From the NCBI GenBank assembly GCA_030142905.1, contig JASJOG010000045.1:1094501-1158500 (forward strand): a stretch of DNA of 64,000 bases, in the 5' to 3' direction. Shown here piece after piece: positions 1-64,000 of this stretch. This stretch comes from Heliopora coerulea (taxonomy: Eukaryota; Cnidaria; Anthozoa; Scleralcyonacea; Helioporidae). The notes under the pieces were generated by a model. It saw only the letters and a program-made list of their open reading frames with translations, was not told where the DNA came from and ran no database searches. The position numbers were made by a program, and so were the translations under genes. The stretch's first letter is position 1. Each line of letters opens with the position of its first letter.

Positions 1-408
1 GTTAGCATTACAGATATGGAAATCGAATTCACTGGTCCAAAACTCTACAGTAGCGGCACCTCTTTATGATCAGATGTGGCCAATGAAAAGAATTTGCTTA
101 TAATGCGTCACATGGCATACGAAGGGGGGAGTGCATCTGTTTTTTTCGCATTGAACTGCTGCGACACTTCAGTGATTTTAAGTCAGTTACTCGGAAACCA
201 TACATGCCAACCGTACCGATTTGAGTGCTAATGTACCTCCGTACCGACAATGCACGAAATAGTATCGCTCTAAATATTTTCTACGATTTGCATACCGCTT
301 TGACAAATTTAAAAAAAGACAGAAACAAAAAAGATTTTCGGTTAAGTTCATGACAATCTCCAAGCAAAAATCCCTCGGCAGTGACTGAAAATAGGCCATC
401 ACCATGAC

Positions 409-472
409 TGAGGCATGCATGTTAGCCCTTAAGCGTTCATCATGAACGCCTAACATCAACATGCATGCCTCA
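409..472. repeat. Imperfect hairpin (inverted repeat)
   Basis: Arms beginning tgaggcatgcatgtta and ending with the inverse complement near 457-472 enclose a second short inverted pair, gcgttcat/atgaacgc. The structure is about 64 bases long and could fold as a stem with an internal loop. No flanking target duplication was recognised. It could be a remnant of a foldback element. Confidence 0.6.
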
Positions 473-539
473 GCCTGACATCTCCGTTAACAAAAGCTTA
501 CAAGAAGTAATTTACACTCCACTGACACATACGGCGCAC

Positions 540-1160
540 GAATACCCCCATATATGATTCGAAACATCATGTCCCTAGACCCCCCTAGATGTTTCTCGCC
601 CCTTCGGCGCTCGACCGTACCAGTTTCATATATATATATGTTGGTATGTATGCGAAACTATCGACACAGAATAGTTGTTATGGCGAACAAAAGCACTCCT
701 GTTAAAGTGACGGACTTTTTGTCCCGCTTCATCAAACGATATTTGTATAATATGTTACGAAGACTTGAAAAAAAGTATGGGGGAAATGTTGTGAAGCATG
801 GACACAGAATCAGTCTGTGGAAATCCGATCAAAAAACGGATGCGTGTACAATTGTCGAAGAATTTCTGTAACGTACTTCAGAGCAAAGGGAGGATTTGAA
901 ATGCATTTGCCGTCCTTGTTTGAGCCGTTTGAAAAAAGGCCGTACAAAAACTGAAGTATGACAGTCGAGTGCTAGTTGAAAAAGCTAAAGATAAGGCTGC
1001 GGAATGTTTTATGAGGCAGCAACTGCCAGCAAGTATAACGTGGATGGGCACGGAGAGATGAATCTCAAAACAAAATAGCTTCAAAAGCTCGACGATCGAT
1101 ACTTCCTGAGACTGCAATTGTCTCTGTTGGCAATAGCCCAATAAAGAAGGTGAGATTTGT
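540..1160 (+). pseudogene. Possible decayed coding relic
   Basis: A frame around 680-870 (starting MANKSTPVKV) is followed, after frame changes and stops, by a Lys-rich coiled stretch (around 960-1010) and by sequence ending in AAG/GTGAGA at about 1150, which resembles a splice donor. Together they look like a decayed N-terminal exon of a dispersed, multi-copy invertebrate gene. The short GC-rich stretch near 570-625 (cctagacccccctaga) looks like a fragment of a separate dispersed repeat. I do not recognise a specific family, and the reading is weak. Confidence 0.2.
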
Positions 1161-3979
1161 TTTACTTAAATTAAGAAATCTTTTAGTACGTAGGCTGCTC
1201 ACCGAAGGCTTTGGAAATATTTAGCGTGAGCTGTATGTTTATGCTTTTTTTTCCTGTTTTGAAGTAGCTTTGGTTGTCTTTATATTTATTATAATTTTAA
1301 CACGTTTTTCAAATACGTTGATACCATGGTGATTGGTAGTTTACGATGAAGTAACAGAAAATGAAATTAACGCACTAAAAAGGGTATACACAGTTCAGGG
1401 CCGGCGGAAGCACGTATAAGTTGGTCCGGCCAAGTGGGAGACTACTAGCACCGCAGGTAGGAACTACGAACGCCGAAGACGCGAGCATCGAGGGGGGGCC
1501 GAGGGTATGCTCCACCGGAAAATTTTGCAAATCTAACACCTCTAAAACGCGATTTAAAATATTTTCAGACCAAAGTATTATATTTCTGTTACATTATAGG
1601 GCAAAAAATCGACCGTAAGAAATAAAAAAACTTTTATTTTTTGAAAGAATCCATTTTTCTCGGAAGTTGATGATTTTGACGTGTGGCCGAGTTTTATTTC
1701 TAATGACACTAGGAACATGTTGTTTGATCCTATCACCGGGGATGATCTAAATGGCGCGGGTCGCCAAGTCGAATTTACAGAGAAGATTATCGTGCAAACT
1801 CTAAGCTGCATGGTCAATGCAATAACAGTAAAGTATGCCGGTGAATTATACCAAGGAGTACTTTGAATGGACTGAACTTCATCATTAATATTTTTGCCCA
1901 ACGTCGCATCCAGGTGAGCCGTGGCAGTACGTGGACAATGGAAGGACGTTGGGTGTATGTTGTACTGGAATTTCAGAAGCAACACTAGAGTCAACGCACC
2001 AAGCAAACAGGTTAACGTTATATTATTCAAAAATTGTGAGCAGGTTAACTACAACGACTTGTCTTGGCCTTTTTATTGTGATATTGTTGATCAATGGGCT
2101 TTCATATCCTGAGAATGTCTTCTGTATATTTATAATAAACAAGAAGACGAATGCCTAGAATGACTGTTCGCCTGCTTTAATCTTTGTTGCCAACTTTCCC
2201 TTGATGTACATAAAGATCATGTATGTTATGTTTTAATTCACTTGTTTTAACCTCAGCTTCAGCACAGTGCATACTATTACAAGCAAACCTGCAACTATTA
2301 CTACAAGTGTTTCATATCCTTCCATCATACTTCACGGTTTGGTCAATAACATATGTATATGATGTAACAGACATGTCATACTCATCCAAAGAATTATGCA
2401 AATAAAGTATTTTCATTAATATTTCTTTTTTGTTATGATGGGAAAAATCTACCACATATCAAGCAAGGAAGGCAACAATGTAATGGACAAAAATAAGGTT
2501 TTAGGGATTTTCTCCACTGTATTAAAATACATGAGAGGCAGTACTAAAATAAATTTACATACAGTGAGAAGTTACCTAACAACATACATGTATAATCTGT
2601 AGCTTATGTGTATTAAATAATTTATTACAAGGTTATGTATTAGATAATTGCAATTCTAAAGTGATAAATAGATACTTGGTAAAGATTCTCTTAGGTTTTC
2701 AATTTCTGTTACAGTCACTGAACTATGCACAGTTATACTGGTTGGTGGCTTTAGGTTGATCCAGGGGGAATCCATTAAATACAGTCAACACTGGGACAAA
2801 AATTATAGGTAGTCTCCACTACAAAATTCTACAGTGTTCATATTGAACATACAAGCCAATCACAGAAACACATAAACTTCCATCCAGCTGTCCCTTTCTT
2901 TGACCTCTACATCTTGGAGTTGTTCCTTTATGCTTTGCTTTTTGCCCTAAGATCCATATTTTTGGTCGACTATTCTGCTGGTCATTCATGAGGAGGTTAT
3001 TCACAATTATTTAATACAATTATTTAATAATTTAATACAATTATGTGATACCGCAGGCCATGGACATCGTGTGATGGACACAGAGAGAGAGATTTGGAGC
3101 AAGTCTAAGGCAGTGAACTCTATAAAAAGACTGGAACAATAACTCCCTATGCCTGGCCTTATGATTGGATGAACCCATAGTTCCAGCTACTGAAGGGAGC
3201 CATGTACGTCTGAAGGGTGAAAAACACAGTACAGTAGGCCGACAAGGAAATTATCGATTTCTGGAAGCATAACTGTTTTAGAGCATCTAATGATAGACCA
3301 GTATGTGTTAGACCAGTAAGTCTTTCATCAGAAGAAATTCTAGCAACGAAAATGGAAACGTCCAAAATTGGCCTCCATGGGCGGCCATCTTGACTTCACT
3401 TTTTATTGGTTAATTAGCATTCCAGATATGGAAATTGAGTACAATGTTTTAACCTTGAATGCTCTTGTTACCAGGCTCCACATGATTGAGTAGCCTTCAT
3501 TCGAACCTCTCTTTGCGGACGCATCCCGCAAGCGGTCACCATGCTTCCGGCACGGCCAAACGTCTATTATATCGCTACATTAAGAATCTCTCGTAAGCAG
3601 ACACCCCCCGTGACTAAGCGGACGCGGACACCAAAACTTAAATCCCAAATAGCATCATTACCTCTTGCAAGCGAACAGTACTTCACTACCGTTAAATAAG
3701 TTTGACACCATTTGAAGGTGAGGACATGATGAACCTGAGGCAGTTGTGTTTAAACGTTCCGAGCAGACTGTCTTTAAAAGGGGGAATGAGCAGTGGCGTT
3801 ACGGACTATGGTCAGGGTTAGAGCAACTCCTAAGGGCCCCCGACCTCTAAGGGGCTCCCGATGAATCTGTAAAAACAATTGAGATAAAAGTCTTGAAATG
3901 TATGTCTATACCAAGGGTAGTGATGGCGCACCGAACGAAAATCTCCTAAGGGCCCCCAGTAGTTCCGTTCCGCTACTGG

Positions 3980-4078
3980 GAATGAGGGATCGGGGAATTG
4001 GTGAATCGAGGAATCGAAAAATCAGGGAATCGGAGAATCCGGGAACGGGGATTCGGCAAATCGAGGAATGGGTTCCTA
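3980..4078. repeat. Degenerate G-rich short tandem repeat
   Basis: Repeated variants of gaatcgggg / gaatcgagg / gaatccggg with a period of about 8-10 bases run across this stretch. An open frame crosses it on each strand, but the Arg/Glu-rich or Pro/Arg-rich translations are what the repeat would give by chance, so I do not call a gene. Confidence 0.65.
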
Positions 4079-4423
4079 TTTACAAAAATCAGAACAATAG
4101 TAAATAAAAGAGTTATATGCGAAGGTCTATCAACCTTGACTTCGGACGGCTCCTGCACTTATGACGAATCTTTATGACTGTTAACCTTCAAAGGAGGTTT
4201 CTTTATTGTTTCAACTACCTGTCTCACCAGGTCTTTATGTCGATTATCCTGTAAGAATTTAAGAAAGCGTCGCATATTCCAAAAGTTAGAAAGGTACGAG
4301 TGCAACGTAGCCTAAAGTCGAAAGTAGGTCACTAAGTTACCAACTGTTATAGGGAATAGCTAATGATCGTGGTTCGTGGGTTGTATTATCACTCATGAAA
4401 TTATGGAATAAACCATAATAATA

Positions 4424-5028
4424 CAGTCAACGCTCTCAATACGGACACCTCTATAAACCGGACGCCTCTCTAAGGTGGACACAACTAGCTGGTCTTGGCA
4501 GCACATATTTCCCTGTGTATTAACTCTCTATAAGGCGAACACTTTTTGGAAGAATTTTGTTCCAAAATATCCATGAAGCCGGACACTTGAAATGCAAATT
4601 TACGTGAGTCACACTCATCACGCTCATCACGTTAGACATTTTTGAAAAAAATACGTAATCTTTTATGAACTTGTTATTAAATATCAATACAATTTGCGCG
4701 ACCGTTTAGACGTTTTATGAAATTCACCCGTTTTCCTTTTTCTCTGTTCTCGTTCCTGGTTTTGCAGAACTGCTGTTATTTTATCTTGTTCTTTCGTAAT
4801 GCATTTCTCCAGCCAATTTACTGCCGAGTTCGTTCCTTTAAAGCGTGCTTAACATCATGTAAAGGGACTCTGAACGTTTAAGTTTGGTTTGTAAAAGTTG
4901 TGTTACAATTATAACGTCACAAATGTAGGGTGTCACGTCCCGTGAGCTCTCTATAAAGCGGACACCTCCAGAGGTGGCCACTTTTTACAGCTGGTCCCGA
5001 GGATGTCCACTTTAGAGAGAGTTGACTG
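4424..5028. mobile_element. Pogo-type non-autonomous DNA transposon (MITE)
   Basis: A 605-bp element lies between TA dinucleotides at 4422-4423 and 5029-5030. The ends are inverted: the left reads cagtcaacgctctc and the right, inverse-complemented, cagtcaactctctc. Inside are several copies of phrases such as ctctataa..cggacacct and gagctctctataaagcgg, typical of the subterminal parts of pogo/Tigger-like elements. There is no coding capacity. The TIR start CAGTCAA and TA target are shared with the elements at 27186 and 62462, which suggests one superfamily. Assignment to pogo rests on TIR form only. Confidence 0.75.
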
Positions 5029-5930
5029 TACAATAATTTCATAACAATAAAATTATCGTGATGATAGATTTTCTGCCACCACTTCTTTGACGTCTTTTCT
5101 AATGAGTTATGGTTGCAGCTAGCACTTTGCTTTATGTGACGTCCTGATTAATAGCGAAAAAATCTTTTCTCGCTTCCTCTACTCCATTGAGTTTGTGCGT
5201 TTGAGTGATCTGCATTGGTTTTTCAAGTTAACAAACATATTCAAATGTTAATTGAATTACGCTAACCCCGAAGCCCATTCTCAAAAATTGTTGATGTTGT
5301 TGTCTGTTCCACATACATAGACGCTAAAAGTAAACTCACTGACTTCTTAGCCATTACTATTTATTAACCACTGCGTTTTAAAAAGTCCGAACATTCTAAT
5401 AAGTTTGATACGAACCAGAAAGTGCAGTTAGCATAACGCCAACCAGGTGTCTAAAGGAATGTTTATAGTGATGTTATATCCTTTGACAGTTCAAAAAGAG
5501 GTTCCACGAAATCCTTTCTCGTGAGAACAGCTTGTCACCAAAAAAGTCCGTAGTAGCCGAGAGGTTTACAGATCACCCATATTTGAAAACCGAACTGACA
5601 GAAACTTCTTTTAATCACTTGTGCTCCTCTTTTGATTTTTCCCTAGGAACCATTCCCCTGTCTCTACTCAAATTGTAAATGTCATCACATAATCTTGGAT
5701 CAGCTCAAGAGAGATGACAAAGTAAATGGATGTTGTTGTTAGGTTTACCTCAATCGATTCAAAATGCTTTGCGAAGTAGCTACCGCTTTGCAGCATATCT
5801 TACATCCTGAATATCAGAGTCCAAGGAATAAGGTGTGCAATGTGGAAGGGCTTCGTTTATATCAAACGTTATCCAACGATTAAATACGAACAGTGCACCA
5901 CAATTTGACATGTCGTTTGTGTTTCGTTGT
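5029..5930. other. Unassigned sequence downstream of the zinc transporter
   Basis: AT-rich sequence without a credible gene or repeat that I can identify. Confidence 0.4.
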
Positions 5931-5931
5931 T

Positions 5932-5937
5932 TTTATT
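5932..5937 (-). promoter_or_regulatory. Candidate polyadenylation signal of the zinc transporter
   Basis: The plus strand reads tttatt here, which is AATAAA on the gene strand, about 390 bases after the stop codon at 6325. This gives a 3' UTR of roughly 400 bases. Transcript data would be needed to confirm it; other AT-rich variants lie nearby. Confidence 0.3.
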
Positions 5938-6324
5938 TCCTTTTTATATATACTTTCATAACATCAAAACGTCAACCAAAAGACAACTGACAAAAAATTT
6001 TGCAGTCACTCGGTCTCAGGTTCAAGTTGAGTTACTGTCCTTTTTTCGCTGTTGAAATTTCCATTTGTCCTTCTAGCTAATTTTGATCAGGGCAAACATC
6101 TAACTACCACAGCCCGAGGTATATGGACTTTCGCGTGATAAGGTTTATGTAGAAGAACTGTTTGTCTAACACGCAATAATAGTTTAAAGCATGTACGTCA
6201 AATAAAACCGAGGACAATTAAAAGTGTATAAGCTAATATAGAAAGAAATATACAAAAAAGTATAGGCAATAAAATAGAACCTAGTACAGTTACAAGAAAA
6301 CCACATCCCTCAAATAGTTGGCAG

Positions 6325-6462
6325 TCAAATATTGATAGCATCTTCATAATATGCCAGGAGTAACATGGCTATGAAACCAGTGACAATTCCTGCATTTTGC
6401 AGCATTAATATCGACAACTTCGAGATTTTATGAAGTCTCGAGCTGTGCATCAACTGTGGCAA
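6325..6462 (-). CDS. SLC39A4/12-like: Zinc transporter coding exon 10 (helix 8 and stop)
   Basis: Encodes about residues 707-751: LPQLMHSS, then [18 protein letters not shown] (helix 8), ending AYYEDAINI and TGA. The ending resembles the AIYE-type C-terminus of ZIP4/ZIP12. Acceptor tttcattacag/TTG matches the phase 0 donor of exon 9. Confidence 0.9.
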   Translation of the reverse strand: MPQLMHSSRLHKISKLSILMLQNAGIVTGFIAMLLLAYYEDAINI

Positions 6463-9400
6463 CTGTAATGAAAAAAGTGCATAATAACTAGTACTTGTAA
6501 TCAGTGGCGCACGAGGGGCACGGGGCACTATCCCTCGGCGCTAGTTGCATGGGCACTAAATTATAATGTAATGATAAAAAAGTCTCTGTACGAATATAAA
6601 AGAACTACTACCGTACAACATAATATATTTTGATGAATTGTAGATAAACGGTAAATAAACCGTGTACAGTTCATCGAAATTTTTTTTGTAGCAGAGTCAT
6701 GAAAAACAATGGGGGAATTTCCCCTTCAGTAGTTGAGAGAAAATCGGAAATATAACTTAAACTTGCAAAGTTACTCAGCAGATGTCTGAAGTCGAAACTT
6801 TGCCACAGAGATTTGAGTGAGAAATGGTTCATAAAATTTCAGGTCAGTCTCGCGGTAAAGTAACTACATTGTCCTAGCATTTGATTGGGCACAAATTATT
6901 TTAATTTCCTGATGAATTATGGCTTAGGCCCAGCCAGAGAAGAGTTAGACACTTAAAATGTTTTCTCTTTGAACATCTTCCGCGGTGGATTTCGAATTCC
7001 AAACAGCCTCTCGCCGATCACAAATGGGGATGCTTCCTAAACTGTTATCTGAGAAAAGTTTCCTGAACCCCCGACAGGAACTGAACCGATAACTTTTTGA
7101 CCGGTGGTGGGATTGTTTGTATTGTTGATCCACACTGACTCAAGTGGTAGAGCGAAAGTCACTAACTGCGCTGTTGTGGTGACGTATACTGCCATACCAG
7201 CAAGTTTATTAACTCAAATATTTGCTAAACTCTAATATGATGTTGATATGTACAGCAAGTGCGAGCTTGTGGTTTGTGAACCATAAGTCCTCGTGCTTTT
7301 AAAGCTGCAAAAAGTTTCTGAGCTCCTAATCGGAGGCAAAGCAAGTCAATAACCTGATCGTTGATGAGATGCGCTAACTAATGTTATACGGGGGGAAATG
7401 GTAAAACGATGATTATTTTCTCAACCGTACAAGTTCGTAAAGAACAAAAGACTCCAAAAAGGATCATCTTGAAAATCCCAAAATTTGGGTTAATTATACA
7501 AGAATAAACGAGATAAAGCTGATATCTCAACTCTATTTCAAAGCCATTGTCAAACCAATACTTAAATTAGACAGCAGTTGTGAATCTTATATACACTGTT
7601 TGACATCATCAAAAGGCCGATGAAGAAAGGCAGGCGATTAGAAGGAGCTGGCAGCTAATTGTCTATGTTTAGGGCAAGAATAATTTCAAAAGAAGCGGCT
7701 AACTGTCTATGTTTGAAGGGTGTAAAAACTGCGGGGAGAGTATCGTTCTTTTTTTTCGCTTTGTGACCGTTGTTTAAATTCCGGTCTGTTAAATGTTATA
7801 AGAGTTTCTGTTAGTAAGAAGTTATTTGTCACTCTCAGTATATAAAGACAATTAGCTACTTCCTGATGACGTCATACATTGTATATAAAGAGCGCAATAC
7901 TTCGTTTCAACCACATGGTATATTCAACAAACAACTCGTAATCAGAAATATAGTTATTCCTGCATTTAATGTACTCGAACCTGTCAGTTCTGGATCTTGT
8001 CATTTCTTAGTTGACGTATTTTATATTGTTTCATTTTCGTTTCATGCTTGGAGGTTATGTTTGGTAGACTACAATAATTTTAATATTCTTTTCTCACCTA
8101 GTATCACGCTCGCCTATCACGCAAACTTTACTAGGCAAATAATTGTTTTGAATGATATTGAGAAATTTCCAACTTACCATGTCAGCAAGTGCAATATATA
8201 GGAAAAATCCAGCTGTGATAGCAAAAATCCATAAATTTGCGTCCTCAATTTCGCCAGTTAAGTTTCCGAGAATCAGGCCAATGAAACAAGTACAAGCTGA
8301 AAGAAAGTTCGCTAATAGAGCTTCCTTTACAGTTAATCCCGAGGACAACAATACAGCGAAGTCACCTAGTAATTAAGAAAAAAAAGAAAACTTTACAATA
8401 TTTACTATAGTAAACGGAATGAACAGGGCAACATACTTGGTACTATTATACAAGTTATCACAGCGAAGACACTTTGGATAGGAGTTACTGTATAGCACTC
8501 ATTGATTTTGGGGGTCTTGATGTTTTACTCACAGCCAGTTGCACTGAAATTTGCATCACCTGTTATTTTACATTTTTTTCCCACAAGAACAAACCATTCA
8601 TTGAACAAATTTTGTTTTTCATTGAAACAAACAAAAGGGATTAGGCCAAATTAAACAACGAAATTTCGTCTTGCTGATTACTTTAGTCACGACAAAACAT
8701 CGGGAATCGGAATCGTACTCTACGACAATGGCGATCCCAATTGAATAAAATTGAACTGAATATCTCAAGAGTTTCGGTCTTAATATTTGATGGTGTCATC
8801 TAGTGTTTCATATTTTTAGGCAGTTCGATTTTTGTCGTTTTGCTGTTCGCTTCCAATCTGGTTCGTGCAGTACTTGACTTAGTGACACCCGCACCAGTAA
8901 TTATTCATGGTTTACTTTTTTCAGTTCCGTACCCATAAGGTGTTTTTTCTTCTAATCAGGATTTGTATTGATATAGAGGAGAATTTGCATGATAAATTGA
9001 GCAGACTCTTGTCGCTTCTGTCCATATTTCTTGTCGCTTCTGAATCATATTTCTGATGTAAAAATCTTTCGCACTGTTCATCTAGTCAATTAGGCTGGTT
9101 AGTCCGATTAATTTTAAGAAGGAACGCGAATAGGAAGAGGATCGTGACCAGTCAGACTGGAAAATTTGGGCCTATTTCGAGAGAATTCCATTTTGGTCAA
9201 ACAGTCTAGCCTCAAAAAACCCCAGGATTGTCGTATGAACCCACAGTAGATGGTGCATCATGCTGCTTCAAGCTTTTTCCGTCGTTGTCTTGTTAAATAC
9301 CGGACTGACTCGTGAGTCCAACCGCACAATTGGAAAGCCGTGCTTAAAAGCCGAACGTCCAGGCGGGAAAACTCTCAGCCAATGAGGATCTGGACTGTGC

Positions 9401-12400
9401 ACAAGTTAAGACTCATCATCAAAGCGGTTTAATTCTTAATCTGGGGTTTTCATAGTCATCCGATCTATAATATAGAAACTGTTTATAATAACACCATTTA
9501 TCAAAATTTAACACACCTAACTCATGTGGAAGTTCATGACACAATACAGCAATAGAAGTGCTAATTCCACCAAATGTACTGTTTGTAAACGCCACTCCCA
9601 TAGCTATTCCATCAGCGACGTTATGAACTGCATCACCGAAAATTATCATCCACACCACGGACTCAATGTGTCTCTTCCTGACTGTTTTTTCAGTGGTATA
9701 ACCCAAATCCTGGTTGACTGGCTGTTCAACAACAGGTTCGCTCACGTTGGCCTAAAGACGACAAACAAGATTCCTTTGTTATTTTTGTCTAATAATTGTT
9801 TCTGTGCAAGTTATGAGCGTTCATTTGTTTCGAACAAGTTCTTTCCAATCGCTGCATGTTTTAACCAAAAGGTCGTTACCGTTTTGTCGCTGCCATGCAC
9901 AGGTGCTCACGATGGGTTGTGGAAAGAATGTGGAAACTTTCGCGAGAGCCTGCCAGATCTTGTATGATATGTAGCGACCGAGTACGTCGACAGGATCTCG
10001 TCCTCGATCTTCTGATCAAATATTCGAATTATCCATGTTCAACCGTGACATATTTTTTGCAAATTCAATCCGGAAAACCTCCACTCAGTACTATTCGTGA
10101 GTCGACAGTCTTTACATATAATGAAAATGTATTCCATGCAATATTTTTACAAGATCTGACAGCCCCTCGTGTAATGTTTCACCTTCCCACGACACATCGC
10201 GATGTTTACCTTAGGGTGAGTCATTTTATGAAATGAGATTCGTTCTAGTGTCTTACTGTAACTTAAAATACGAAGAAGAAAGGAAAGTTTATCCCATATC
10301 TTTCGTAACTTGTCTGTTTTAGTTTTGTGCTGTTGCCAGCTTTCGAAACAGGTATCACACCGAACATTTTGATCTCGACTTATTTTTACGATAGAGCCCA
10401 AGCAACTCAAGCTTGGTTTGGCTTGGCAAATCGTTTATGCTATTGATTTTTTCCGAGCCTGACAATGGCCTATAATCTACTAATCACCCGTAACACTAAA
10501 TCTTACATTCAGCGTACCGCCTTGTCTCCCCGCCGTCCCAGTAACCTTATACGAATTAATGATTAACTCAACACCACATCCCTTCCATCCTTAATAGAAT
10601 AAAAGAATAACTAGAATTTAAACTTCATTATACTTAATGGTTCAGTTAATATAAATGTACATAGTAATTATATAAATGTTGTATGGCCCGTTCGTGGCTT
10701 ATAATTTGGTTTTGCATCCCTGCTGTTTCTCATAGGATAACGACGACTCTACGCATTGGTCGGTAGTTGAGATCTGCAAACCGAATCGTAATTGTCTTTC
10801 TTTCCCTCTTCTTCATCTTTAGGCAAATTTGGTGTTGCCAGTTCAATGTCTGGAGGTAAAACTTTGAAGTGAGATGCATTGCGGGGAATGTTTGTTCCCT
10901 TCGATGTTGCAGTGATCCTTTTACTTCAATTACTCTGAATGGCTGTGGTTGGAATGGTGTGGAGAATTTATTCTTTCTCTGTTGTTTGGATAATGCCAGA
11001 TCTCCCATAGAGAATTTGTGTGTTTTGGCATTACGTCTTTCATAAGCGTGAGCTTTCACTTTCTGTTGTGCAGTAGTCTGGTTGAAATAGAAGGGTGAGT
11101 TGGGCGTGGTATGGGTACTTCGGGGAGCTTGGTTTTAATCATGCGACCTATTAATAATTCTGCCGGTGATGTTCCTGTCGTTGGATGACGTTTTGAATGG
11201 TAATTCCTTAAAAATTTGTAGGGTTTTTTCCTGCCAGTTTATTTGTTGTGTTCGTGCTGTGCGGATTGCTTTGCCTAGAGTACGCATAAAACGCTCGGCC
11301 TCCGCATTAGCTTTGGGCCAGTAGAGTGTTATCTGTCAGTTTTTCGTTGCTTGGGGATCCCATGTGTTGCGAATGTTTTACGTAACTTAGGTATCACATT
11401 CATGGCGGAGGTGGAAGAGACAGTTTCAACTTCTGCAAAGCGCGAATATTCATCAATAATAACCATCAAGGTTTGACCATTAGGAAGAGGTCCACAAAAA
11501 TCTGCAGCAACATTTTGCTAGGGGGCAACTGGAAGTGGTGACATTTGAAGAGGTTCTACCTTATTTTCTGGGGTTGCAGCCTGACAAGGTAGGCAGTGTT
11601 TAATCATTGTTTCAGCCTCTTGGTCCATGCGTGGGAACCATACCTTGTCACGAGGTAGTTGTTTGGTTTCAACAAGCCCCTGGTGTTCTTCATGGGCTAG
11701 GCGTAGAGCTCTAGAACGCAGACTGGCAGGCATCACAATGCGGGATGCTTTAAGGATGTCGTTGTTGGTAGAAACAGTCAAATCGTTGCGAACTTTGTGA
11801 AAAGCTTTAAGATCTTTCAAATCAAATTGCGAGGAGTCGCTAGTGGTATTTTCATCCATTTTCATATTTGGTTGCCAAAGTTGTGAGCGGATTAATTCAG
11901 CGAGCTTTTGCAACGTTAGATCGTTTAAGGTGGCTTCTTGGACTTCAGTTAATGTCATGGCATTTGGAATTGCAGATGTTGTGAACGTTGAGACTTATTC
12001 TTCAGCAATGTTACCTTCACGCTGTGGTTGATTTTGTAGTGGATGACGAGATATATAGTCCGCAGATTTGTTCTTTCCAGGTTCATAATGTATGGTGAAA
12101 TTATAGGATTGTAGACGGAGATTCCAACGTTCTAGTAGGGCCGTAGGTTTGGCTTTGGGATTGTTGAAGATGTGGACTAGTGGCTTGTGGTCTGTTACCA
12201 GTGCGAATAGTGCACCATATACATAGAGATGGAATTTCTCACATGCCCATACGGAAGCTAGAGCGTCACGCTTATTTTGTGAGTATCTTTGTTCCACAGC
12301 TGACAAGGAACGACTGGTATATGCTACGATTTTGGCTTCACTGTTACAAGATGTGCTTTTCTGAGTTAACAATAATTTCAGTGTTCGTTGCAGGATCAAA

Positions 12401-15400
12401 ATAAGCCATGGTAGGACTGGTTGTTAGTTGACGCTTTAATTCGTGAAGTTCAATTCGTTGGCGGAGTGGCGAGTGAGATCTCGATGCGGGCTGTGATGGC
12501 AGAGAAATCGTAGATGAAACGGGAAACATAGTTGACCATACCGAGGAAACTTCTCAGTTCTGCTGAGTTAGCTGGTGTGGTAGCATCTTTTATTGCTTGA
12601 ACTTTCTTTGGGTCAGGTGACATTCCTGCTGGACCAAACGTGTAGCCAAAGAAGTCGAGATGATCTTCATCAAAGACACGTTTGTGTGGATTTAGAGTGA
12701 GTCCTTTCTCGTTCAAACGTTGAAAGGCTTCTCAATGCCAGGGTGCAGTCGTGTTCTACTGTTGTTTTCCAAAATGATGTCATTGCTGATGTTCAAAGCA
12801 CTATGAACACCTTCAAGGTCTCGTTGAATGGCATGTTGAAAGATTTCAGAAGCCGATGAAGTGTCAAAGTTTAATCTCTTGTATCTCTTAATTGAGACCC
12901 TTATGATTAGTGAAGGTCGTTATATATCTTAATTCCGGCGCCAAGACTAAGTTGGTGCAAGACTAAAAGTTTGCTGAATTTTTTGGCACCATTTAGTGAG
13001 TTGATAATGTAATCGACGGTGGGTGAGGGATGGCGTTCTTGGCGAATGGCGCGATTTGGGAGGCGTACGCATAAGCGCACGGGACCGATTTCAACTGGGG
13101 GGCTTAGGCCTGCTGCCTGAAAATTTTCTGCGTCGCCCAAATTTTCAAAATGAACCAACCCACAAAGTCATACCTTCAACAACGCAGACATGAACTTCGT
13201 TTGGATTCTTAGGTTTTGGTACGGCTACAATCGGGCATACCCACGATGTTGGGCTTGTTGCATCTTCGATGATGTCATTTTCTTCTAATCGCTTCAATTC
13301 TGCGGCAACTTTGTTTTGCAAATAAAAAGGCATTCTTCTCTCTGGTTGCGTGACTGGTGGTACATCGGGGTCAATGTGGAGCTTTATTTCGACGTCGCGC
13401 ATCTTTTCAACGCCTTCGAGAAGGTGTTAATATTGCGTTATTACAGCACGGGTTTTGGCAGACGTGGCTGTTGCTAGGTATTTGGCATTGGCGGCGTAGA
13501 CTTTGGTGTTTTAGCTGGAGATTGTTCATTCGATTGTGAGATTTTTTTGTGGTGTTTTCTTGACCGAGTTGACATTGAACTTAATGAGGTCAAGTTCCTG
13601 AGCGATTTTGTAGCTGGGAAGAGAACCATACTTCTTTGACAACATAAAACGTGGCGGAAGTCATCCGGCGGCGGGATTCCACTTCTGTGATGAAAGTGCG
13701 AAGAACGGGCAATGGAATTTTGCCACCATAAGCGTATATTTTAGTCTGCGTTTTTGGAGCTTCATTTGGTGTACTATTCCCGTGTTCTGCAGTTTGATAC
13801 AAGCATTTCATCGAAAACGTTGATAGAAGCACCGGCGTCAACTATGAACTTGAAGTTTACATTGTTTATTTTAATCTTGGCTCGAGGTAGATTCACATCA
13901 GTACACTATTTTCGGGTTTAGTGTCGGTTTTCGTAATTCGTTTTGCAGAAGTATAACCATTAATCAGAACCGGAGCTTGACGGGCTATCTTGACGACCAA
14001 CGTTTCTTACAGTTTTCTCCTTTCGACTACGATAACTTGGTGGTGTTGTTGTGGAACGACACATCTTGGCGTGATGTCCAAGACGATTGCAATTTCGACA
14101 TGGTGTTCCTCTGATTGGACATAGGTTATCAACGTGCGGCCTCGAATTTCCACAGTTGCAACACTTAGATGTGAATTGGCAGTCGCTGGTGCGACGGTCA
14201 CTTATGTTTCGATGTTAAGGAACACGTAATTTGTCCGTTGGCCTTCCGTCTGATCAACGACGACTGGTGTTTTGATATGTTGTATTGTGCTGGTTCTGAT
14301 TACGGCGACGGCGTTCATTCGATCTATCGTCAGGTATGGCAAGAGCCGCAAAGTCTTGCCTTGAAACTGCAAGAGTGTTTTCCATGTGTGAAACTAGTTT
14401 CACGGAGTTTTCCAGGACGTGATCGTGTTCAAGTAATTTTGCGAGTGTCATGTCGTCATTTCGTAGAGCGGCTTCACGAAGTTTTGTTGACAGGCATCGT
14501 TGAATAGCCTGAGCTCGGATTTCGTTGTCAGTGTCGGTAAATTGACAAGTGGAGTCGACTCTGGGAGGCAAAGACAAGTGTAAAATTGACCCACGCTTTC
14601 ATCATCAAATTGTTGAGGAAGTCGGAATTTATTTATTTCAAATGTGCGATTCTTCTTTGGCGAAAAATGATCTATGATAATGAGAAGCTGTGAGGTAGTT
14701 GTGCAGTCTTTTGCGTCTCCGGCATTAGAATGGTGGTTAAATAGTTGGCGAACGGCTTCTCCAGTGCAGAATAACAGCAACGCGCGCTTTTGATGATCAT
14801 CCCCGAGTTCTGTAGCGGTTATGTATGCCTCGAGGCGTTTCTTCCACCTGTCCCAGCGAATTTCCACGTTATTTGGATCGTGTACGTCAAATGGTGCAGC
14901 AGGAGGCGCTTGAAAAAGGTTTGCCATCAGAGAAATTTGCTATATCCATTTCGTCAATATAATGTCCTAATCAATCGTGATACTAAATCATACGTTCACT
15001 GCCCGCCAGGGTTGCCACTCGGGTTTTTTGCATTTCACCAAATCGGAGCCTAAATTTCACCAAATGCCCGTTTGCATTATAGAGCCTGGGTACGAGATTG
15101 CGTTTTTATTGGATATCAACTGCTAAATGATAACAAACCTGTAGACAGCGCTTACGAAGCAAATTTGATAATTTTATTGATAAATAAACTCAAACAAGCT
15201 TTTTTGTCAAATTTGTCAAAGTCAAATTTGGAGATTTTCCACAATTTAAACAATGTAATAGAAAATGTAAAAATTTTTAAAATGGCGGCTTTTTCTCCAC
15301 GAACGATGGTATTATGATAGACCTACCATGACGTATTGTTTGAAACCCTTGACCGAACCGCTAACCACTAATTTGATTGTTTTTCTCCGCGAGTCTGGCT

Positions 15401-18400
15401 TTCTCCATGATTTTTCGTCATACTCCGTGACAGTTGTGGGCCATCTTACAAGTCAGCATTTTCATTTTTTCAGTAAGATGTATGTAGAAGTTAATGAACT
15501 TTTGAATAATAAAGAATAAAGTAGTGAAATTTCACCAAATTTGGTCAATTTCACATTTCCTTCACCAGATCACCAGACTCAGTCCGATTTCACCAGGTTT
15601 GGTGAAAAATCACCAGGAGTGGCAACCTTGCTGCCCGCCTTGTTTCCCTGTCGTCCCCGTATTCCTGCATTGGTTAATCATTAACTCAACACTACATGGC
15701 CTCGCAAGGGTTTGTAGCGCATGGAGAATAGATCGACGTTGGTTCCCCCCCCAGACTGCCGTTGCCCCAACGTTCCAGGCGTTGCATCCACCAACGGGCG
15801 ATTTGAAATTACTTCAATGATTGAAATAAGCACCTAACATCCACAGAATGGAACATCCGTGCATAATTTAAATGGTTCCCAAAATTTAAGAAGCACGCAA
15901 ATATTGATAGGAAATCACCTGCGGCCGCCAAATATATTTCTCGGGGCTTTCGGCACCTTGGATGTATCTGGCTTAAAGCCTCCGTTCTCGGTTTTTATCT
16001 TTTATTTGTTTGATATTTAATATAGCTTTATAGAGAAAAGGCCTATCATTATATATGATTATATATTGTATATTAATTGTCCTGAACAGATGGACATATG
16101 TATATATGTACAGGTGTTTGTACCCAATAAAATACCTCACAGGAAATGATGTCATTCTTATCAATAAGTTAGTCGTTATTCTATGCTCGACAAAGTACAT
16201 TTTACTCCTTTTGCCGTCCATTACCAAAAAACATACTATCATTAACGCCAACCTCGAACTCATTACCGCGAAAATACATTTATTTTGTTCAATTAACATT
16301 CATTAGCGTAGATACGCAACCATTTACATCAAACGGCATTCCACATCGCCAACAGACGACCATTAACACTATTCTACTACACATTAGAGATAATAAAATT
16401 TCAGTTAGGCAAGATATTTCTCTTGCGTAATTGAAAACTTATCATCTCTAATGTATAGTAGAATGGTTTTAATGGCCGTCTGTTGGCGCTATGGAATGCC
16501 CTTTGATGCAAAAGGTTGCGAATCTACGCTAGTGAATGTCAATTGAATAAAATATATGTTTGCGTTAATGAGTTTGAGGTTGGCGCTAATGATAGTATAT
16601 TTTCTGGTAATGAATACAATTAACTAGGCTATCAACTTTTAGGACGAAGTACAAACAGCACCGCCGTGCTTTCTAAAATAGAACTTCCACCGACTTCTAC
16701 GCAAAAGTACTCACCATATTCATCAACACTACTGGTTCATTTGCATATCGACCGTTAGACTCTCCTCCAAGTTGAGTTTGCGCGTGTGAGTGTTGTCTAA
16801 CAGCGACTTGGTCATGATTACGATTTAGCTGTAAAATAAGTGGCAATGGTTGGCAAAATAATGAACGATGAACCATCAATTTAACTAAACTAGAAAGCTG
16901 CCCAGAGATTTACACGAAAAGGCATTTCGAGATAATGAAATTTTTCTTACGAATGTTATTAATACCAAGTACTGTAGGAGGTCATTTTTGAAGTCCCCTT
17001 GCTTGAGTATTAGGTTAATCGAACTCCAAATCTCTGGTTATTTAGAAAATATCTACCGGATGGTAGCAGACTCAATTCTAATAAACTTAACTTTGTAATC
17101 GAGAGATCAACTTTGATTAAAAAGACCTGGAGTTTGTCGGCCGACATTCAATACATTTATAAGTCATTCTCCGATGAAAATTCAACCTTCTATTTTTTAA
17201 AATAATCTTGAAAATATCATGGCAATTAGAAATCAGGCGAAGTTTCATCTTCAAATTCGATTACGTAAACGTATCTTACGTGTAAAGTTTGAATTTTAGG
17301 AGTTGCTGTTAAAAGGCCGAGTTGGGAAGAAATAACTCGAGAGCTCCCTCATCATATCCTCAGTAAGCTTATTTTTTAATTTTTTTATTGCTGAGGCTAT
17401 GACATTAAAACTTCAGTTTTAAGCAACCTTGCTACGTTTTTCAACTCTTATGATGGCGTCCAAAATTCAAACTTCCCACATACACTGTGACCTTTATTTT
17501 TATGTGCTTGGCGATGAAACTTCGCATGCTTACTTATTTAGGGGATATCTTAAAATTATTTTAAAAAGGTGGCATGTGGATTATTCATCGGAGAACCACT
17601 TTAAAGGTACTTCAGATACAGCGATGATATTGTCACCTTAGTGAATAATGGAACAATTTTTGAGAATTGTAGCTCATGGTGACAACTCATTTAGTTATTT
17701 TCAAATGCTTAGGACTTGTGGGAGTTTTCAAATGCTAAGAACGTGGGAGTTAGGGTCGAGTGGGTGAATCCTTTGATATATAAAAATGAGTATTTATAAT
17801 CGCTTCAACGTTTACCTTGCACTCATTTTTTCATCTGTAAAAAGCCTAAGTATTAAGGTGCCTCCCTAGCATATTGTTGACGAGGGATTGGTAGCTAGAT
17901 ATGGCTCCGCATTTTTGCCTAGAGGGCGATCTTGAAAAATTTTTGTTCTGTCACGACAGCATCATCCGTGCTAATGCAAATAAAAAATTTTCGGACCTAT
18001 TCTAAGGTGAATTTTGCTAAAACTCAGTAAATAAAGCAAACAAAGTATAGATAACCTATCAAAATTTTCAATTTTTTTTCGTAGAACAGAACAATCTACG
18101 AAATTTATTGCAACAAATCTGTCCTGACAATCATCACAAATAATTTGCTTTTACTTTTTCCTTCAGTAGAATATCAATCACGATATCAGTTTTCAGACAA
18201 ATTTGCTGAAGAAAACTGAACAAATGTCATATTTTTATGACACTTCTATATTATTATACAAAAGATAGTAATTTCCGTAAATAAAGATCACACTAATCGC
18301 AATATGTAGAATTGGCTGGTAGATCTGTTGGGGGCAAATAAAGCTTATCACTATTTTCAATAAGTTTCATCTTCGAAATTGCACTCTGTTTCGTATATAG

Positions 18401-21400
18401 TTTCGGGCAAACGAAGCAGAAATTTCAGAATTAAAATATTTTACCTCAGTATCATGCGAATGGACAATTGACCTTCGAAAAAACAAGTTGGTGACGGTCT
18501 CGAAAACGAAAAATACATATACTCCAGCCACCACAAGAAGAAATTTCCACAGAAAACTTTTATCCTCATCTTCGTGAAATGAACCAGAGTGACTTTCACC
18601 ATGCCCCTTGTGAAGTCCGGCTGCCTGAAATAGAGACGGAAACGTAAAACAAGTTGACAATCGTTACGAAAACTGTCTTTGTAGATTGTGTGACCAAGTC
18701 GGAATTTTCCAGAACATCCTAGTATTCAGCTATAATGAACATTCTAGAACACTGCTACACAATCAGGTCTATTTTAAGAGTTTGCTGTAATCTCGTTTAA
18801 ATAGAATAGTCATGTAATGTTTCCTAAAATAGTAACTTATGGAAGGTTCTAGAGGGTTGTAAAATTAGTATAAATAGCAGCGCGCTATTCACAGAAGAGT
18901 TGTTGTTGTTGAAGTCTGAGTGCAATACAGTGATCTTGAGAGGATTAAACCAAATTGTTATCGTCACCAGCAATCTTGCGTCCGATCTCTTATTAAGCCT
19001 GCTCTACAACGATACTCGCGTAACAACAATGAAATAAGTGCTAAGTCACTATATAAGTTCCGACGGCTGTTTTTGGAAAAATCATTCGAATCCGAAGTGA
19101 GTAAATATACTGCTTGTTGACCTCACTTTTCTGTTAGTAGTATTTCATTTGGCCTTTCCGAATTCTAAGTGAGCATTGCGCAAATCCTCGATGACATCTT
19201 GTCTTAGTTTTCTCTCCTGTCTAAAAAGTTTTCAGACATTTTGAATTTGGAAAGTTTGAGATTTCTTTGACAGCTTTGTCCTGGATTAGCTCTTTTTCTT
19301 CTTTTGGTTGCGTTTAAAGCATTTTTACTGCACATCTTTTTGTTGATATTTAGTTTAATTTACAACATTAAGTCAAACGTTTCGGGTCTGAGCTGGCGTA
19401 AACAGTGCCAGATTAAGGTATCGCGGAGCCTCCTCCATTAAAAATCAAGGGCCCGCAAAAGAGTCTGCATTACACATTTTTTAATATAATATAATATTAG
19501 TAAGCACTAATAAACTATAATAATGTCGATGCGTACTTTAACAGCAATATGATAAATCATATGTTAAATCCTTGGTAACATACATTGTATAATACGTTTT
19601 TTGTAATTCTTTTATGCTACGACGCGGGGCCTCAGGTCATGGCCTACTAGGCTTATGCCTTAATCTGGCACTGGGCGTATATTGACACTGTTCCCCTCGT
19701 TAATAAACTAGTCAGATCGCAAAGTTTCCATTTGAAGTCATCTCAACAGCATGGTCATACCTTGATGACATAATATTTACACCTGCTACATAACTTCAAA
19801 CAAAACTCTCACTTACATGAACTTTAACTCACAGTCGCGTACCGTGACCGATTTAATTGTGCGGGCTACAGCCTGTTTTACCATAGGGCTTTACCGACTG
19901 ATCTAGCTTCGTTTGCCGACCAACCTTGCCTGTTATACCGACCAACCTAGCATCTTTTACTCAACCAACCTAACGTCTTTTATTGACCAACGTTTTTGTT
20001 GACCAACGTTGTGTCTTTTGCCAACGATCCTTGCCTTTTCAGCACTTCAAGTAATACTTCTCTATTATATAAGAAGTCAACTTTTTTTCACACAGAACTG
20101 TTGTGACCATTTTGTTGACGTCATGATGACGTCACAAAACTCACAATTGCATATCACCAAACAATAGAACCTTGCTCACATATATCACAGGTTATCGTGG
20201 TTGGTTCTGAAATCTGTGAGGCCCTATGAATATTTACTTTGATTCTAACCTTTCTTAGCAGCACATGAATGTCTGTGAAACTACATAAGCCTAAACACTC
20301 TTACGCTATGGATTTTAACTGTTTGGCGACTGTATGAATTATTAAAAAACTGTGTAAAGAACGTGCAACGAACAAGTTTATTATGAGTAAAGAACGTTAT
20401 TATGAATAAATTCTGATGAGAATTAATGTAGAGGGTAAGAGTATACTACAAACAATACACAATTTTCACGATCCGTAGGTGTAACATGGTAACGTTAGTA
20501 TCTTTATTTAAGTAACCGGGTGCGGTGTTCTAATAAATGAATTTAAAACATCAGCACTTATATAATTTACAATTTACATTATGGTAAATGGTTTGAACAG
20601 TTTTATTCACTTCGAACAGATCATCATCATTTTCTCCATAAACTGGAACCAAAAGATTGGTCACATATTTACTTACCAACGTTTGCAGAAGGTGATTCAG
20701 TCAACTTGCTATTGAAGAATCGAATATTAAATGTACCTCAATCCCATCACACCATATATTCACAGTAATTACTTTGGAGGGACGTCAATGAACGACACAT
20801 TACAAGACTAACTCCTGTATCATTACCCACGGTTTAGTGGTAACACTGGTTGTATGACTTTTGTGTCTTTGCTCATCTAGTATTTTAATCTGCTATATCT
20901 CGGTCAATACTTGTGTCGTAGTTTTTCGACACTGCTTTTTCTTATTATTAAGTCTACTCCTTTTCATGCGAACAGCACGTGATGACACATAAGCTGTCAT
21001 GTGCAAAGTTGGGTATAACATTAACTAAACACAACAGTGACCTACAAACTAACAACAGGATTTATGTATAGTTTTACTTCCAATTTTTAGTTTCATTTAA
21101 AATAATTCTGAATATTGCTTTTAAGAAAATTGTTTAATAATTACAATATTAGGGGAAAATTGGTTAAATTTGTTTCATAGCCCATCTGTATTCCCTCCAG
21201 CCCACCCTAGTAATTACTTTACGACGAGTCCCTTACCAAAAAGTGAAAAATTTGTCCAAAGCTTTTGGGCATAAAATTACAGCGAATCGTTTTTTTATTT
21301 GATAGTTTACTATGTAAAAACGTACCATGTAAAACTAAACTGTGCAAAATATAAAAAAATTTCCCATTTGTTTTTTGCATTTTCGATTTATTGTATTTAG

Positions 21401-22774
21401 CTTTTCCTATTTTTTTTCTAAAACCCATATTGAATGTTTGTTTCTTGAATTGTTAACCGCATGTCTTGATTAATTGTATTATTTATGACAAATAATAGAC
21501 GAAAGTCCATAAACTAAATCCTTACATGAGGTAAAAGGTGTAACAGGGAATCTCCCACCAATGTACCAACAGCTAAAGCGATGAGGAACACGATTACTTT
21601 GTTGTAAGCTACTGTGTTCACGAAAGGTATGACCATGACTCCTGTTACTGAACACAGACTTACAACGACAGCAGCAGCGAAGCCATAGCTCCAAACTAAA
21701 AAAAAAGGAACAGAACCGAATGTATCAACATGACGCCTTAAGAGCTGTGGTTTTGAACTCAACTAAAAGTTACCAGATCATAGTATATATGTATATATAT
21801 ATACATTAGCGTGGATACATATACAGTTGCGTAACCAGGAATTTGAAAGTTGGAGGGGCAGGGAAAATTTTAGACAAATGTACCAACAAGACGTTAGCAA
21901 TGTACCGACAAATATTAAGGAAAAATCAAAATTAACAAAACCGAGGGAAAGAAAATTTGAAATTCGATAAAACAATAAACGATTTCTGCTTTGCTAGCTC
22001 TGGTTAGTATAACATGAAATATGCCAACATATCTTCTTTTTTGGCAATCACCGCTGCCACAACCATTTTGTCCAGAGGGTTGACTGGATCTATCATTTTT
22101 GTCGATTAAAAAAACAAAACAAAACAAAACAGAATTCCTTATGAACATTTTGTATTGAACGTCTTTCCCTTACTTGATTCTCGCCAGAGCTTACCTGTAT
22201 TTAACAATTTTTTAATTTGATAATTCAAACGCAAACGGAATCCGCAACAGACAGTCTTAACGTACCGACAAATGAACTGGATGTACCGGCAGACCAAATC
22301 AGGACGAAAGCGGAGGGCCAACTGCCCCCTTCCCCCCTTGGCTACGCTAATGTACATATATACAGATATGCAAATAACACAATGTAGTAGAATGTCGCTT
22401 AAAAGTTTGTAGCTGCTACTCCAAGTTTCACGCGGATGCGACCTTCAGGTCTGAAGTCTACATTCTACTACATTTAAGCTCTGCCTCACAATGTATTGAG
22501 CACTTGTCGATACGTTGTAAACAATCTTACCTCAATTTTATCAGAATTATTGACTTACAATTAGCAGTCGAGTGTAAATGTCATAATGCTCATATATATA
22601 CACACATATATACATATATACATATATATGTATGTATGTATGTGTGTATGGATGGATGGATGCATGCATGCATGTACGTGCTTTATCGGGTCTAAAACAC
22701 TTGGCTATCGTCTCGTGTTTTAAATCCCGATAAAGCACTCCCGTTCGGTTTTTAAATATTACACACACACATAC

Positions 22775-22826
<52 letters not shown>

Positions 22827-24215
22827 TGGGGATCAAAAGTCTGAATCCAGTCGTATTTTTTCCCTCAATGTAGGATAAATCATGTTTCATGTGGAGAAAA
22901 ATTAATTTATTGATTTACACATGCGTATTTTTATCAGTAAATGTTTCCACTTGCCTTCCTTTTAATTTTTGAGTTATTTAACACACGCTGTAATTTATAT
23001 AAAGCCTCTATGATGTGTAGCTGGACCAAAGATGGCAAAAGAGCTCAGCGAAAGAATAAGAGGTCAAATAATTGCACTGAGTAATGAAGGTTTTTCACAG
23101 CGCAAAATTACTGAAAAGATAGGGGTTTCAAAGGGTGCTGTGCAGTGAACTTTGGAAAGGTTTCAAGAAACAAAATCCTATTCTACAAAATCAAGATATG
23201 GAAGGCCAAGAGCTACCACTTTCAAGGAGGATCAGTACATTAAGACAACTTCCTTACGTAACATAATTGCAACGGCTGGTAACATTCAATCAATAGTTAA
23301 TGAAACTTGAGAAAAAACAATAAGCAGATCAACAGTGAAAAGGAGACTAAATGCATGTGGTGTACATGGAAGAGTGGCTGTCTGAAAACCATTCCTAAGA
23401 TCCCGAAACAAACGGAAACGGTGGCTATGGGCCAGAAAATACCAACATTACACTAAAGAAGATTGGAAAAGTTTTCTTTTCGCTTATGAATCAAAATTTG
23501 AAATATACGAAAATAACCGTCGCATTTATGTTAGACGTAGAAAGAATGAGAGATTTATAAATTCTTGCCTCAAGCCAACAGTTTAACATGGTAGTGGGAA
23601 CATTCAGGTTTGGGGTTCCTTTAGTTATAATGGTGTTGGCGATCTTTACAGAATTAAGAACACTCTTACAAAGCAAAAATATCACTCCATCCTTCAAAGA
23701 CGAGCCATACCATCTGGCTTAAGATTGTGCGGAAGGGGTTTTGTGTTGCAACAAGATAATGATCCGAAACACACTTCTCACATGTGTAAAAATTATTTAA
23801 GAAGAAAGGAATAGAAAGGTGATCTGGTCGTTATGGATTTTCCTCCTCAATCTCTGGATCTAAACCCTATTGAGAATTTATAGGAACATTTGAAACAAGA
23901 GAAAGTGAAACATAATCTCACAAGTAAAGAGAACTTATGGGATGTCCTTAATCAATGCTGGAATAACCTTAAGCCAGCAGTACTCAGAAATCTTGTTGAC
24001 TCTATGCCAGGAAGAGTTAAAGCTGTTTTAAGAGCAAAAGGAGGTCACACAAAATAATAAAGTAATGTTTACTTGGCTAGTACAATGTAATCAATTCCAA
24101 TGTTGATGTAAATGCTAAAGTTATGCGCATATAGTGCTGTGTTGTGTGAAAATATATTGTATATCAATAAAAGACAAAAGCATATTGACTGGACTCAGAC
24201 TTTTGACCCCCACTG

Positions 24216-24250
<35 letters not shown>

Positions 24251-26181
24251 ACAGCAAATTGCAAAAATTATGGCACAAACATATGAACATATGAACATAT
24301 CAAGACCACTGTATCTTCATTTTATTCTCATTTCTACAGTCAGTGAAGATATGCTATGTGTTTATTGGTACTTTCTTTGGTCAGTCTAATCTATTAAAGT
24401 AGATTTAAGTATTCACAGTAAAAACATCAGCTATGGATTGACCAAGCGGAAAACGTAATCTCAAGAGGAATATCAAAGTCCAGCAAAATATCTTTACGAA
24501 AGCCATCGAGTCGGACACAGAAGTAAAATCATAATATTTAATAAAGTTCTAACGTTTCGTTGTATTCATCACAACATCATCAGAGAATAATCTACATAAC
24601 TGCCTAAAACCTAAGTATATAGTTACAGGGTGTAATAATATTCATGCATTAACCAATCAGAGGACGTACTAAAAATAAAAGTTACAGGTATGAGTAACAC
24701 TAACAGCATGGAAGAGTAAAGAAGAAATTACAAAAGGAAAAGTGGTGCTGAGCCAATATTGGCATTTAAAGAGGGTTTAAGATTGCTAATGAGTAGACTT
24801 TCACGTAAGAGAAGTTCGAACTCAAAAGGACAAGAAGAAAGGATTTTAAAATCATCGAAGGAGACTGGGTGATCCGTGTCACGGTGGTGTGAAAGAATAC
24901 TGGTGAGGGGAGGGTTAGTGCGCTTTTTACCTGTGAGAGGTAAGAATCCCATATGGTCAGATACGCGTGTATGGAGGTGCCGGATAATTTCTCCGACATA
25001 CGAAGCTCCGCAGCTTCGACACGTAAAATGATAAGCTACATGCGATCTTAAGCGTAGAGGAATCTTGTCATCAAAAGAGAAAAAATGTAAAAGTCTAACT
25101 GACGGGTGAGCAACACACCTGATGTTGATGTGAGGAAAAGCAGATGAGAAAAGTTTTTTTATCTGAGTTCGGATATGAGAGAAATGTTGCCCAGTAAATG
25201 GTAAAGAGAGGTAAACAACACGTTTGGGAGCCGTAAGCAATTTAGCTGATTTGGAGAAGACTTTGTCTAGAAAGGAGGCGATACATCTGTCAAGAAGTTT
25301 TACTGGATAACCATGTCGAACTAGAAAAACTAAAACGCATTTTTACTAACAATGGTTATACCATTTACTGGGCAACATTTCTCTCATATCCGAACTCAGA
25401 TAAAAAAAACTTTTCTCATCTGCTTTTCCTCACATCAACATCAGGTGTGTTGCTCACCCGTCAGTTAGACTTTTACATTTTTTCTCTTTTAATGACAAGA
25501 TTCCTCTACGCTTAAGATCGCATGTAGCTTATCATTTTACGTGTCGAAGCTGCGGAGCTTCGTATGTCGGAGAAACTATCCGGCACCTCCATACACGCGT
25601 ATCTGACCATATGGGATTCTTACCTCTCACAGGTAAAAAGCGCACTAACCCTCCCCTCACCAGTATTCTTTCACACCACCGTGACACGGATCACCCAGTC
25701 TCCTTCGATGATTTTAAAATCCTTTCTTCTTGTCCTTTTGAGTTCGAACTTCTCTTACGTGAAAGTCTACTCATTAGCAATCTTAAACCCTCTTTAAATG
25801 CCAATATTGGCTCAGCACCACTTTTCCTTTTGTAATTTCTTCTTTACTCTTCCATGCTGTTAGTGTTACTCATACCTGTAACTTTTATTTTTAGTACGTC
25901 CTCTGATTGGTTAATGCATGAATATTATTACACCCTGTAACTATATACTTAGGTTTTAGGCAGTTATGTAGATTATTCTCTGATGATGTTGTGATGAATA
26001 CAACGAAACGTTAGAACTTTATTAAATATTATGATTTTACTTCTGTGTCCGACTCGATGGCTTTCGTAAAGATATTTTGCTGGACTTTGATATTCCTCTT
26101 GAGATTCACAGTTAAAGATTTACTTATAGGTGCTTTTTTTTACGATATGCTTATGTTTGCCAAAATTTATGCAAATTGCTG

Positions 26182-26274
<93 letters not shown>

Positions 26275-28675
26275 GAATGAATGTTTCCTTAAAATAAGTT
26301 CGTTACTACTCGGAGTTTCATGCATAAGGCAATCGTCAGGTAACTGAAATATAATACTCTTAACTCTTCCTTTATCCCGATGAAAATTAGTGGGTGGCGG
26401 GTTCTGTCCTTCCGGTTGATGTCTTTTTCCGGTTGATGTATTTTATACAGCATTGGGTTTGGTGGCGGCACTTCGAAAATAATTCTGATCTTTCGTTTAA
26501 TAAAGTCCTCTTGTCAGCTTTCAAAATTTGGAGTTTTCTCCTCTAGACAGAGATTGCATCTTCTTGCTCCGTTGTGATAAACAGCAGCGCGCTTCAAAAT
26601 TGACCATTTTACTTCAAAATTATTCTTTTTTTCTTTCAATGACCAGATGAATTTTGAAAATTCGGTTTCATTCTGGTGTTTCTTTGCGCGAAAGGATTTT
26701 TGGTGGTTTCTGAACCAGTTTTTGGATGCGTTGGACGTCATTCCGATACATTGTTTTGTCGTTCGATTGTCTGTGGTTGTCACTTCAGCTATATCGGAAT
26801 GACGTCCAACGCATTCGAAAACCGGTTCAGAAACCACCAAAAATCTTTCCGAGACAGGAAACACCAGAATGAAACCGAATTTTCAAAATTCATCTGGTCA
26901 TTGAAAGAAAAAAAGAATAATTTTGAAGTAAAATGGTCAATTTTGAAGCACGCTGCTGTTTATCACAACGGAGCAAGAAGATGCAATCTCTGTCTAGAGG
27001 AGAAAACTCCAAATTTTGAAAGCTGACAAGAGGACTTTATTAAACGAAAGATCAGAATTATTTTCGAAGTGCCGCCACCAAACCCAATGCTGTATAAAAT
27101 ACATCAACCGGAAAAAGACATCAACCGGAAGGACAGAACCCGCCACCCACTAATTTTCATCGAGATAAAGGAAGAGTTAAGAGTACAGTCAAACCTGTAT
27201 TAAGCGGACACCCTCGGGGAACAGGCTAGTGTCCGCTTAATAGAGGTGTCCGCTTAACAAAGGTTCTCGTCACCAGGCCCCTCCCCCCGTGGTACGGGCT
27301 GGGTCTTACCACCAGCAGCAGTACGATCAACAATGGATTCTTTTCTAAGAGTATCACAGGAATGTTTTTCCTTTTTATAGCAAGTGATACAATAAGCCAC
27401 AGAAGCGCCTGCTTTCCATCCAGGTGTCTCTTCTGATGCGTAGACAGAACAATTGTCTGATTTATTGCAAGTCGAAACATCACACGTCAGACATCTATAC
27501 TTTGTCTCTTGTTTGCAATTCCAGCACGCGCCACCAGATTCAAAAGCAATTGCACCAGCCATACACCGTAGTCAGGGCAAGTCAGGTCATTACTTGAGCA
27601 TCAAGTTGACTACAGGTTTTATGAAGGTGTTGGAATAAGACGCAAGATGTGTAATACGATACACGAGCCTTATAGGCAATGACAGCCGCCATAACTAGCC
27701 GAATAACACTGAATGTTACAAACGAGATAATGTCTTCTGAAATTGTGGTCGTAAAATCGTTCGTACGAGGGTATCATGCATACATGGAAATCTGGAATCC
27801 GAAAATCGACGAGGAATATTAATTGAAACGTGAACCTAGGAATACAACTGATAAAAATGCAGTTGCGGTTGTTAAAACAACAGTTGTGTCTTGTGAGATG
27901 AAAACTGGATGCGCTCATCCTAACAATGTGTCAGCTAACATGGAGGTTGTTGGGCACATTCCAAAACTAATGGCAGTGTGGGTCACAAAGTTTCTCAAAC
28001 GACAAACGAATACTGCAAAGTTATAATCAAAGGGAAACGGATAAATAGAGGTGCTGGATAAGGCTTGGAAATTCCTTGTTTATACGAGTTCCGAGGAGAT
28101 CGGTTTTCATGCGAATGGTTGACCAATAAACTGTCCAAGGAAAACTTTGACATTGAGAAGTAAACTGAAGAAAATTTTGTTTGATGTAAAAATCTTATCT
28201 TAACGCACGTGTAATAATATGTAGTCGATTTAACAAATAGACTTTGAACCGATTGACAAATATCGTCATTAACATAGTGACTAACGTTATGTCTGTAAAG
28301 ATTATGAAAAATTAGGAAAATTTTGTCCGTTTAACACAGGTTTTTTGTGTCTTTATTTGCTAATTTATGTGTCCGCGTCCGCTTAATAGAGGTGTCCGCT
28401 TGATAGAGGTTTCATTAATAGGAATTATATGAGATTCAATTCGGGACTTTACAAAGTGTCCGCTTAATACAGGGTGTCCGCTTAATGCAGGGCCGCTTAA
28501 TACAGGTTTGACTGTATTATATTTCAGTTACCTGACGATTGCCTTATGCATGAAACTCCGAGTAGTAACGAACTTATTTTAAGGAAACATTCATTCATTT
28601 ATAAACGCTCTACTATATGGTATCAAGCACTCTTTTTCTACCATTTTTCTGCCAATTATACATATTTTGTGTTGG

Positions 28676-28716
<41 letters not shown>

Positions 28717-31700
28717 GCAAATTGCAAAAATTATGGCACAAAACATATCAACATATAAACATATTAAGACCATTGTATCTTCATTTTATTCTCACCTCAA
28801 CCGTCAGTGAAGGTATGCTATGTGTTTTTTGGTACATTTGTAGGCAAGCATAATGTATTAAGGTCGATTAAAGCATTCATAGTTACAGATTTACCTATTC
28901 ACATTTTTTCTTATATGTTTATGCTTGCCAAAAGTTATGCAATTTGCTGTATATAACATCTATATATTGATTACTTATTAGCCGAGTGTGAGGTCTGTAC
29001 AGGAAAGTACTTGTCTGAGGTTTTCGTAAATACTTTCCCGTACAGACCGAACAAACGAGGTTAATAAGGAACTTATTATATGGCTTTTGGCTCCTTTCTT
29101 CATTGCTTTTAACGAGGCCTTGTGTTCGTGAGTTAGCGGCTTAGGTTTACTTGCTCCTTTTCACCTGTTACTTCGTGATTTTTGACATCTATTCATCTAT
29201 TTTTCTGCTTAAAATTATCGTTGAGAACATTCAACTTCTTTTTTCGCAGTTTGTTTTTATAAATCTTCTGAAAAACGTATCTGAAACTGGTTTGTTTTTC
29301 TTCAAGTCAACTCGGAAATTTTCCTGCCAAAACTAGCCGGTCTGTACGAAAAAGTTATTGCACGGCTAGGCAGCCAATCAGTGTAAGTCATTTTGCGTAC
29401 AGACCGGATAGCGAACTCAGTCATATAATATATATATATATATATATATTACTATAAAGTTCTGCAGCTTTGCATTGAGCACTCTGCTTACCGGGAAATT
29501 ACCCATGCTTATTTATCTACTGTATATATATGTATATATATACACATATATACACATATATATCCAGAGTAAACAACCAAAAGAAATAAAAGCTCTTTTA
29601 GTCTTAAAATACTGGATCCTGACACTTGAAAAATTCCTTCACCACACATAAAAATTTCATTTTATTTGAAAACATTACTTGTGCAAGTATTTTTCCAAAT
29701 TGTACTCGAATCTATGCTATAGCCTGCACTAATATTTGTGTTGAAAGCTTCATGATGCAGAAAGAATAAGCATCTTACCATGAGCAGCATTTTCACTTGA
29801 ATGTTTTCCAAGAGTTTTTGAGGCACAAACATTGCTCTCTATTTGATGAAGCAATGCAGGACTTAGTTCTTTGAATTTTTCGATGTCAAACCCCATCGTT
29901 TTATTTACATGGTAAATAGCCAAAAGCTCATCCGCTGAATAGCACTAGATTGTAAAGAAACACAGTTTAGAATTCAATAAATCATAAACTAAAATGTCTT
30001 AATGCTTGAAGCAGATCATTCATAAAGTATTAGTCATATATGTATATATACCATTTTGCATATTAATAACAGACCCGTGTCTGGTGGGTGAAACGGAGAG
30101 GACCATGGATATCGCTAAAATTTCTGAAAGACTGTGAGAAGGAAAGTAAAGAACTGATTTCTGAGCCTTTATCCTCGGTTTGCTTCTTATACAAAAGTTA
30201 TGAACAAGAGTAAACAGTTTTTTGTTAAACCAAGCTCTACCACAAATTGTAGTTTAATTCAGTAGATTTATAATGTCTATTAGCTGCGACGATGCAAATG
30301 AAGGAACATGGCTTGCCAAATTGATACTGAATGCAGGCTGAATACAGACCTGATGAGTCAGACGCACTGACTGCGACGGTCACACAAACAGGTATCACGT
30401 CATGATAACATGCCGATATATGTACTTCACTCACATTCAGAATATTAGCTACTAATTATTTTTTGTTGTAGAAAATAATTCAAGCACAATATCTATGTAA
30501 CCACCAGTCATCGACAAGCGAGCGTCATCATGTTTATGCTTCGGACATTTAGTATGAAGATATTGCTGGCATTGCTCAATGGTCACCGACTTCAAATGAA
30601 ATTGTTGACCAATAAGTAAGGAGTGTCTTTTTGCCTTGAAAACATGATTACATTTCCTGTTTTTATGGCCCAGTTGTTGGGATTAGAGTAGAAGCTCGAA
30701 ACGTCAGTACCTTGTCTCGTTTTTTGGCAGGATACTTCCTTTAAACTTTTTCTACGTTAATTATGAGCTGCCCACGCAGCACTACCTCTATATTTTATAT
30801 TAATAGACATTGGTCTTTCATAAATGTATTTCTGCCGACAATCATTTTCAGTCTGCACAGCTGCTATCAAAGTTGTTCAAGAATTAATAATTGCATGTTT
30901 TTATTCCGTTTTTTTTTATGAGGCACAACAAACTTTTATAATGAAACAATTGCTAAACTCAGTTTTCGCACGTTAGCGAGGATTATCGTATATTTGACAA
31001 AACCAACCTTGACCTTGATAATCCTGGCTATCATGCTCAACCTCGTCCACTAATTGTAATCACCGTTGCTGTTGCGGGTGCGGCACATGTTTAACTGTAC
31101 GGATTGCACACAAACTAAAAATTGTTGATCTACGGATAAATGACTTTTTTGTTGCCAATCAGTCGCTTGTTATACTCGGTGGTTTTTGATCATGAAGGAT
31201 GTGAAATTGTGTAGCATCCTGCTGGAAGGGTGCAAAATGAGATCTTTAATTCAAAACATGCTGGTGTGTCCTCTTTCTCTAGTACGACATAGGGTCACAA
31301 GGATACCATCGGTATTCCGAAATCAAGAACAAAGTTGACAACAGGCCAAAATCGCGCTACGATCTGTCAATCCTTCCAACAGAGTTAAGAGAAAAAAAAT
31401 ACTAAGAAACCTTTCATGGCGACGTTGATGTCCTTCCAATACGCTTAACATCTTGAATGAAATGAAAGTTTTGTTGGTTATTTCTTTTTTTCTAATAGCT
31501 TCTAAATTTTTCGTTTCCTCACAAAATATAAATTTCTAAGCATTGCTAGCACATGTGTGTACAATGCAAACTTTCAGAATATATATGAACTGAAAAACTA
31601 GTTGAGAAACCGCAACCTGAGCAAGCGTTGAATATATATATTTTAAGCAGTCTACCTTTTCATATCGGCTTTTGGTTAGGCTATCCTCATGACCGTTATG

Positions 31701-34700
31701 GTCATGATCACGGTCATCATCCTCATCATCATCATCATGATCGTCGGGATCTTCTGCATGTCTTCGGTATCGGTTAGAAACAGGTTGCTTCACTTCCATA
31801 TGAGCTGTTGAAAGGATTTTGTTAACTGTCAAAGATGGGAAAGACGTCCTTGTTACAATATGACGCCGATGTCTCTGGTGGTCATTATGGTCGAGGTGGT
31901 CATGACCGCCGTAGTGGCCCCCAGTTCCTTCGTGTTGATCATGCTTTCCAATTTTCAATTTTGCCAACAATTGTTCAATTTTCTTTTCGTTAATACTGTC
32001 ATTAGAGGCGTACTTATAAAACAACTTGTGTACAAAAAAGGAAGGGCAAGGAAGAGGTTCCTTCTGTTCCACCACTATACAATGTCTGCCGAGCAATTTA
32101 GAGACGAGAGTGGTACTTATATCTGGAAGGTGTGCTTTGGTGATCAATCCTCCATCCGTGATATTCGATTCACGTAAGAGATCATGGCTTGAAAAGCACT
32201 AGAATAAAAATGTGAAAAACGTAACTAAAAGTTTAGTAAACTACTACCATTAAAATAAAGGGGGAGTACCAGGAATTAATCTCTGTTAGTCTTAATAACC
32301 AAAATTAATAGAAAAATGAACGAAAAACCGGAACGAACTAATGAACAAACGAACAAACGAACAAACGAACGAACGAACAAACGAACAAACGAACGAAAGA
32401 ACAAACAAAAGGGCAACAGAACGAGGGAGAAATTATTCTTAAATTCTGAAGTAGCGTTATGTATTAGAGTGATTTGAACCAGCCGAGTAATCGACGGTCC
32501 TTAGACTTCAAAAACGCTTAAAAAATTGAGTCGTAAGTATCTTAAAAGCATGGTTACATTTTTTCTTTGGTTCAAATGACACTAAAAATTTGGCAAGACT
32601 TCACAAATGACGAAAAGAGTGTTTTATTAAAGCACTTAAGGTTCCTGATCACAGTTCAGGGTCAGTCAGCTGTATTTAGCAACAGCAGCGCAACAATGCA
32701 CCTGATGGGGGCCCGTGGGATAGATAATTTGGTGAGCCCTATCCAGGTCGATACCGATGATAATGCAGACGTATAGGCGGCAATTTGAAGATATCAATTA
32801 AATAAAAGCGATTGACATTCAATATTGTTCTTAAAGTGAAGCCTAAATCGTCTGATACTATTCTGTTCAAAACGTTATGTTACCATTAACTGCTTATTAG
32901 AATACGGAAACGGCTAGCAGTGTAACTTTAAAACACAAGGAATCGGATCACAGCATAGGATTTTATCAGTAATGTTCGGAGGACTTCCGTGAAAATCCTC
33001 ACGCCCGTTCATTTACATTCTTTGGTAAATCTGTCACACCTAAATAGACCTATTATTAAAGAGGCGGTGGATCAATCTTTGCCTTAATGTTACTGTTCGA
33101 TCCTGCTGCGACTTGAAAATAGTTTGAAACTTTATTTCAGCAAATTCATGCCGTCATGATGTGAAAATAACAACGACGTCACAAAATGCTCGGACCCCCT
33201 AATTAATTCGTTTGGCTCGAGAACCTTGGGCTCTACCCACCCTACTGACACTGTTATTTTAGTTTTTTGTAAACAAAATAACTGTGGTGACGAGATGAAG
33301 GGTGAGTATAATATCGAGTTCAGAGTTGTACACCTTTTGTTAATCGTGGTAGAAGGCAAATAAATAGGTATTTGTTTATAAATACACTCGTGCTCGTTTA
33401 TACTTATCGGAAGAAGCAAAAATACGTTGTTTTTTGAAAGAGAATGAGCAACAGCATGTAATGATCAGTTGCTCAGTTCTCGAAGGCAAAGTCGTTGTTT
33501 TGTTATCGAAGTAAACCCATATGAAATATATATTACTATTAGGGTAGTTGACCAGGAAATAAATAACCCTCAAACGTCGTAGAATTGTCTTTAAACCTGT
33601 AGAGAAATGCTCCTTTTGAGTATTTAGAACGGTAAAAATGCGGAAAGTGATACAGCGAAATCATTAATCTATGACTGGCTCAATGAGTTTGAGAACTCGG
33701 AAATGTCGCAGGTGGACAAACATGGGTAACATATCCCACGGTGTCAATTTTGCAGGAAGCAGTCTTCCCCGAAAGAAATGCCTTGCACAGATATACAGTG
33801 CGTTCCAAATTATTATGCAAATTAAAATTTTTACACAGGCAGAAAAATTTGCATATAAAAGGAAACGAAATTAATACTAGTGTAGTACCATACCGTCAAA
33901 CATATCGTGGGTAAATTTCATCATATTTCCTTTAGTAATATAAATGTTATGATGAGATTTCGATAATTTCATAATATCAGATGTTCCAGATTATTAGGCA
34001 AGTTATCATTGCAACAGGAAATGGGACGAAGACGAGACTTATCCGCTGAAGAAAAAAGCAAAATTATTAACCTTCTTGCTAGTAATCGAAAATCTCTTGA
34101 TATTGCCAAGGAAATCGAGCGGGATCACAGAACAATCAAGAGGTTTTTAGGCAATAGTAATGTTCGACGACAGAGGAGTGACAAAGGAAAGATCAGGAAG
34201 ATAACAGGGCGGCAAATGACGAGAATTAAACGAGCAGCAGTTAAAAATCCGTTGTCTTCAAGCAAACAAATATTTGAGAGGGCTGGAGTTTCAGAAATTC
34301 CCAGAACATCCAGATGCAGACATCTTCAAACTATTGCTAAGATGAGAAAACCAGCCAGTCGACCACCTTGACAACCAGGCACAAGACAAATCGTCTTGAA
34401 TGGGCTCGAAAATACATCAAAACAGATTTTCAATCCGTTTTATTCACGGATGAGTGCAGTGCAACGCTTGATGGCCAGGATGGATGGAGCAGAGGGTGGT
34501 TAGTAAGGGGCTGGGATACACCAATCAGACTGAGGCGCCAGCAAGGTGGTGGTGGAATAATGTTTTGGGGTGGAATTATTGGTAACAAATTTGTTGGCCC
34601 TTTTAGAGTCCCAAAAGTAGTGAAGATGAATGCACAAGAATATGTGGCTTTTCTCAAAACGCACTTTGTTCATTGGTTTAGGAGAAAGAGCGTAGCCTTC

Positions 34701-37700
34701 AAAAAAAAGATGATGTTTATGCAAGACCGCTCCATCTAATGCTGCTCGCTTTACGCTGCAATCCCTCCCCACATTAGGCATCAAAAACGAGAAAATAATG
34801 GTTTGGCCTCCGTCCTCACCTGATCTTAACCCAACAGAAAACTTTTGGAGTTTATTAAAAAGGAAAATTTATGCCAATGGTCGACAGCACACTTCCAAGG
34901 ACGAGTTATGGAATGCATAGTAACATCTGCGGGTGATATTGATCCTGAAGATATCGGAAAACGCACGAAATCTGTTGATGACAGACTTATTGAAGTGATT
35001 TCCAAGAAAGGGGCATATGTTAATAAATAATATAGTTTGTGGTTATCTATCAACGTTGCATTTTCTATCTGGTGCATTAGGTTAACAAAGTATTGGACTA
35101 ATATTTGTGCTCATATTCCTTTCTTTTTGTATCAATTTTTGTGGATTTTGTTGTGTTTCCTTACGTTTGCATAATAATGTGGAACGATGCAATCGATGTC
35201 TTTTTTATAAATATCGTTTTACATTTGCCGGTCTTCAGTGGATTTTGCTCAAATTTGTCTCACAAATATATTGCCATACAACTAATAATTTTTTTCTCAT
35301 GTTCCTGGATCTAACCAAATAATTGTTGAATAAAGACCATAATAATGATTTGCATAATAATTTGGAACGCACTGTAAGGGTGAAAAGCGCAAAGGCATAA
35401 GCATTCTGTCACTGTTTTCTTAATCTAGAAAATATAGTAAAAACTAAATTTTAGGTATTCCAGAAAAACCCTAAATGTTGAAAATTGTCTTATTTCTTAT
35501 TGGATACCAGAATATAATATACAAATTAATTAGTATTTTCCTTATTTTTACCTTATTCGTGAAGCTGAAATTGAAATGGAAAAGTCGTGGTTAAAATACG
35601 GATTTATCATACAGTCAATCGAACATTTGCTTTAAAAATTTTCCTCTTTTTATTTTAACTGTTGGTTAAATTATATATCATAGAATTGCACTCCGTTTCA
35701 GTTAGCACGGCACAGATTGATTTAGGCCCGGGTCAAACGTCGCTCTTCTCATGTGCCGAATCTAATAGTTGTATTAAGTTCGGCAAAAGAGCGACGTTTG
35801 ACTTGATTTAAGTTCGGCAAAAGGAATTAAGTACGGCAGACTACATTTGGAGCGACAGGTCACGTCGCATTATGCGACACCGGAGCGACTGCGAGTCAAA
35901 CGCCGCTCTTCTCATGTGTCGAAACTAATGCATACATTTTTGTAATTTATTTTTACCCGAAAATACAGGCTGAACATGCGTAGTACAGTTCGTTATGGCG
36001 TTGTAAATATGGCGGCTATTAACGAGAAAATACAACAATGTGTATCATGCTATCGCGAAACAAAATATAGATGCATTGATTGTCACATGCCAGTTTGCAA
36101 TTTATGTTCAATACCCGAACCAGACGAAGAGACAATAGGATGGGTTGTTGGACGATGTGTGAGCTACTGTCAGCCTTGCCACACTAACGAAAATGATGAA
36201 AATTCAAGGTAGGCAAAGTAGATGCCTGTACAATCTAAATACTTGTCATGAATAAAATGATAATTTCTCATGCAGTCTCCCTTAAAGTGTACCTTATGTA
36301 AATTTTATTCGACTACTTTAGCTAGCACCCACATATTAAACAGTGCATACTACGTTAATAGATTTTGTACTCCAACTGATTACTGAAACACAGAACTGAG
36401 AATTGGTACCGTTCGTACTAGCTACATCACTTTGCAAGTCAATACGTTTATATTTTTGGCACATTTAAGTTTCTGTTTTATATTATATAGAACACCAAGT
36501 ATTGCCTTAAGCAAAGATCGAGAAAACCTTGATGCAGTAGATGATGAGGATGAAGAAAGTTTTGAGGATGCACAAATGTCATTGCCCCTAGGAAAGAAAG
36601 GAAAGCAGAAAAGGAAACCTGGCAGAAAAGCTCAGTGGTCCGACAGTCTTCTCAATGATTTTGTGGATATAGTTGTAAACACTGAATATTACAAAAAGCG
36701 ATTAATATTCATGAATGTCAAGAATCAAAAAAATGCTGAAATATATGAAAAAATTCTAAGGGACCTAAAAGCACGAGCAAATAAGAGAGGAGAAAATGTA
36801 CCATTTAGTCCAGCACAGTTACGCATGAAGTTCAAGAAGGTCGTATCAGAATGCAAGAAAGTTGCACTCACTGTTAAAACTGCCACAGGGATTAAAAGGG
36901 TACAAGATGAGAAGGGTTACGGTTCATAGTTTAACCAATTGTACTCCTTGGTTAAGACTCGAGATTCTTGCCAGCCATGGCAAGCAATTGAACCATCAAC
37001 TATTGATTCATCCAACACAGATGACCTGTCAGAAAGTTGTACACCATCAACCACACAGCAATGCCCATCGGAATGTGAAAATGAAAAGTCATTATTTGTT
37101 CCTGCAAAGAATGCATCCAGAAAAAGAAAAGCAGATGAAACCTTAGATATTTTGGGAGCTATAAAGAACCTAGCTGAGGAAGATCCAATGAAAGATTATA
37201 TCCAATTTGCACGTGAGGAGGCAGAAAAGTCAAGACAACATGAAGCAAGGATGATTGAGCTTATGATGAATTCAGTACAACCCAATCAGTATCAACATCC
37301 TATGGCTATGCCATCACCTTTGTCCTATGGATCACAATTTCAACCAAGCGACCAAGAATACAATTTAAACAATAACAATGATAAAACTTTTTTAAGCTAT
37401 AACAACATTTCCAATACTATAGTTTGTTGCTGTTACACTTGTTTGAGTTAAGAACTAGTGAACAAAATTTTACTTTAGATTGATGTTGGTTCCTAATCAA
37501 TGTAACTTAAAATCAAAGACTAAAGTTTGCCATTTGATTAATATTTACATACTAAACAGAAACATTTATTTTTCATACTAATTAATGAACTTTTGTTTTG
37601 ACCCTTTGTTGCATGGAGTTTTCCCATTGACGAGTAAAATCGTCTGGCTTTAGCCAGAGTAAAATAAAAAAGTGGATATTATGCAATAAAGGGTTAAGTA

Positions 37701-40062
37701 ATAGCAAATATACTATTGTTGTCCATACAGAAGCATTAGCTATTTCAGTAATTAGTGTGTTGTGTTTTAGCAAACAAGTTGTACAACTGCACTGTTTAAT
37801 TCCTTCTCTAACTTTTTGCTGATTGTTTCTCTCACTTTTTCTGCTTGTTTCTCACTTTTTCTGCTTGTTTTGACTTGGGGTTGACGGAATTGCTGCGTGA
37901 TTTCATCAGCAGAATATCTCGTATAGTATCTCGATCTCTTTTTTCACGAGTCAATGGATCAATGGTCAAATCAAGTTTGGCTGGAAGGGTATCTTCATGA
38001 TCTAAACTGACATTATGAAGAACTATGCAGGCAAGGGTGGCCATTTTTACTTCAAAATGGTTTCCTTCGGATTTTCTAAGCAGAAATCGCCATCGTCCCT
38101 TCAGCTGGCCGTAAGCCCCTTCAACTACCATTCTAGCGCGACTCAATCTATAGTTAAAATACCTGTGTTGCTTCGTTAAAACTGCATTTGAATACGGTTT
38201 CATAAGCCACGTCTTCATGGGAAAGGCTGAGTCAGCAAGTAAGAGGGGAGGCACGAAAATACCTTGCTCAAATTGACTGAAATCCGGTAAAAACTTTCCT
38301 TCTTTAATGTCAGACCAGATTGATGTTGATTGAAAAATTACTGCGTCATGCGAATTTCCCGGGAAACCACAACTTGCCCACAAGAACCTGTATTTTGTGT
38401 CCACAATTGCCATTAGAACGACTGAATAAAAGTTCTTGAAATTGTGGTACTCCTTCATCGACTCAGCTCCCCCAGGTGGGCATTTAATAGGAATGTGAGA
38501 GCCACCAACTGCAGCCCAGGTAAATGGGAGCTGCCAAAATTCCTCCATATCTAATATTTTGTCCTTGAAATCTTGTTCACCGACTGGCATGTGGGCAGTA
38601 ACACATTTTTTCCACATACAAGTTACAATGGCTTCGGTTACATCCCCAACAATTGTAGAAACTGTTGATCGACCGAGGCCAATCATCTCTGATATAGTGT
38701 AAAAATAATCACCTCTTCCAAGACGATAGAGACATAATGCCAGACGGTACTCGGGCGAAATGGGTTCTTCAGTAACTGTCTTACGTTCCAATTTGTGGCG
38801 AATACAAGAAAGAATGAAGTTAAACTTCTTTCTGGATACTCGGAAAGTTTTCTTGAAACGTTCATCAGAGTATGTTCTCCATACCAAATCCCACCAACCA
38901 TTGTTTCGTATCAACCTTCTAGAAGAACGCTGCCGAAATTTTGGGTAGTTATTTGAGTGTGAAAGCACTGCGAGATTCAAACATGCTTCTAGTACCAATC
39001 GTCTTCGCGACGATACCAATGCAATACCCACATCCAGTAGCTTCCTTCGTTTTTTACGTTCAATAGCGATTTTTTTTCGCAAAACACTTTTTACAGCTGG
39101 TAACATCTTAAAAAGTTCTAATTTTCGCGCCAGTTTGTGTCAAACTATTTGAAAATACTTCATGTAAAAACACTAAATTGGATTAGGAGCGACATATTAA
39201 GTTCGACGTCTGACTTAACGCCGCTCCACTGTCGATCTAATGTCGAATCTAATTGTATTAGGTTCGGCACATGAGAAGAGCGACGTTTGACTCGGGCCTT
39301 AGATCTGCACATCTTGTGTGGAACTGCTCGTCAAATGAACACAAGTCTGAAGAGGGTAACGCCCGTGGCGTAAATCCTGGTGGGGATAGGGTATACATTC
39401 CCTAGCTTTTAGGAAAATGGGAGTTATCGATCTCAATCCGTTGGTCTATAAAAGCCAGAAAATGAGTAAAACTAAAGGAAATTATCAATCTTTTCAAAGA
39501 ATCTCCGGCATTGATGATAAGCTTTTATGTTACGTTATTTTTCATTATCATTCAAAGCTACTATTGTATATCTATACATACAATAGTGGCTTGTGCAGTA
39601 TATATATCCAGTATATTTAAAAATTATTCACCAAAGTGGAGGTAAATATCTACACAATTCACCGACCCTGTGGTGAATAATTGCATTAGCATATAACTCG
39701 CATAATTGTTTTCACAAACATATTTTTTAAAACTTTTAAAACAATTTTACTGAATGTTGGTTGGTCGCCTGTTTGTCATATGTAAACGAAACATTTTGAA
39801 TACATCCTCAGTGCATTTATCGCCAAAAAGTAAAAGAAATACATATCTCTGAATACTTAAATGCCAAATTTCGTTGGTTTGTTGGTATTGTCTGGCACGG
39901 CGGCCTCGTTTATTAAAAGCAATTTTCTTGGGAAGCCACGTTGGTTTGGTCGGAGATGAATAGTGCACGATATTCCGGGATAGAGGAACCAGTCAGATTG
40001 CGTAAAAAACACCATTTACCTGAGAGGATTTATAACACACACAAACACACACACATGCATAT

Positions 40063-40109
<47 letters not shown>

Positions 40110-43100
40110 CATACATACATATACATATATGTATAAACATATTAAGTTTATAAATTATATATACGTTTATTAATATATATAATTTATAAATTTAAAACTG
40201 TTTGTTGTTACTCAGAGTTTCACGCAACTGAGAGGACGATCTTCAGACGACAGGAAGGTTCGATTAAGTTATTCCTTTCATATGTGTGGCATCATATTTA
40301 TATATATATATAATATAAACATATTCAATATAAATATATACAATACAATCAGTTTCTATATTGACTTTATGTAGAGTGCTTAATATCTTGTAAGATAGAG
40401 CAGATAAATGAAATGAATAAGCTTAAAATTCTGGGTTGTTACTCAGAGTTTCACGTCTCTTTGGACGATCATCAGACAACTGTCCAGATCCTGATTTAGT
40501 TATTCTTTTATACAGTCTCGTACGTCATCAGGTAAAAATAGTCCGGTGATCTCATTGCCGTGCGTCAACTGGGTGTGCTAATTTTGTTAATGAGGAATTT
40601 ATTCCTGTGTCGGCATGTTGAGAATATTTCGGTTCGCTTATTAAGTAGGTTCTTTTTATCGGCTTTCATAATAAACAACTTCTCTTCGAGACAAAGATTA
40701 CATAGCTTTGCTCCACTTTCATATCCTTTTGCGCGTTTTAAAATAGACCAGTTAACTGTAGAGTCCTTTCGTTCGTCCTTTAATCCCCACACGTAGTTTG
40801 ATAAAACGGTCTTGTTCGAGTATTTATGGTCGCGGAATGATTTCGTATGGTTGTTGTAGCGATGTTTGAATGGGTGGGCTGTCATACCTATGTAGAATTT
40901 CTTTCCCGTGCTGTCGGCTTGCGAGATTTCGGCTTTGTAGATTATGTTAGAGGTCATGCAGTTTCCAGGTAGTGGGCAGGATTCTTTTTTTCGGCAATTG
41001 CAACAGCTTTCGTTGTTGCTCATTTTATCTCTATTTAGTACGCGAACGTTATGTTTGTTTACGGTGTTCTTCATGTTTCCCATGCAACTGTAGCTAACCT
41101 TCAGTGTGTTCTTGTTGAAGATTTTTTGTAATTTGTTTGTTGTGGGAAAGTGTTTGTCCATAAAGGCGAGAAATTTACGTCCCACGCTGGTTTTTACATT
41201 TCGGCTAAATGGTGGGTTGAACCATATTATATTTCGTGATCTTTTTTGTCGTTGGGATGCTCTTAATTTGGGATCTTCGTCGGGGAGGTATTCGATGTTG
41301 GTGTCGAAGCCACTGTTCTTAAGTGCGTCGTTGTACGTGGATGCAGCGTTAGTGAAGGTGGCGTGGTCGGATGATAACTTCGAGACCCTTCGGCTTACGG
41401 ATTTCGGGATCTGTTTGATAATGGCTGGCGGGTGGTTGGACTGTTTGTTGATGTATAGCGTGTCATCATTTGGTTTCTTGTAGGGTTGGAATTTGCCATT
41501 ATGTAGGATGAGGGTGATGGCAAGGAAGTTAACAATTTTTTGGTTGGCTGTGGTTGTAATCTTGAGCTCGAATTCGTCGAAGGCTTTGATTAAATTTTTC
41601 TTAGCTTTCTCTGCTAGTCTGGCTGTGACGTTTTTCAGTAAAATCAATCCGCCGTCTCTATAAAGTCCTGTGTTTGTCTTTCCGAATTTTTTCGATAGAA
41701 AATCTAAGATGAATAGGCCGACGAGCTCGCAAATTTCTGCCCCGTCGCTACTTCCCATGGTTACATCGAACATATTCTCACTTCCTCGTCGGATCCATGG
41801 CTTCTCTTGGTGGAATAAAAATGACTTTCGGGCATGTTTGATGATGGCTTCTTCTTGTGGAGTAATTGTAGTGAGTTGTTGGCCCCAGGAAATTGCTCGA
41901 TCTAGAAGGTTTTTGGAGATTGAAGAGTAAAAGTTAACGATGTCGAAAGAGATGAAGGTATGTAGGGATTTTTCGCTGATCTTGCTGAACCACTCGGTGA
42001 CTGAAGTTGAATTTCTCCATTGGTTAACGCCTGTGCTTGCTCGGATGGATGTATTTATGCGGTCAAGGATGACTTTGCTGACCTTACCGAGATCAGACTT
42101 GGCTGGGTTGATCAGACGGCACTTCGTGTTATTTTCAAAATTTTCTTTGTGGTCTTTCAGTGAAATGAAAGCTGGCTTTCTGGCCATGGTTTCGATTCTA
42201 TCGTCGACATGTAGGTCGCTGGCAATAGTTCTTAGTTCCTGGTTGGTTTCGCCTAGTAGCTTTTCGTTTCCTAGTTTGTAGTTTGCTGTTACGTTCTCGG
42301 TCAACAGTTGTTTGTATTTGTCCGGTTTCATTTCGTAAATGTTTCGAGTTTTGTCGGCGAATACCATTACGTTGGGTGATGAATTTATCTTCTTAGCATT
42401 GTTGGCAAGTGTTGAGAGAAACTGGTTATTTATGTTCCTGAACTTGATGTTTTCCACCATATTCACCAACCATATACAACAACCATACGAAATCATTCCG
42501 CGACCATAAATACTCGAACAAGACCGTTTTATCAAACTACGTGTGGGGATTAAAGGACGAACGAAAGGACTCTACAGTTAACTGGTCTATTTTAAAACGC
42601 GCAAAAGGATATGAAAGTGGAGCAAAGCTATGTAATCTTTGTCTCGAAGAGAAGTTGTTTATTATGAAAGCCGATAAAAAGAACCTACTTAATAAGCGAA
42701 CCGAAATATTCTCAACATGCCGACACAGGAATAAATTCCTCATTAACAAAATTAGCACACCCAGTTGACGCACGGCAATGAGATCACCGGACTATTTTTA
42801 CCTGATGACGTACGAGACTGTATAAAAGAATAACTAAATCAGGATCTGGACAGTTGTCTGATGATCGTCCAAAGAGACGTGAAACTCTGAGTAACAACCC
42901 AGAATTTTAAGCTTATTCATTTGATATAAATATATATACATTTCTACAATTCATTAATAATTCATGAGGAAAATACAAAAGAAAATCATAACCGTGTCGG
43001 GTCTTTGTATGTGATAAAAAAACATGTGCCTTTATATGTGAAGAAGTTCATTTTTTTCGGCTTACAAAAGACAAATTTCCAAACGCTCTTCGTGAATTAG

Positions 43101-43384
43101 CGTATTAGGAAGTTCATTTTAGAAGACATCTAAAAAACTAGCAGTTTGCGCTTTATCGGATCTAAAACACTCGGGTATTGCCTCGTGTTTTAAATCCCGA
43201 TAAAGCACTCCTGCTCGGTTACATATATTACATATCTATATGTTTATATATACATATACACATATAAAATTAATGATGTTAAAACTCGAAGTAGCTGCAT
43301 CAAGTTTTACTATCGTCGTTACTTTTATCCCGCTGTCTATCGTACAGCACTTCAACGATTTACTACATACAAACATATTATATA

Positions 43385-43426
<42 letters not shown>

Positions 43427-43630
43427 AAGTAAAATAGACAAAATTTTTTGTTGTCGCTACTCTGAGTTTCACGCGCTCAGGCTACGCGCGCCTGAGCGCG
43501 TGAAACTCAGAGTAGCGACAACAAAAAATTTTGTCTATTTTACTTCTTTATTCGCTCTGCTGGCATGGTATTGAGCGCTCTTCATTTTCAAACCAACACT
43601 GCAACCTTCCTGGTCCTCACCTTTGGTTTA

Positions 43631-43671
<41 letters not shown>

Positions 43672-43733
43672 TCATACATACATACATACATAAACACTTA
43701 CATACACATACGCATACACAAACACACATATAC

Positions 43734-43775
<42 letters not shown>

Positions 43776-43898
43776 ATGTATATATATGTATGTATATTAT
43801 TAATTTTATAGTAAAATGCTGTCGCCTTCTGTGTGACATTTGTGTTGCATACCCTTCTTGGTATATATGTATATGTATATGTACATGTACATGTATAC

Positions 43899-43935
<37 letters not shown>

Positions 43936-46900
43936 TTGATAAATATTGGTGAAGGAAACATCGAGTACCCATATTCCTCGACTTTTAAGACCCAACCGGG
44001 ACCTGTTGCGAAAATGCAACTTTGGCCTTCCGGCTGGGAATCGAACCCGCGACCCCGCGAATCTAGTGCGATGCTCTGCCAACTGAGCTACGGAGGCCGT
44101 TGCCGAGAGCATGGCCACGAGTTCATTATTTATGAGGTGAGCCCACCGATTAAGTGAAGAGCATCGCACTAGATTCGCGAGGTCGCGGGTTCGATTCCCA
44201 GCCGGAAAGCCAAAGTTGCATTTTCGTAACAGGTCCCAGTTGGGTCTTAAAAGTCGAGGAATATGGGTACTCGATATTTCCTTCACCAATATTTGTCAGC
44301 CATATGTGTGCATATGTAAATATATTTATGTATAAATATTTTATATTGGAAATTTGACTGTCGGTTCTCGATGTTGATTTATTTATTTATTTACGTACTT
44401 ATATCTTTATTTGTCTATTTATTATTCATTTATTTATTTATATATTTATTTATTTGTTTATTTATTTATTTTAATTATTTATTTGTATATTTACTTGTCT
44501 ATTTACAACTTCCAACTTCGATAGAAGTCCATTTATTTATTAATTTATTGTCCAAACTCTCTACATCACACTCACACTCCACATCCTGCACTCCGCTCTG
44601 CGCATTTTCCACCATGCACATACATACACGTATGTGAGCCTTTTCAAAACCATTTTCTTACCCAGATTGCGTCACTTTTCTTACTACCGGATGTTCGATG
44701 TCCCTGTCTTCAGAGACCAAAGTCTTTTCGTACGGCCAAATTAAATTAGCAAGTGATTGAGATTGGTAAATGAGCGTAGTATCCTAAGAGGGTTGGCGCA
44801 GAGTTTCGGATAGATAGCCAGCCAAGGTTTCTATTTGCCCTAGTCACTTTCAGTATTATACATTGACTGCATTAATTAATAGTATATAGTACAGTTCGGT
44901 GGACCTACATATAAAAAACAAACCTGGAATTGTTGAGTTCCCGGAGAACCAACCGTCGTTATCTTTAGGAGGGCAGCTGTTAAAGGGGGTTGTTTTGAGT
45001 ATTTTGAGAAAAAAATATAATACAAAAAGAAACATAATTCCAAAAGAAATATTGAAAACCCGACATATGTGTCAATTCCAAAAGAAAAAATTGAATCAGT
45101 GGTGTATGGACCAATTGTTCAGACATGACTTAAAGTATACGGAAAATATCACTGATTCAACTTTTTGGCCTGTATATTTAGTTTTCAAGATGTTTCTTTT
45201 GGAATGATGTTTTGTCTTGTATGTTTCCAAAGTACTTAAAAAACCATGTCACCAGCTGGTTCTTGTGTTTGGTATTTTGACTTCCTTGTACATTCCCAAG
45301 ATAACAATTATGAGAGACTGTTGTTTTATATTATTCTGAACCAAAATAATTTTGGGAAATGCAGGGACTGAATTTACAAATCAACGTTTGGTTGTAGCAA
45401 CAACTAGGTCCCACATGCACAAAGATTGTCTTTATAACTCAGATCGTTCATTAACATGATTGGCATACAGTGGCAATGTTGTTAACTGCTATTTTTCATT
45501 ACCAAATTTTGGGAAATTAGGTATGGGAATCGCCGTCCAGGAATGAAAAATATTTTCTGGAAATACTAGTAAATTTAACAATGAAATTTTTTTGGCATTC
45601 TAATATGCAAGCAAATTTTCCATCATTCTCATAGTTTACATGAATCCTCACAGTTTTGCTGAGCCATTTACAACAGGTAGCGCTAGTCTACGATCCTGTC
45701 TAACTGTTGTGGCGAGCACCTCACTTCAAAATCGTCGTTCTTCCAAATAACTAGATTATTCTCAAGTACTTCAAAACTTAAAAAGACATACCATACTAAA
45801 AATATTTAAAACTTTATCTTTTCAATCTGTTTACCTTCCCTTGTCTCTAGTTCATCTCGCCAAACGTCTGCAAAGCCAGCCTTTCTGGCATGTAACATCT
45901 TCAAGTCCGAGACAAAGCCAAGATAAAGCCAGCCTCACTATGTGATGAAATTTTTCTAATAACATTTATCAATTGTGCCGCTTACAGCTGCACAATTGAA
46001 CTTGTTCGATGACATAAAAGATTAATAGATATTATCTGACCTGTTTAACCGGCTGATTTATTTCATGTATTCTTTGAGCTGCATGGCTCTAAGACGATAA
46101 TATCAATTCATAAGCAGTTCAGGACAATTTGTAAATTGTGATCAAATGAATTTTAAAGTTAAGATAACTTCTGTTATCACCTTTCATTTATCACTGTCAG
46201 CTATTTTGCAGTTATAAAAAATCTAACATTGGTCAAAGACACTTGAAATTTTTTACTCACTTCTTCGTACTGCCGATACTAAATATTGTATGTGAGAACT
46301 GGGGAAGGCGGGGTGCACGAGATTTGTAATGAAACTCTCTCTCTGGTAATGAATGGTGAAGTGTCTGGTAATAAGAGCAAAATCAACTAGTATCAACTTG
46401 CTACCGTATAAGCTTCACATACGTCAAACCAGCACCTTAGCCCGCCATCAGTGTGTCGGGAACTCAATGGTTAGACCAGTGTTTCACCGGTCATCAGAAG
46501 GTTGCGGGTTTGATCTCTCTCTTGGGCTCAGAAATCGTTTTTCCAAGTAAAAGAGCTTGACGAAGGTCTACCAAACTCACACACACACAAGATTTGTTTA
46601 TAAGATTCAGGTCGGACTGTCAGTCTTTTTTCAGTTTCATCAAACCACACTACGGACGTCAGTTAAACAAGTCTAGTCGAATGATGTTAGATGATAATGT
46701 TTATGCAATTTTAACTCGTTCTTAACTGTATTCTACTTTTATTGTAATGACCACACGGCCCCATGAAAAACAATTCTTTTTATTGGACTGATGGGCGACC
46801 GTATTTAAATAACATTAAATAACATTAAATAAATAAGTAAATAAAAAAAATAAATAAATAAACAAATATACATTATGTCAATAAAAAGGATCACTCCAAA

Positions 46901-49900
46901 AATTGTCGAATCGCTTTCTGTAAACTACAACGGACTAAACAGTATACTTAAATAAACAATGGATTATCAAGTCTGAGGGCCGATAGATCAACAGGCATAA
47001 TATGCTTTATTGACATTTAATATTGAAGGAATTAAACGTGACCAAAGAAATCCCTGTTAGCTGAATCTACCAATACCTCTAAATTAACTAGATTGGTTTT
47101 AGTTTTTTCTTCTCTTGGTAATCGTCTGGATCAACTTCACATAAAGCCCTTTTTCCGCTCGATTCTAAGATCAGACCGAACAGTGATTTTGGCTAGCGTA
47201 AACAAGGTTTTATCCATTATGAAAATAGCAAGAGGGGGATTGAAGGAAAATCACTGCACTGGGTTAAAAATATTCTCTTGTTTTTTACGTTTTGTATGCT
47301 ATATGGGGTGCCTGTCAATTTTGAAGAGAATTGTACTGCTACGTTTACGTATTTAAATTTATGAACTATTAAGATCGAACTATTTCATCCCGGTAAACGT
47401 CTTTGCACTGAATTTATAAATCATTTCTAAATACGGATTATTGTATTTAGAAATTGTCTCTAAATTTAGTTCACTGAAGGAAGAAGTCACTTTCAAATTC
47501 AGTATATTCACTATACAGAATCCTTTACAGACTGTCACGGTATGCAGTTCCCTATTTAGTTTTACGTAGAGATATTGAAGTAAAACGTAGCTGCAATCAA
47601 TATCACTAAGGTAAACTGACGATGGATCAAATTCTATAATATCTAGCAAATTCTCCTTTCAACATAAATTTCAAAAGTCTAATCCTTATGGATTAATGTC
47701 TAACCTCGTTATAGGAAAGCCAACGAAAGCCTGCTGACAACAATCTCTTCTCTAGAAGTTCAAATTTTTTGTCTAATTTTGTCATTAAAAATAGGATAAC
47801 ACAACCGCCTTATAGATTACGTGTTGTTTCGCCAGTGAGACGGGGGATTTCTGCTTTCGTCTTGTTCAGTAGATATAGCTTTTTTAGTTATACCAAATAC
47901 TTATTACTTATTAGCGTGAGGTCCGTACGGGCAAGTATATGCTTAAGGTTTTTGTAGAAACCTAGTAAGAATCGAAAATCTCAGTTATTGTTTTGGTCGA
48001 CGTCCGTTGTTTTAATTTAAGAAAGAAAACTACCCAATAAATACTAAAGAAGCCGCACGATTATGGCAACGTCCATAATCTTGACCATGGTAATATATTA
48101 ATTTAACACATAGGTATTTTTATACATTGACTTGTCAGTTACATATTAATTATGTAATTTCTAAAATAGTTGACACTCATTCAGAATAGAAGTGGAAAGA
48201 GACGGCATCCGGGCCAGAAACCTGATGCATATCGCTCATAAACGGTTCCAGTCGTGATGTTGAATTGACGTCGTATTTCGACCGTAAAATTTGACGACGT
48301 TAATATAAATACACGCCTTCTTTGCCTACTATTTACAATTTTTGACAATTTATAAAGGACGGAAACATAACTTTGGAAGTCTTCTCACCAGTGCTGTCAA
48401 AATATCTTATCACGAGTGCTCCCGAGAGCCACTCGCATAATTCGTTTAATACGACTACATCAGAAAGCCAAAGGAGTCAAAAAGAATCAAATGTCATGCG
48501 AAGTTTTACCCCTACACTATAATCCAAAATATTGTAGCGGCCGACGTAGCAAGTATTAGAGTAGTGACGTAATGAAGCGAGAACCATGACTATGCGCGTG
48601 GAACGCAACGCCGAACAGCCAAAGTAATGGGCATGTAAGCGTTAAAAGCACATCGTAGCAGTGCTAGAACATGCTTGAACACTTAGGCTACCGATTTTGG
48701 TAAATTGCGGCTATTAGGGCTGCATTCTTGGCAGATATAGGTAGAGTCCCTTCCTTTTACACCCAAAAATATAGTTACGTCATTTAACCATTGCTAATTT
48801 ATATAAACCTTACTAAATCGTAAATAAATAGCTTGAATACGCTTAGTGTGGATTGTGTCCTTGATAATCTAAACTGAAGGGAGTACCAGACCCAAGAACC
48901 TTGGTGCGGTGGTTCGCCGCATCCAAAATCGGCCCAACGCTACAATATGTTTGCGTCGAAAGACCATCGCTTTCTGCTAATGAAAAACGAGCATTGAATA
49001 AACTTTACGTAAATGACATGGCAGCTTGCAAAGTAATTTACTGGCAAAAAACACATCCAAGTGGCCTAGTTTGGTATTTTTCTTCTACTAGTAACCCATA
49101 TCACTACACTGTCTGTAAAATCTAATTTAATGTTTACCCTTGAAGAAGAGAAACAAAATTTATAGGATACAAAATCGCAAATATGCCAATATGTGTATTA
49201 CTGGTTTGCTCAGCGGTACACTTGAATTGTTGTAATATAATCTGTAACTTGAACAACCTTTTGACTTTCCTTCCTACAACACTCAAAACGGTATCACAAG
49301 AAATCAAAGAAAACATGCGAAAGCATAACCTCAGGCCATGCTCAAAGTTCCTCTATCACAGTTGGACTCAACTGTGTTTATTTATTTATAATTTTTGATC
49401 GATTTTCATCCAACGCATTCATTCTAGTAGCCCATGTTGCGATTTATTTGGCCAACATCCCAATCTCGTTTTTCTGTCATAGCGCTCAAACGTTTCTCCC
49501 CTCGTTTGTGTCTCTTGCTTTTCTACAGACTCCACACTACAACCCAGTTCGAATGCAAATATTTTAGGAGTAAGCTTTCGTTGTTCTTCAAGGACAGTTA
49601 AGATGTGTGTAGATTTAAGTCTGTCTTCAATGCAAAGGCAACTGCATTTAATTCCTTCTCCAAATGCGGCCGCTCGGGTTTACTTACGTCCCAAATCTAA
49701 AGTATATAAAAAAGCAATCGGTCAGCAGGAGCTATTTCTAATGAATATTCTGAAAAATAAACATAAGATTTCCGTGAACAGACTTACTTGCGTTGGATTA
49801 CTGAGTATCAAAAAAGGTGTAGTCAATTCCATCCCAACTTGACGGGTGAAGTGATGATCGATCAACCAAATGGCCATTCGTCTGTGTGACAATTATCGTC

Positions 49901-51388
49901 TGGATAACAAGTTGCCACCATTAACATATTCTCGAAAATGATTGAATGAAATTAAACGCCACACAAGCCACTGGTTGTGACTGGAATCTTCATGAAACCG
50001 CATCGATAAAAATTCAGCTCTTAAATATGTGCACTATGCACGAACGCGCAAAACACTATTGTGAGACTTCTTGATTCTCAATTTGATTTGACTGTATAAT
50101 AACGATAAGTTCCCATGCCTCCTTGTCTACAGCAGCGCTACAATGCCACTTTAGGCGCGTCAGATTTATCACTTGAGTTTAATCCTTCTTATTTACTTAC
50201 AAGCTTTCGTCCAGTTAACGCTGGCTTTCTTGAGGATTCAACAAAGTTAATTCCGTAAACGCAAAAGTTAATCATGGTTCTACTAGTGTGTTGAAATATA
50301 AAACTGAAATTTTGCTCAACCTACCTTGCTGACATTGAGCTGTTTTCCGATCGAATCATTAAGATCTTTAAGCAATTGGTCCAAAATCTGTTCGCAAAAG
50401 ACCTCTGTATCGTACCTTTCCAAAAGTCTATCATAAACGTCAACTTTCTGTTTCACATATCTGTCATCGTGTCTGTCGGGCTCGTCATCATATTCACCAT
50501 CAGCACGATTCTCGTGCGAAAGGAGACAATAGACCATCACTGTAGCAATATTGGCAAAAGCAGTTTCGTCGAGGGAGCTAGTGTTCGAAATGTTATAAAA
50601 CTCAAACAGTGAGTCAGCCGTTACACACTAAACAAAAGAGACACGATATTAATGAAGACATTAGCACATATAGTAAACATAGGATGAAAACAATCCAGTG
50701 GGGTGATCCAACACGTATCTGTTCCGTTATCGGCCTTCATTGTATCTACAAGTAATGCCCGATACAAAAGAGACACGATATTAATGAAGACATTAGCACA
50801 TATAGTAAACATAGGATGAAAACAATCCAGTGGGGTAATCCAACACGTATCTGTTCCGTTATCGGCCTTCATTGTGTCTACAAGTAATGCCCATTGGATC
50901 GACATTTGTCACTTTCCAGTCCTGAACCGGAGGCTGATCTGAGAAGTCCACTTGACTTCGGTAGCACTGCAGTGGTTGATTTCAGCATGATGCTTGGACA
51001 ACCCCCAGGAAGCCGGTCGGCGTAAATTTCCTATTCCTGTCGCAAACATCTCAACTTTCACTACTGATAAGCTATTAAGTCTGACTTTTTCTTTCCAGGC
51101 TGTTTCTGGCAAAAATGGTCAAAGAACGACTTAAACTGTCAAGAACCTTCCCATTGATATAACCGATACCTTATGATGGTGACTAGTCCTATTGGAGCAA
51201 TTATGAAGGCCCAACGTCTCTAGAAGAGTGGTAAGGTGTCTCAATCCCAAGGATTCGGTTTGATTCACTGTCTTCAATATTTCATCAAAAGCATCATCAT
51301 GGTCAGTATGTCCTTCTGCCGACGCACAACTTGATAAGCCACAAATAAGACATACCATCCAGAGAAACAAACTCTTTCGTTGGTCCAT
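6325..51388 (-). CDS. SLC39A4/12-like: LIV-1 family ZIP zinc transporter, SLC39A4/SLC39A12-like (10 coding exons)
   Basis: A ZIP metal importer of the plasma membrane, assembled from ten coding exons on the minus strand: 51170-51388, 50325-50627, 31656-32198, 29779-29944, 21526-21695, 18445-18624, 16715-16828, 9517-9751, 8178-8365 and 6325-6462. Every border is GT/AG and the phases join, giving about 751 residues. Seen: signal peptide, Cys-containing extracellular helical domain, two His/Asp-rich tracts (exon 3), PALL motif (about residue 384), eight predicted membrane helices, HNVADG in helix 4 (about 608) and HELPHELGD in helix 5 (about 637-645). In the family these residues form the binuclear metal site that carries Zn2+ (and sometimes Fe2+/Mn2+) into the cytosol. 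The C-terminal half ([10 protein letters not shown], then an [12 protein letters not shown] helix, then YYEDAI near the end) and the two-part ectodomain fit the ZIP4/ZIP12 branch best. The span of 45 kb is almost wholly due to transposons in introns. No frame break was found. Confidence 0.9.
8178..8365 (-). CDS. SLC39A4/12-like: Zinc transporter coding exon 9 (helices 5-7)
   Basis: Encodes about residues 644-706, continuing [19 protein letters not shown] and containing helix 6 ([13 protein letters not shown]) and helix 7 ([18 protein letters not shown]). These match the ZIP4/ZIP12 C-terminal half closely. Acceptor taattactag/GTG; donor ATG/GTAAGT, leaving phase 0. Confidence 0.92.
9517..9751 (-). 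CDS. SLC39A4/12-like: Zinc transporter coding exon 8 (helices 4-5, metal site)
   Basis: Encodes about residues 566-643. Contains [20 protein letters not shown] (helix 4) and [14 protein letters not shown] (helix 5), the two halves of the binuclear metal site. The usual family motif in helix 4 is HNFxDG; here the third position is Val. The helix 5 motif is complete (H, E, P, H, E, G, with D supplied by exon 9). Donor GTTAG/GTGTGT splits the Gly codon (phase 1). Confidence 0.92.
10466..10578 (-). repeat. 3' LTR (108 bp) with target duplication
   Basis: LTR 10471-10578, preceded by tggcc at 10466-10470. Element strand begins TGTGGTGTTGAG and ends GATTATA. Aligns along its whole length with the 5' LTR after removal of the insertion there. 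On the element strand the purine-rich tract lies just upstream. Confidence 0.85.
10730..11958 (-). pseudogene. gypsy integrase remnant
   Basis: N-terminal zinc-binding part at 11518-11958: [17 protein letters not shown] and IKHCLPCQA (HHCC type). The core (11060-11517) is spread over several broken frames; the Asp/Asp/Glu triad cannot be confirmed. The C-terminal part at 10730-11059 reads [11 protein letters not shown] and [18 protein letters not shown], typical of the last integrase domain. Confidence 0.8.
11995..12399 (-). pseudogene. gypsy RNase H remnant
   Basis: Encodes [20 protein letters not shown], then [20 protein letters not shown] and [20 protein letters not shown]. These are the usual RNase H motifs of gypsy-type elements, with the TDHK Asp present. 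It is linked to the preceding part through a frameshift near 12399. Confidence 0.85.
12450..13402 (-). pseudogene. gypsy reverse transcriptase remnant
   Basis: Pieces in different frames: [18 protein letters not shown] and [19 protein letters not shown] (13145-13402), a palm segment with [18 protein letters not shown] (12907-13158), and [20 protein letters not shown] with [14 protein letters not shown] (12450-12716). The position of the YxDD box (near 12800) reads SND, so the catalytic site is lost. Frames change at least three times. Confidence 0.8.
13590..13900 (-). pseudogene. gypsy aspartic protease remnant
   Basis: The minus strand encodes [16 protein letters not shown] near 13800-13860. 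The family motif is D-T/S-G; here the second residue is Ala, which would weaken or abolish activity. Downstream frame shifts confirm decay. Confidence 0.65.
14007..14201 (-). pseudogene. gypsy nucleocapsid zinc knuckles
   Basis: In a frame shifted from the long open one, the minus strand encodes CCNCGN followed by HVDNLCP, then [16 protein letters not shown]: two CCHC-type knuckles in tandem. They lie between the gag part and the protease, as expected. The open frame on the same strand is not the coding one. Confidence 0.7.
14254..14927 (-). pseudogene. gypsy gag remnant
   Basis: Starts [20 protein letters not shown] about 30 bases inside the 5' LTR. It contains a [15 protein letters not shown] capsid segment and an [13 protein letters not shown] helix, typical of gag of this retrotransposon group. 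The frame shifts near 14450-14580, where a second frame continues ([15 protein letters not shown]). Inactive. Confidence 0.8.
14958..15701 (-). repeat. 5' LTR, split by a hAT element, with target duplication
   Basis: LTR parts 14958-15006 and 15639-15696, with tggcc at 15697-15701. The two parts sum to 107 bp once the insertion and its 8-bp duplication are removed, against 108 bp for the other LTR, which defines the pre-insertion state. Confidence 0.85.
15007..15630. mobile_element. hAT-type non-autonomous transposon inside the gypsy LTR
   Basis: A 624-bp element with inverted ends cagggttgccactc and, inverse-complemented, caaggttgccactc. An exact 8-bp target duplication, ctgcccgc, lies at 14999-15006 and 15631-15638. 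The CA-G-GG start, ending TIRs and 8-bp duplication are the hallmarks of hAT. Near both ends are copies of tttcaccaaat-type motifs, likely subterminal binding repeats. No transposase is encoded. Confidence 0.9.
15702..16220. other. Part of intron 7, unassigned
   Basis: AT-rich intron sequence between the gypsy element and the foldback element. No gene or repeat recognised. Confidence 0.4.
16221..16610. repeat. Foldback (long inverted repeat) element, copy 1
   Basis: About 390 bp that pairs with itself along its length: left arm from ttaccaaaaaacatactatc, with ttaacgccaacctc, tagcgtagatacgcaacc and tagcgcca-like motifs, mirrored in the right arm up to atagtatattttctggtaa. The centre lies near 16405-16425. 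It is related to the sequence at 57973-58543, so it is a repeat family. No protein. The target duplication is not clear. Confidence 0.85.
16715..16828 (-). CDS. SLC39A4/12-like: Zinc transporter coding exon 7 (cytosolic loop)
   Basis: Encodes about residues 528-565, the middle of the loop between helices 3 and 4: [19 protein letters not shown] and then a polar part. In ZIPs this loop is variable and often His-rich; only a few His are present here. Acceptor attttacag/CTA, donor ATG/GTGAGT, phase 0. Its small size and low conservation make it the least certain exon, but phase and splice strength support it. Confidence 0.75.
16829..18444. other. Intron 6 of the zinc transporter
   Basis: AT-rich intron sequence with no gene or repeat I can identify. 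Confidence 0.5.
18445..18624 (-). CDS. SLC39A4/12-like: Zinc transporter coding exon 6 (membrane helix 3)
   Basis: Encodes about residues 468-527: [21 protein letters not shown], then helix 3 ([19 protein letters not shown]) and the start of the cytosolic loop ([11 protein letters not shown]). Acceptor tctatttcag/GCA, donor GAG/GTAAAA, phase 0 at both ends. Confidence 0.9.
18775..19135 (+). repeat. Possible solo LTR or promoter-bearing repeat
   Basis: The stretch tagtataaatagcagcgcgc at about 18867 resembles a TATA box, and the surrounding region has the look of a retrotransposon LTR (gttctagagggttg before, a run of gttgttgttg just after). No second copy, target duplication or coding region was found, so its limits are approximate and the call is weak. 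Confidence 0.3.
19403..19673. mobile_element. hAT-type MITE
   Basis: A 271-bp element with inverted ends cagtgccagattaagg (left; the right end, inverse-complemented, matches the same 16 bases). Flanking octamers are ggcgtaaa (19395-19402) and ggcgtata (19674-19681), an 8-bp duplication with one change. CAGTG start and 8-bp duplication indicate hAT. Non-coding. Lies in intron 5 of the zinc transporter. Confidence 0.82.
19890..20045. repeat. Degenerate minisatellite, period about 20-22 bp
   Basis: Repeats of the type ccgaccaacctagcatcttt / ttgaccaacgttgtgtcttt / gccgaccaaccttgcctgtt follow one another with drift. Non-coding. Confidence 0.7.
20046..21525. other. Remainder of intron 5
   Basis: AT-rich intron sequence. 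No gene or recognisable repeat. Confidence 0.45.
21526..21695 (-). CDS. SLC39A4/12-like: Zinc transporter coding exon 5 (membrane helices 1-2)
   Basis: Encodes about residues 411-467. It starts [16 protein letters not shown] (helix 1) and ends with [19 protein letters not shown] then HLLPH (helix 2). The closing LLPH is the usual end of ZIP helix 2. Acceptor is a long pyrimidine run (ttttttttag/TTT) and donor CAT/GTAAGG; entering phase 1, leaving phase 0. Confidence 0.9.
22381..22515 (-). repeat. Decayed head-to-head Penelope 3' end
   Basis: The arms tgtagtagaatgt (22384) and acattctactaca (near 22460) are inverted. On the minus strand a hammerhead-like segment ends with GAAAC..AGUA. On the plus strand, after the right arm, agctctgcctcac followed by ttgagcactt resembles the 3' tail that follows the hammerhead in the other Penelope copies (for example at 28605 and 29450). 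It looks like a longer minus-strand copy abutting a very short plus-strand copy. Confidence 0.45.
22411..22455 (-). ncRNA. Degenerate hammerhead ribozyme
   Basis: Minus strand reads CUGAAGG, a CGC/GCG stem II, GAAAC, ACU-UGG-AGU stem III and A. The conserved A9 is G and stem I does not pair well, so it is probably inactive. Its form matches the Penelope hammerheads at 26302 and 40430. Confidence 0.4.
22588..22675. repeat. Simple repeats (TA, TATG, GATG)
   Basis: Runs of tatatac, tatgtatg, gatggatg and tgcatgca. Low complexity. Confidence 0.9.
22678..22740. repeat. Small dispersed hairpin, copy 1
   Basis: gctttatcgggtctaaaacac pairs with gtgttttaaatcccgataaagc across a loop of about 17 bases. 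A second, near-identical copy lies at 43148-43210, including the following sequence (cactcc then g-tcggtt), so this is a family rather than a chance hairpin. Confidence 0.85.
22771..22823. repeat. TA microsatellite
   Basis: A (TA)n run, in which the Tc1 element at 22824 inserted. Confidence 0.9.
22824..24215 (+). mobile_element. Tc1-type transposon 1 (inactive)
   Basis: A 1392-bp element with about 27-bp terminal inverted repeats (start cagtggggatcaaaagtctg; two mismatches between ends) and TA on both sides. It inserted in a TA microsatellite. Inside is a transposase gene broken by stops. It lies in intron 4 of the zinc transporter, antisense to it. Confidence 0.93.
23032..24057 (+). pseudogene. 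Tc1-type transposase pseudogene
   Basis: 342 codons from ATG ([20 protein letters not shown]) to TAA with no frameshift but six internal stops. The N-terminal paired-like helix-turn-helix region, the [10 protein letters not shown] motif (second catalytic Asp) and the LDLNPIENL motif (third acidic residue) are visible. The first catalytic position, normally Asp in an SDESKF-type motif, reads FAYESKF (Asp to Tyr). All point to a dead copy decayed by point mutation. Confidence 0.9.
24547..24587 (-). ncRNA. Type I hammerhead ribozyme, pair A, minus copy
   Basis: Minus strand: stem I UUCU/AGAA, core CUGAUGA, stem II GUUGU/ACAAC with a 7-base loop, core GAAA, then ACGU and U at the cleavage position. 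Stem III is the self-complementary ACGU with no loop, so folding would need two copies (dimer) as known for other minimal hammerheads. All core bases are present. It lies in sense within intron 4 of the zinc transporter. Confidence 0.85.
24728..25316 (-). pseudogene. Penelope-like RT end and GIY-YIG endonuclease (truncated)
   Basis: Begins within the C-terminal part of the reverse transcriptase ([11 protein letters not shown]), then a linker with [15 protein letters not shown] and the Zn/GIY-YIG module: [20 protein letters not shown], then [14 protein letters not shown], ending [10 protein letters not shown]. In the family the GIY-YIG nuclease nicks the target and the RT primes from it. This copy lacks most of the RT and is 5'-truncated, but its frame is open to the stop at 24728. 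Confidence 0.85.
25564..25835 (+). pseudogene. Penelope-like GIY-YIG endonuclease, inverted truncated copy
   Basis: The plus-strand counterpart of the minus copy. It encodes the end of the same nuclease ([20 protein letters not shown] read across 25545 onward, then [19 protein letters not shown]). It differs from the minus copy at few sites, for example Thr versus Ile after VGE. A one-base loss near 25490 breaks its upstream frame. Confidence 0.8.
25976..26016 (+). ncRNA. Type I hammerhead ribozyme, pair A, plus copy
   Basis: Exact inverted counterpart of the minus copy: UUCU, CUGAUGA at 25980-25986, a GUUGU/ACAAC stem II, GAAAC at 26005-26009, then GUU and AGAA. Predicted cleavage after U at 26012. 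Stem III lacks a loop. Confidence 0.85.
26183..26267. repeat. TA microsatellite
   Basis: A (TA)n run between Penelope pairs A and B. Confidence 0.92.
26302..26344 (-). ncRNA. Type I hammerhead ribozyme, pair B, minus copy
   Basis: Minus strand: stem I GUUAC/GUAAC (5 bp), core CUGACGA (position 7 is variable), a short UGC/GCA stem II, GAAA, stem III ACU/AGU with a CCG loop, and A before the cleavage site. All conserved core bases are present. It is in sense within intron 4 of the zinc transporter. Confidence 0.85.
26514..26790 (-). pseudogene. Penelope-like GIY-YIG endonuclease C-terminal part
   Basis: Encodes [20 protein letters not shown], then [19 protein letters not shown] and [12 protein letters not shown], the C-terminal half of the GIY-YIG nuclease of the same subgroup as pair C. 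The N-terminal GIY part is missing. The upstream part of the open frame is read-through into the opposite arm. Confidence 0.8.
26790..27026 (+). pseudogene. Penelope-like GIY-YIG endonuclease C-terminal part, inverted copy
   Basis: Encodes [19 protein letters not shown], then [19 protein letters not shown] and [15 protein letters not shown]. Differs at several residues from the minus copy (for example FENR versus SKNW). Confidence 0.8.
27254..27562 (-). CDS. Zinc-finger protein (exon) in pogo-type element
   Basis: Starts [20 protein letters not shown] and has the pattern CxxC-xxETKYRC-xxC-xxxxC..C, then GW..G..VAYC-ITC. The same pattern occurs in the Harbinger accessory gene at 36009 ([12 protein letters not shown]). 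The cysteines suggest a two-zinc, cross-brace type module. The frame likely ends at a donor-like GGTG/GTAAGA near 27310 rather than at the stop. Function unknown. Confidence 0.6.
   Translation of the reverse strand: MAGAIAFESGGACWNCKQETKYRCLTCDVSTCNKSDNCSVYASEETPGWKAGASVAYCITCYKKEKHSCDTLRKESIVDRTAAGGKTQPVPRGEGPGDENLC
27730..28163 (+). pseudogene. HIRAN-like domain protein in pogo-type element (broken)
   Basis: From ATG at 27730: [20 protein letters not shown], one internal stop, then [27 protein letters not shown], and in another frame [13 protein letters not shown], a stop, [12 protein letters not shown]. The REPxNxxDKNAVAV and VGHIP parts match HIRAN-type domains, which in known proteins (for example HLTF, Rad5) bind DNA ends. 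Broken by two stops and one frameshift. A second copy of this gene is in the element at 62462. Confidence 0.7.
28527..28569 (+). ncRNA. Type I hammerhead ribozyme, pair B, plus copy
   Basis: GUUAC (28527-28531), CUGACGA (28532-28538), UGC/GCA stem II, GAAAC, GAGUA and GUAAC. Predicted cleavage between 28564 and 28565. It matches the minus copy base for base in the core. Confidence 0.85.
28677..28714. repeat. TA and CA microsatellite
   Basis: (TA)n followed by (CA)n, immediately before MITE copy 2. Confidence 0.9.
28715..28949. mobile_element. MITE copy 2 (235 bp, uninterrupted)
   Basis: Inverted ends cagcaaattgcaaaaatta and (right, inverse-complemented) cagcaaattgcataacttt. TA follows the right end; CA precedes the left end, inside the microsatellite. 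It is the uninterrupted form of the copy split by Penelope pair A. Non-coding. TA target and size fit a Tc1/mariner-type MITE. Confidence 0.85.
28968..29430. repeat. Dispersed repeat with gtctgtac / gtacagac motifs
   Basis: attagccgagtgtgaggtctg at the left, and several inverted gtctgtac/gtacagacc motifs inside and at the right (gtacagaccggatagcg). A related fragment, attagcgtgaggtccgtacgg, is at 47912. Probably a non-autonomous element; true ends not fixed. Confidence 0.5.
29431..29515 (+). repeat. TA microsatellite and Penelope 3' tail relic
   Basis: After (TA)n, ataaagttctgcag followed by ttgagcactctgctt resembles the tail seen after the hammerhead at 28605 and 43550. No ribozyme core precedes it. 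Confidence 0.4.
29779..29944 (-). CDS. SLC39A4/12-like: Zinc transporter coding exon 4 (PALL motif)
   Basis: Encodes residues 356-410 plus the first base of the next codon. It reads [19 protein letters not shown], then [17 protein letters not shown]. The PALL motif (about 384-387) marks the PAL-motif-containing domain that dimerises LIV-1 ectodomains. Acceptor tttacaatctag/TGC; donor CATG/GTAAGA, phase 1. No long open frame signals this exon; it is found from the splice sites and family motif. Confidence 0.85.
29945..31655. other. Intron 3 of the zinc transporter
   Basis: No gene. A short part near 30688-30715 (gaagctcgaaacgtcagtac) recalls the 3' half of a hammerhead but lacks the CUGANGA box; see rejected items. 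Confidence 0.5.
31656..32198 (-). CDS. SLC39A4/12-like: Zinc transporter coding exon 3 (His/Asp-rich ectodomain)
   Basis: Encodes residues 175-355. It opens [18 protein letters not shown], like the Cys-containing repeat of LIV-1 ectodomains, continues through a helical part ([11 protein letters not shown]), then a His-rich tract ([19 protein letters not shown]) and an acidic/His tract ([19 protein letters not shown]). These tracts are probable low-affinity metal-collecting segments, as known for other ZIPs. Acceptor ttattctag/TGC and donor AAG/GTAGAC, phase 0. The codon run for Asp/His has grown from cat/gat triplets. Confidence 0.85.
32338..32410. repeat. Short tandem repeat (AACG/AACA)
   Basis: Repeats of aacgaacaaacg with drift. 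Non-coding. Confidence 0.9.
32411..33795. other. Part of intron 2 without recognised features
   Basis: AT-rich intron; short frames look random. Confidence 0.45.
33796..35374 (+). mobile_element. Tc1-type transposon 2
   Basis: A 1579-bp element with perfect 27-bp terminal inverted repeats (start cagtgcgttccaaattatta) and TA on both sides (33794-33795, 35375-35376). It carries one transposase gene with two frame breaks. Distinct from element 1. The perfect ends suggest it is younger. Antisense to the zinc transporter, in intron 2. Confidence 0.93.
34009..35030 (+). pseudogene. Tc1-type transposase with two frame breaks
   Basis: Part 1 (34009-34371) has an N-terminal helix-turn-helix: [19 protein letters not shown] and a second DNA-binding part ([18 protein letters not shown]). 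Part 2 (34368-34739) has [11 protein letters not shown] (first Asp), [12 protein letters not shown] and MQD (second Asp). Part 3 (to 35030) has [18 protein letters not shown] (third acidic residue, Glu). All three catalytic residues are present. The breaks are near 34365 and near 34729, the latter within the codons after MQD. Inactive as it stands. Confidence 0.88.
36009..37451 (+). pseudogene. Harbinger accessory (Myb/SANT-like) gene with N-terminal zinc finger
   Basis: Exon 1 (36009-36208): [20 protein letters not shown], then [13 protein letters not shown] and CVSYCQPC. Donor AG/GTAGGC; acceptor tatatag/AAC at 36491. Exon 2 (36491-37451): an acidic stretch ([14 protein letters not shown]), a basic [20 protein letters not shown] trihelix/Myb-like domain, and a C-terminal helical part ([15 protein letters not shown]). 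A single TAG at 36927-36929 interrupts it. In known Harbingers the Myb-like protein binds the ends and brings the transposase to the nucleus. The zinc finger resembles the one at 27254. Confidence 0.8.
37832..39106 (-). CDS. Harbinger DDE transposase, open frame, catalytic Asp lost
   Basis: 424 residues, open from ATG (39106) to stop (37832). N-terminal basic helix, a central helix-turn-helix ([18 protein letters not shown]), and the DDE_4 core. The first catalytic position should be Asp in an [16 protein letters not shown] motif but reads [12 protein letters not shown]. The second Asp (GNSHDAVIF) and the Glu ([16 protein letters not shown]) are present. The change needs one A-to-G transition (GAT to GGT). 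Otherwise the protein looks intact, so the copy is probably young but inactive. Minus strand, sense to the zinc transporter. Confidence 0.92.
   Translation of the reverse strand: MLPAVKSVLRKKIAIERKKRRKLLDVGIALVSSRRRLVLEACLNLAVLSHSNNYPKFRQRSSRRLIRNNGWWDLVWRTYSDERFKKTFRVSRKKFNFILSCIRHKLERKTVTEEPISPEYRLALCLYRLGRGDYFYTISEMIGLGRSTVSTIVGDVTEAIVTCMWKKCVTAHMPVGEQDFKDKILDMEEFWQLPFTWAAVGGSHIPIKCPPGGAESMKEYHNFKNFYSVVLMAIVDTKYRFLWASCGFPGNSHDAVIFQSTSIWSDIKEGKFLPDFSQFEQGIFVPPLLLADSAFPMKTWLMKPYSNAVLTKQHRYFNYRLSRARMVVEGAYGQLKGRWRFLLRKSEGNHFEVKMATLACIVLHNVSLDHEDTLPAKLDLTIDPLTREKRDRDTIRDILLMKSRSNSVNPKSKQAEKVRNKQKK
39302..40019. other. Part of intron 2 without recognised features
   Basis: AT-rich sequence; no gene or repeat supported. 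Confidence 0.45.
40030..40165. repeat. CA and TA microsatellite
   Basis: (CA)n then (TA)n with interruptions, next to a Penelope relic. Confidence 0.9.
40198..40253 (-). ncRNA. Hammerhead ribozyme in a Penelope 3' relic
   Basis: Minus strand: CUGAAGA core (variable position 7 is A), a 3-bp stem II, GAAA, stem III ACU/AGU with a CUG loop, and A. Stem I has GUCGU/ACAAC (one mismatch) and further out CUGU/ACAG. Core is complete. It lies next to sequence resembling the tail of pair C but is a separate, more diverged copy. Sense within intron 2 of the zinc transporter. Confidence 0.7.
40430..40488 (-). ncRNA. Type I hammerhead ribozyme, pair C, minus copy
   Basis: Identical, inverted, to the plus copy described at 42845: stem I in two parts (GUUGU/ACAAC and UCUGG/CCAGA), CUGAUGA, CGUC/GACG stem II, GAAA, ACU/AGU stem III. 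Sense within intron 2 of the zinc transporter. Confidence 0.9.
40565..42470 (-). pseudogene. Penelope-like RT plus GIY-YIG endonuclease
   Basis: An open frame of over 630 codons. The reverse transcriptase is recognisable: [13 protein letters not shown] (motif A), [14 protein letters not shown] (motif B), YRDGGLILL (motif C, expected YRDD; the second Asp is Gly), NFLAITLIL. Then a Cys-rich finger ([13 protein letters not shown]), then the GIY-YIG module ([45 protein letters not shown]). The open frame continues upstream to 42535, but that part (about 22 residues) is antisense of the opposite arm and is not real. The N-terminal portion is missing. RT probably inactive because of the motif C change. 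Confidence 0.85.
42541..42768 (+). pseudogene. Penelope-like GIY-YIG C-terminus, inverted copy
   Basis: Encodes [36 protein letters not shown] and the C-terminal NKISTPS, identical to the last 75 residues of the minus copy. The 5' part is missing. Confidence 0.85.
42845..42903 (+). ncRNA. Type I hammerhead ribozyme, pair C, plus copy
   Basis: UCUGG (42845), GUUGU (42853-42857), CUGAUGA (42858-42864), stem II CGUC/GACG with a 6-base loop, GAAA (42881-42884), ACU-CUG-AGU stem III, A at 42893, then ACAAC (42894) and CCAGA (42899). Stem I is 5+5 bp with an internal loop. This is the best-formed copy: every core base is conserved. Predicted cleavage between 42893 and 42894. Confidence 0.92.
43148..43210. 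repeat. Small dispersed hairpin, copy 2
   Basis: gctttatcggatctaaaacac with its near-inverse, loop about 17 bases. Near-identical to 22678-22740. Confidence 0.85.
43385..43424. repeat. TA microsatellite
   Basis: A (TA)n run directly before the palindrome. Confidence 0.9.
43425..43547. repeat. Perfect palindrome with hammerhead-like 3' halves
   Basis: Two 58-base arms (43425-43482 and 43490-43547), which pair without mismatch, with a 7-base centre. Each arm, read outward, contains GAAAC, ACU-CAG-AGU, A, and then a GCGAC/AACA segment, which is the 3' half of the Penelope hammerhead (GAAA, stem III, cleavage site), but the CUGANGA box is missing (reads CUGAGCG). Followed by the Penelope tail (gctctgctgg, ttgagcgctctt). 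It seems to be an extreme, very short head-to-head pair. Confidence 0.7.
43629..43935. repeat. TA/CA/TATG microsatellites
   Basis: Several (TA)n, (CA)n and tacatacata runs separated by an 80-bp unique stretch (43800-43865). The open frames across it (Tyr/Ile-rich) are artefacts of the repeat. Confidence 0.9.
43934..44301. mobile_element. tRNA-derived SINE-like element, head-to-head pair
   Basis: A minus-strand copy (about 44098 down to 43934) and a plus-strand copy (about 44159-44301) face each other. The minus copy has the full tRNA-like head, the plus copy lacks the first part including the A box. Both continue into the same tail (aaagttgcattttcg, gtcgaggaatatggg, tttccttcaccaatattt). The arms differ at several sites. 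The layout mirrors the Penelope pairs, and the element lies next to a TA microsatellite. Confidence 0.75.
44024..44098 (-). repeat. tRNA-like head with A and B boxes
   Basis: 75 bases on the minus strand: GGCCTCC acceptor start (6 of 7 pairs with the 3' end), TAGCTCAGTTGG (A box), GGTTCGATTCC (B box). The anticodon stem does not pair properly and the T stem has mismatches, so it is a tRNA-derived pseudogene able at best to be a pol III promoter, not a working tRNA. Confidence 0.75.
44375..44510. repeat. TTTA simple repeat
   Basis: (ttta)n with interruptions. Confidence 0.9.
44511..46454. other. Part of intron 2 without recognised features
   Basis: AT-rich. No gene or repeat supported. Confidence 0.4.
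46455..46590 (+). repeat. Degenerate tRNA-derived SINE
   Basis: cgggaactcaatggttagac (A-box like) and ggttgcgggtttgatctct (B-box like) lie about 50 bases apart, followed by a short tail ending in (CA)n (actcacacacacacaag). It looks like a single SINE copy. Diverged; the parent tRNA cannot be named. Confidence 0.55.
46591..50324. other. Part of intron 2 without recognised genes
   Basis: AT-rich intron. A fragment at about 47905-47945 (attagcgtgaggtccgtacg) is related to the repeat at 28968. A plus-strand frame at 48901-49125 has no recognised family and I do not call it. Confidence 0.4.
50325..50627 (-). CDS. SLC39A4/12-like: Zinc transporter coding exon 2 (ectodomain)
   Basis: Encodes residues 74-174, beginning [14 protein letters not shown] and containing [17 protein letters not shown], a segment recognisable in the helix-rich ectodomain of ZIP4/ZIP12. 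An acidic, charged linker ([13 protein letters not shown]) follows, then a Cys-containing helix ([15 protein letters not shown]). Acceptor ttttgtttag/TGT and donor AAG/GTAGG are both phase 0. A 132-bp tandem duplication starts within a few bases of the acceptor on the intron side. Confidence 0.85.
50632..50892. repeat. 132-bp tandem duplication in intron 1
   Basis: Units 50632-50763 and 50764-50892 differ at only a few positions (for example ggggtgatcc versus ggggtaatcc, and cattgtatct versus cattgtgtct). The first unit begins four bases from the acceptor of exon 2 and includes part of its pyrimidine tract. Recent tandem duplication. Confidence 0.95.
51170..51388 (-). CDS. SLC39A4/12-like: Zinc transporter coding exon 1 (signal peptide)
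   Basis: Encodes residues 1-73. The start is [18 protein letters not shown], a classical signal peptide (positive n-region, hydrophobic core), with likely cleavage near residues 24-25 after CASA. The mature N-terminus is His/Asp-containing ([14 protein letters not shown]) and continues into an amphipathic helical segment with Cys and N-glycosylation candidates (NQT, NCS, NRT). Donor is AAG/GTATCG, phase 0. The in-frame ATG immediately follows an acceptor-like pyrimidine tract, supporting this start. Confidence 0.85.
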
Positions 51389-51542
51389 CGCTAGGGCATA
51401 AAAAAAGTCAATATTAACAGAACGAAATTTGAAAATTCCTAAAGTTTCTACGAATCAAAACTCCCAGTAATTTCCGTCTCACAATAATAGAGGTACAGAA
51501 AGGGTTTCAATGACAACAGAGTTGTCGACTTTTCTTACGTAC

Positions 51543-51610
51543 CAACTTGTCTTGCCAACGTCCTGCTAACTGGAGTAGTCAACAACAAGTGAAGACGGGA
51601 ACAGGTAATT
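51543..51610 (-). other. SLC39A4/12-like: Probable non-coding 5' exon of the zinc transporter
   Basis: On the gene strand, aagacaagttg is followed by gtacgtaag, a near-ideal splice donor, at 51542. The first coding exon is preceded by a pyrimidine tract and cag-like acceptor (ccctag) two bases upstream of the ATG. Together these suggest a short untranslated leader exon whose 5' limit I cannot place. No TATA box is evident upstream. Confidence 0.4.
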
Positions 51611-53040
51611 CAGGTGGTGACGCATCTTGAGCCAGCGATATACTAATTTAGCAAATTTCATTGGGGTTAAGGTTGTCTGGCGCCCTCAAGCAAAATAGGG
51701 CCACGTGGTAACACTGACCTATGTACAACTGGACTGCTGTGCCCCCAAAAAGTGTCCCCAAGATTTTCCAAAAGATTACCCCCAAGAAGATGGCGTCATT
51801 TATGGGTTCTTGTGTTTATGACCACTAGCCGGTATTGTTGGCTCGGGTTATCGACGACCAATCAAATGTCGTATAATATTCTCCGGTCAACGCAGTGAAC
51901 CAAAAACTCGCTTACTTTTTGCTAATACATTCAAGCCAATAGTTCTTAAGCTTCTGTTTCCGTCATTAACGATAACTAGAGTTAGTAATAAAGGGAACAC
52001 TTTATGTACAAAACAATATTTTACAAAAGGACTCAAATTGCCAAAAATTTTGTTAAAAACGCAGATCAGTGGTCACTGCCACTAGCACAAGGATACACTA
52101 ATTTCAATGTTTCTTCAACTCAAACGTTACTTTTTTGGTCAATACCATTGATTGATGTCAGTTTTTCAGTAAAAACAGAGCTCATTGATTGGCATCCAAT
52201 TAAACCGGTGAGAACCAGGCAGGTTTTCTCACAAGCAAATGCAAGATATCAGCAATTTCATCCGGCCAATCTGATGAACACATTCAATGGATGATGTCTG
52301 GCCATTATTTCTAGACCTCGAATCAAGCTAGTTAATGCGATCTCATTGAAGGATCTGATTTCTCTCAGTGTTAAAAAGCGGGGTCAGGAATGGGAAAGCA
52401 GGAAATAGCAGATCCCAAGAGGTCTTACTGAATAAAATACTGATATGTAGGCTAATAAATCTAATTGAGAGACAGTTAAGTAAAACATCTTCTTAAGGTA
52501 ATCAAACTCAAACAGAAAAATCGGGTAGTAAGAAAAAATATTTAAGTAACGGTCAAGAAGAGTAAAAATCAAACATCTCTTTAAATTCATAGGGCTAAAA
52601 CTTTCAAAATTTTAAGCAGAACCGTGAAATACGGAAAACTGAAAGGTTAAATAAGAGAATTTAGTTGTCAGTTTTCTTAATCGATATATTAATGCAGTTG
52701 TCTTCTTAACAGATTTTTAAGTCTGAGGTTGATTACCTTCGGCTGATTTTTATACTTAAGTTAACGGTTACATATTTTTTGTTCGGTGTATCAGAATTTT
52801 GTAAGATAATCAACACCTCTTCACTAGCAAAGGTAGTTTCTTGCCAAAGTAGGTCATTCGTTTTAGTCTTTGTTTTACTGCCCTCCATGTACGAGATTTA
52901 CGCTCAAACTCTGAAAAACTCAAACTCGCTCAAACTCCTATGTAACTGTTCCTCCGAATTAGTAACCCTGTTCTCCGTTTTAGTTTTCATCCTACACATT
53001 GTCTCGCGCTTTTCTTTTCCTTTATCTCTTTCTTAACAGG
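51611..53040. other. Upstream of the zinc transporter
   Basis: No gene or clear promoter element. Possible promoter region of the zinc transporter; no TATA box seen near the presumed leader exon. Confidence 0.4.
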
Positions 53041-53860
53041 ATCAATCTTCTATTATTTTACTTTGGCCAATGTTACACGATTTTACTGTTCAAGGGGAGA
53101 CATTCTGCCATGAAAGGATTAAAGAAAATATTCCCAAAGAACTGAGATCTCATGCAGTTTATTGCTTCAAACAGGAACAATGTAGCTCGCTGTATGTTGG
53201 CCGAAACATGCCGATAACTCCACTCACGAGTTCCAGACCATTTGGGAATTTCCCTTCTTACAATTACGTGTGAAAAATACGTCAATCCTTCGTCAACCAG
53301 TATCCTATTACATCACCATGAGACAGATCATGGAAAAGACAGTCATATGATTCAAAAACCTAAACCTAGCCTGAACGAGATAAATGTTACAAAAAACGTG
53401 CATATGGAAGCTTGGTGACATTATAGACTATATGTGGAAGTTCCAGTGACGGTATTTGCTAGACGAACTCTGCATACCGTCATTCACTGAATATTAACCT
53501 TCTTTCTGTTCCAATTTCTTCACACTTATTTATTTCCGTTCATTTTGTCTCCATTTCCTTCTTCAACATTTAACTCTTACTCGCCCATATTTTCAAAGGA
53601 AATTATAAATTATTCAATCTATTCAAAATCCTTTTGAAAATCTATCAAAGCCAGTTCATATTATATTGCGCCTACATGCAAGTTTGGGGATTAAAGGGAT
53701 TATGCACATCTTTAACTTGATACTCACCTAGCTGAATGAGAGTAATAAGTATTCATAAGTTTACAAATAGATCTGTTTAAGTAATCATGTGATTTATTCA
53801 TTGATTCCCTAATGATGTTGCGAGACACAATGAAACAGTAAAACATTAAACATCATTTTG
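53041..53860 (+). pseudogene. Decayed Penelope-like 3' end with hammerhead relic
   Basis: The frame from 53070 encodes ERIKENIPKELRSHAVYCF and SSLYVGR, aligning with the GIY-YIG part of pair A ([18 protein letters not shown]). After a break comes a counterpart of the HHRDTDH motif (HHHETDH near 53315). Further down, ctaatgatgttg at about 53809, a short stem, and gaaacagt near 53832 are the decayed hammerhead (core G5 changed to A). Single copy, no inverted partner seen. Confidence 0.65.
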
Positions 53861-54626
53861 AAACAAAAGAATGGCTTTTTTACGAGTTTTATTCTCGGTG
53901 TTAATGCTCATTTACAGATGACTGGATGGTAGTAAAAGCAGTGGCCAGGCCAAGAAAGGGGAGTTGTGGGGATTTAAGCCCTCTGCCATACCTACAACGA
54001 ACTTGAGTTTCAATTCAATAATAAGCTCATGAACGTCATTGGACAATAGGGATCTTAAGAGTTTATCGACCACTGTGCTTGATACTTGTGATTAGTTTTA
54101 TGTCTCCTAAAACGCACCAGTTCTCCTAAAACAACTGTAGTTTCGGGTTGACTCTTAAGTAAGAGCTTATTTCACTCCGCGAGCAGACGTCGTCCTGAAG
54201 ACCTGAAAATGTACTGGGTGATGTTATATGCACAAGGACGGAAGTGTTGAGGATGTAATGGAGAATAGAAATTATTCATTCTCTTTGTTTTGCATGAAAA
54301 ATTCTTTTGTTTGGAAGGACACGTCGTTGAAGTTGACGTCGTAGATCTTAAGGTCCCTAATATCACAATCTGGCCACGTAGGGATCTTTGATTTGTGAGC
54401 TTGAAACCGCTCTCGGCATCGCGAATTCGCGATAAATCGTCGACACGTATGAAATGCTGAAATGAAGGTGTGAATGTCTGGGTAATTGTCAGCAAGATAT
54501 TGGACAGACGTCAATCACGGACAAACGTTGATTGTCCGATAAAGAGCGCTTGGCAGGCCATTGAGCATAGCCAGTGCCAAAACCAGTCGACTGTGGGTTT
54601 CTAGTCTTCGTATTACTCACTACTTT
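53861..54626. other. Unassigned
   Basis: No gene or repeat supported. Confidence 0.4.
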
Positions 54627-54885
54627 AGCTTGGTTCACACGAGCGGCATAAGCATAAGGACAAAATCATAACGAAAACAAAGCGTGATATCTCCTCAGGG
54701 TTTGCAAAAATAAGACGAGAATTTTTCTTTGTTTCGTCTTTTCTTCGGCTCTTGGCTTATGCTTGGAATATGATCCTATGATGATGATTACGACGATCCT
54801 TATGTCGCAGGCTTGACTTCATTCCTTTGATTTCCCTTTTGTTTTATACTTATGCTTACGCTTATGCTCACGTGTGAACCAGGCT
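54627..54885. mobile_element. MITE of the agcctggttcacac family, copy 1
   Basis: 259 bp with ends agcttggttcacac and gtgtgaaccaggct, and many cttatgctta motifs near the right end. About 250 bp shared with copy 2 at 55724. Flanks do not give a clean target duplication. Confidence 0.82.
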
Positions 54886-55723
54886 TTGCTGAGGATTATT
54901 AATTACAAAAATTACCATTCTTTTTCTGCAGCGAAACTTTCTCCCCAATGGTGTTTGATTGTGTTGCCGTCTATTGCATTTACCCGCGAACGCCCCCAGG
55001 AGAATCAAACGTCCAGTTCTTAACTGGGCCTAAACTGGCATTATTAATCCACATTAACTCTTCAAGCCATATATTTTCGCACTTCTTGTCGATTAAAATA
55101 CCCAAATAAGACCATGCCGTTTGAAGTTCAGTAAAATACCTGGAGGCTGGAGGCTCCAAAATTGACCTTAGTTCTATAAAACCACTCGAGTGAGGGGAAA
55201 AATGCCAAGTTATCATAAACTATCTATCCGTTTCTTCTTGTACATTAAAAATTCCCTAAATGGAAGTGAAATAGACCGACATATGGTTTTAAAAGGTACA
55301 GCACTTGCCATTACCCCTAATAAACTCTGTTCTTAAGTGATAAACTGGAGTTGTATACATAGGAAGATAGTACAGTTTTGGAGGTAATGAAAATTTGTAG
55401 TGGATTAAAGCTGCTCAACATTATAACCCCCAAAGAAAAATTTACGGCTACGGGCCTGAGTAAAAGTATATTAAGAAACAGATTGTTCATTGAAACAGTC
55501 TTGATAATTAGTTAAGTTAAAAATTCTCACAGAAACATGCCAAAGATGTAAGAAAGAATAAGGCAGCCAAGTAGCCAGCTGAGTGACGTAAACGCTAATG
55601 GTCAACTCCGAATGAGATAAGACGAAACGTCCAGCATTCGGCAATATTTGCCAGAAACAATCTTTTTCAGACTGTGTGGCCGCAAAAGGAGAACCCCCAC
55701 TAAGCGTGACAATGTTCAGGTAA
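54886..55723. other. Unassigned
   Basis: No gene or repeat supported. Confidence 0.4.
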
Positions 55724-55976
55724 AGCCTGGTTCACAAGAGCATCATAAGCATAAGGACAAGATCAATAAGAAAAAAAAAAGCATAATATCTCCTCTAGGA
55801 CTTGCGAAGACAAAGCAGCAAGAATTTTTCTTTGTTTCGTCTTCTGTTCGGTGCTTGGCTTATGCTTGGACTATAATCTTATGCTTATGCTTATGGCGAT
55901 CGTTAAGTCGCAGGCTTGACTTCATTCCTTTGTTTTGTCCTTATGCTTATACTTATGCTCACGTGTGAACCAGGCT
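55724..55976. mobile_element. MITE of the agcctggttcacac family, copy 2
   Basis: 253 bp with ends agcctggttcaca and gtgtgaaccaggct. Flanked by taa at 55721-55723 and 55977-55979. The 3-bp taa duplication suggests PIF/Harbinger or ISL2EU-type mobilisation. Subterminal cttatgctta repeats could bind a transposase. Confidence 0.85.
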
Positions 55977-57058
55977 TAAACTTTCAGCCAACTTTAGTTT
56001 CGAATCCTGGCTTCAAACCCTTGATAACAGTTGAAAGACCACAACAGTCTCCTGATTATTGTCAGATGACTTCTTCCTAAATACCTTCATATCGTAGTTG
56101 ATCAACAAAAACAATGCGTCTAGATCGTAACGACGTATTTCATGTTTTTTTTTTTGTAATCTGAAATTCATTGAATTCTTGAATTCTTCAAATTGAATTC
56201 CAGACTTACAAGGCAGAACCTACAATTGCCAAATCAAGAATATCAATCAGGCACAGTATACAATATACAATTTACTGGTATCAAAGGAAACAGTAAGTTG
56301 TGAGTGTTTTGTAGCCCTGAGACCGCATTTCTCATCTGATATAGAGCTTGGGTAACAAAGGCTGTCATGGGACCACAAAACTTACACAGCGATTCCCTTG
56401 ACGTAACAAAAAAATAGGATTTTGTTTAACACGAAGTGTTAAATGTCAAAAGAATACCTTTGATTCCCAGAGGAAACCTCTTTTACAGACATAAAAAAGT
56501 CCTCTTATTTCCATTTCAATTTTCTTTTACTTTTATTTTAAATTGATTTTGATATCCTATTCTTTTTTAATTTTAAAGAAGGGTTATTGAAGTGGGGGTT
56601 TGTAACATATTACACTTTTGCCGAATGCGAAGAATGCGTGTAAAGGCCGATCTACTTTGAATCAATCTTGCATACAGATGTTAGTCCTGAATGTGATTAC
56701 GTCTGAAGTGTCTTTCGAAGTGTCAGCAAGAATTGTGCCTTTAAAGAAATAAACGTGGCAAGCTGAAGAATCATGTGCAACTATTATGTCAAGCGGACCG
56801 ATCTTAACATGAGCCTGATTATGCTTCAATGGTATTCAGTGGCAAAGCTAAGAATAGCAACTGGTCATACTATGCAAATTTAACATAACCCAAGCATAGC
56901 AAATAGGTCATGTTATGCAAATAAGCAAATTTAAATCGACCTACGATAATCAGATATCAAGCCATATACCTCCACCAACATAATGATTACTATATAAAAA
57001 AGCAACATTTAGTTGTCAAGGAAGTAGTTACGTTAAGCTTGACAAGAAATTGCAGCAA
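55977..57058. other. Unassigned
   Basis: AT-rich. A short local repeat of tatgcaaat/catagcaaat near 56870-56940; otherwise nothing recognised. Confidence 0.4.
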
Positions 57059-57066
57059 AGTAATGT

Positions 57067-57946
57067 AGACTGTCCAACCATCCTGATTTCACGCAATTTG
57101 TCCCGTGTCCCGACCGACAACAGGTCGGGAGGACGAAAGTCCCGCTTTGGCGCCCCACAAATTTCTAAATCAATACACGTCAATTGCACTGTGATATAAG
57201 GAAATATTCTGAAGCTTTTGTTAGCGACACAAATATTTTATAATGCTACCCATGGAATTATTCACTTTGTCGAGCCCACAATGGATTCCCTTTGTGGAAA
57301 AAGTGATGTTGCATAAAGTATTGAGACAAATATAACGCTCGTCATAAATATAAGATACAAGTAGTATAATAATAGTAACACTTTAAAAGGTTTAATACTG
57401 AAGTCTTTTATGTGCCATTGGCGACACCCCAAAAGAAGGGAAAGTGTTTTTGCTCCGTTAATTCCAACAGGAAGAAGCAAGATTTCATTGCCGAAATTAG
57501 AATTGATTTTGGATTTTCGTCGTTGATGCCCTAACGTGACACTGTCAGTGACTTGTAGATATAAGCACTAGCAGTATATACCAGGGTTTTTTACATTTTT
57601 AGTGCAAAACCCTAATGTTCAGTCCATTCTGTACCAATGTACATAATAAACGTTAAATGGTTTTTTGTTTGAACTTCTAGTTTTGTTTACCACAACTTCT
57701 AGTCTTGTCTCCCGTAGACTTCCGTTGCTGTCCATTTTTCTCCTGCTCGAAAGTGCTTAAAATTGCCGCTAAAACTGCTCTCAAAATGCGGGAATTTCCA
57801 TTTCAGAGACCCAAGAATTTAAAAATTTCCCGGTGGAGTCTGCCCCCGGACTCCCTAGATAACTCGAGCTTCGCCCTCGCCCCTGACCGCTACGCCGTCA
57901 GAGATCAATGTCCCGACCAGGCACACCTCAAAGGTTGGACAGTCTG
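57067..57946. mobile_element. hAT-type non-autonomous element, 880 bp
   Basis: Inverted ends agactgtccaacc and ggttggacagtct, with an exact 8-bp target duplication agtaatgt (57059-57066, 57947-57954). The GC-rich inner ends (tcccgaccgacaacaggtcg; ctgcccccggactccctag) differ from the AT-rich middle. The open frame at 57705-57947 lies largely in this repeat and I do not call it a gene. Eight-base duplication indicates hAT. Confidence 0.82.
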
Positions 57947-57972
57947 AGTAATGTTACACCTCTTGCTGCTTA

Positions 57973-58543
57973 TTACCAGAAAATATACTATCATTAACGC
58001 CAACCTCAAACTCAAGAACGCAAAAATACATTCAATTTATTCAATCGACATTCACTAGCGTAGAAGAAGAACAATTTTATTTAAACAGGGGGTGCAAGTC
58101 ACAAAAATGTGATTTTCAGTGAGGCCCTGTAAGATAATACATCAATAAAAAAATAGAAATTATGCTATCATTAACGCCAAACTCAAATTTATTAAGGCAA
58201 AAATACATTTATTTTATTCAATCGACATTCACTAGCGTAGATATACAACCATTTACATCGAAAGGCGTTCTGTAGCGCCAAGAAACGACCATTAACACCA
58301 TTCTACTATACATTAGGATCAATAAAATTTCAATTACGCACGAAAATTATCTTGCCTAATTGAAGTTTTATTAACCCTAATGTATAGTAGAATGGTGTTA
58401 GCGGTCGTTTGTTGGCGCTATAGAATGCCCTTTGATGCAAATGGTTGCGTATCTACGCTAGTGAATGTCGATTGAATAAAATGAATATATCTTTGCTTAT
58501 AAGTTTGAGGTTGGCGTTAATTATAATATATTTTCTGGTAATG
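57973..58543. repeat. Foldback element, copy 2 plus a partial arm
   Basis: The unit at about 58155-58543 matches the foldback at 16221-16610 over its whole length, with the same self-pairing. A further left-arm fragment lies at 57973-58063. The two are separated by about 80 bases (58064-58140) that look like the 3' tail of a LINE (minus strand, ending aataaaattgttcttct). Confidence 0.75.
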
Positions 58544-59689
58544 AACAGCAAAAGGTGTAATAGTCTGTTTTAGGTAATTTCGGACACGTACAATAAATTT
58601 AAAGTGCCTCGAAAAAAAGGCGCACCCAATTTTGACCTCAGAAAATACTGAAAATAATTTTAAAAGGTAGCGTTCTTGGTTTGCCAATGTCTCGTCTCGT
58701 TACAAAAATATTCAGGGTTTTAAAACACGATAATCAAATGTTGTGTGACGCATATTCTCAGTGGATAAAAATAAATTTTATAAAACAGGAATATCGCTGA
58801 AGAAAACTGATAGAACCGGTAAAATCTACCAATTCGGTAGTATCTGGTATCCGGACTAATTCTACCGGTGTTTGCTGAAGTGTGCTGGGCTTCCTGCAAG
58901 CAAGAAGAGTAGAGCAAAAAGTGGTTTTTTATTGCGCCAGTCAGTAACTGCTGCCAAATTTAGAGCAAAACTTTTGAAATTGAAGTCTTAACCCTTACGC
59001 GGGTTTGGTTTTAGTTTCAAATAACTAAATTAAAAAAAAACAAAACAAAAAAAAAACACAAGATGGCTTTTAACTATCCGATATCTGGTTGTGTGCTATG
59101 CAGTTGAATCCGGGATCGATAAATATAGATTACATCATGGTAAATTTGTACGTGCAATTTTTTATATATGGAAAATGGCACAAGTGTCTCTATGGTGTAA
59201 CAGAAACATAAATGACGTAATCATAGCTGGAAAAAATGCCGAGCGGAAACACGAGGCGTAGCCGTGTGTTTTCAGGCATTTTCTCACTTGAAATGACATC
59301 ATGAATGTTTCTATGACAGTGCAGAGACACAAAAGCTATTCGAAACTTCTTCTTGGGTTTTTTCGGTCTACTTTATTTTTTGCAAACCACTAATATTTTT
59401 TTTCCAAATTCTCGTCTCGGGTCGAATTCTCAATATTCTTTTTTCTCATCAATGTCACTTCACTTTACTGTGCAGTAAAATGGAATGACTTCATGCTTGA
59501 TTCTGTTATCTGAGAGAAATCGAGGCGTATCCAATCAGAGCGTTCTTTGGATTCCTGCTTTTTTTTATGATTAATTTATATATACAACACACCATTGCTC
59601 TCACAAACATACCAAAATTGATATTTATCACCCTTTTCACATGTTTTATGTGTCAAGCTTGTACTTGACTTGATGTGATCCTGATAACA
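58544..59689. other. Unassigned
   Basis: AT-rich. No gene or repeat supported. Confidence 0.4.
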
Positions 59690-60310
59690 GAGTGACACTA
59701 TCTGGTATTACAGCTGTCTTGTTTTCTTCGAATCTCTAACAGCAAATTGTGACACTGGTATAAGCAGAATCCTTGTTTTCTCTATGGTGTCGCTTTGCTC
59801 GTATCTCTGACAGCAAATAATGAGACATTGGTATCACAGGATTCTTGCTTTCTTATCCTGTATCGCTCGTATAAAATGGCACGACTCTGGTACCACAGGG
59901 CTCTCATCTTTTCTTCATCTCTCAAAGCAAATAATATCTTTCATAGCAAATGATGACAGGATCCTTGTTTTCTTATCTCCCATAGCAAATGATGTGACAC
60001 TGGTATCACATGGTTCTTGTTTTCTCCTCATCTTTTATGGCAAATGATTTGACTCTGGCATCATAGGCTAAGGGTCCATGTTTTCTTAATGCAGTATCTC
60101 TCACACCAAATCAATGATGTAGCACCTGTAGCATGTCAGGGTCCTTGTTTTCTCTCCATCTTTCACAGCAAATGATTTGACTCAGGTATCACAGGCTTAT
60201 CTCTCATGGCAAATGATGTAACTCTGATATCGCTGGGTCCTCGTTTTCCCCTTATCTCTAAGCAAATGACATAACTCTGGTATTGCAAGGTCCGTGTTTT
60301 CTTTTCATCA
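59690..60310. repeat. Minisatellite, period about 50-60 bp
   Basis: Repeated units of the form atctctcacagcaaatgatg, then tgacactggtatcacagg, then tccttgttttctt. About ten diverged units. The short open frame across it has no significance. Confidence 0.85.
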
Positions 60311-61087
60311 ATTCACTAAGAAAAACCCAAACTGGCCAAAAATAATCACTGATGTGTCTCTATCAACATAAACCTTTCCATAGTGCAAGTATAAGAATAG
60401 ACTATTCAATATTGTGAAATGACAGAAAGGGTGATGTCATTCATCAAGTGCTACCATTCCAATGAAGTATGTTGTACAACTAAACCTGTAGTTAAATTAG
60501 TATTCTCAGTCTGAAAGCTTCAAAAATTCAAACAAACTTTTTGAGCTACAAGAAAACTATAAACAATCAAAGAATAGACTTAAAAATACTACTGCAAGGT
60601 TCGAATCAGCGGCTCAAAATTCGCAATTTGCGAAGGCAAAATTATATAATTTGCGAATGTCGGACGCTTTCCTAATGCACATATTGTTTGTCAATGGTAT
60701 GCAACTCCTGGCTAAATTGGTTCAGCATTAGACTGTTAATTTTTGCAATTCAGCTAACCCTACAGACATTCCTACAGGCAGCACTTTTTCATTTTATCTG
60801 GTTTGAAATTGACACCATGGGACCGGTTCGACGGGAATGAAACGAACTCCGTGAGATCAGTTAGAGGTGATTGCCTAAGGGCGTATTTGATGTAATCAAA
60901 CTAAGAACTTCTGAAGTGGGCGGGCGAAACTCCGATGTTTGAGAGTCAAATTACTTGTTTCTTGTCCCTTGAAAACTTTCAGAAAGTAAACTAGGTAAGT
61001 AAACAAGTCACTTCTCAGTCTTCAACGAGTTTTCCTTTAAAATCTTATTCTTATTAACTTAACTGTCTGGAATGTAGTCAGTGAGGT
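60311..61087. other. Unassigned
   Basis: No feature recognised. Confidence 0.4.
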
Positions 61088-62461
61088 GTGATGGAATATT
61101 CGGCAGAATTAAAAACGGTAGCTACAGAATTTAAGTGTTCCTTCACCAAAGAAATAAAAAATGGCAAAGTTGTGAGTATTAAACGTGATCTGTGCGTCAA
61201 CTATGAGAGTTGCCTAAGTCGCCTGCGGAACTTTACACCAATATGGGTCAGTAGTTTGAGGTCGGCCAAGAAGAATTCCGTTAAAAAGGATGTGAGCTGT
61301 GAGGCGTATTTGATGGCAGTCGATCTTGACTTGAAGGAAGCACTTGGGGCATTGAAGTACAATGTAAAAATGGTTAAAAGTTGTCCGACAGGTCAAGGTC
61401 TTGCGATAGATGGCCAAGATTGATAAAGAAGTCAAGCGTGTCTGCTTCAACTTTGTGTATTACTTGGCAGAGCAAGAGCGCCCATTGAGCGATTACCCTG
61501 CACTTCTTTCACTTCAACGAAGGGATGTTGTAAAGAAATTTGAGTGTTAGAGCAACAATCGACCGCTTGTGATGCAATAGCAAAACCGATGAAGGATAAC
61601 CTAGTAAAAGATTTAGTCGATACCAAGTATTACGCGCTTCTCACAGATGCTAGCACTGATTCAGGGGTTCTTGAACAAGAACTTATTTACGCCATATTCC
61701 TTAACAAATGTGGTCGTGCTGAAGTTAGATTTTATATTATCGAGATTCCAGACAATGCCAACGCTGAAAGATTCAAAGGTGCTGTAGAACTAGCCCTCAA
61801 CAGAGTCGGAATAACTGAATTTATTAGGAGTTTGTTTGGATTAAATGTTGACGGAACTAGTGGGAACAAGGGAATCCATGGAGGGCTCGAAGCCTTGCTT
61901 CGTGAATTTTCATTATGGCTAACCATTGTCTACAGCTTCAATTATCGGCTGGAGCTTGAGGAACGAGACGCATTCAAAGGCACATTCTTTGATGAAGTAG
62001 CTGAGAACTATGTTAACGAAGTTTTTCAATCTCTATCAAAAAGGCCCAAAGCGACTGCGTGAGTAACGTGAGTTTAGTAAAATTTTTGAAAAATCGGTGC
62101 CAAAACCTACCAAAGCTGGAGGAACAAGATCAGATGGAGGAACAAGATCAGATGGAAGGCCCATAAAATAATAGCTTTAAATGTAGTTCTTCAAAATTAT
62201 GGTGCACTGATCACCCACTTAGAATCACGACCCAAAACAGATTCTAGGGATGTTAAAAGAGCTGAAATTGCTGGGTTTCGGTTAAGAAATGGCAACATGC
62301 AAAATTTCCAGTGCATATTGGCTTGTATCTTGATATCCTTGCTCCTTTGAAAGTCCTTAACGTTGGCTTGTAGAGAGAGGACCACTATCCTGTCCTTGCT
62401 TTGTGCTGTCTTTTCAGCTTTATTTGGACGATGAGCAATCTAGCACTTCTTGTGGAAAATA

Positions 62462-63697
62462 CAGTCGAACCTGTATATAACGGCCCTGTATTAAGCGGCC
62501 AGTTTTCAAAGTCCCGATTTTTTTTTCTATAGAAATACTATATTTGTCACCTGTATTAAGCGGCCGCGGCCACAGTTTGCCTCTCCCATCTCTGTCTTTT
62601 GTTATTATTTTTACCTGTATTAAGCGGCCACCCTCGAAATGAAACCCGAGAATATTTAAGTAAACACGCATATCACATTTTATTCTGTTCAAGTGATCTG
62701 TCAACATTGTGAGCAAACAAAACATTTCCTATATAACTACACTGTATAACATTTATTGATTGTTAGCATGCAGTTCAGTGTCGCTATTCTCTACTCGAAA
62801 CTTCTCTTTAGCTAGGTTGTTCTTCAGCCATTTGATTGAAAATAGATCGCCTTCAAACGCATACTTGCAGGGATTTCCAGGCCATAACCTCCACCTCTGT
62901 TAACGCACTTGTCCTTTACAATAACTTTTCCGCTGTTTGTTGGCCGTTTCAAAAAATTTGGTTAGCCATGCCATCAACTTAGGGACAGGACCAATAACTT
63001 CGTAATTGTCCATCATTGCGTTAGGGTGAAAATATGGTTTTGAAGCAGTCTTGCGGCAAACAGATCTTGTTGATCTTGATTTACGTTTTTGGCGAGCAAC
63101 TGCCACAGCATTCGTGTCTTTTTTATTTTGCGGCTCTCGTTTCAGTTCAAACAACTCATCGACTTTCGGCTCCCAAATACCCATGCATGCATGGTACCCG
63201 CGAATATAAGAATCTACGTGAAAAAAGTTCCATAGACATCTTAATTTCAGACAGAATTGTAACAGTGTAGCGACAACAGAGTGTCATTCCAAGCTTCCGC
63301 TTGTGATGTAGCTGTCAAAAAGGCGACAAATGTGTTCTAATATTTAGCCGAACCCAAACAATACTGCTCAAGGGGCAGCCTGCGATTACTTTCGGACTTT
63401 ACTTCATCCACGATGTCTAATAGGAAGCGTGAATGTTATTCTCTCAGCGAGAGAATTGTTTTCCCTTAAGACATTAGGTTTATATATTCTATCGTTATTA
63501 GTACCTTTCATTTAAATGTTTTATTTATCATACAAATTGTTTGAAATAGTACTGCTTGTCTTATTCTTTTCTTGAATGAGGTGTTGGTGAAATTTGGCCA
63601 CAACCAAGTAGCCCCTCATTGAGTATTTTCGGTCATCCTGTATTAAGCGGCCACTTTTCAAAGTCCCGAGGGTGGCCGTTATATACAGGTTCAACTG
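62462..63697. mobile_element. Pogo-type element 2 carrying a HIRAN-like gene
   Basis: About 1236 bp with inverted ends cagtcgaacctgtatataac and, at the right, its near-inverse ending ttcaactg. The left flank is TA; the right flank is AA (one change). Inner repeats gtattaagcggcca. The ends are diverged from but related to element 1. No transposase; carries a HIRAN-like frame on the minus strand. It splits the ZNF862-like pseudogene. Confidence 0.85.
62753..63235 (-). pseudogene. HIRAN-like domain protein, second copy (broken)
   Basis: Minus strand: YIRGYHACMGIWEPKVDELF, then ELKREPQNKKDTNAVAVA, VIGPVPKLMAWLTKFFE and, after a frame change, YAFEGDLFSIKWLKNNLAKE. It aligns with the copy in element 1 ([64 protein letters not shown]). 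HIRAN domains bind 3' DNA ends in known helicases, but here it stands alone. Confidence 0.65.
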
Positions 63698-64000
63698 AAC
63701 TTTGAAAGGTACTACTAAAAGACTAACAAATTACACGAAGTGTTTGAAGTGTATCTGTGAAAATGAAGTTGGTGACAAAACGTATCAAAATATCAAACTT
63801 AAGCAGTTTACTTCTAGCTGCAAGAATTTAAAGGAAGACTACGGGAATGTGGTTGTGTTGAAGGGCGTTTGCGGGACCTCAACGTCACCGCAGTCTTTAA
63901 ACATCTATTACAAGGTTTGGATGTCAGCAATCGGCCAACATAAAAACGATCAAATTTAATCCACTATGGAGATGAAGCAATTGAGGAATTCACGGTTTGC

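Follow-up and report, generated by a model that had tools for sequence, protein, structure and literature searches.

Head-to-head Penelope-like twins in Heliopora coerulea: a one-tail rule and a probable origin in two-ended target-primed reverse transcription

How do Penelope-like copies come to stand head to head, so that a single locus ends outward in two 3' ends? The question is raised by three loci in a window of 64,000 nt from Heliopora coerulea (assembly GCA_030142905.1, contig JASJOG010000045.1, positions 1,094,501-1,158,500 of the forward strand). All data come from this one assembly, and the coordinates of the three loci, here called pairs A, B, and C, are positions in the window; labels with L numbers or of the C601 or C368 type denote genomic loci elsewhere in the analysis. 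An original prediction, made from the sequence alone, had described the three loci as head-to-head pairs of Penelope-like copies, a longer minus-strand copy meeting a 5'-truncated plus-strand copy, which proved correct for A, B, and C; in our reading both copies of each pair are 5'-truncated (Table 1). The inverted arms extend over 704 nt in A, 394 plus 90 nt in B, and 454 nt in C at 97-100% identity, and arms of such length and likeness are not chance. Those of pair A are 99.6% alike, and a gapped alignment lengthens their match to 748 columns.

Table 1. Positions in the window of the three head-to-head pairs and of their parts.
Feature	Position	Strand	Remarks
Left target-site duplication, pair A, ATTCACAGT	24411..24419	.	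9 nt
Pair A long copy, 5'-truncated	24420..25358	-	3' tail = 24420-24456
Pair A hammerhead-like motif, minus arm	24547..24583	-	putative, as is its catalysis
Pair A C-terminal open frame, GIY-YIG-like region	24728..25342	-	27% identity to F1 GIY-YIG frame, E 4e-14
Pair A short copy, tailless	25359..26103	+	
Pair A hammerhead-like motif, plus arm	25980..26016	+	putative
Right target-site duplication, pair A	26104..26112	.	9 nt
Pair B long copy, tailless	26268..26791 (inner end approximate)	-	
Pair B hammerhead motif, minus arm	26302..26344	-	expected cleavage after 26307
Pair B short copy, first part	26792..27185 (start approximate)	+	
DNA-transposon-like insertion, later, in short copy of B	27186..28513 (about)	.	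terminal inverted repeats by eye
Pair B short copy, 3' end	28514..28676	+	tail = 28604-28676
Pair B hammerhead motif, plus arm	28527..28569	+	expected cleavage after 28564
Left target-site duplication, pair C, ATATAAATATATA	40328..40340	.	13 nt
Pair C long copy	40341..42474	-	3' tail = 40341-40406
Pair C hammerhead motif, minus arm	40435..40480	-	expected cleavage after 40440
Pair C open frame, listed at 656 aa, crosses junction	40565..42535	-	45% identity, Solemya velum GIY-YIG protein
Pair C short copy, tailless	42475..42923	+	
Pair C hammerhead motif, plus arm	42853..42898	+	expected cleavage after 42893
Right target-site duplication, pair C	42924..42936	.	13 nt

The predicted extent of pair A (24420-26103) agrees with ours. 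For pair B, placed at 26268-28604, the start stands but the end does not, because the plus copy reaches 28676 and 28604 is an inner end; for pair C, placed at 40372-42924, the layout stands but the limits become 40341-42923, since the minus copy has a tail. One target duplication surrounds the whole of pair A and, less certainly because the repeated sequence is AT-rich, the whole of pair C; around B, which lies in (TA)n, it is unreadable. Pair A itself sits within a small repeat, an empty relative of which was recognized by eye at ∼28714-28950.

The assignment to Penelope-like elements with an endonuclease rests on proteins, pseudo-LTRs, and termini. The frame of pair C has at least 2507 homologues at E up to 0.001 (among the 7997 scored candidates sharing most words) and is 45% identical across 546 residues to a Solemya velum protein (P0002) that carries PF01541. 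Reverse transcriptase and C-terminal GIY-YIG domains were found in a Heliopora Penelope family, F1, which includes L043, L044, L045, L047, and L049: the two F1 frames scanned, L049 and L047, hold both domains above the Pfam cut-offs (in L049, RVT_1 at E 1.2e-11 and PF01541, GIY-YIG, at E 7.3e-7). The Pfam scan of the window frames of A, B, and C gave no significant match, and protein alignments connect A to the GIY-YIG region of F1 and B to C. The copies of A and B are too truncated to show a reverse transcriptase domain. A pseudo-LTR was recognized by eye in C601, where a tail followed by ORF-start-like sequence lies in L072 and the 3' end in L094, and one is indicated in C368 by the spacing of pattern matches together with L093, the middle of this element being unread. 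The window copies are truncated and show no pseudo-LTR. Target duplications are short (9-14 nt where readable), and 3' tails, where present, are 27-73 nt long.

The original prediction took the twin layout for the usual product of transposition, and counts made for GIY-YIG domains, C-family 3' ends, and F1 3' ends bear this out in that the layout is common and, in F1, usual. The search for GIY-YIG copies that had been proposed as a check gave 16 head-to-head pairs among 20 neighbors <10 kb apart, with 3 tail-to-tail and 1 same-strand (150 candidates scored of 2962), where chance would give ∼0.5 neighbors in any orientation; at least two of the 16 are loci that the assembly contains twice (L041/L042 and L050/L051). 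For F1 a complete list of 3' ends at up to 3 mismatches holds 57 ends, 44 of which form 22 head-to-head pairs; among 23 close neighbors 22 are head-to-head, none is tail-to-tail, and one is same-strand, which an internal pseudo-LTR would explain. The C-family 3' end has 323 matches genome-wide and the control 0, and among the 100 of these ends that were listed, 24 of 27 close neighbors are head-to-head, one of which (C102) is probably two separate insertions and no pair. Some copies that seem single were twins as well. Of eight such C-family copies, six have a partner that is short or imperfect, and L085 and L089 are solo; among five from F1, L099 is a twin whose inner start is unusual, and L095-L098 are partnerless within the stretch fetched. 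A single duplication around the pair, also proposed as a check, could be read in eight cases, at 9-14 nt (A, C, L043, L044, L045, L047, L049, and, by eye, L092); none was clear at L040 and L057, and many (TA)n sites are unreadable.

Comparison of the outer ends revealed a rule. Within each family the inner 3' end is constant to a few nucleotides and may be extended by 27-73 nt, the tail, and exactly one arm is tailed in 46 of the 50 non-redundant pairs with both ends scorable. This total comprises 45 of 49 (A 1, B 7, C 27, F1 5, and F2 5, where the A family is represented by one locus and F2 is the group L039/L040/L041/L048/L050) and C601, counted as one-tailed from L072/L094 with its middle unread. 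The exceptions are L073 and L053 with both tails, L087 with none, and L012 with only a 15-nt stub. Ten of the 50 pairs (L074-L083) had been preselected in that their patterns already showed one tail; when these and C601 are removed, 35 of 39 are one-tailed (binomial P 1.7e-7, since tails chosen independently would give at most 50%). In F1, 20 of 22 pairs are one-tailed when tails are assigned by patterns allowing 3 mismatches. One of the other two, C7 (L092), was scored tailless and has an 11-nt stub on one arm; the second, the apparent two-tail pair C368, is probably one-tailed, giving 21 of 22, as its minus copy seems to have its true 3' end at a site with no tail (L093). Both C601 and C368 were considered as two-tail exceptions and rejected, because L072/L094 and L093, respectively, pointed to an internal pseudo-LTR. 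In L099 one arm is tailed, and the other starts ∼93 nt further in, at neither site.

The F1 set of 22 and the set of 50 overlap in five pairs (C29, C143, C491, C632, and C754), and the other F1 pairs are a raw count that may include duplicated loci. Left out of the tail count were L062, L065, and L088 (a 3' end missing), L072 (an internal end, C601 being counted once with L094), and the duplicates L042, L051, L054, and C364; L055 was scored as one-tailed despite a deletion in its tail. Also outside the count are L046, L052, and L057, from families with no tail reference, L056, which showed no arms, and pairs known from tables, including C492, C313, and C382. In the pattern table the tail list is complete to 1 mismatch for contigs through C99 and to 0 mismatches for the later ones, and unverified rows were not used. 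When the arms were ranked by length, the tail lay on the longer arm in 20 pairs and on the shorter in 22 (a hand count, in which several pairs differ by a few nucleotides), with L043 and L067 tied and L055 and C601 unranked. A tail always on the longer arm, as for a leading and a lagging polymerase, was rejected on this count.

The two arms also appear to share their source. At an A/C site, the sole column above threshold, both arms carry the same allele in all 28 C-family pairs tested, where 13.4 mixed pairs are expected, and the arms differ by 1.6% within pairs, a value that none of 2000 shuffles reaches, versus 3.9% when re-paired. The concordance is most simply read as a single RNA, or several RNAs from one locus, although A and C sources active at different times could give the same pattern. 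Where the arms meet, the 31 C-family junctions (ends placed by BLAST) comprise 14 overlaps of 1-5 nt, 3 blunt joins, and 14 inserts of 1-33 nt, the overlaps being raw counts. Several inserts are, by eye, copied from adjoining sequence (L059, L060, L064, L067, and pair C), repeatedly so in L060 and L067 and as a snap-back hairpin in L064; the 8-nt insert of pair C, CAACCATA, repeats short-arm sequence, as judged by eye with L065 as guide. We take these inserts to resemble those of polymerase-theta-type end joining.

Given the layout, the single duplication where readable, the near-universal single tail, the allele concordance at one site, and the junction signatures, we infer an order of events in which a single RNA and an end-joining enzyme would take part, and we consider it probable, at roughly 70%, that the Penelope twins arise by two-ended target-primed reverse transcription from two start sites, with the cDNA ends joined. 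The endonuclease would cut both target strands with a stagger of ∼9-14 nt, and both exposed 3' ends would prime cDNA on the element RNA, probably one molecule or RNAs of one source. Two start sites near the RNA 3' end, ∼27-73 nt apart, would be used, the outer giving a tail and the inner none. Each cDNA would have a separate stopping point, commonly inside the hammerhead or slightly beyond it in the C family, and the two cDNA 3' ends would be joined via short overlaps or short, partly templated inserts. Fill-in would then leave a single insertion, flanked by one target duplication, whose two 3' ends face outward from a head-to-head junction. In LINE-1 twin priming the second target end likewise primes on the element RNA and produces an inverted arrangement; there the inversion affects the 5' portion of the element, whereas in the Heliopora twins each arm begins close to the 3' end of the RNA. 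The suggestion in the original prediction that two molecules are joined at the 5' end fits the data. Two-ended priming draws support from the purified anole Penelope protein, which cuts and extends both target strands with two adjacent RNA starts that match the tail, and whose start sites do not differ between the strands, so that one of each is not predicted by the biochemistry (PMC11167929). Further points that count against two-ended priming are the four exceptions among the 50 pairs, the stub of C7 (L092), the odd start of L099, the solo copies, and the unreadable duplications.

Extension of both strands in vitro with no start-site difference (PMC11167929) could also mean that two initiations take place independently on two RNAs, one per break end, with start sites chosen at random. 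Such a process predicts at most 50% one-tailed pairs, but 46 of 50, 35 of 39 (P 1.7e-7), and, in F1, 20 or 21 of 22 were found, and it predicts a mixed A/C allele in ∼13 of 28 pairs, where there are 0; we regard it as unlikely. Slightly less probable again is the other proposal in the original prediction, a molecule primed on itself, by which a cDNA or antisense RNA would fold back and prime its own copy, making the short arm a copy of the long one. The near-identity of the arms is in keeping with it, as are the small snap-back hairpin seen by eye at the L064 junction and the junction palindromes reported in passages of a 2013 paper (PMC3846280). However, 22 of the 42 pairs whose arms could be ranked have a tail on the shorter arm alone, so that the short arm holds sequence missing from the long arm and was not copied from it there; some tailed short arms are hardly more than the tail itself (L033, L081, and L082), and tails found on the long arm only should have been copied. 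As a general mechanism, fold-back is contradicted.

The twins could also stem from two insertions in turn, the later one directed to the end of the earlier, given that the anole protein is able to cleave the pseudo-LTR region of its own element (PMC11167929), but the one duplication around the pair in eight readable cases, the allele shared by the arms, and the almost exclusively head-to-head orientation of close neighbors make this very improbable. Least probable of all is an assembly artefact from inverted reads or mis-joined haplotypes, for although some loci are present twice (L041/L042, L050/L051, and C612/C364 with common flanks, and C537/C313 with equal spacing), the 31 C-family junctions vary by locus, duplications flank the pairs, and tails differ between the arms.

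Since both cDNAs would begin close to the 3' end of the RNA, two-ended priming also accounts for a hammerhead motif at both outer ends, where the original prediction had put a type I hammerhead. Minimal type I-like motifs are indeed present on both arms of all three pairs, but those of A are weaker, and Rfam and folding gave the hammerhead no backing. Our descriptor had exactly four matches in the 64 kb, both arms of B and both arms of C, and 0 matches in 20 mononucleotide shuffles; these motifs have the CUGANGA...GAAA core with stems I and II, a very short stem III, and a U.U at the base of stem II. In pair A one additional base precedes stem II, and the motif is not matched by the descriptor, lies ∼85 nt inside the end, and agrees with the core only approximately. 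Rfam gave no hammerhead match for the whole window at the gathering threshold or for 22000-45000 at E up to 5, and the folding energies (z of -0.2 for C, 0.6 for B, and -1.9 for A) lend no support. In sequence, then, the window motifs resemble minimal type I hammerheads and may be regarded as candidate ribozymes.

A cleaved hammerhead product as template was examined for the C family and rejected: of 62 arm 5' ends, not one coincides with the cut (reference position 2035/2036; the nearest are at 2028 and 2059), which excludes the cleaved 3' fragment as the source of those arms. Rather, 40 of the 62 fall at 1978-2028, across the motif, in a sample rich in very short twins chosen as such; in the C-family list compiled with no selection for short twins, 16 of 24 head-to-head neighbors are <150 bp apart. 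A folded motif stopping the polymerase, or self-complementary cDNA ends pairing there, would explain the clustering. F1 has a similar hairpin, by eye apparently without the canonical core, and forms the same twins; the hammerhead thus seems dispensable for the twin layout.

The architecture itself is not new, because Penelope copies placed head to head inside a single duplication, with a tail in some cases, have been published, as passages of the report on Adineta vaga make clear (PMC3846280). These passages describe inverted pseudo-LTRs next to the copy, with an optional tail on one of them, head-to-head as the commonest inverted form, and 8-10 bp duplications at several inserts and none at others, all of which the Heliopora twins resemble in having inverted pseudo-LTRs, short duplications, optional tails, and head-to-head order; self-priming on an antisense template was proposed there. 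The difference is that few copies are treated for A. vaga in those passages, whereas Heliopora has many, its twins include very short ones, and its one-tail rule, established by counting, speaks against fold-back. Elements of Anolis carolinensis (PAc, Poseidon) are alike in combining GIY-YIG and reverse transcriptase in one protein, in the hammerhead motif, in the two adjacent starts, and in the cutting and extension of both strands; PAc differs in being described as tandem in the Anolis genome, and the main text of that 2024 biochemical paper, which left the later steps of integration open, makes no link from two-strand extension to inverted pairs (PMC11167929). Minimal hammerheads scattered in animal non-coding DNA and in Penelope pseudo-LTRs are described in parts of PMC7761336; compared with these dispersed type I motifs, many scattered C-family motifs in Heliopora are arms of very short twins. 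Passages of PMC8969392 and PMC7761336 mention inverted pseudo-LTRs with 3' extensions as well as dispersed minimal hammerheads, and those of PMC12910113 add nothing further on inverted twins. Across titles, opening lines of abstracts, and passages, we found neither a one-tail rule nor an origin of twins by two-ended priming; as far as this search extends, the one-tail rule with a shared source is new, its priority being uncertain.

A bolder form of two-ended priming, to which we give somewhat less than even odds, is that every complete Penelope transposition may be a paired reaction, in which two polymerases of one complex would read the same RNA from two fixed staggered sites, one per target 3' end. 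One-tail twins would then be the normal product and tandem or solo copies secondary, the hammerhead, in families that bear it, would serve at this step as a stop and joining site and not as a cutter, and many "dispersed" animal hammerheads might be aborted twins.

To a layout already known for Penelope, Heliopora adds that it is common and, in the completely listed family F1, dominant. Counts of "single" Penelope fragments and of "dispersed hammerheads" can accordingly overlook two-armed insertions. With the one-tail rule and the shared allele, the genome sequence records the reaction itself, with two ends, two start sites, and probably one RNA, and the rule gives direct predictions for the purified anole enzyme. 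A loosely known oddity is in this way turned, by a counted rule, into a testable model of two-ended priming.

In two twins of the same genome, L058 and L059, internal deletions scored against window copy C differ between the two arms of one twin, as if the polymerase had skipped along the RNA independently for each arm. The rule that exactly one arm carries the optional 3' tail has an exception in an old B-family twin found at two places (L053 and L054) with a tail on each arm; the flanks are partly in common by eye, and the two are probably a single locus that has been duplicated. In L099, a twin of the GIY-YIG Penelope family F1 with CTTTCGTTATT as its likely target duplication (by eye), the second arm begins ~93 nt inside the usual end, which constitutes a third start site.

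Copy C itself is likely inactive because it is 5'-truncated and reads YRDG, probably within a polymerase motif, where its Solemya velum relative P0002 has YRDD. Immediately left of pair C lies an additional hammerhead-like 3' end with 73% similarity to the C family, for which no partner was seen by eye. The window also holds a nearly perfect palindrome in which a hammerhead-like motif, GAAACTCAGAGTA, is represented on both arms by its 3' half; the palindrome matches Rfam mir-3910 with a score under the gathering level and may be a foldback element or one more twin, a very short one.

A DNA-transposon-like insertion has the terminal repeat CAGTCAAACCTGTATTAAGCGG with TA on its flanks (by eye) and encloses a cysteine-rich reading frame, and two open frames look like transposases, the first presumably Tc1/mariner-like in two pieces and the second a 424-aa frame that we take to be DDE-type. 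Pair A sits within one of two copies of a small inverted-repeat element whose ends are CAGCAAATTGCAAAAATTATGG; the other copy is empty and may picture the pair A site as it was before insertion.

Positions of the features discussed (in the window unless a contig is named)
Feature	Position	Strand
Inverted-repeat element, with pair A	24240-26190	
Inverted-repeat element, empty	28679-28960	
DNA-transposon-like insertion	27186-28513	
First transposase-looking frame	34009-34739	
Second transposase-looking frame	37832-39106	
Hammerhead-like 3' end	40174-40278	minus
Pair C open frame	40565-42535	
Palindrome	43427-43545	
F1 twin L099	G000:C390:107120-108220
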